Assembly: GCF_018066915.1 (NCBI RefSeq)
Contig: NZ_JAGPVV010000019.1
Location: forward strand, 1 to 34,307
Length of the DNA stretch: 34,307 bases
Reading direction: 5' to 3'
DNA from: Roseovarius sp.
Lineage (GTDB): Bacteria; Pseudomonadota; Alphaproteobacteria; Rhodobacterales; Rhodobacteraceae
Of this stretch, positions 1-34,307 are shown piece by piece. The translations under genes were made by a program, and so were the position numbers. The stretch's first letter is position 1. Each line of letters begins with the position of its first letter. The notes below the pieces were generated by a model. The model saw nothing but the letters and a program-made list of their open reading frames with translations, had not been told where the DNA came from and searched no databases.

Positions 1-1
1 C

Positions 2-301
2 AAGAAAGAGGAACAGCTGCTGGCCATGCAGGGCGAGATGTCCCAAGCGGCCAATCGGGCGTTCCGCCAATTACTCGATGCCGACATGAAGTTCGGGGTC
101 GTCAAGGACACCGACGGCAGCCTCAAGGTCACCAAGACCGAGAACGGCGTCAACCCGCTCTGCTTCGGCCAAACCGCGCTTCTGGGCTGCGACGTGTGGG
201 AACATTCCTACTACATCGACTTCCGCAACAAGCGCCCGGCCTATCTGACCAACTTCCTCGACAATCTGGTCAACTGGGAAAACGTCGCTTCGCGGATGTG
301 A
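2..301 (+). CDS. sodB: Superoxide dismutase [Fe/Mn], C-terminal part (5' end outside window)
   Basis: Frame open from base 2; ...FGQTALLGCDVWEHSYYIDFRNKRPAYLTNFLDNLVNWENV matches the Fe/Mn-SOD C-terminal motif DxWEHAYYxDxxNxRxxY. Confidence 0.95.
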   Translation, partial: KKEEQLLAMQGEMSQAANRAFRQLLDADMKFGVVKDTDGSLKVTKTENGVNPLCFGQTALLGCDVWEHSYYIDFRNKRPAYLTNFLDNLVNWENVASRM

Positions 302-321
302 TCGACCTTCTGACTTTCGTC

Positions 322-353
322 AAAGCCCCCCACCTCTGTCGTGGGGGGCTTTT
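322..353 (+). terminator. Rho-independent terminator of sodB
   Basis: 12-bp stem AAAGCCCCCCAC / GTGGGGGGCTTT with 7-nt loop, ends in T run, about 20 bp after the sodB stop. Confidence 0.9.
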
Positions 354-487
354 TCGTGTCCCACCCCGCGCGACGTGCCAGACCTTACAAAATCACCTTA
401 CAAACCTTACAGACCTTGAGGTTTGCCCTTGCCCCCACCGGCCACATGCGGCAGCACTCGGGCAACGGATCTGAAGGACGACATCAC

Positions 488-1384
488 ATGCGCGAGGCGA
501 CCAAAGGTATTCTGGCGATGGTCGCCACCTGCACGGTCTGGGGGCTGTCGGGCATCTATTACAAGCTGCTCGATCATATTCCCCCCATTGAAATTCTCGC
601 CCACCGCACTCTCTGGTCCTTCATCTTCTTTGCGCTCGTCCTCTTGGTGCAGGGGAGAATTTCCGTTTTGCGTCAAACCCTTGGCGCGCGCCACTCGGTG
701 CTCTTGATCGGTTTTGCGGCGCTGATGATCTCGACCAACTGGTTCGTTTTCATCACCTCGATTCAGATCGGCAAGGCGGTCGAGGCCTCTTTGGGCTATT
801 ACATCTTCCCACTGGTCGCGGTGCTCTTGGGGGCCATCGCCTTTCGCGAACGTCTTGGAAAGGCTCAGCTTTTTGCCGTGGCCCTTGCCGCGACGGCGGT
901 CATCACCCTGACCATCGGCCTTGGCGTCCCACCTTGGATCGCGCTCATACTGGCCACCAGCTTTGGCTTCTATGGTCTTGTTAAAAAAGGGCTTTCCGTT
1001 GGTCCTGTGGTTTCCGTGACAGCCGAGGTGCTGCTCCTCTCGCCCATTGCCTTGGGGGTCTTGTGGTGGTTCCACTCCGACGGGCACGGGGCCTTTGGCA
1101 CCAATTGGCAGGACAGCCTGCTCCTGGCCTTCTCCGGCATCCTCACCGCGTCCCCGCTCATCATGTTCAGTTACGCGACAAAACGCATCACTCTGGCCAC
1201 GGTCGGACTGGTCCAATACTTGAACCCCAGCCTGCAATTCCTTGTTGCGACACTCTTATTTCGCGAAGTCTTCAGCTTCTGGCACGCCATCGCCTTTGGC
1301 ATGATCTGGTCTGCCTTGGCGATTTACACCACCGCCAGTCTGCGTCAGGACAGGGCGGCGCGCAGGGCCATCCTCAAATCCTGA
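488..1384 (+). CDS. rarD: EamA-family permease, RarD-like
   Basis: 298-aa multi-TM protein; N-term KGILAMVATCTVWGLSGIYYKLLDHIPPIEILAHRTLWS is typical of RarD; ATG at 488 inside the longer ORF. Confidence 0.9.
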   Translation: MREATKGILAMVATCTVWGLSGIYYKLLDHIPPIEILAHRTLWSFIFFALVLLVQGRISVLRQTLGARHSVLLIGFAALMISTNWFVFITSIQIGKAVEASLGYYIFPLVAVLLGAIAFRERLGKAQLFAVALAATAVITLTIGLGVPPWIALILATSFGFYGLVKKGLSVGPVVSVTAEVLLLSPIALGVLWWFHSDGHGAFGTNWQDSLLLAFSGILTASPLIMFSYATKRITLATVGLVQYLNPSLQFLVATLLFREVFSFWHAIAFGMIWSALAIYTTASLRQDRAARRAILKS

Positions 1385-1896
1385 ACCGTTTCAACGCTTT
1401 GCACAAAGGACTTCACGTTGTCCCCGGCAAATCCCTGCGTCACCACATGATCCAGAAGCTGAATGAGAGGTGTCCAATAGCCTTCTGTATTCAATAGGAA
1501 AATCGGCTTTTGGTGCAGCCCGAGTTGCCGCCATGTCAGCACCTCAAAGAACTCATCCAGCGATCCCGCGCCACCGGGCAGAACCACGATGGCGTCTGAA
1601 TTCATGAACATCACTTTCTTGCGTTCATGCATGGTCTCGACCACAATATATTGCGTCAGATCCCGCTTGCCCACTTCCCAAGCCACGAGATGCGCGGGGA
1701 TAACCCCAAAGGTCTCGCCGCCCGCCTCTTGCACCGCCCGCGCCGTGGCCCCCATCAGCCCAACATCCCCCGCGCCATAAACGAGCCGCCATCCCGCCGC
1801 GGCCAACATCTCGCCTACGGCGGTTGCATCTTGCATATATATAGGGTCGCGCCCGGGGCGTGCGCCGCAAAAGACACAGACGGAACGCGCGGTCAT
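1345..1896 (-). CDS. LOG family protein (TIGR00730; cytokinin riboside 5'-monophosphate phosphoribohydrolase type)
   Basis: MTARSVCVFCGARPGRDPIY...GGETFGVIPAHL...MHERKKVMFMNSDAIVVLPGGAGSLDEFFEVLTWRQLG contains the PGGxGTxxE motif. Confidence 0.93.
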   Translation of the reverse strand: MTARSVCVFCGARPGRDPIYMQDATAVGEMLAAAGWRLVYGAGDVGLMGATARAVQEAGGETFGVIPAHLVAWEVGKRDLTQYIVVETMHERKKVMFMNSDAIVVLPGGAGSLDEFFEVLTWRQLGLHQKPIFLLNTEGYWTPLIQLLDHVVTQGFAGDNVKSFVQSVETVQDLRMALRAALS

Positions 1897-1999
1897 GAAA
1901 TCACTCCGGGCATATGCAGGGTTGTTTTGACCCGTGATAGCCTTGTTGCTATTCTCGGACAACCGGCCAAAGCGCCGCGATAGGGGGATTTTTAGAAAG

Positions 2000-3106
2000 A
2001 TGAGCAAATTCGGTGGCTTAGGCACTGGATCGGCGGTCGGCCTTGGCGGGTTGGCGGTGATCGGCGCAGTTGTGGCGGCCCTCTGGTTCCGCGCGCAGCC
2101 CGCGCCCACCTCGGAAACGGCCCCCGTGATCGAAACCGCCGAGGCTCCAGCCCCCGCACTTCCCGACCCCGCCCCGACCCCTGACATGCCCGAGGCCCCG
2201 ACCATCGACACGTTCCGGTTGGAACCCGGCGGTCAGATGATCATTGCCGGTCAGGCCGAGCCGGGATCGCAGGTTTCCATCCTCTTGGACAACGTCAATG
2301 TCGGCGCGGTTCTTTCTGATAATGCAGGGAAATTCGTGCAATTCCTCGACCTGCCCGCCAGCACCGCGCCGCGTGTCCTGTCGCTCCGGATGCGCTCGGA
2401 GGCGTCCGGCCAAGAGCGTGCCTCTGAGGACGAAATCATCATCGCACCTACCCCGACCACAGTCGCGGCCAGTGACGCGCAAACTGTGAGCTCCGACACC
2501 CAAGTTACCGATACAGAAGAAAATTCCTCGCAAGAGGTGACCGAGGCGCAAGGCGGCGAGCAACCCAGCCAGACCGTGCTTCTGACCGATGAAACCGGCG
2601 TGCGCGTCCTGCAGACCCCCTCTGTGGGTACCCCGCCCGACGTCATGTCGAGCGTCGCCCTCGATGCGATCACCTATTCGCCCGACGGCGATGTCGAGCT
2701 GTCTGGCCGCGCGCAAGGCACTGGATTCGTTCGGATTTATCTCGACAACGATCCTGTCGTGACCTCGCCCATATCTCCCGCCGGGGATTGGACCACCCCC
2801 TTGCCCGAGGTCGATACCGGCGTCTACACCCTGCGTGTGGACGAGGTGGACACCACCGGCGCCGTCACGTCGCGGGTGGAAACCCCTTTCAAGCGCGAGG
2901 ATCAGGCCCTCCTGACCGCCGCGCAAACAACCGAGACCAGCCCCATCCGCGCCATCACCGTGCAACCCGGCTCGACCCTCTGGGCAATCTCGCGTGAGGC
3001 CTATGGCGAGGGTCTGCTCTATGTCCGCGTGTTCGAGGCCAATCGCGACCGCATCCGCGATCCCGACTTGATCTATCCCGGCCAAGTGTTTGCCTTGCCA
3101 CAATAA
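2000..3106 (+). CDS. LysM domain-containing membrane-anchored protein
   Basis: N-terminal TM segment (LGGLAVIGAVVAALWF), Pro/Glu-rich region, C-terminal LysM (ITVQPGSTLWAISREAYGEGLLYVRVFEANRDRIRDPDLIYPGQVFALP); start assigned at 2000. Confidence 0.88.
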   Translation: MSKFGGLGTGSAVGLGGLAVIGAVVAALWFRAQPAPTSETAPVIETAEAPAPALPDPAPTPDMPEAPTIDTFRLEPGGQMIIAGQAEPGSQVSILLDNVNVGAVLSDNAGKFVQFLDLPASTAPRVLSLRMRSEASGQERASEDEIIIAPTPTTVAASDAQTVSSDTQVTDTEENSSQEVTEAQGGEQPSQTVLLTDETGVRVLQTPSVGTPPDVMSSVALDAITYSPDGDVELSGRAQGTGFVRIYLDNDPVVTSPISPAGDWTTPLPEVDTGVYTLRVDEVDTTGAVTSRVETPFKREDQALLTAAQTTETSPIRAITVQPGSTLWAISREAYGEGLLYVRVFEANRDRIRDPDLIYPGQVFALPQ

Positions 3107-3170
3107 TCCTTTCTGGCAATCACCCTGTCTCAGGGCTATCTCTGAGACAAGGGATTGAAAAGGCCAGCCC

Positions 3171-4991
3171 ATGCGCCACGCCAGAATTACCACGTCAGAC
3201 GCCCCCTCGAAGGGGTGGCGCACCATACGCCGGGTCGCCCCCTACCTGTGGCCCGCCGATCAACCCTGGGTCAAGCGCCGCGTGGTGCTGGCGCTCCTGT
3301 CTCTGGTGGTGGCCAAGCTGATCGGCGTGGGCACACCGTTTTTCTATAAGGCCGCCGTCGACATGCTGGCCGGAGAGGGGCAATCCGCAGCCTGGATGTT
3401 GGGGGCGGGGGCGATTGGCCTGACGGTCGCATATGGCATGGCGCGGCTGATGACGGTCGGGTTCCAACAGTTGCGCGATGTGATCTTTGCCCGTGTCGCA
3501 CAACGTGCCTTGCGGGCGTTGGCCCTCAAGACCTTCCAACATATCCACGCAATGTCAATGCGTTACCACATCACACGCAAGACCGGCGGCCTCAGCCGGA
3601 TCATCGAGCGCGGGGTCAAGGGGGTCGAGTTCCTGCTGCGCTTCCTACTCTTCTCCATCGGTCCGCTCGTCCTCGAACTGGCGCTGATTGGCATCGTGCT
3701 CGCGCTGGTGTTCAATATCTGGTATCTGGTCGTGGTTGTCGCGGTAATCGGCACCTATGTCGCCTTTACCTTCAAGGTCACGGAATGGCGCGTGCGCTTG
3801 CGCAAGGAAATGAACGATCAGGATACCGACGCCAACCAAAAGGCGATCGACAGCCTACTCAATTTCGAGACGGTCAAGTATTTCGGCGCGGAACGCCGCG
3901 AAGCCAGCCGGTATGACGCAGCCATGGCCGGCTATGAGCAGGCCGCGCTTCAGACGTCCTATTCGCTGGCCTTTCTCAACTTTGGCCAGTCGCTGATCAT
4001 CACTGGCGGCTTGGTGATCGTGATGGTCATGGCGGCGATGGGCGTGCAATCGGGCAGTATGACAGTGGGGGATTTCGTCATGGTCAACGCCTACATGATC
4101 CAGATCACAATGCCTCTCAACTTTCTTGGCACCGTTTATCGCGAGATCCGGCAGGCCTTGGTTGATATGTCGGAAATGTTCGATTTGTTAGAGCAAAAGA
4201 CTGATGTAGAGGATAAGCCGGGTGCGGAAGTTCTGAAAGTGAAAGGGGCCGCTGTGCGGCTTGAGGCGGTGGATTTCGGGTATGACGCCAATCGCGCCAT
4301 TTTGCGGGGGGTCACGCTCGATGTTCCGGCGGGGCAGACGGTGGCGGTCGTGGGCCCCTCGGGATCGGGCAAGTCGACCATCGGGCGCTTGCTCTTTCGG
4401 TTCTATGACGTGCAGGCGGGGCGTGTGCTGATCGACGGGCAGGATGTGCGCGACGTCACGCAAGAGAGCCTGCATGCAGCCATTGGCGTGGTGCCGCAGG
4501 ATACGGTGCTCTTCAACGACACCGTCGGCTATAACATCGGCTATGGCCGCGCCGGGGCCACACAGGCCGAGATCGAAGAGGCTGCGCGCGCAGCCCAGAT
4601 CCATGATTTTATTGCAAGCTTGCCAGAGGGATATGCGACGCAGGTGGGCGAACGCGGGCTGAAGTTGTCGGGGGGTGAGAAACAGCGTGTGGGAATCGCC
4701 CGGACGCTGCTCAAAAATCCACCAATCCTTCTCCTCGACGAGGCGACCAGCGCGCTTGATACCCAGACCGAAGGCGACATTCAGGGTGCCTTGGCGCGTG
4801 CGGCCGAAGGGCGCACCGTGATCATGATTGCGCATCGCCTGTCCACCGTTGCCAATGCCGATAGAATTGTTGTTCTGGATCAAGGTGTTGTTGTCGAAGA
4901 AGGCACGCATGCCGATCTCTTGGCCCGGCAGGGGCGCTATGCCGCCCTCTGGCAACGGCAGGCCAGCGAGGCGGCAGAAGAAGCGGCCTGA
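3171..4991 (+). CDS. ABC transporter ATP-binding/permease, Atm1/HMT heavy-metal/Fe-S exporter type
   Basis: TM domain plus Walker A GPSGSGKST, signature LSGGEKQR, Walker B ILLLDEATSALD; N-term SKGWRTIRRVAPYLWP as in Atm1-type exporters. Confidence 0.93.
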   Translation: MRHARITTSDAPSKGWRTIRRVAPYLWPADQPWVKRRVVLALLSLVVAKLIGVGTPFFYKAAVDMLAGEGQSAAWMLGAGAIGLTVAYGMARLMTVGFQQLRDVIFARVAQRALRALALKTFQHIHAMSMRYHITRKTGGLSRIIERGVKGVEFLLRFLLFSIGPLVLELALIGIVLALVFNIWYLVVVVAVIGTYVAFTFKVTEWRVRLRKEMNDQDTDANQKAIDSLLNFETVKYFGAERREASRYDAAMAGYEQAALQTSYSLAFLNFGQSLIITGGLVIVMVMAAMGVQSGSMTVGDFVMVNAYMIQITMPLNFLGTVYREIRQALVDMSEMFDLLEQKTDVEDKPGAEVLKVKGAAVRLEAVDFGYDANRAILRGVTLDVPAGQTVAVVGPSGSGKSTIGRLLFRFYDVQAGRVLIDGQDVRDVTQESLHAAIGVVPQDTVLFNDTVGYNIGYGRAGATQAEIEEAARAAQIHDFIASLPEGYATQVGERGLKLSGGEKQRVGIARTLLKNPPILLLDEATSALDTQTEGDIQGALARAAEGRTVIMIAHRLSTVANADRIVVLDQGVVVEEGTHADLLARQGRYAALWQRQASEAAEEAA

Positions 4992-5097
4992 CCGCCTTGT
5001 CATGGGACAGTTACCTTGGCCCATTAGACATCCGAGCATCGAGCGCTACATATCGCACTTGTCAGGGTGCAATGACGATATATAGTGGATTCAGGAC

Positions 5098-5130
5098 GGG
5101 GTGAGGTGCCCGCTCTGGCACCTGCATCCC
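5098..5130 (+). other. Strong stem-loop in the ABC transporter/HNH intergenic region
   Basis: GGGGTG-AGGTGCC-(CGCTCT)-GGCACCT-g-CATCCC: 13 paired positions (one G-U) with a single bulged G; no T tail. Confidence 0.6.
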
Positions 5131-5161
5131 TGACGACCGGGGTGAGAGGATAGTCTGTCAG

Positions 5162-5746
5162 ATGGACGGCGATTTCAGGACCGAATTCGTAAGAGAACCC
5201 GCCTCGTTGCGGCATTTTCCGGCGCTCGTGCTGAACGCTGACTATCGCCCTCTGTCCTACTACCCGCTCTCGCTCTGGACTTGGCAAGAGGCGGTCAAGG
5301 CGGCTTGGTCGGATCGGGTGGACATCGTGGCGGAATACGATCACTGGGTCCGAAGCCCAAGCACGGTGATCCGCATACCGTCCGTTATCGTGTTGAAAGA
5401 TTACGTAAAACCCCAAAAGCGCGTGGCCTTCACGCGCTTTAATTTATTTCTGCGCGACGAATTCATGTGCCAATATTGCGGCTCCAAGGGCGATCTGACC
5501 TTTGACCACGTGGTGCCGCGCGCCTCGGGCGGGGTTACAAGCTGGGAGAATGTTGTGGCGGCTTGCAGCCCCTGCAACCTGCGAAAAGGCTCCAAGAGCC
5601 TGCGCCAATCGGGCCTGAGCCTGCGCAAACCGCCGCGCATGCCGGGGGCAGAGCAATTGCGCAATCTGGGGCGCAAGTTTCCCCCGAACCATCTGCATGA
5701 CAGTTGGCTCGATTACCTCTACTGGGATGCCGAACTCGACGCTTGA
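5162..5746 (+). CDS. HNH endonuclease family protein
   Basis: MCQYCGSKGDLTFDHVVPRASGGVTSWENVVAACSPCNLRKGSK: HNH motif with two CxxC pairs. Confidence 0.93.
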   Translation: MDGDFRTEFVREPASLRHFPALVLNADYRPLSYYPLSLWTWQEAVKAAWSDRVDIVAEYDHWVRSPSTVIRIPSVIVLKDYVKPQKRVAFTRFNLFLRDEFMCQYCGSKGDLTFDHVVPRASGGVTSWENVVAACSPCNLRKGSKSLRQSGLSLRKPPRMPGAEQLRNLGRKFPPNHLHDSWLDYLYWDAELDA

Positions 5747-5849
5747 GGGCGGGCTCTTTGCCTGCTGGCCAACGCTTGCATCTTGCCCCGGTCCCGGCGC
5801 AAATATGCGCGGTGGCTAGGGCGGGGCAACGACCCTAAGGGAGAACAGA

Positions 5850-7253
5850 ATGATTCCGGTCAGAGGATATGCAGGCGCCAAGGTTGCGGTGCTGGGGCTG
5901 GGCCGGTCTGGCCTCTCGGCGGCGCGCGCCCTGCGCGCGGGCGGTGCCGAGGTGCTGGCCTGGGACGATAGCGAAACCGCGCGCGCTGCGGCCGCCGCCG
6001 AGGGATTTGCCACTGTCGATCTGGCACGCGCGGGGGCCTTTGACGGGGTCGCCTCTCTCATCGTCAGCCCTGGCATCCCGCATCTTTATCCAACGCCCAA
6101 CCGCGTGATCGCTGCGGCGCAAGAGGTGGGTGTGCCGGTCGACAATGACATCGGCCTCTTTTTCCGCTCGCTCGCCACTGATGAGTGGGATGGGTTCGAC
6201 GTGACCCCCAAAGTGATTGCAGTCACCGGCAGCAATGGAAAATCCACCACATCGGCGCTCATTCACCATATCTTGTGCGAGGCAGGGCGCGCGGCGCAGC
6301 TTGCGGGCAATATCGGGCGCGGTGTGCTCGACATCGACCCGCCCGAGGAAAGCGGCGTCGTCGTGCTGGAACTGAGCAGCTATCAGACCGATCTGGCCCG
6401 GGCGCTGACGCCGGATGTGGCGGTTTTCACCAACCTGTCGCCCGACCATCTCGACCGTCATGGCGGCTTGGGGGGGTATTTCGCAGCCAAGCGCAGGCTA
6501 TTCGCCGAAGGCGGACCGGACCGGGCGGTGATTGGCGTGGACGAGGCCGAGGGGCGCTATCTGGCAGGGCAGATGGCCGAAGGACCGACCGATGATCGGG
6601 TGATCCGCATTTCGGTCGATCGCAAACTTACCGGCTTTGGTTGGTCGGTCTTTGCGCGCAAGGGGTTTCTCAGCGAATATCGGCATGGGCGACAAGTGGG
6701 CGCAATTGATCTGCGCGAGGTCAAGGGCCTGCCGGGATCGCACAATCACCAGAACGCCTGTGCCGCCTATGCCGCCTGCCGGACCTTGGGTCTGGCCCCG
6801 CGCGTGATCGAGGCAGGGTTTCACAGCTATGCCGGTCTGCCGCATCGCAGTCAGCGGGTGGCGGAAAAGGATGGTGTCATCTTTGTCAACGACAGCAAGG
6901 CCACCAATGTCGACAGCGCGCTCAAGGCGCTGTTGGCGTTCCAGAATATCCGCTGGATCTGTGGTGGGCTGGAAAAAGAAGGCGGTTTGGCCGGGCTGGC
7001 CCCCGGTCTTGCGCATGTGCGCCGGGCCTATGTGATCGGGCGCGAAGCGGCACAATTCGCCATCGGGCTGGGGGCGGTTGATACCGAGGTCTGCACCACC
7101 ATGGCCGAGGCGGTGGCGCGTGCGATGCGCGATGCAGAGCCGGGGGATGTGGTGCTCTTGGCCCCGGCTGCGGCGAGTTTCGACCAATACGACAATTTCG
7201 AACAGCGCGGCGAGGATTTCATGGCGCAGGTGCGCGCGCGGCTGGATCTCTAG
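5850..7253 (+). CDS. murD: UDP-N-acetylmuramoyl-L-alanine--D-glutamate ligase
   Basis: [63 protein letters not shown]: MurD motifs. Confidence 0.95.
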
Positions 7254-7256
7254 GCC

Positions 7257-7868
7257 ATGATGCGGCTCGATCATCTGGCGGTCGCGGCACAGAGCCTTGA
7301 GGCAGGGCGCGCGCATGTCGAAGAGGCACTTGGCCTGCGGTTGCAGCCCGGCGGTCAGCATGAGCATTTCGGCACGCATAACCTGCTCTTGGGGTTGGAG
7401 GATGGGCTCTATCTCGAGCTGATCGCGATTGATCCGGGCGCTTCGGCCCCCGCTTATCCGCGCTGGTTCGATCTTGATCGGTTCACTGGCGTGCCGCGCT
7501 TGCGCAACTGGATTTGCGCGGTCGATGATCTGAGTGCGGCGCTCTTGCGGCATCCGGGCGCGGGGCAGGCGGTGGCCTTGGCGCGTGGCGATCTGCGGTG
7601 GCGAATGGCGGTGCCGGTGGATGGTATCCTGCCGCTGGACAATCTCTTTCCGGCGCTGATCGAGTGGCAGGGTGCGGCGCATCCGGCGGCGCGCCTCACG
7701 CCTTCGGGCGCGCGGCTGTTGCGGCTGGTGGTCACGCATCCCGAAGCGGCGATCCTGCGGGCGACGGTTGGGGCCGAGTTGCACGATGCGCGCGTGGTGT
7801 TCGAGCCAGGCCCCACGGGTATGCGGGCCGAGATTGAAACGCCCCATGGGCCAAGGGTGATCGAATGA
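7257..7868 (+). CDS. VOC/glyoxalase-like domain protein
   Basis: MMRLDHLAVAAQSLEAGRAHVEEALGLRLQPGGQHEHFGTHNLLLGLEDGLYLELIAIDP; glyoxalase_3-like; start could be 7260. Confidence 0.85.
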   Translation: MMRLDHLAVAAQSLEAGRAHVEEALGLRLQPGGQHEHFGTHNLLLGLEDGLYLELIAIDPGASAPAYPRWFDLDRFTGVPRLRNWICAVDDLSAALLRHPGAGQAVALARGDLRWRMAVPVDGILPLDNLFPALIEWQGAAHPAARLTPSGARLLRLVVTHPEAAILRATVGAELHDARVVFEPGPTGMRAEIETPHGPRVIE

Positions 7869-8344
7869 TCCTGAGACAAGCAGACCCGCGCGATATTCCC
7901 CAGATCCTCGCCTTCTGGAACCCGCTTATTCGCGAGACCTCCGTCACCTTTACCACGGTGGAAAAGACGCCAGAAACTTTGGCGGCGGATCTTGCGGCGC
8001 GCGGTGCCGCGTTTCAGGTGGCAGAAGAGGCGGGCAGGCTGCTGGGATTTGCCAGCTATGGCACGTTCCGGTCGGGGCCGGGTTATGCCCATACCGCCGA
8101 ACATACGGTCATTCTGGCTCCCGAGGCGCGCGGGCGCGGGGTAGGGCGGGCCTTGATGGCGCGACTGCAAGAGGTGGCGCGCGCGGCGGATATGCATGTG
8201 CTGGTGGCGGGTGTCAGCGGCGAGAACTTGGGCGCCATTGCCTTTCACCGGGCCATCGGCTTTGCCGAGGTGGCGCGCATGCCCGAAGTGGGGCGAAAAT
8301 TCGGGCGCTGGATGGATTTGGTGCTTTTGCAGAAAGTCCTGTGA
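7865..8344 (+). CDS. GNAT-family N-acetyltransferase (phosphinothricin acetyltransferase-like)
   Basis: MILRQADPRDIPQILAFWNPLIRET...APEARGRGVGRALMARLQEVAR (acetyl-CoA binding motif); 4-bp ATGA overlap with previous CDS. Confidence 0.9.
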   Translation: MILRQADPRDIPQILAFWNPLIRETSVTFTTVEKTPETLAADLAARGAAFQVAEEAGRLLGFASYGTFRSGPGYAHTAEHTVILAPEARGRGVGRALMARLQEVARAADMHVLVAGVSGENLGAIAFHRAIGFAEVARMPEVGRKFGRWMDLVLLQKVL

Positions 8345-8389
8345 TGGTTTGCACTGACAGGGGCGGGGAATGGGTCTAGGGTAACGCCC

Positions 8390-9088
8390 ATGTCGATCTG
8401 GGTCCGTATCTCCGAAGCCTTGTCAGCCCTTGCCAATGGCGAGGGGCTGAGTGCCGTTTTCGACCGTCTCCGCACCCCGCCCGAGCGCAGCGTGGCCTTT
8501 ACAATCGCGGTGATCGCGCTCTCGGCCAAGATGGCCAAGGCCGATGGGCTGGTCACGCGGGACGAGGTCACGGCCTTTCGTGAGGTGTTCCAGATCGCCG
8601 AGACGGATGAGGCGGATGCTGCCCGCGTCTTCAACCTTGCGCGGCAGGATGTGGCGGGGTTCGAGGACTATGCCCGCCGTATCGCGCGGATGTTCGAGGG
8701 CCAGCCCGGCACGCTCTGCGATCTGATGGAGGGGCTCTTTCACATCGCCATGGCGGACGGGGTCTATCACGCCAAAGAGGATGAATTTCTAGCGCGCGTG
8801 GCCGAGATATTCGCGCTGCCTGCGTCCTCCTTTCGCACGTTGCGGACGCGGTTCGTGCCGGATGCACCCTCCGATCCTTGGTCCGTTCTGGGGGTGAGCC
8901 CGGAGACGCCGATGGAAGAGGTGCGCAAGGCCTGGCGCGATTTGGTGCGCGAGACCCACCCGGACCGCATGCAGGCGCGCGGGGTTCCGCCAGAGGCGAT
9001 CCGCCTTGCAGAGCGGCGGCTGGTGGACATCAACCGCGCCTGGGAAGAGATCAGCGAGGCACGCGCCCATGCGGATCGCGACCTATAA
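8390..9088 (+). CDS. TerB-DnaJ (DjlA-like) co-chaperone
   Basis: TerB-like N-term (AKADGLVTRDEVTAFREVF, ...ADGVYHAKEDEFL) and C-terminal J domain (DPWSVLGVSPETPMEEVRKAWRDLVRETHPDR). Confidence 0.92.
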   Translation: MSIWVRISEALSALANGEGLSAVFDRLRTPPERSVAFTIAVIALSAKMAKADGLVTRDEVTAFREVFQIAETDEADAARVFNLARQDVAGFEDYARRIARMFEGQPGTLCDLMEGLFHIAMADGVYHAKEDEFLARVAEIFALPASSFRTLRTRFVPDAPSDPWSVLGVSPETPMEEVRKAWRDLVRETHPDRMQARGVPPEAIRLAERRLVDINRAWEEISEARAHADRDL

Positions 9089-10094
9089 TGTCGAGTGGTT
9101 CAACGCGCTCTTTGACGATCAGGGCCACCCCCATGACAACGGCGCATGGTCCGCGCGCTACAATGTGACACGCGCCGACCAGCTTGCGGCGCTCGGGATC
9201 GTGTTCACCGCTTTGGATGCCGATGTGGTGTTGGTGGTCGAGGCCCCCGACGACAATGGTCGCCGCAGCACAGTCAAGGCGTTGGAAAATTTTGCAAAAA
9301 TCATGCAGCTTCGGGCGCGGCGGGCCCTGATCGGCTTTGCCAATGACACGCAACAGGAACTGGCGCTGCTCTATGATCCGGACGCGCTGAGCGCGCGGCA
9401 TGATCCGCAGGGCGCGACCACGGGGGCCGGGGACGGGACGCCGCGCTTTGACGGTGTGTTCCGGATCGATCTTGATATCGACGACCGCGCGGATCGGGTC
9501 ACGTTTTCTAAGCCGCCGCTCGAGGTGGAGTTGACCACCACCGCCGGTCGGGTGCTGCGTCTGATCGGCGCGCATCTCAAATCCAAGGCGCCGCATGGTG
9601 CTGTGGGCCGCGACGAGGCCATCCGCATCGGGATCACCAACCGGCGCAAGCAACTGGCGCAAGCCGTCTGGCTGCGGCAACGGATCGAGACGCATCTGGC
9701 GGCGGCGGACCCTCTGATCGTGTTGGGGGATCTGAACGATGGTCCGGGGCTTGACGAATACGAGCATCTTTTCGGGCGCTCTTCGGTCGAAATCATCATG
9801 GGCGAGGGGCAAGAGGCGGCGCAGACACTCTATGATCCGCATGCCCGCGGGGTGCTCTTGCGGCGGTTCGGGGCGGTGCATACTTCGGCGCGCTTCTACC
9901 TGCGTGATCAGCGGCGCTACATGCAGGCGCTGCTCGACTATATCCTGATTTCGCCCGATCTCATGGCGCGGCGTCCCATCTGGCGGATATGGCACCCGTT
10001 CGACGATCCGGTCTGCTTTGACAACCGCGATCTGCGTGAGGCGCTGCTGACCGCGTCGGATCATTTTCCGGTCAGTCTGGATCTCGAACTCTGA
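9069..10094 (+). CDS. Endonuclease/exonuclease/phosphatase family protein
   Basis: MRIATYNVEWFNALFDD...VVLVVEAPD...LIGAHLKSKAPHG...PLIVLGDLNDGPGLDEYE...LDYILISPDL...TASDHFPVSLDL: EEP motifs; start ATG 9069 overlaps previous CDS by 20 bp. Confidence 0.9.
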   Translation: MRIATYNVEWFNALFDDQGHPHDNGAWSARYNVTRADQLAALGIVFTALDADVVLVVEAPDDNGRRSTVKALENFAKIMQLRARRALIGFANDTQQELALLYDPDALSARHDPQGATTGAGDGTPRFDGVFRIDLDIDDRADRVTFSKPPLEVELTTTAGRVLRLIGAHLKSKAPHGAVGRDEAIRIGITNRRKQLAQAVWLRQRIETHLAAADPLIVLGDLNDGPGLDEYEHLFGRSSVEIIMGEGQEAAQTLYDPHARGVLLRRFGAVHTSARFYLRDQRRYMQALLDYILISPDLMARRPIWRIWHPFDDPVCFDNRDLREALLTASDHFPVSLDLEL

Positions 10095-10122
10095 TCTTAA
10101 AATCGTCACTTGGAGCGCTTAT

Positions 10123-10512
10123 ATGATCTGCATGACCCCGATGACCCTGATCCGAACCGTTTGTGTGCTGACCGTGCTGGGCGCGGCCCCCCTTGCTGCG
10201 CAGGACGCGACTGAGGATGAGGGACGATCCCTGATGGAAGAGGGCGCGCGGCTCTTTTTCGAGGGGATACAGCGCGAGATGGGACCGGCTCTTGAGGGGT
10301 TGCGCGACCGCGCCCAAGAGATGGAGCCCGCGCTGCGCCAGTTTGTCGAGGAAATGGGCCCGGCGCTGCGTGATCTGATGGGTGAGATTGGCGATCTCAG
10401 CGCCTTTCACGCGCCCGAAGTGCTGCCGAATGGCGACATCCTCCTGCGTCGCAAGACGCCGCAAGAAATGCAGGATGTGTCACCACTGCCAGAGGGCGAA
10501 ATCGAACTCTGA
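10123..10512 (+). CDS. Small secreted/periplasmic protein of unknown function with EMGPAL repeats
   Basis: Signal peptide (VCVLTVLGAAPLAAQ) then amphipathic repeats REMGPALEGL / QEMEPALRQF / EEMGPALRDL; start may be 10132. Confidence 0.75.
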   Translation: MICMTPMTLIRTVCVLTVLGAAPLAAQDATEDEGRSLMEEGARLFFEGIQREMGPALEGLRDRAQEMEPALRQFVEEMGPALRDLMGEIGDLSAFHAPEVLPNGDILLRRKTPQEMQDVSPLPEGEIEL

Positions 10513-10526
10513 CTGATACGGCGCGC

Positions 10527-12071
10527 TTATCTTGGCGTCTTGATCACGATCCGCGCCGAGAGGGCTGTGGCAAGGGAGGCAAAGCGCGCTTGTGCCACTT
10601 CGCCAAAGAGCGGGGCTGCCTCTGCTGACAGGCGCAATTCCAGCACCTTCTTTTGCGGGAACCACCGCAATTCCCCCAAATGCGCGTTGCGCTTGAGCCA
10701 GAGCATCGCGGCAAAGCGCATGGCCTTGCCCAGAACCTCGGCTTCGTGGCGGTCCTTGTCGGTCAGCAACCCATCCAGATCGGCAAATCGGCTGCCCTCA
10801 CGTTTGTTCGAATAGCGGTGCAGCAGGGCGAGGCCCAGATAGACCCGCTCCGAATGTTTGAGCCCGCCCAGATTGGCGCGGGTGGCGTTGTCGAAACAGA
10901 CCTCGGCCCGGTAATCGGGATGGGCGCGCCAACTCACATCGTGCAAGAGACAGGCAGCCCGGATCAGGCGGCGGCGCTCGGGCTTGGCGGATTTGAAGAG
11001 CGGCAGGATGAAGTGATAGATTACCTTGCCAAAACCCGGCAGGCGCGCGTCCTTTTGCTCGGCAAAGCGGCAGGCCTCGATCAGCGGATCGCGGTCGCGC
11101 AGCATCTGCGGCATCTGCTCATAGAGCAGTCCCTCGCGGATACCATAGCTCGACACGGCGATGTCGCGCGGCTTGAAGGTTTTGATCAACTCGCCCAGAA
11201 CCTCGATCGCCTGCGGCACAAGCTCGATCCGTGCCATCGAGACACCGGATTGCGCGCGCAGCGTTTCGGCATCCGTCTTTTCGATGTACTTGATGGTCGC
11301 CCGCACATCGGCGGGGGTCATGCGGTATTCATGCAGCACATGCAGCGGGTATTTGCGCCGCACCATGTCGATCCGGGCGATGGCCCGCCACGACCCGCCC
11401 ACTAGGAAGAGGCGGTTCTTCTGCTCGCCCAATTCGTCGCGCATGGCGTTCAGGGTCTGGCGGATATAGGCGCGGCGCTCCTTCTTGCCGCCCTTCATGT
11501 CGCGCAGTTTGAGCGGGCCAAGCTGGGAGGAAACCCGCGCCCCCACCTTGCCACCGTTGATCTCGGCCAGTTCCATGGACGAGCCGCCGATGTCGCACAC
11601 AAGGCCGTAAGAGCCGGGCCATCCCAAGAGCACGCCTTGCGCCGACAACCGTGCCTCTTCGCGGCCGTCGATCACCCAGAGTTTGAGCCCTGTTTCCCGC
11701 TCGACCTCGGCGCGGAATTCCTCGCCGTCGCTGGCCTCGCGCACGGCGGCGGTGGCGACGATGACCAGCGGGCCGGTATCCATACCCTCGGCCAGCATCT
11801 TGAACCGCTTGAGCGCCTCGAGCGCGCGCTTGCGCCCAGTTGGGTTCAGCCGACCACTTTCGGACATGCCTGCCCCAAGGGCGCACATGATCTTTTCGTT
11901 GTAGAAATACGCGGGGCTTCGCGCTGCACCGTCGAACACCACAAGGCGCACCGAGTTGGAGCCCACATCGACCACCCCCACGCGGCTGAGCGCGCGCGCA
12001 GAGGGGCTATCGAAAAGAGGGCGACCAAAGGGGCCGCCGTCGGGTTCTGTTGGATCGTTGGTGCCGTCCAT
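10527..12071 (-). CDS. ppx: Ppx/GppA family exopolyphosphatase
   Basis: VGVVDVGSNSVRLVVFDG, VATAAVREASDGEEF, GLVCDIGGSSMELAEI; start set at MDGTNDP. Confidence 0.92.
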   Translation of the reverse strand: MDGTNDPTEPDGGPFGRPLFDSPSARALSRVGVVDVGSNSVRLVVFDGAARSPAYFYNEKIMCALGAGMSESGRLNPTGRKRALEALKRFKMLAEGMDTGPLVIVATAAVREASDGEEFRAEVERETGLKLWVIDGREEARLSAQGVLLGWPGSYGLVCDIGGSSMELAEINGGKVGARVSSQLGPLKLRDMKGGKKERRAYIRQTLNAMRDELGEQKNRLFLVGGSWRAIARIDMVRRKYPLHVLHEYRMTPADVRATIKYIEKTDAETLRAQSGVSMARIELVPQAIEVLGELIKTFKPRDIAVSSYGIREGLLYEQMPQMLRDRDPLIEACRFAEQKDARLPGFGKVIYHFILPLFKSAKPERRRLIRAACLLHDVSWRAHPDYRAEVCFDNATRANLGGLKHSERVYLGLALLHRYSNKREGSRFADLDGLLTDKDRHEAEVLGKAMRFAAMLWLKRNAHLGELRWFPQKKVLELRLSAEAAPLFGEVAQARFASLATALSARIVIKTPR

Positions 12072-12121
12072 ATCCGTCCCAGTCTTTCGCGCCCCCTCTA
12101 TGCGACACGGGCGCGCGTGGG

Positions 12122-14296
12122 TCAATCCTCGGTATGGGTCAGTTTGGGCACATCCGACGCCCCGGCAGAGCCCCGTCCCGAGAGCGATGGGTTTTCCATG
12201 AAGAAGCGGTGACAGCTAAAGGCAAAGGCCCCTTCCACGGCAGGCGGGCGGGTAAAGCTGCCATCGGGGGCCATGACCCAGCTTTGCGCCACATCGGCCA
12301 TGTTGGCTGCCATGACCTGACTGACAATCTGCGCCTTGACGGTCGGATTCTCGATCTCGACAAGCGTTTCGACCCTGCGATTGAGGTTGCGCCCCATCCA
12401 GTCGGCAGAGGAAATGAACACCCGCGCCTTCTTGGACGGAAGGCCAGAGCCATTGCCGAAACAGACGATGCGGGAATGTTCAAGAAACCTGCCAATGATG
12501 GATTTCACGCGGATATTGCTCGACAATCCCTTGATGCCCGGTCGCAATCCGCAGATGCCGCGCACCACGAGGTCAATCTTGACGCCTGCCTCGGACGCGG
12601 CATAGAGCGCGTCGATGATATCGGGCTCAATCAGCGAATTCATCTTGGCCCAGATTGCCGCCGGTTTGCCCGCGCGCGCGTGCTCGGCCTCGCGCTCGAT
12701 CAACTCGAGCAGGCGCGGCTTGAGCGATTTGGGCGAAATCGCGAGGTTTTCCAGCCCCTCGGGCTCGGCATAGCCCGACAGGTAATTGAACACCTTGGTC
12801 GCGTCCCGCCCCAGTTTGGTATCGCAGGTGAAAAAGCTGAGATCCGTGTAGATGCGCGCGGTGATGGGGTGATAATTGCCGGTGCCGTAATGGGTATATG
12901 TCACCAGATTTTCGCCCTCGCGGCGCACCACTGTGGAAATCTTGGCATGGGTCTTGAGGTCGATGAAGCCATAGACCACATGCGCCCCCGCCCGTTCCAG
13001 CCGCCGTGATTGTCGGATATTCGCGGCCTCGTCGAATCGTGCCTTGAGTTCCACAAGGGCGGTGACGGATTTGCCATCCTCCGCCGCCTCGCACAGCGCC
13101 TCGACGATGGGAGAGTTGCGTGAGGTGCGATAGAGCGTCTGCTTGATCGCCACCACATCGGGATCATGCGCCGCCTGTGTCAGGAAGCGCACCACCATGT
13201 CAAAGGTCTCGTAGGGGTGATGCAGCAGCATGTCCTTTTGCCGGATCGCGGCAAACATGTCGCCGCCATGATCCTGCACCCGCTCCGGCACGCGCGGGGT
13301 AAAGGGCGGCCACAAGAGATCGGGGCGGGCGTCCAGCACCAATTCCTTGAGATCGGCCAGACCGATCATGCCTTCGACCTCGACCACCTCTTCGGGTATG
13401 ACGTGCAATTCCTGCATGATGACACGGCGCAGATCCTCGGGCGCGTTGGCCGAAATCTTCATGCGGACCACTTCGCCACGGCGGCGGCGCTTCAATGCCA
13501 CCTCGAATTCGCGCACGAGGTCTTCGGCCTCTTCCTCGACCTCGAGATCGCTGTCGCGCAGCACGCGAAAGGCACAATGGCTCTTGTAGCGATAGCCCGG
13601 AAAGAGGCTGTGCAGATGCAGCAAGAGCAGTTCTTCCAGCGGCAAGAAGCGATGGGTGCCCTCAGGGCCGGGCAGGGGGACGAAGCGCGCGATCTGCTGC
13701 GGAATGGGCAAGAGCGCCTGAAGCGGGCGCTTGTCGGCCTTGCGCTCAAGCTGAAGGGCCAGACTGTAGCCAAGGTTGGGGATGAAGGGAAACGGATGCG
13801 CAGGGTCAATCGCCAAGGGCGAGAGCACCGGAAATGTCTTGTTGAGAAAAACATCCGCCAGATAGTCCCGGTCTGCGTCCTCGATAGAACCGTGATCGAG
13901 GATCGAAATCTTCTCGGCCTCAAGCTCGCGGCGCAGGGTATTGTAGGTCTCTTGCTGAGAGGCCAGCAGTTTACGGGCATTCTCGTTGATCAGCACAAGC
14001 TGCTCTGCCGGGGATAGGCCATCCGCGGCCGGGGTCGTATTGCCCGCCTGCGCCAGTTCCCGCAGGCCCGCGACGCGCACGTTATAGAACTCATCAAGAT
14101 TGGTGGCCGAAATCGACAAGAAGCGCAGCCGTTCCAGCAGCGGCACACGGGTATTCTGGGCCTCTTCCAATACGCGCCAGTTGAAGCCAAGCCAGCTTAG
14201 CTCACGGTTATAGAACCGCCCCGGACCGGTGAGGTCCAGATCGGTCAGATCGACAGCTTCGGGCGTGGGGTGTTTGAGAAAATCTGCTTGGGTCAT
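12122..14296 (-). CDS. ppk1: Polyphosphate kinase 1 (RNA degradosome polyphosphate kinase)
   Basis: [21 protein letters not shown]...[20 protein letters not shown]...[12 protein letters not shown]...[26 protein letters not shown]; start MTQADFL at 14296. Confidence 0.95.
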
Positions 14297-14345
14297 GGGG
14301 GGCTTATGGCGCTGACTTGTAACGGAACGGTGACGCAGCGTGGCT

Positions 14346-15023
14346 CTATTGCGCCATTTTGTCCAGCACTTGCGCGGCGAGGGCGCGGGTGATTGCGCGA
14401 CCTTCCGCAAGGGCCAGGGAATCGAGTGCGGCAACCACCTCTTGTGCCGCATCAAAGGAGCGGTCCATTCGCCGCGCGAGATAGGGAATCGTGTCCGGGC
14501 TTGGGGAAATCTGGCGGTCGGCAAAGAGCTTGGTCAGCACGGCGGCCAAAAGCGTGTCATCCGGCGCGCGGAGTTGGGTCAACAGCGTGCCCTGCATGCG
14601 GCTGTGCAGATCAGGCAGGACGAGTGGCCAGAGGTTCGGTGGGCGTTCGGCCGTGAGCAAGAGGGTGTGCCCTTCGGCCAACACGAGGTTGTGCAGGTGA
14701 AAGAGCGCCTCTTCGGCGGGACGATCCCCTGCCACCCGATCTGCATCCTCAACCGCGACCGCACCGCTTGCGAGCGTGGGGATATCGGCATGGGAGAGGC
14801 GATTGGCTGCAACGATCCGGGCACCCGAGAGGGAGGCCCAGACATGCGCCAGATGCGTCTTGCCGGCACCTTTCGGCCCCGCGAGGATCAGTTTGCGTCC
14901 GGGCCAGCCTTGCCAGCCTTCGATCATCGCCACCGCTTCTGCATTGGCGGGCGAGACAAAGAAATCCTCGCGCCCCAGTGCGGGACGCACTGGCAGATCA
15001 AAGCTGAGTTGGCGCGGCGTCAT
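14346..15023 (-). CDS. hdaA: HdaA/DnaA-like AAA+ ATPase (DnaA regulatory inactivation protein)
   Basis: [62 protein letters not shown]; Walker [10 protein letters not shown]; DnaA family without DNA-binding domain IV. Confidence 0.85.
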
Positions 15024-16087
15024 TCGCGATCAATGCTTTCCAGCCCACGATAAAGGCGGCTTTCGCGGTATTGTTCAAGGGCAAAGCGGGCGATCACCCC
15101 AAGCGACGCCGCGACCGGCACGGCCACCAGCATACCGACAAACCCGAAAAGCGCGCCAAAGGCCGAGAGCGCGAAAATGAGCCAGACGGGATGCAGACCG
15201 ACCGAAGAGCCCACCAGCTTGGGCGTCAGGAAATTGCCCTCAATCACCTGTCCCGAGACAAAGACAGCGGCCACGAGACCGACACTGAGCCAATCGCCCC
15301 AGAACTGAAAGAGCGCAAGGCCAACGGCCAGCACGCCCCCGACAATCGAGCCGACATAGGGGATAAAGGTGATGAGCCCGGCAATCGCGCCCACCACGAG
15401 GCCGAATTGCAGCCCAACCAGCATGAGGGCGACCGCGTAATAGGTGCCCAAGATCAAACACACGGTGCCCATGCCGCGGATGAAACTGGCCAGCGTATTG
15501 TCGATCTGGCCTGCAAGGCTGCGGATCACGGGCGCATGGTCGCGCGGCAAAAGATTGTCGATCTCGGCGACCATATGATCCCAATCATAGAGCAGATACA
15601 CCGCCACAACGGGAACAATCACCAGCAGGATCAAGATATTGACCATGGAGGCCGCAGAGCTGAGGATCGTTTCGAGCAATTGGCCGCCACGTTCGCGAAT
15701 GGTCTCGCCCAAGGACAGCAGCGTCTTGTTCAGCGCCGAGTCAGGTTCGAAGAGCGTTGGGAAATGGGTGCTCAGAAATCCATGCAGATCGCGCGCCAGT
15801 TCCGGTGCCACGTTGAAGAGAGCCACCGCCTGATTGACAAGCGTGGGCACGATCAGCAGCACAATCACGACAAAGGCCAGAATGGCGATCAGGGTTATGA
15901 CCACGACCGATGCCGCGCGGCTCAGTCCCATACGTTCCAGCCGGTCGGCCACGGGGTCGAGGAAATAGGCAATCGCACCGCCCAGAACGAAGGGCAGGAT
16001 CACGTCGCCCAGAAACCAGAGCAACACAAAAAACACGGCCATGGCCGCGCCCCAATACTTCATCTGATCCCGGACGGGGAGCGCCAT
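15020..16087 (-). CDS. AI-2E family transporter (PerM-like permease)
   Basis: Multi-TM ...LPFVLGGAIAYFLDPVADRLERMGLSRAASVVVIT...GLITFIPYVGSIVGG...GQVIEGNFLTPKLVGSSVGLHPVWLIFAL. Confidence 0.93.
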   Translation of the reverse strand: MALPVRDQMKYWGAAMAVFFVLLWFLGDVILPFVLGGAIAYFLDPVADRLERMGLSRAASVVVITLIAILAFVVIVLLIVPTLVNQAVALFNVAPELARDLHGFLSTHFPTLFEPDSALNKTLLSLGETIRERGGQLLETILSSAASMVNILILLVIVPVVAVYLLYDWDHMVAEIDNLLPRDHAPVIRSLAGQIDNTLASFIRGMGTVCLILGTYYAVALMLVGLQFGLVVGAIAGLITFIPYVGSIVGGVLAVGLALFQFWGDWLSVGLVAAVFVSGQVIEGNFLTPKLVGSSVGLHPVWLIFALSAFGALFGFVGMLVAVPVAASLGVIARFALEQYRESRLYRGLESIDRE

Positions 16088-16251
16088 GGTTCGCCTCCTG
16101 ATACGCGCCCTATGTCATGGTTTGGGCGTTCGGTTTCAAGAGGAAAGGCGCGTGCTGCGCAAATCCTGTGCGGCGGTGTATCGCGCCCTCAGCGGGCGCG
16201 ATGATGGTTTGCGGGGTGTGTTGGCAATCCCCGACCGCGCGCGGTCTGCGT

Positions 16252-16458
16252 TCAGGCGAGAACGATATTCGACGCGGATTCACGACCATCACGGCCGGAT
16301 TCGATGTCAAACTTGACCTTTTGATTGTCGGCAAGGCCGGTGAGGCCCGCGCGCTCGACCGCGCTGATGTGGACGAACACATCCTTGCCGCCGCCATCGG
16401 GCGCGATAAAGCCATAGCCTTTGGTGGCATTGAACCATTTCACGGTGCCAGTCGCCAT
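16252..16458 (-). CDS. Cold-shock protein (CspA family)
   Basis: [41 protein letters not shown]1/RNP2 motifs. Confidence 0.97.
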
Positions 16459-16609
16459 CTTGCTGATTCCTTTTATAATTGTTGCCCGCGGGAGTGCGGC
16501 AACCCGGCAAAGTCATGCAACATCGAGTGACTGAGCCGAAAAGGACAGATGGTCGATAGTGGTAACGTCGCACGGGGAAATATGCCGGTTCCCCGTGCAA
16601 AAATCAAGA

Positions 16610-17164
16610 TTACAGAACTGTAACGACTGTGCCGATCGGCACGCGTTCGTAGAGATCCTGCACATGTTCGTTAATCATCCGGATACAGCCGTTCGAGACA
16701 GAGCGCCCGATGGACGAGGGCTGTGTCGTGCCATGAATCCGGTAATAGGTGTCGCGCCCGTTCTGAAAAAGGTAGAGCGCGCGGGACCCGAGCGGATTGT
16801 CGGCGCCGCCGGGCTGCACATAGTCATTGCCCTTGAACCGCCCATAAGTATGCGGATCGCGTTCGATCATCTCGTCGGTCGGGCGCCAGGTCGGCCATTC
16901 TTTCTTGACGGCGATGGTGGCGGTGCCGGTGAATTCCAGCCCCGCCTTGCCCACGCCCACGCCATAGCGGCGGGCGCGGCCCGGTTGGGTCACGAAATAG
17001 AGAAAATGCGCGCGCGGCAGCACGATGAGCTGACCGGGTTGATAGACCGGATCGAAAGAGACCTCCTGCGGCATGAACCGCGGATCAACCTCGAAGGCAT
17101 TGGCAAGGGATGCTGTGCCCATGGCGGCGAGGCCAGTGGCCATGAATGTGCGGCGATGGATCAT
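16610..17164 (-). CDS. L,D-transpeptidase (YkuD domain), exported
   Basis: RRTFMATGLAAMGTASLANA signal; IHGTTQPSSIGRSVSNGCIRMINEHVQDLYERV contains HGT..(S/T)xGCIRM active site. Confidence 0.93.
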   Translation of the reverse strand: MIHRRTFMATGLAAMGTASLANAFEVDPRFMPQEVSFDPVYQPGQLIVLPRAHFLYFVTQPGRARRYGVGVGKAGLEFTGTATIAVKKEWPTWRPTDEMIERDPHTYGRFKGNDYVQPGGADNPLGSRALYLFQNGRDTYYRIHGTTQPSSIGRSVSNGCIRMINEHVQDLYERVPIGTVVTVL

Positions 17165-17283
17165 CGGGAACCTCCTGAACTATGGGCTCGTTTATAGGAC
17201 GGGTCGCGGCGGTGGTAGAAATCAAAATGCGTTCACATCTCGCGTTCTGGCCGGAACTGTTGCGATCCGGTCGCGCGCGCGCC

Positions 17284-17376
17284 TCAGATCGCGGCCCAAT
17301 CGGTGAAGCGGTATGGAAAGGGGGAACGGTGGACCGGCACGTTCGAATGCAGCGGCGGGGTGTTGCGGCGTATCAT
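17284..17376 (-). CDS. Candidate 30-aa small protein
   Basis: Not in supplied ORF track. Reverse-strand ATG preceded by AGGAGGCCACT; reads MIRRNTPPLHSNVPVHRSPFPYRFTDWAAI then TGA. Confidence 0.5.
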   Translation of the reverse strand: MIRRNTPPLHSNVPVHRSPFPYRFTDWAAI

Positions 17377-17465
17377 AGTGGCCTCCTGTGCTTGTTCTCT
17401 CAAACACGTGGGGGCGGTGGGGGTCAGTGGCCAGAGGCGCTAAAGCAATCGTGAACCTCAGTGAG

Positions 17466-18689
17466 TCATTTGGGCGACAACCCCAGCCTCCGTTCGCGGC
17501 GGATGACGGCGAGGATGGTCACAATCGCCGCGAGCGCCGTCGAGAGCATCAGCCCCAGCAAGGCATAGGCCCCGCTGCCGGGGGTGAGAAGCGTGCCCGC
17601 AAGCGCCGAGAGGCCCGCGCCGATGCCAATCATAAGCGCGCCCGACAACCCGCTTGCCGTGCCTGCAAGGTCCGGGCGGATCGACAACGCGCCGGCGGTG
17701 GCATTGGGGATCACCATGCCATTGCCAAGCCCCATGAAGGTCATCAGCCCAAAGAACGTGAATGGCGTACCCAACCCCACGAGAAACAGCGTGAGATTGA
17801 GCGCAATCCCCCCCGCGTTAAAGAGCGTGCCCCAAAGCACCATGCGGTTGACGCCGATGCGCATGGAAAATCGCCCCGAGGCGAAATTGCCGAGGAAATA
17901 GCCAATCGCCGGGGCACCGAACAAGAGCCCAAGTGTCGATGGAGGCAGGCCAAAGACCCGATCCCCCACAAAGGGCGCACCGCCCAGATAGGCAAAGAAC
18001 GCACCCGAACTCAGCCCCGCCGCAAGCGCATAGCCCCAGAACCTGCGCGAGGTCAGAAGCGCGGGATAGTCGCGGAACTGCTGCATCAGGGTCCGGCCCG
18101 TGAGGGGGGCGGTCTCGCCCAGATCACGCCAGCAGACGACAAAGAGCGCGGCCCCCAGCACGAAGAGCGCCCAGAAATTCGCTTGCCAGCCAAAGGCTTC
18201 GTCCAAGAGCCCGCCAAAGGCCGGGCCGATCATCGGCACCACCGCCATGCCCATGGTCACATAGCCGATCATCGAGGCGGCCCGGTCCTGAGGAACCATG
18301 TCGCGCACGATGGCGCGCGACAGGACCATGGCGACCACAACGCTGGCCTGCACCATGCGAAACGTCAGGAAGACCGTGATATTGGGGGCAAAGATGCAGC
18401 CCAAGGTCGCCACTAGAAAGAGGCCAAGACCCCAAAGAATGACCGGCCTCCGCCCCCACCGGTCCGAGATTGGCCCCATCAGCAGTTGAAGCCCGGCATT
18501 GACCCCGAGGTAGAGGGCGACGGAAAGCTGAATCAGCCGGTATTCGGTGTTGAAATAGGCTGTCATCCCCGGCAGGCTGGGCAGGAAGATGTTCATTGCA
18601 AGCGCCGATAGGCCCGCCAGCAGGATCAGCGTCGAGATATGCGGCGGGGTGGTGCGGTCGAGATAGTTGGATGTCTGTGCGCGGGTCAT
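17466..18689 (-). CDS. Bcr/CflA-type multidrug efflux MFS transporter
   Basis: 12-TM; STLILLAGLSALAMNIFLPSLPGM...GPISDRWGRRPVILWGLGLF: MFS motif A and Bcr/CflA N-terminus. Confidence 0.9.
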   Translation of the reverse strand: MTRAQTSNYLDRTTPPHISTLILLAGLSALAMNIFLPSLPGMTAYFNTEYRLIQLSVALYLGVNAGLQLLMGPISDRWGRRPVILWGLGLFLVATLGCIFAPNITVFLTFRMVQASVVVAMVLSRAIVRDMVPQDRAASMIGYVTMGMAVVPMIGPAFGGLLDEAFGWQANFWALFVLGAALFVVCWRDLGETAPLTGRTLMQQFRDYPALLTSRRFWGYALAAGLSSGAFFAYLGGAPFVGDRVFGLPPSTLGLLFGAPAIGYFLGNFASGRFSMRIGVNRMVLWGTLFNAGGIALNLTLFLVGLGTPFTFFGLMTFMGLGNGMVIPNATAGALSIRPDLAGTASGLSGALMIGIGAGLSALAGTLLTPGSGAYALLGLMLSTALAAIVTILAVIRRERRLGLSPK

Positions 18690-18740
18690 GGGTCATGGCT
18701 AGGAGTGGCCTGAGGGGAAGTCCATCGGGCGCAGACAGGT

Positions 18741-18811
18741 TTTGCAAGTTTACAGATTTGCGAAATATACTTTGCGATGATTTGCAAATTTGCCTGATTC
18801 TGCTTTGCGCT
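18741..18811 (+). promoter_or_regulatory. Cluster of TTTGC-type half-sites upstream of pccB (PccR/ScfR operator-like)
   Basis: TTTGCAAG (18741), TTTGCGAA (18757), TTTGCGAT (18771), TTTGCAAA (18781), TTTGCCTG (18789), TTTGCGCT (18804); ends 48 bp before pccB ATG. Confidence 0.6.
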
Positions 18812-18858
18812 CTGCCTTGTAAACCCTATGCTGCGCGCAACATCGCAAGGGGAGTGCC

Positions 18859-20391
18859 ATGAAAGACATCCTTCAGGAATTGGAGAACCGCCGCGCCGAA
18901 GCACGCAAGGGCGGTGGCGAGCGCCGGATCGAGGCTCAGCATGCCAAGGGCAAGCTGACGGCCCGCGAGCGGGTCGAATTGTTGCTCGACGAGGGCAGCT
19001 TTGAAGAATTCGACATGTTCAAGGCGCATCGCTGCACCGATTTCGGGATGGAGAAAGAGCGGCCCTATGGCGATGGCGTCGTCACCGGCTGGGGCACGAT
19101 CAATGGCCGCATGGTCTATGTCTTTTCGCAGGATTTCACCGTGTTCGGTGGGTCTTTGTCGGAAACCCATGCCGAGAAAATCTGCAAGATCATGGATATG
19201 GCCATGCAGAACGGCGCGCCGGTCATCGGGATCAACGATTCGGGTGGCGCGCGGATTCAAGAAGGCGTAGCCAGCCTTGCAGGCTATGCCGAGGTGTTTC
19301 AACGCAACATCATGGCGAGCGGTGTGATTCCGCAGATTTCGCTCATCATGGGCCCCTGTGCGGGTGGCGCGGTCTATAGCCCGGCGATGACCGATTTCAT
19401 CTTTATGGTGCGCGACAGCTCTTACATGTTCGTGACCGGCCCCGATGTGGTCAAGACCGTCACCAACGAAGTGGTCACGGCCGAGGAACTCGGGGGCGCA
19501 TCGACCCATACCAAGAAATCGAGCGTGGCCGATGGGGCGTTCGAAAACGATGTAGAGGCCTTGGCCGAAGTGCGGCGTCTGGTGGATTTCCTCCCGCTCA
19601 ACAACCGCGAAAAGCCGCCTGTGCGCCCGTTCTTTGACGAGCCGGGGCGGGTGGAGCAGAGCCTTGATACGCTGATCCCCGACAATGCCAACACCCCCTA
19701 TGACATGAAGGAACTGATCCTCAAGGTCGCGGATGAGGCGGATTTCTACGAAATTCAGGCGGAATTCGCCAAGAACATCATCACCGGCTTCATTCGCCTT
19801 GAAGGGCAGACCGTGGGGGTCGTAGCCAATCAGCCGATGGTGCTGGCAGGGTGTCTGGATATCGACAGCAGCCGCAAGGCGGCGCGGTTCGTACGGTTCT
19901 GCGATGCGTTCGAGATTCCGATCCTGACCTTTGTCGATGTGCCGGGGTTCCTGCCGGGTACGGGCCAGGAATATGGCGGCGTGATCAAGCACGGCGCGAA
20001 ACTTCTCTTTGCCTATGGCGAGGCGACGGTGCCCAAGGTGACGGTCATTACCCGCAAAGCCTATGGCGGGGCCTATGACGTGATGGCCTCCAAACATCTG
20101 CGGGGCGATTTCAACTATGCTTGGCCCACGGCGGAAATCGCGGTGATGGGGGCAAAGGGCGCCACCGAAATCATCCACCGCGCCGATCTGGGGTCGCCCG
20201 ACAAGATCGCGGCGCATACCAAGGATTACGAGGGCCGCTTTGCCAATCCGTTCGTCGCCGCCGAGCGCGGCTTTATCGACGAGGTGATCCAGCCGCGCAG
20301 CACGCGGATGCGCGTAAGCCGGGCATTTGCGTCGTTGCGCAACAAGAAGCTCAGCAACCCTTGGAAAAAGCACGATAACATTCCGCTCTGA
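18859..20391 (+). CDS. pccB: Propionyl-CoA carboxylase beta subunit
   Basis: [54 protein letters not shown]; carboxyltransferase domain motifs throughout. Confidence 0.96.
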
Positions 20392-20400
20392 GGGGGGCGA

Positions 20401-20425
20401 GGACTGGGGGCGCTGCCCCCAGTCC
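20401..20425 (+). terminator. GC-rich hairpin after pccB, start of a Rhodobacterales-type intergenic repeat
   Basis: 11-bp perfect stem GGACTGGGGGC-(GCT)-GCCCCCAGTCC followed by CCCCGAGGTATTTAGGGCCAGATGA; no T run. Confidence 0.6.
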
Positions 20426-20465
20426 CCCGAGGTATTTAGGGCCAGATGACGCACGGAGGAGCAGG

Positions 20466-20810
20466 ATGGGGCGCAGCCACTGGCATGTGATCGAAGACGA
20501 GGAGGGCGGCGCACTGACAGTTGCGCGGCGGGTGCCTGTGCGCTTCGATTTGGCGGTGGAGACGGTTCTGGCGGGCACGACCGGGCGGCGGCGCTTGGCG
20601 CATCTTGTGCGGCAAGACCTGTGGCGGGCGCTGCAATCGCTGCGCGGTTATGCGCCCGCGGTGCGCGTGCGCCGGGACGCGCAGGCGATGCATGTGCAGG
20701 CCGGGGGCGCCGTCATGGGCCGGTTTGATCGCGCCGGGTGCGAGGCGCTGATTGCACAGGTGTTGGAGGACGAGGCGAATCGCGTGCGCTGGATGGGCGG
20801 CGCGCGATGA
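20466..20810 (+). CDS. Conserved hypothetical protein
   Basis: 114-aa ORF MGRSHWHVIEDEEGG...; ribosome-binding-like GGAGGAGCAGG upstream; ATGA overlap with next CDS. Confidence 0.75.
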   Translation: MGRSHWHVIEDEEGGALTVARRVPVRFDLAVETVLAGTTGRRRLAHLVRQDLWRALQSLRGYAPAVRVRRDAQAMHVQAGGAVMGRFDRAGCEALIAQVLEDEANRVRWMGGAR

Positions 20811-21217
20811 GACGGGTGAGGTGGGCTGTGGCGCTGAGCGTCGGGCTGGCTCTCGCCCAAGGGGCGGCAGCGCAGGAGGAGGCGCTGCCGCTGCCCTCGG
20901 GCCTTAGAGCGCGGGTGCAGGAGGTGCTGACCGACCGGCCGGGTCTGGGTCTGACCTATCGCTTTCGGTTTGTGGCAGAGGGATTCGCCGGGGTTGGCGA
21001 TACGGATGCGCAACTCGAAACGGTGCTGGCTGATCTGGTCTGGCTGTGCGAGAGCTACGCCCTGCCGCGACTGGCGAACACGGGGCCGATGCCCGCTCAG
21101 GTTGTTATTTCGCTGGCGGATCGACCGTCAGAATTCGGGGTTTTCGACCCCGATGTCATTCAGGTCTTTGAGGCCTACAGGCCGCAGGAAGGCGCCTGCA
21201 TCTGGGAGATGTTCTAA
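20807..21217 (+). CDS. Exported hypothetical protein (DUF6497-like)
   Basis: Signal peptide MRRVRWAVALSVGLALAQGAAAQ; ...FGVFDPDVIQVFEAYRPQEGACIWEMF; family assignment from memory. Confidence 0.7.
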   Translation: MRRVRWAVALSVGLALAQGAAAQEEALPLPSGLRARVQEVLTDRPGLGLTYRFRFVAEGFAGVGDTDAQLETVLADLVWLCESYALPRLANTGPMPAQVVISLADRPSEFGVFDPDVIQVFEAYRPQEGACIWEMF

Positions 21218-21440
21218 TGAAAACGCAAAATCTTGCGTCGCGAAATCAAGACCTTGGCGGGACTGAGGCTTTGGGGACACAGGCGCACGGGATTGGTGAT
21301 GACCGATGTTCAAATCCTAAAAATTCCGATAAGCTGCGTCGAGGTTGCACCCAAGCGACCTTTACCTCGCCCTTGAGACGGGCAGGGACATGGTGTCCTT
21401 GCGCGTCTCTTCATGAAGTTACGAGAGACAGGAGATATAC

Positions 21441-21578
21441 ATGTCGAAGAGCATCAAGAGCATTCTCGCAATCGGTTTCATCGCCGTTGTCGCAGCATGC
21501 GCCCAGCCTGCCGAAGAAGAGTTCGTTGTGGTCGAGCCGATCACGACCGAGCCCGTTTCGACCGGCAAGTACAAGTAA
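21441..21578 (+). CDS. Small lipoprotein (45 aa)
   Basis: Not in supplied ORF track. ATG preceded by AGGAGATATAC; MSKSIKSILAIGFIAVVAACAQPAEEEFVVVEPITTEPVSTGKYK with lipobox VAAC. Confidence 0.8.
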   Translation: MSKSIKSILAIGFIAVVAACAQPAEEEFVVVEPITTEPVSTGKYK

Positions 21579-21595
21579 GCCCATCGGGCTAGGCA

Positions 21596-21621
21596 CGGGA
21601 CGGACCACATGGTCCGTCCCG
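21596..21621 (+). terminator. Perfect hairpin downstream of small lipoprotein
   Basis: CGGGACGGACCA-CA-TGGTCCGTCCCG, 12-bp perfect stem, no strong T tract. Confidence 0.6.
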
Positions 21622-21671
21622 TCCACCACACACTCTGCCGCGCCGCGCCCCTTTGATTCGGAGGGCGCAAC

Positions 21672-22016
21672 ATGTTGAAACATCGCGGATTTCCCGGTCG
21701 TTTGCCGGGCACGGATTTCCAATTCACCATCAGACGCGCGAATCCCAAGGGGGCCACCCCTCTGATTGCGCGCGAGCGGTACCGAGACCGCAAGGCCGCC
21801 GACAAACGCGCGGACGCCGCCTTTGTGCGTGCGATATGGGAGTGTTTTGGCGAAGAGCCGTTCGAGCGTGGCAATCTCGATGCCGGGCGGTTGAGCTGGC
21901 TTTTGGGCCGCGAGGTCAAGCCGGTTGATGACCCCTTTGACTCCACAAGTTACGAGGCGCTGCTGGTTCTGGATCTCGCGCTCGCGCGCGAGTCATTTCC
22001 CGAGGTGTTCGTGTGA
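21672..22016 (+). CDS. Hypothetical protein
   Basis: 114-aa ORF MLKHRGFPGRLPGTDFQFTIRRANPKGATPLIARERYRDRKAADKRADAAFVRAIWE... Confidence 0.6.
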   Translation: MLKHRGFPGRLPGTDFQFTIRRANPKGATPLIARERYRDRKAADKRADAAFVRAIWECFGEEPFERGNLDAGRLSWLLGREVKPVDDPFDSTSYEALLVLDLALARESFPEVFV

Positions 22017-22039
22017 GCAGGGCGCGCGTGAACCGCTCC

Positions 22040-22277
22040 AGAACCGCGGTTCAGAGCCGCAGCATGCGCGGCGTTCTGCCTATGGCGGATGAAAATAGGC
22101 AAGGCTCTGCTCATGCGGGTATCGCGCGGAAGCTGTGCTTGGTGCGGTCGAAAGATGCTGCCAAGGTGGAACGAGTGGCGGGAGTCCTTTCCCCAGAGGT
22201 CGTGACATTGCGTCTGTCCCGCCGCCCTTCCCCCTGGGGGCGATCCTGTGCGGGCGTGCAAGGATCGCCCTCTTTTT
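22040..22277 (+). ncRNA. Candidate structured RNA or 3' UTR ending at a strong terminator
   Basis: No convincing ORF; nested inverted repeats: GAACCGCGGTTC (22041-22052), TGCCTAT/ATAGGCA (22077-22101), GTGGCGGGA/TCCCGCCGC, then terminator stem; 5' boundary unknown. Confidence 0.35.
22238..22276 (+). terminator. Rho-independent terminator
   Basis: 10-bp perfect stem GGGCGATCCT / AGGATCGCCC followed by TCTTTTT. Confidence 0.88.
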
Positions 22278-22428
22278 GTGTTGAAAATAGGATAGTTGCA
22301 AAGCCTGCCGCAGATGCGCGGGCCTTCGCCGATGATGCAAGGGCGCTGCGCAATCGCTTTGACCTTGCCCGGTTCGTGACGTTTTATGGCGTGGATTTTA
22401 CATGTGACATCACAGAAGGACGCCCATC

Positions 22429-22659
22429 ATGCAAAGACTTCAAACATATCTCGCTCCGCGCAGATTCGCCCAAGCACTTGGTGTTCTGGCACTTGGCGCT
22501 TTGGTGGCCTGTGGCGACACGGTGCCGGAGCAGGCGCTTATCGGGGGCGGGGCTGGGGCCCTCACGACGGCTGTCGTCGGCGGCAGCGTCATTACCGGTG
22601 CCGCAGTCGGGGCCGCGGGCAACGTGGTATTCTGCCAGGCCTATCCGAACCGCTGCTGA
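22429..22659 (+). CDS. Small glycine-rich lipoprotein
   Basis: MQRLQTYLAPRRFAQALGVLALGALVACGDTVPEQALIGGGAGALTTAVVGGSVITGAAVGAAGNVVFCQAYPNRC; lipobox LVAC, glycine-zipper-like. Confidence 0.8.
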   Translation: MQRLQTYLAPRRFAQALGVLALGALVACGDTVPEQALIGGGAGALTTAVVGGSVITGAAVGAAGNVVFCQAYPNRC

Positions 22660-22720
22660 CGACCTGAGCCAGAGCGCGCTTTCGGACGCTCTGCCCGTCA
22701 TCCAAGACCAAGTCATTCGA

Positions 22721-22757
22721 GCCACCGGCACCTTGCGCGCCGGTGGCTTTGTTGTTG
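22721..22757 (+). terminator. Terminator downstream of small lipoprotein
   Basis: GCCACCGGC / GCCGGTGGC stem followed by TTTGTTGTTG. Confidence 0.7.
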
Positions 22758-22819
22758 TGCCAGAAGAGATCCGGCGCGCCGCCTGAAGACCGCGCCGACA
22801 TGAGAGGAAGGGACGGAAG

Positions 22820-24819
22820 ATGTTCAAGAAAATACTGATTGCCAACCGGGGCGAAATCGCCTGTCGCGTGATCAAGACCGCGCGCAAGATGGGGATTGCG
22901 ACGGTGGCGATCTATTCCGATGCGGATCGCAACGCGCTGCATGTGCGCATGGCCGACGAGGCTGTTCACATCGGACCGGCACCCGCCTCTGAGAGCTATA
23001 TCGTGATCGACAAGGTGATGGCCGCCATCAAGGCCACGGGGGCCGAGGCGGTGCATCCCGGATATGGCTTTCTGTCCGAGAACCCCAAATTCGCGCAGGC
23101 GCTCGAGGCGGCGGGTGTGGCCTTTGTCGGGCCGCCGGTGCGGGCCATTGAGGCAATGGGCGACAAGATTACCAGCAAGAAGATCGCGCAGGAGGCCGGC
23201 GTCAGCACCGTGCCCGGCTACATGGGCCTGATCGCCGATGCCGAAGAGGCGGTGACGATCTCGAACCAGATCGGCTATCCGGTGATGATCAAGGCCTCTG
23301 CCGGGGGCGGCGGCAAGGGGATGCGTATCGCCTGGAATGACGAAGAGGCGCGTGAGGGATTTCAATCCTCCAAGAACGAGGCCGCGTCGAGTTTCGGGGA
23401 TGACCGCATCTTTATCGAGAAATTCGTCACCCAACCGCGCCATATCGAGATTCAGGTGCTCTGCGATACCCACGGTAACGGCATCTATCTGGGCGAGCGG
23501 GAATGCAGCATTCAGCGCCGGAACCAAAAGGTCATCGAAGAGGCGCCGAGCCCGTTTCTGGATGAGGCCACGCGCAAGGCGATGGGCGAGCAGGCCGTGG
23601 CGCTGGCGCAGGCGGTGGGCTATGCCAGTGCGGGCACCGTGGAATTCATCGTCGATGGCAAAAAGAATTTCTATTTCCTCGAGATGAACACGCGCCTTCA
23701 GGTGGAGCATCCGGTGACGGAATTGATCACCGGCGTTGATCTGGTCGAGCAGATGATCCGGGTGGCCAATGGTGAGGCGCTCAGCCTCACGCAGGCCGAT
23801 GTAAAGCTCAAGGGTTGGGCGATGGAGAGCCGCCTTTATGCCGAAGACCCCTATCGCGGGTTCCTGCCGTCGATCGGCCGTCTGAGCCGCTATCGTCCGC
23901 CCGAGGAATTGGCCATCGAGGGGCCGTGGTGCGCAATGACACCGGCGTCTTTGAAGGCGGCGAGATCAGCATGTATTATGACCCGATGATCGCCAAGCTC
24001 TGCACCTGGGGCCATACCCGCGCCGAGGCGATCGAGGGCATGCGGGTGGCACTCGACAGCTTTGAGGTTGAGGGGATCGGGCATAACCTGCCGTTCCTCA
24101 GTGCCGTGATGGATCATCCGCGCTTTGTCAGCGGCAATATCACCACGGCCTTTATCGCCGAGGAATATCCCGAAGGCTTCACTGGCGTCACGCTGCCGGA
24201 AGAGGCGTTGCGCGCGATTGCGGCAAGTACGGCGGCGATGCACCGTGTCGCCGAAATCCGGCGCACGCGGGTGTCGGGGCGGATGGACAATCACGAGCGG
24301 CATGTGGGCGAGGATTGGGTCGTGAACCTGCAAGGCCACAGCTATGCCGTGGTGGTGGCGGCGGATCGCGGGGGGGCGACCGTGCGGTTCGACGACGGCG
24401 ACACCCTGCGCGTCACAAGCGACTGGACACCGGGCGATCAACTGGCGCGGCTCGATGTGGATGGCCGGGCGCTGGTGCTCAAGGTCGGCAAGATCAGCGG
24501 CGGGTTCCGCATCCGCACACGCGGCGCCGATCTCAAGGTGCATGTGCGCACGCCCCGTCAGGCGGAATTGGCGGCGTTAATGCCCGAGAAACTGCCGCCT
24601 GATACATCAAAGCTGCTGCTCTGCCCGATGCCGGGGTTGATCGTGAAGGTCAATGTCGCGCCGGGCGACGAGGTGCAGGAGGGGCAGGCACTCTGCACGG
24701 TGGAGGCGATGAAGATGGAAAACATCCTGCGGGCCGAACGCAAGGGCGTGGTGGCAAAGGTCAACGCCGGACCGGGCGACAGTCTGGCGGTGGACGATGT
24801 GATCATGGAGTTCGAGTGA
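22820..24819 (+). pseudogene. pccA: Propionyl-CoA carboxylase alpha subunit, interrupted by an apparent 1-nt deletion
   Basis: Biotin carboxylase part 22820-~23921 in frame 1; continues from ~23922 in the ORF 23815-24819 frame through [27 protein letters not shown]... to BCCP motif EAMKMEN; total 2000 nt = 3n+2. Could be a sequencing error rather than a true pseudogene. Confidence 0.85.
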
Positions 24820-24823
24820 GCGG

Positions 24824-25723
24824 ATGATACCTGATTATCAATCCTTGATGAAGCCGGTGCTTGAGTTGGCGGCGTCCGGAGAGATGAAAATCTCGGACGC
24901 GGTCACTCAATTGGAGCGAGCATTCCGTCTCACTGAGGATGAGAGATCAGAGTTGTTGCCAAGCGGTAAGCAGACGAAGTTTGCCAACCGAGTACATTGG
25001 GCACGCAGTTATCTAAAGCAAGCTGGTCTTCTTCGAAATACGCGACGTGGACATTTCGAGATTACTGAAGAAGGACGCCGAGTACTGAACGCGAAGCCCG
25101 AGCGGATCGATGCAAAGTTTCTCTCGCGTTACGATGCATTCTTGGAGTTTAAGGCGCGATCAGGCTCTACAGGTGATGAACCACTAGAAATAGTGCCTTC
25201 AAGTGCGACAACACCGGACGAAGCGATGCGCGTGTCTTATGAGCAAATCGCAAATGCGTTGGCGGCGGATATCCTGTCGCGCCTGCGCGAGGCAGAACCC
25301 GCATTCTTCGAGGGGGTGATTGTCGATCTGCTCTTGAAAATGGGCTATGGCTACGGAACGGCAGCGGGTAACGTGCTCGGCCAATCTGGTGATGATGGGG
25401 TGGATGGAGTGATCAACCTCGATCCCTTGGGCGTTGATCAGGTCTATGTGCAAGCCAAGCGCTATCAGGCTGGGAGTCCTATCGGATCAGCGGCGATCCG
25501 GGATTTTTACGGGGCGCTGGGCCTGAAGGACGTAACTAAGGGTATATTCGTCACTACCTCGTCTTTCAGTCCGAATGCCCGAGCGACAGCGGAGAAGTTA
25601 GGCGCGCGGATCGTGCTCATTGATGGGCCTCAACTTGCGCGCTTGATGGTGGCACATGAAGTCGGTTGTCGTGTGACAGAGATCTTCAAAGTTTCAGTGG
25701 TCGAGGAGAGCTATTTCGAATGA
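24824..25723 (+). CDS. mrr: Mrr-type restriction endonuclease (type IV-like)
   Basis: Mrr N-terminal winged-helix-like region, then FFEGVIVDLLLKMGYGYG...GQSGDDGVDGVINLDPLGVDQVYVQAKRY (PD-(D/E)xK with QxK); IFVTTSSFSPNARATAEKLGARIVLIDGPQLARLM. Confidence 0.92.
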   Translation: MIPDYQSLMKPVLELAASGEMKISDAVTQLERAFRLTEDERSELLPSGKQTKFANRVHWARSYLKQAGLLRNTRRGHFEITEEGRRVLNAKPERIDAKFLSRYDAFLEFKARSGSTGDEPLEIVPSSATTPDEAMRVSYEQIANALAADILSRLREAEPAFFEGVIVDLLLKMGYGYGTAAGNVLGQSGDDGVDGVINLDPLGVDQVYVQAKRYQAGSPIGSAAIRDFYGALGLKDVTKGIFVTTSSFSPNARATAEKLGARIVLIDGPQLARLMVAHEVGCRVTEIFKVSVVEESYFE

Positions 25724-26238
25724 GCCACTTTGGCCCTCATGCGCGCGCGTGCGGACTGTTCCTCGCGGTGATCGCTTTTGTGTCCGCCTGCGCGCGCGAT
25801 GCCGAGGCGGAGCAGCGGGGACGGTTGGGGGCGTGGTTTGCGCTAGGGGAAACGGTGGTCTTTACCGCGACGATGCACTGTGCCGTGGGCCTTTACCGGG
25901 TGGCGGATGGGCGGATCAAGGCGGCGATGCCCCTGGTCGGATCACCGCCCGAAATGGTGCGGGTGCTGGCCGCACGGGGGCTTGCCGCCTTGGTCACGCC
26001 GGGACTGGCACCTGATGCCGCGATGGTGGCCATGGCCAATCTCGACCGTCCCACCGGCATGGCCATGCGCCGCGCAGGGCTAGAGGCGCGCGCCTGCATG
26101 GAGGCCACAAGCGAGAGCGCGTTTCATCATCTGTTGGGGCAATCTGGTGCGGTTCTGGCCTGGGAGGCAGAGACAGGCGCGCTCATGCTGATGGACCCCG
26201 GAGCCGGGCTCTTGATCGTGGCGATGGGGGCCGGGTGA
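25720..26238 (+). CDS. Hypothetical exported/lipoprotein-like protein
   Basis: MSHFGPHARACGLFLAVIAFVSACARDAEAEQ (signal/lipobox-like VSAC); ATGA overlap with mrr stop. Confidence 0.7.
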   Translation: MSHFGPHARACGLFLAVIAFVSACARDAEAEQRGRLGAWFALGETVVFTATMHCAVGLYRVADGRIKAAMPLVGSPPEMVRVLAARGLAALVTPGLAPDAAMVAMANLDRPTGMAMRRAGLEARACMEATSESAFHHLLGQSGAVLAWEAETGALMLMDPGAGLLIVAMGAG

Positions 26239-26251
26239 TGGCGCGCCGGGA

Positions 26252-26698
26252 TCAGCTATCGCCGGGACGCTCTCGCAATTCCTGCTGGCGCATTGGCAGC
26301 TTGTCGATGGTGCGGATGATCTCGCGCACATGCCAGGGCGCGGGTTTGCGCAGGTATATCACCCCGTCCTTGCCAATGAGCACGAGGCCAAACCCTCGGG
26401 GCCGCAGCGTCTTGCGCAGGGATGAGCGCGCGGCGGGGTCGGTATCGGTGATCACCACCACATCGAGCGCGGTCAGCACATCAAGGCGCTCGGTGATATA
26501 CCCCATCTGTTCGATGTATCGCGGATCGGCGGGGGTATCGGCAAAGATCACCAGCGGGCGTTTGAGCCAGAGAAAATCATTCAAATTGACCGTATCGGCC
26601 GAGAGGATCGCGGCGGATGCGGGGCCTGTATCGCTGTCCTGCGCGGTTGCGGATGAGGCGATAAATACTGCCAAAACAAGGGATAAGAGTGTTTTCAT
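26252..26698 (-). CDS. DUF4174 domain-containing exported protein
   Basis: MKTLLSLVLAVFIASSATAQ signal; PLVIFADTPADPRYIEQMGYITER...LRKTLRPRGFGLVLIGKDGVIYLRKPAPWHVREIIRTIDKLPMRQQELRE. Confidence 0.85.
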   Translation of the reverse strand: MKTLLSLVLAVFIASSATAQDSDTGPASAAILSADTVNLNDFLWLKRPLVIFADTPADPRYIEQMGYITERLDVLTALDVVVITDTDPAARSSLRKTLRPRGFGLVLIGKDGVIYLRKPAPWHVREIIRTIDKLPMRQQELRERPGDS

Positions 26699-26867
26699 AG
26701 GGTCTCCTGCTGGTCCAGATATAGGCCTGTTGGGGGCGATTGCGAAGGGCGAATGGCGGGCGCGTGGAATTTTTCCGCAATTAAGCGCATGGTCAGGAAT
26801 GACAGTCAGGATCAGGGCCAAGCGTGTGTGGTCGCAGAGTGCGGCCAATCGAAAGGTCAGACCCGTC

Positions 26868-27803
26868 ATGGACATCATCCTGCATCTGGGGGCGCATCGC
26901 ACCGCCTCCACCTCGTTTCAGCACTATATGCGTGCCAATGCGGGCGCTTTGGCGACGCAGGGATTGGGATACTGGGGCCCTGAGGCGACGCGCGACGGGG
27001 TGCTGAGTGGGGTTGTTCCGGCACCTGGCCTGCCACGCGCGGCGGACCAGCTCGAGCGCGCGCGGGGTCGCATCGCGCTCCGTCTGGAGGAGGCGCGGAG
27101 ACAGGGGATAACCCGAGTTCTTATCAGCGATGAAAACATGATCGGGGCTACCCGGCGCAATCTGCGGCGCGCGCGGCTCTATCCCGGGATCGGCGAGCGG
27201 ATGGCGCGGTTTGCGCATGCCTTTGACGGGCGCATCACCCGCGTGGTCCTGTCGATCCGGGGACAAGATAGCTGGTGGGCGTCGTCGCTGGCCTATGGCG
27301 TGGCGCGGGGGCATGGGGTGCCGGGGGTTGATGACCTTGACCGGCTGGTGACGGTCAACCGGCATTGGCGCGAGGTGATCGGTGATCTGGCCTGTGCATT
27401 GCCCGGTGTGGACATTGTGGTCCTGCCGCATGAGGTGCATGCCAGTCGGCCCGAGGCGCGGTTGCATGCGATGACCGGGCTGGCGGAGGTGCCGCGCAAG
27501 GCGGCGCGCCTCTGGCTCAACCGTGCGCCAGATCTGGCGGCCTTGCGCCGTGCTGTGGCGGCGCGGGGTGGCGACGTGACACAATTGCCCGAGGGCGAGG
27601 GGCGTTGGCAGCCCTTTGACCGGGCGCAGCGATTGGCCCTGCAAGAGGCCTATGCCGACGATCTGTTCTGGCTCTCTGCCGGGGCAGAGGGTCTGGCGCG
27701 ACTATCAGAGGAAACCGGACCGGATGAGGCAGGGAGACATCTGCCCTCTGGTCAGACTGAAAGAGGACATCGGAATGGCGACGAAGAAAGACGATTGGCG
27801 TAA
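26868..27803 (+). CDS. Sulfotransferase-like/P-loop protein
   Basis: [32 protein letters not shown]-binding-like N-terminal loop; ATG 26868; overlaps the mutase start by 29 bp. Confidence 0.7.
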
Positions 27804-29904
27804 ACTCGCGGCGGCGGAACTTCGGGGGCGTGCGCCCGAGACCCTGACGTGGAACACGCTCGAGGGGATCGCGGTGCAACCGCTCTATACCCAAGAGGAT
27901 GTGGCCGACCTTCCGCATCTGGGTAGCATCCCCGGACAGGCTCCGTTTACCCGTGGCGTCAAGGCCACGATGTATGCGGGCCGCCCCTGGACTATTCGGC
28001 AATATGCCGGCTTCTCCACGGCAGAGGAATCGAACGCCTTTTACCGCCGCAATCTGGCCGCCGGGCAGCAGGGTGTCTCGGTCGCCTTCGATCTGGCCAC
28101 GCACCGCGGCTATGACAGCGACCATCCCCGCGTCGAGGGCGATGTGGGCAAGGCGGGCGTGGCGATTGACAGCGTCGAAGATATGAAAATCCTCTTTGAC
28201 GGCATCCCGCTCGACAAGGTTTCGGTCAGCATGACCATGAACGGTGCGGTGATCCCGGTTCTGGCCAGTTTCATCGTTGCAGGCGAAGAGCAGGGGCACG
28301 ACAAGGCGCTGCTGTCGGGTACCATCCAAAACGACATTCTCAAGGAGTTCATGGTCCGCAACACATATATCTATCCGCCCGCGCCTTCGATGCGGATCGT
28401 GTCGGACATCATCGGCTACACGGCCAAGCACATGCCGAAATTCAACTCGATCTCGATCTCGGGCTATCACATGCAAGAGGCGGGCGCGAACCTTGTGCAG
28501 GAATTGGCCTATACGCTGGCAGACGGGCGCGAATATGTGCGCGCGGCGATCGCTGCGGGAATGGATGTGGACAGCTTTGCGCCGCGCCTCTCGTTCTTCT
28601 TTGCCATCGGCATGAATTTCTTCATGGAGGCCGCCAAGCTGCGCGCCGCCCGCCTGCTCTGGCACCGGATCATGACGGAGTTTGGTGCCTCGGACGAGAA
28701 ATCCAAGATGCTGCGCACCCATTGCCAGACATCCGGCGTGAGCCTTCAGGAACAGGATCCCTATAACAACGTGGTGCGCACCGCCTATGAGGCGATGAGC
28801 GCGGTTCTGGGCGGCACACAGTCGCTGCACACCAATGCGCTTGACGAAGCGATTGCCCTGCCCACCGATTTCAGCGCCCGCATCGCGCGGAACACACAGC
28901 TTATCCTGCAAGAGGAAACCGGTGTGACCAAAGTGGTCGATCCGCTGGCGGGCTCTTATTACGTCGAGAGCCTGACGCATGAGTTGGCCGAGAAAGCCTG
29001 GGCATTGATCGAAGAGGTCGAGGCCATGGGCGGCATGACCAAGGCGGTGGAATCGGGCATGCCCAAACTGCGGATCGAGGAAACGGCAGCGACCCGTCAG
29101 GCCATGATCGACCGGGGTGACGAAGTGATCGTCGGCGTGAATAAGTATCGCAAGGACAAGGAAGACCCGATCGACATTCTCGACATCGACAATGACAAGG
29201 TGCGCGAGTCCCAGATCGCCCGGTTGGCGCAGATCCGCTCCAGCCGTGACGAGGCCGCCTGTCAGGCTACGTTGGACGAGTTGACGCGCCGTGCGCGCGA
29301 GGGGGGCAATCTGCTTGACGCGGCGGTGGATGCCGCGCGCGCGCGCGCCACGGTGGGAGAGATCAGCATGGCACTGGAAAAGGAATTCGGGCGGCACCGC
29401 GCCGAGGTCAAGACGCTGGCTGGCGTTTACGGCGCGGCCTATGAAGGCGATGCAGGTTTTGCCGCCATTCAGAAATCGGTCGAGGATTTCGCCGAGGCCG
29501 AGGGGCGGCGGCCACGGATGCTCGTCGTCAAGATGGGGCAGGACGGCCATGACCGGGGGGCCAAGGTGATCGCCACCGCCTTTGCCGATATCGGGTTTGA
29601 CGTGGATGTGGGGCCGCTGTTTCAGACACCGGAAGAGGCGGCGCAGGACGCCATCGACAACGACGTGCATGTGGTGGGCATCAGCTCTCAGGCGGCGGGG
29701 CACAAGACGCTTGCGCCCAAACTGATTGCGGCCCTCAAGGCGCGGGATGCAGGCGATATCATCGTGATCTGCGGTGGGGTGATCCCGCAGCAGGATTACG
29801 ATTTCCTCAAGAAGGCGGGGGTCAAGGCGATCTTTGGCCCCGGCACCAATATTCCCGAGGCCGCCAAGGATATTCTGCGGCTGATCCGCGAGGCGCACGG
29901 ATAG
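27775..29904 (+). CDS. Methylmalonyl-CoA mutase
   Basis: 709 aa; catalytic domain ([51 protein letters not shown]) and B12-binding domain ([36 protein letters not shown]). Confidence 0.97.
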
Positions 29905-29989
29905 GCAGGCCCGCCGACACAGGGACATCGCTGACCTCGTGCAGACATGCGCGGGGTCAATCTCTGTATTAGGCACCGCACAAAAGGTT

Positions 29990-30017
29990 TCGCCCGGACG
30001 CGAGAGCGACCGGGCGA
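29990..30017 (+). terminator. Hairpin downstream of methylmalonyl-CoA mutase
   Basis: TCGCCCGG / CCGGGCGA 8-bp stem, 12-nt loop, weak T content. Confidence 0.45.
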
Positions 30018-30045
30018 CAACACTTTGCAAGCTCTGGAGGGAGGC

Positions 30046-30213
30046 TTAGCCCAAAACCGAGAGAAGCGCGGAAATGATCCAGTACCACATCGCGATACCG
30101 AGACCAAGCATGGGGGCAAGCCACCATCCACTGGGGAGATGGAGGGGGGTATTGGTGTCTTGCCCAAACTGATGCGTATGGTTCACGGTCATATGCGGTG
30201 CCAACTGTTTCAT
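30046..30213 (-). CDS. Small membrane protein (55 aa)
   Basis: MKQLAPHMTVNHTHQFGQDTNTPLHLPSGWWLAPMLGLGIAMWYWIISALLSVLG; AGGAGATACGGAA upstream of ATG; single TM segment. Confidence 0.7.
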   Translation of the reverse strand: MKQLAPHMTVNHTHQFGQDTNTPLHLPSGWWLAPMLGLGIAMWYWIISALLSVLG

Positions 30214-30345
30214 TTCCGTATCTCCTGGCAGCCTTGGAAGTAAAGTCACAATCCCATGATCTGACTGTAATTGAAAGCGCGCGAAGGTATCTGCGCGTGG
30301 GCGAAAGAGAGGGCTGTTATCCAAAGATAGCGACCCTCACGGCGC

Positions 30346-30768
30346 TCAGTCATCCCCGAAGAAGTCATCCTCTGCGTCTTCGCCGCTGCCCAACTCGCTC
30401 ATCATCATCGACAGCGCACCGCCTGCCAGATCGAGGCTGACGAGCTTGGGGGTCTTGGCCGGTTTGGGGGGCGGGGCGGGTTCGGGTTCAGGCTCCGGTT
30501 CCGGCGCAGGCGGCGGCAGAGCCTCGGGTTCGGCCTTGGCTGGTGGAGCGGGTTTGCGCGGTGCGTCGAGCGCCTCTTGCAAGAGGCGCAGGCGCAGACG
30601 CAGCACAAGCGCACGCTGCACCGGATCGCGGGTCTGCGCATAAACGCTGTTCGCCAATGGCAGGCTCTCGGTGGCGGGAAGCGTCAGCAGCCGCCCCAGC
30701 ACACGGCTAAAGCTACGGGGCAGGGTGAGCGGTCTGCGCAGGGCGGGGCGAGGGGCGGTCTCTGACAT
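30346..30768 (-). CDS. Hypothetical protein, Pro/Glu-rich, divergent from flgB
   Basis: [28 protein letters not shown]...[54 protein letters not shown]; start at 30768. Confidence 0.75.
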
Positions 30769-30901
30769 GGGTGTTCCTTGGTCTCGGGCCGGTTGGCACC
30801 GGAATTGCAGGGATGCGGGCAGGGCCGGGGCATCCACGATGTCTTTCGCCCTGCAAGGACTGGACCAACTGCGCTCAAGACCCCCGAAAGGACCCCGCGC
30901 C

Positions 30902-31288
30902 ATGACAGATGCGTTTCGCGATCACCTGAGCCTCTTTGCCTCGGCGCTGACCCTGCGCGAGCAGCGTGGCGGGATGCTGGCGTCAAACATCGCGAATGCG
31001 GCGACACCGGGATTCAAGGCGCGCGACATGGATTTCGAAACGGTGCTCAACGCCGAAACCGGTGGCGGTGCCCTCGCCACCAGCAACGGCCGCCATTTCG
31101 CGACCAGCGGTCCAAACGGCGGGCACGCGGGATACCGCGTGCCGGTCAACCCCTCGCTCGATGGCAATACGGTCGAACTGGCCGTGGAGCAGATGGAGTT
31201 TGCCGAAAACAGCCTGCGCTACCAGACCAGCCTCACGCTGCTCAACCGGCGGATTTCCGGATTGAGCCAGGCGATCAAGGGAGAATAA
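30902..31288 (+). CDS. flgB: Flagellar basal-body rod protein FlgB
   Basis: [31 protein letters not shown]; start ATG 30902. Confidence 0.93.
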
Positions 31289-31291
31289 GCC

Positions 31292-31708
31292 ATGATGATC
31301 AAGAATATCTTTGACGTCGCCAGTTCCGCCATGTCGGCGCAGATGGTGCGCTTGAATACCGTGGCCTCGAACATGGCGAATGCGCAGGCGGTCAGCACCA
31401 CCAAGGAAGACGCCTATCGCCCGCTGCGGCCCGTGTTCGAGACGATCTATGCCGATCAGACCGGACAGCAGGGCCTATCGACCACGCATGTCACCGATGT
31501 GGTCCAACTCGACCGAGAGCCGGTGCGCGCCTACCGGCCTGACCATCCGATGGCCGATGAAGAGGGCTTTGTCTACGAATCCGTGGTCAACCCCGACGAG
31601 GAAATGGTCGAGATGGTCGAGGCCAGCCGCCAGTATCAGAATGTTTTGGAAACCGTCTCGACCCTGCGCACGCTGATGGCGCGCACGGTCATGATGGGTC
31701 AGGGTTAA
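31292..31708 (+). CDS. flgC: Flagellar basal-body rod protein FlgC
   Basis: IFDVASSAMSAQMVRLNTVASNMANAQ...VNPDEEMVEMVEASRQYQNVLETVSTLRTLM. Confidence 0.94.
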   Translation: MMIKNIFDVASSAMSAQMVRLNTVASNMANAQAVSTTKEDAYRPLRPVFETIYADQTGQQGLSTTHVTDVVQLDREPVRAYRPDHPMADEEGFVYESVVNPDEEMVEMVEASRQYQNVLETVSTLRTLMARTVMMGQG

Positions 31709-31719
31709 GGAGCGCCGTC

Positions 31720-32397
31720 ATGCCCGAAATCAACACAGCAACCGGCGCAAGCGCCACATTCACCGCCGCTGCCGCTGCCAATGCGGCCCCCAAGCGAACG
31801 GGGAACGGCGATTTGGGACAGCAGGATTTTCTGTCCCTGATGACCGCACAATTACAGAACCAAGACCCTTTCGCGCCGATGGAAAATGGCGAGTTCCTCG
31901 CACAGATGGCGCAGTTTTCGACTGTGGCGGGCCTCGACCGGGTAAACACAACCCTGAGCGATATCGGCAGCCAGATCGGGGGCAACCGGATTGCCACCGC
32001 CTCGTCGCTCTTGGGGCAGCAGGTGCTGGTGCCCGGCACGCTGGCGCGGCCTGATGCCTCGGGCGGGGTGCATGGCGTGGCGGATTTGCCAGAGGCCGCA
32101 AGTGCCGTGAGCGTGATCTATTCCGATGCCGAAACCGGCGTGGAGCTGCATCGGCAGGATATGGGCGCGCAGCCCGCCGGGCTGATGGGCTTTGACTGGG
32201 ACGGCCTGCCGCCTGAAATCGTTGCGGCCCGCGGTGCCGTGCGGGTGGCGATCGAAGTGGATGGCGACACCCCTGCAGAGCCCTTTGTCTATGCGCGGGT
32301 GGTGGGCGTCCAGATGCCCGAAGGGGGGCAGGACATGACCCTCCGGGTCGAAGATTACGGCCTGCGCAGCAGCCTGGAAATCACCGACATCCGCTGA
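31720..32397 (+). CDS. flgD: Flagellar hook capping protein FlgD
   Basis: GNGDLGQQDFLSLMTAQLQNQDPFAPMENGEFLAQMAQFSTVAGLDRVNTTL. Confidence 0.95.
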   Translation: MPEINTATGASATFTAAAAANAAPKRTGNGDLGQQDFLSLMTAQLQNQDPFAPMENGEFLAQMAQFSTVAGLDRVNTTLSDIGSQIGGNRIATASSLLGQQVLVPGTLARPDASGGVHGVADLPEAASAVSVIYSDAETGVELHRQDMGAQPAGLMGFDWDGLPPEIVAARGAVRVAIEVDGDTPAEPFVYARVVGVQMPEGGQDMTLRVEDYGLRSSLEITDIR

Positions 32398-32444
32398 ACC
32401 CAACCCAACAACAGACCCTTCAACGACCTGACAGGACCAGATCC

Positions 32445-33704
32445 ATGAGCTTTCACACTGCACTTTCCGGGCTGAATGCCGCGCAGACCGATATTTCCGT
32501 CACCTCCAACAACATCGCCAACGTGGGCACCCTCGGGTTTCACGGCAGCCGGGCGGAATTCGCGGATATCTATACCACCAGCCCCTATAGCCGCCCTGCG
32601 TCGCAGATCGGATCGGGCACCGAGGTCAGCCGCATCGGAGTGGATTTCAAGCAAGGTTCGTTGACGGCGACCGGCAATGTGCTCGACCTTTCATTGCAGG
32701 GTCCGGGCTTTTTTCAGGTGCGCACAGGGCCGGATGCGGGGGCCGATGCCGGCTATACGCGCGCCGGGGCTTTTGGCATGAACCGCGAGGGTTTTGTGAC
32801 CAATGCCGCAGGGCATTTCCTGACGGTTTTCCCAACCTCGGAGAATGGCGACACGCTGTCCACGACGCAGACCCAACGCCTGCAAATCCCGCAGCAATTT
32901 GGCACGCCGCAGCCGACGACGTCGGTTGATCTTTCGTTCAACCTGTCGCTGACGGATAACGGCGGGTTGGGGACGCAAGCGGCCATTCCCGCCCCGGCCT
33001 TTGATCCGGCCGATCCCACCACCTATGCCGCGACCACGCAAATCCCGGTGCTTGATGGGTCAGGGCGCGCGGTGCCTGCGCAGGCGTTCTTTGTCATGTC
33101 GGATGCGCCCGACGCGCTCGATGGCGGGCTGGCCTACACGGTCCAACTGGTTGTGGACGGTGTCACAGCCACGCCCGCCGATCCGCTGGCCACCTTGTCC
33201 TTTGATGCGGGTGGTGCGCAGACCGGGGGGCTTGAGGCGATGAGCTTTGCCCTTGGCTCTCAGGCGCTCTCGGTTTCGCTTGGCGGATCGCGCGTGTCGG
33301 ATGGCCCCTTTGGCGCGATTGCCGTGTCACAGAATGGCACCCGCCAGCTTGACCTCTCTTCGGTCGATGTGCGTCAAGATGGCACCGTCTGGGCCAGCTA
33401 CGGGGCAGAGCGTTCGGTTGCCGTGGGGCAGGTGGCAGTCGCGAATTTCTCGGATATTCAGGGCCTAGGCAGTATCGGCAGCGCGACCTACCGGGCTTCG
33501 CGTGAATCGGGCGAGGTGCGTTTGGGCGTGCCGGGGACAAGTGGCTTTGGCGCGATCCGTGCCGGTTCGGTCGAGCGGTCGAACGTCGATCTGACCGAGC
33601 AACTGGTCAACCTGATCATGGCGCAACGGAATTATCAGGCCTCGGCCAAGGCGCTCGAGACCAACGGCACCTTGGCCGACACGGTCCTGAACATCCGTAG
33701 CTAA
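32445..33704 (+). CDS. flgE: Flagellar hook protein FlgE
   Basis: MSFHTALSGLNAAQTDISVTSNNIANVGTLGFHGSRAEFADIY...NVDLTEQLVNLIMAQRNYQASAKALETNGTLADTVLNI. Confidence 0.95.
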   Translation: MSFHTALSGLNAAQTDISVTSNNIANVGTLGFHGSRAEFADIYTTSPYSRPASQIGSGTEVSRIGVDFKQGSLTATGNVLDLSLQGPGFFQVRTGPDAGADAGYTRAGAFGMNREGFVTNAAGHFLTVFPTSENGDTLSTTQTQRLQIPQQFGTPQPTTSVDLSFNLSLTDNGGLGTQAAIPAPAFDPADPTTYAATTQIPVLDGSGRAVPAQAFFVMSDAPDALDGGLAYTVQLVVDGVTATPADPLATLSFDAGGAQTGGLEAMSFALGSQALSVSLGGSRVSDGPFGAIAVSQNGTRQLDLSSVDVRQDGTVWASYGAERSVAVGQVAVANFSDIQGLGSIGSATYRASRESGEVRLGVPGTSGFGAIRAGSVERSNVDLTEQLVNLIMAQRNYQASAKALETNGTLADTVLNIRS

Positions 33705-33718
33705 GGCAGGGCGCCACC

Positions 33719-34307
33719 ATGGACCGCATGATCTACACCGCGCTCAACGCATTGGGCGTCAATCGCGACAGCCAGGTGGCGCAGGCGCAAAACCTCGCCA
33801 ACCAGACCGTGCCGGGCTATCGCCGCGACCTGCCGAACGAAGGCGGGGTGCGGTTTCTCGAGATGATGGAGGGGTTGACCACCCGTGCCTTTCAGGTCGA
33901 GACGGGCCCTGCCGGGTTTTCGCAGGAAACGGGCAGGCTCTCGCGGACCGACGAAGAACTCGATGTCGCAATCGCCGATCAAGGGTTTTTCTATGTCATG
34001 CCCGACTCTGGTGATCCCGCCCTCAGCCGCCGTGGCGACCTGCGGCGTGACACCGATGGCACGCTGCGCAATGGCGCGGGAGATGCGATGCTGGGGCCGG
34101 ATCTGGCCCCTATTCAGGTGCCCGCCTATCGCGATATCCGGATCACGGATATCGGCGAAATCTATATCCAGCCGATTGATGATCCCGAGGGCGAGCCAGT
34201 TCTGGCCGGGGTCTTGGCTACGGTGGTGCCTCCAGCGGAGATCGCGCTGACCAAGGGCGCGGATGGCCAGATCAGGACCGTCGAAGGGCCTCTGCCGCCG
34301 CCCGATC
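33719..34307 (+). CDS. flgF: Flagellar basal-body rod protein FlgF, truncated by window end
   Basis: MDRMIYTALNALGVNRDSQVAQAQNLANQTVPGYRRDLP...LDVAIADQGFFYVMPDSGDPALSRRGDLRRDTDGTLRN; open to the window edge, so missing from the ORF track. Confidence 0.9.
   Translation, partial: MDRMIYTALNALGVNRDSQVAQAQNLANQTVPGYRRDLPNEGGVRFLEMMEGLTTRAFQVETGPAGFSQETGRLSRTDEELDVAIADQGFFYVMPDSGDPALSRRGDLRRDTDGTLRNGAGDAMLGPDLAPIQVPAYRDIRITDIGEIYIQPIDDPEGEPVLAGVLATVVPPAEIALTKGADGQIRTVEGPLPPPD

What the first reader, a model, noticed from the sequence alone, without database searches (positions are those of the whole stretch)
24824..25723. Mrr-type restriction gene inserted flush into the propionyl-CoA carboxylase operon
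The mrr ORF starts 5 bp after the pccA stop and its stop overlaps the next ORF start (ATGA at 25720-25723), so it is collinear and probably cotranscribed with pccA. Composition differs: hand counts of two 60-base lines in its 5' half (24901, 25021) give about 50-52% GC, against about 67% for a pccA line (24661). That suggests horizontal acquisition without disturbing operon structure. Expression of a modified-DNA restriction enzyme might follow the propionate/acetate-responsive promoter, or the gene may be a recent cargo. No mobility gene is visible beside it.
Basis: partly seen in the sequence, partly recalled or inferred. Interest (0 to 1): 0.62.

Follow-up and report, generated by a model that had tools for sequence, protein, structure and literature searches.

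The report
Old Mrr restriction gene behind pccA
An ordinary gene for an enzyme that cuts modified foreign DNA sits without a gap inside a propionate-use operon; it is not a recent arrival but an old, patchily kept resident at exactly this spot in several related marine bacteria.

Summary
The gene is real: 24824-25723 encodes a complete Mrr-type (Type IV) nuclease, 4 bp behind the pccA stop, its stop overlapping the next start (ATGA). GC is 53% and GC3 55.5%, against 74 +/- 3% GC3 for 24 other window ORFs (z = -6.3). The same gene sits directly behind pccA in at least 11 other genomes (Roseovarius-like, Sulfitobacter, Rhodovulum, Chachezhania, others); these 12 copies form one clade (100/97) apart from unlinked Mrr copies, even those of the same genus. 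Synonymous sites are at or near saturation between all copies and non-synonymous change is low, so the gene is old and under purifying selection. It is also patchy: 5 of 77 readable same-genus junctions have it, the five nearest genomes lack it, and empty sites differ by exactly the ORF. Mrr and pccA+mcm trees reject each other, so a single origin was followed by many losses and probably some movement into the same site. A junction behind pccB also carries extra sequence in about 8 of 38 genomes, so this is no special hotspot. Best reading: a normal Mrr restriction enzyme in the propionyl-CoA operon. New member of a known kind.

The parts
24824..25723 (+). mrr: Mrr-type (Type IV) restriction endonuclease, 299 aa; Mrr_N winged-helix domain residues 5-89, Mrr_cat nuclease domain residues 154-275; catalytic-motif residues D194 and Q210-x-K212 (E. 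coli Mrr D203, Q219-x-K221)
24817..24826 (+). left junction: pccA stop TGA, 4-bp spacer GCGG, mrr ATG; in empty relatives the next gene's start sits at the same offset (TGA + 4 bp + ATG)
25720..25723 (+). right junction: ATGA overlap of mrr stop and the start of the downstream ORF; homology with empty-site relatives resumes at this ATGA
22820..24819 (+). pccA (propionyl-CoA carboxylase alpha, biotin carboxylase/BT/biotinyl domains), host gene upstream; split by a one-base deletion at about 23919/23920 (N part 22820-23989, C part in another frame to 24819)
25720..26238 (+). downstream small-protein ORF (no Pfam match; probable lipoprotein, inferred from the start of the sequence) that directly follows pccA in empty-site relatives

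Best explanation
This is an intact, stand-alone Mrr-type (Type IV, modification-dependent) restriction endonuclease gene in the pccA-mcm operon. Shown: it lies exactly between the pccA stop and the start of the usual next gene, so both neighbours keep their reading frames and stop/start spacing. Inferred: it is transcribed and translated as part of the propionyl-CoA operon; the N-terminal winged-helix domain binds foreign DNA carrying modified bases, and the C-terminal PD-(D/E)xK domain cuts it. A DNA methyltransferase that looks like CcrM (GANTC) is encoded in the same genome, so Mrr must tolerate the host's own mark (inferred; Zymomonas has both genes, PMC8432527). History: the pccA-mrr link arose once, and the gene has stayed under purifying selection in a minority of lineages of several genera. 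It has been lost often, by deletion flush to the ORF, and has probably also moved between lineages into the same site by recombination in the conserved flanks. Gene transfer agents, for which this genome carries a marker gene, are a plausible but untested vehicle.
For: Domains over the whole length; 32% identity over the full length to E. coli K-12 Mrr, E = 2e-42, with the D203 and Q219-x-K221 positions conserved; the predicted fold (pLDDT 84) matches the nuclease domains of MspJI and AspBHI. Same site in Roseovarius-like genomes (L031, L032, L033, L034, L044), Sulfitobacter (L035, L037, L038), L036, Rhodovulum kholense (L039) and Chachezhania (L040). These 12 form one clade, 100/97, in 100% of bootstrap trees, excluding same-genus unlinked copies L007, L008, L013. 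Synonymous differences at or near saturation (pS 0.67-0.91) with dN 0.10-0.17 among the six closest copies. Empty site differs by exactly the ORF; pccA 3' end of carriers is closest to non-carriers in most cases. Carriers scattered: 10 changes on the pccA tree, 7 on the mcm tree; loss alone would need 28 and 14 losses in these samples. AU test: Mrr data reject the pccA+mcm tree (p = 4e-6) and the reverse (p = 3e-8). GTA marker PF13547 present, E = 5e-151; N6 methyltransferase with CcrM-like sequence.
Against: No expression or activity data. The pccA+mcm tree of the 12 carriers has several weak branches, and comparing two best trees overstates conflict. No donor-like flank was found beside mrr in the window, which speaks for ancestral presence plus loss and against recent transfer by recombination, so the balance of loss and transfer is unsettled. 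Mrr homology alone does not fix modification dependence (LlaGI has Mrr-like motifs but does not target methylated DNA, PMC3874153).
Confidence: 0.8

Rival explanations
1. Recent horizontal cargo: the low-GC mrr arrived lately in this lineage from an unrelated donor and happened to land flush behind pccA.
For: GC3 z = -6.3; the five nearest genomes (pccA 95-97% identical in amino acids) lack it.
Against: Nearest Mrr copies are the pccA-linked ones of other species, at the same junction, as one clade; synonymous sites are at or near saturation; low GC3 (43-70%) is shared by nearly all linked copies, the Rhodovulum copy being the exception at 83%. A single late insertion would not match the site used in other genera.
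Confidence: 0.08
2. Purely vertical inheritance from an ancestor of these genera, with loss in nearly all descendants.
For: One clade of linked copies; flanks of carriers are mostly host-like; Mrr groups largely follow genera (Sulfitobacter together, Rhodovulum with Chachezhania).
Against: Only 5 of 77 readable same-genus junctions carry it, and among 397 family genomes, nearly all one per genus, only two others besides the window's own were seen with linked copies, so very many losses are needed (14-28 in the small samples); tree conflict; L033 of another genus falls inside the Roseovarius-like Mrr clade.
Confidence: 0.2
3. The junction behind pccA is a special landing site where genes, defence genes among them, are swapped in and out base-precisely without a mobile element.
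For: 12 of 77 readable same-genus junctions hold an extra stretch here: 5 mrr and 7 others, including a 260-aa membrane protein, 120-130-aa membrane proteins and an ImpB/MucB-family polymerase; none of 65 have one between the next two genes.
Against: The control junction behind pccB in the same operon has inserts of about 350-1350 bp in about 8 of 38 genomes, so the rate here is not unusual; the zero-insert interval is a convergent one and a poor control; the other inserts are not recognisable defence genes.
Confidence: 0.1

Closest known systems
E. coli K-12 Mrr (EcoKMrr, b4351), Type IV methyl-directed restriction enzyme
   Same: 32% identity over the full length, same Mrr_N + Mrr_cat layout, catalytic-motif residues conserved, same C-terminal YFE
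   Different: E. coli mrr lies beside hsdRMS and mcrBC in a restriction cluster; here it lies in a propionyl-CoA carboxylase operon
MspJI/AspBHI family modification-dependent endonucleases
   Same: fold of the nuclease domain
   Different: they carry an SRA-like DNA-reading domain (PMC3874153, for MspJI); this protein has Mrr_N instead
Zymomonas mobilis Mrr (ZMO0028)
   Same: an alphaproteobacterial Mrr in a host that also has CcrM (PMC8432527)
   Different: not compared by sequence here; genome setting not compared

Membership tests
Mrr-type Type IV restriction endonuclease | N-terminal Mrr_N domain and C-terminal Mrr_cat domain over the full length | tested here: met
   Pfam Mrr_N 3.8e-31 (profile 1-86 of 87) and Mrr_cat 3.1e-32 (1-115 of 115); PADLOC mREase_IV 8.1e-74
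Mrr-type Type IV restriction endonuclease | intact PD-(D/E)xK-type motif (D ... Q-x-K) | tested here: met
   D194 and Q210-A-K212 invariant in 18 homologues and matching E. coli D203, Q219-A-K221
Mrr-type Type IV restriction endonuclease | PD-(D/E)xK nuclease fold | tested here: met
   AlphaFold model pLDDT 84; Foldseek matches to MspJI 3.1e-5 and AspBHI 6.9e-5, prob 1.00, part of the protein only (TM 0.33-0.36 by query length)
Mrr-type Type IV restriction endonuclease | stands alone, without a cognate methyltransferase or ATPase subunit beside it | tested here: met
   adjacent genes are pccA and a small protein ORF with no Pfam match
Mrr-type Type IV restriction endonuclease | cuts DNA only when it carries modified bases | not testable with these tools
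   needs a biochemical or transformation assay
Recently acquired genomic-island cargo | recent arrival: near-identical copies elsewhere, mobility genes or repeats beside it | tested here: not met
   best relatives are 79-85% identical and synonymously at or near saturation; empty site differs by the ORF alone

The most novel reading that the evidence does not exclude
Coupling a modification-dependent nuclease to the propionyl-CoA operon is kept by selection: expression follows propionate/odd-chain carbon use, so restriction is tuned to the growth state, and the pccA-mrr pair is maintained and re-acquired as a unit across genera.
Probability: 0.12. Interest if true: 0.55.

Novelty: new member of a known kind. 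Interest (0 to 1): 0.3.

Why it matters
It is a clear example of why low GC does not mean recent transfer: the gene has a strong compositional signature yet is old, selected and fixed in place. It also shows a defence gene gained and lost flush within a metabolic operon, without a visible mobile element or scar, which makes the question of whether restriction is tied to carbon metabolism testable in cultured carriers (Sulfitobacter delicatus, Rhodovulum kholense, Chachezhania sediminis).

Tried and rejected
Recent cargo: rejected by the linked clade and near-saturated synonymous sites. Hotspot behind pccA: weakened by the control junction behind pccB. Transfer with donor flanks: sliding identity and nearest-neighbour tests of pccA found none in the window. 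Integration through the shared TTCGA(A/G)TGA at the ends of pccA and mrr: set aside, since the YFE/FFE ending is common in Mrr, including E. coli and some unlinked copies. Sequence search of solved structures: no hit. No paper on Mrr next to propionyl-CoA carboxylase was found.

Full report
What is there. The ORF 24824-25723 is a complete 299-aa Mrr protein with near full-profile Mrr_N and Mrr_cat matches and the PADLOC Type IV model. It aligns over its whole length with E. coli K-12 Mrr at 32% identity (E 2e-42), and the acidic and Q-x-K residues of the nuclease motif are conserved. An AlphaFold model (pLDDT 84) matches the nuclease domains of MspJI and AspBHI; many RNA polymerase RPB5-type chains also match, with similar scores. 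The gene starts 4 bp behind the pccA stop and its stop overlaps the next start as ATGA.

Composition. The inference drawn from it is not. Nearly all pccA-linked copies have low GC3 (43-70%; Rhodovulum 83%), and many unlinked Mrr genes are also poorer in GC than their surroundings.

Comparative anatomy. The same gene lies directly behind pccA in Roseovarius-like genomes, three Sulfitobacter, Rhodovulum kholense, Chachezhania sediminis and others. All 12 linked copies are one clade at 100/97 support, while Mrr genes elsewhere in same-genus genomes (L007, L008, L013) fall outside. The five nearest genomes lack the gene. Their empty site reads pccA stop, 4 bp, ATG of the next gene; in carriers of the window's group mrr starts at that same offset (5 bp spacer in L032) and the mrr stop reads ATGA, at which the next gene can start. 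One of the five, G035, has an unrelated 260-aa membrane protein gene in the slot instead.

History. Synonymous sites are at or near saturation between all linked pairs (pS 0.67-0.91) with dN 0.10-0.17 among the six closest copies: old and under purifying selection. Carriers are scattered on the pccA tree (10 changes for 11 carriers, like shuffled labels) and less so on the mcm tree (7 changes). Strict single gain plus loss needs 28 and 14 losses in these samples (midpoint root). The Mrr and pccA+mcm trees reject each other, though the latter has weak nodes. The pccA 3' end of the window is closest to empty relatives, which favours old presence with loss in the sisters over a recent recombinational gain. 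I read this as one origin of the link, many losses and some movement into the same site. Gene transfer agents are conserved in Rhodobacterales (PMC9836097) and a GTA marker is present in this genome; that they moved this gene is inference.

Is the site special? In 77 readable same-genus junctions, 5 hold mrr and 7 other inserts; contents include small membrane proteins, a large membrane protein and an ImpB/MucB-family polymerase ('membrane' is read from the sequence). A control junction behind pccB has inserts in about 8 of 38 genomes. The region is simply fluid.

How it works. Inferred: an ordinary modification-dependent nuclease translated from the propionyl-CoA operon message. The genome has a CcrM-like methyltransferase (named from its sequence, not by a model) and a C5 methyltransferase, and no HsdM match, so Mrr has to spare the host's own marks; in Zymomonas Mrr and CcrM coexist (PMC8432527). 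E. coli Mrr responds to methyladenine and methylcytosine (PMC3874153). Neither activity nor cotranscription was tested here.

Caveats. The window is a contig of a 363-contig assembly; pccA carries a one-base deletion in a G run that may be an assembly error. Species placement rests on best matches to Roseovarius-named records.

Noticed in passing
window 23915-23925: One-base deletion in a run of G splits pccA into two frames; relatives have the base. Assembly error or real frameshift cannot be told without reads.
   Followed up: partly
L153 (G035), L178, L194, L039: A 220-270-aa protein family with no Pfam match (two members scanned) sits flush behind pccA, or behind mrr in Rhodovulum, in several Rhodobacterales.
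   Followed up: partly
L148 (G045): An ImpB/MucB-family (Y-family) polymerase gene in the slot behind pccA.
   Followed up: partly
window 21672-22016: Short ORF without a Pfam match is 69-95% conserved across the genus between DUF6497 and pccA: a conserved gene of unknown function.
   Followed up: partly
L210, L224, L228, L231, L234, L236, L237, L239: Inserts of about 350-1350 bp behind pccB in same-genus genomes; contents not examined.
   Followed up: no
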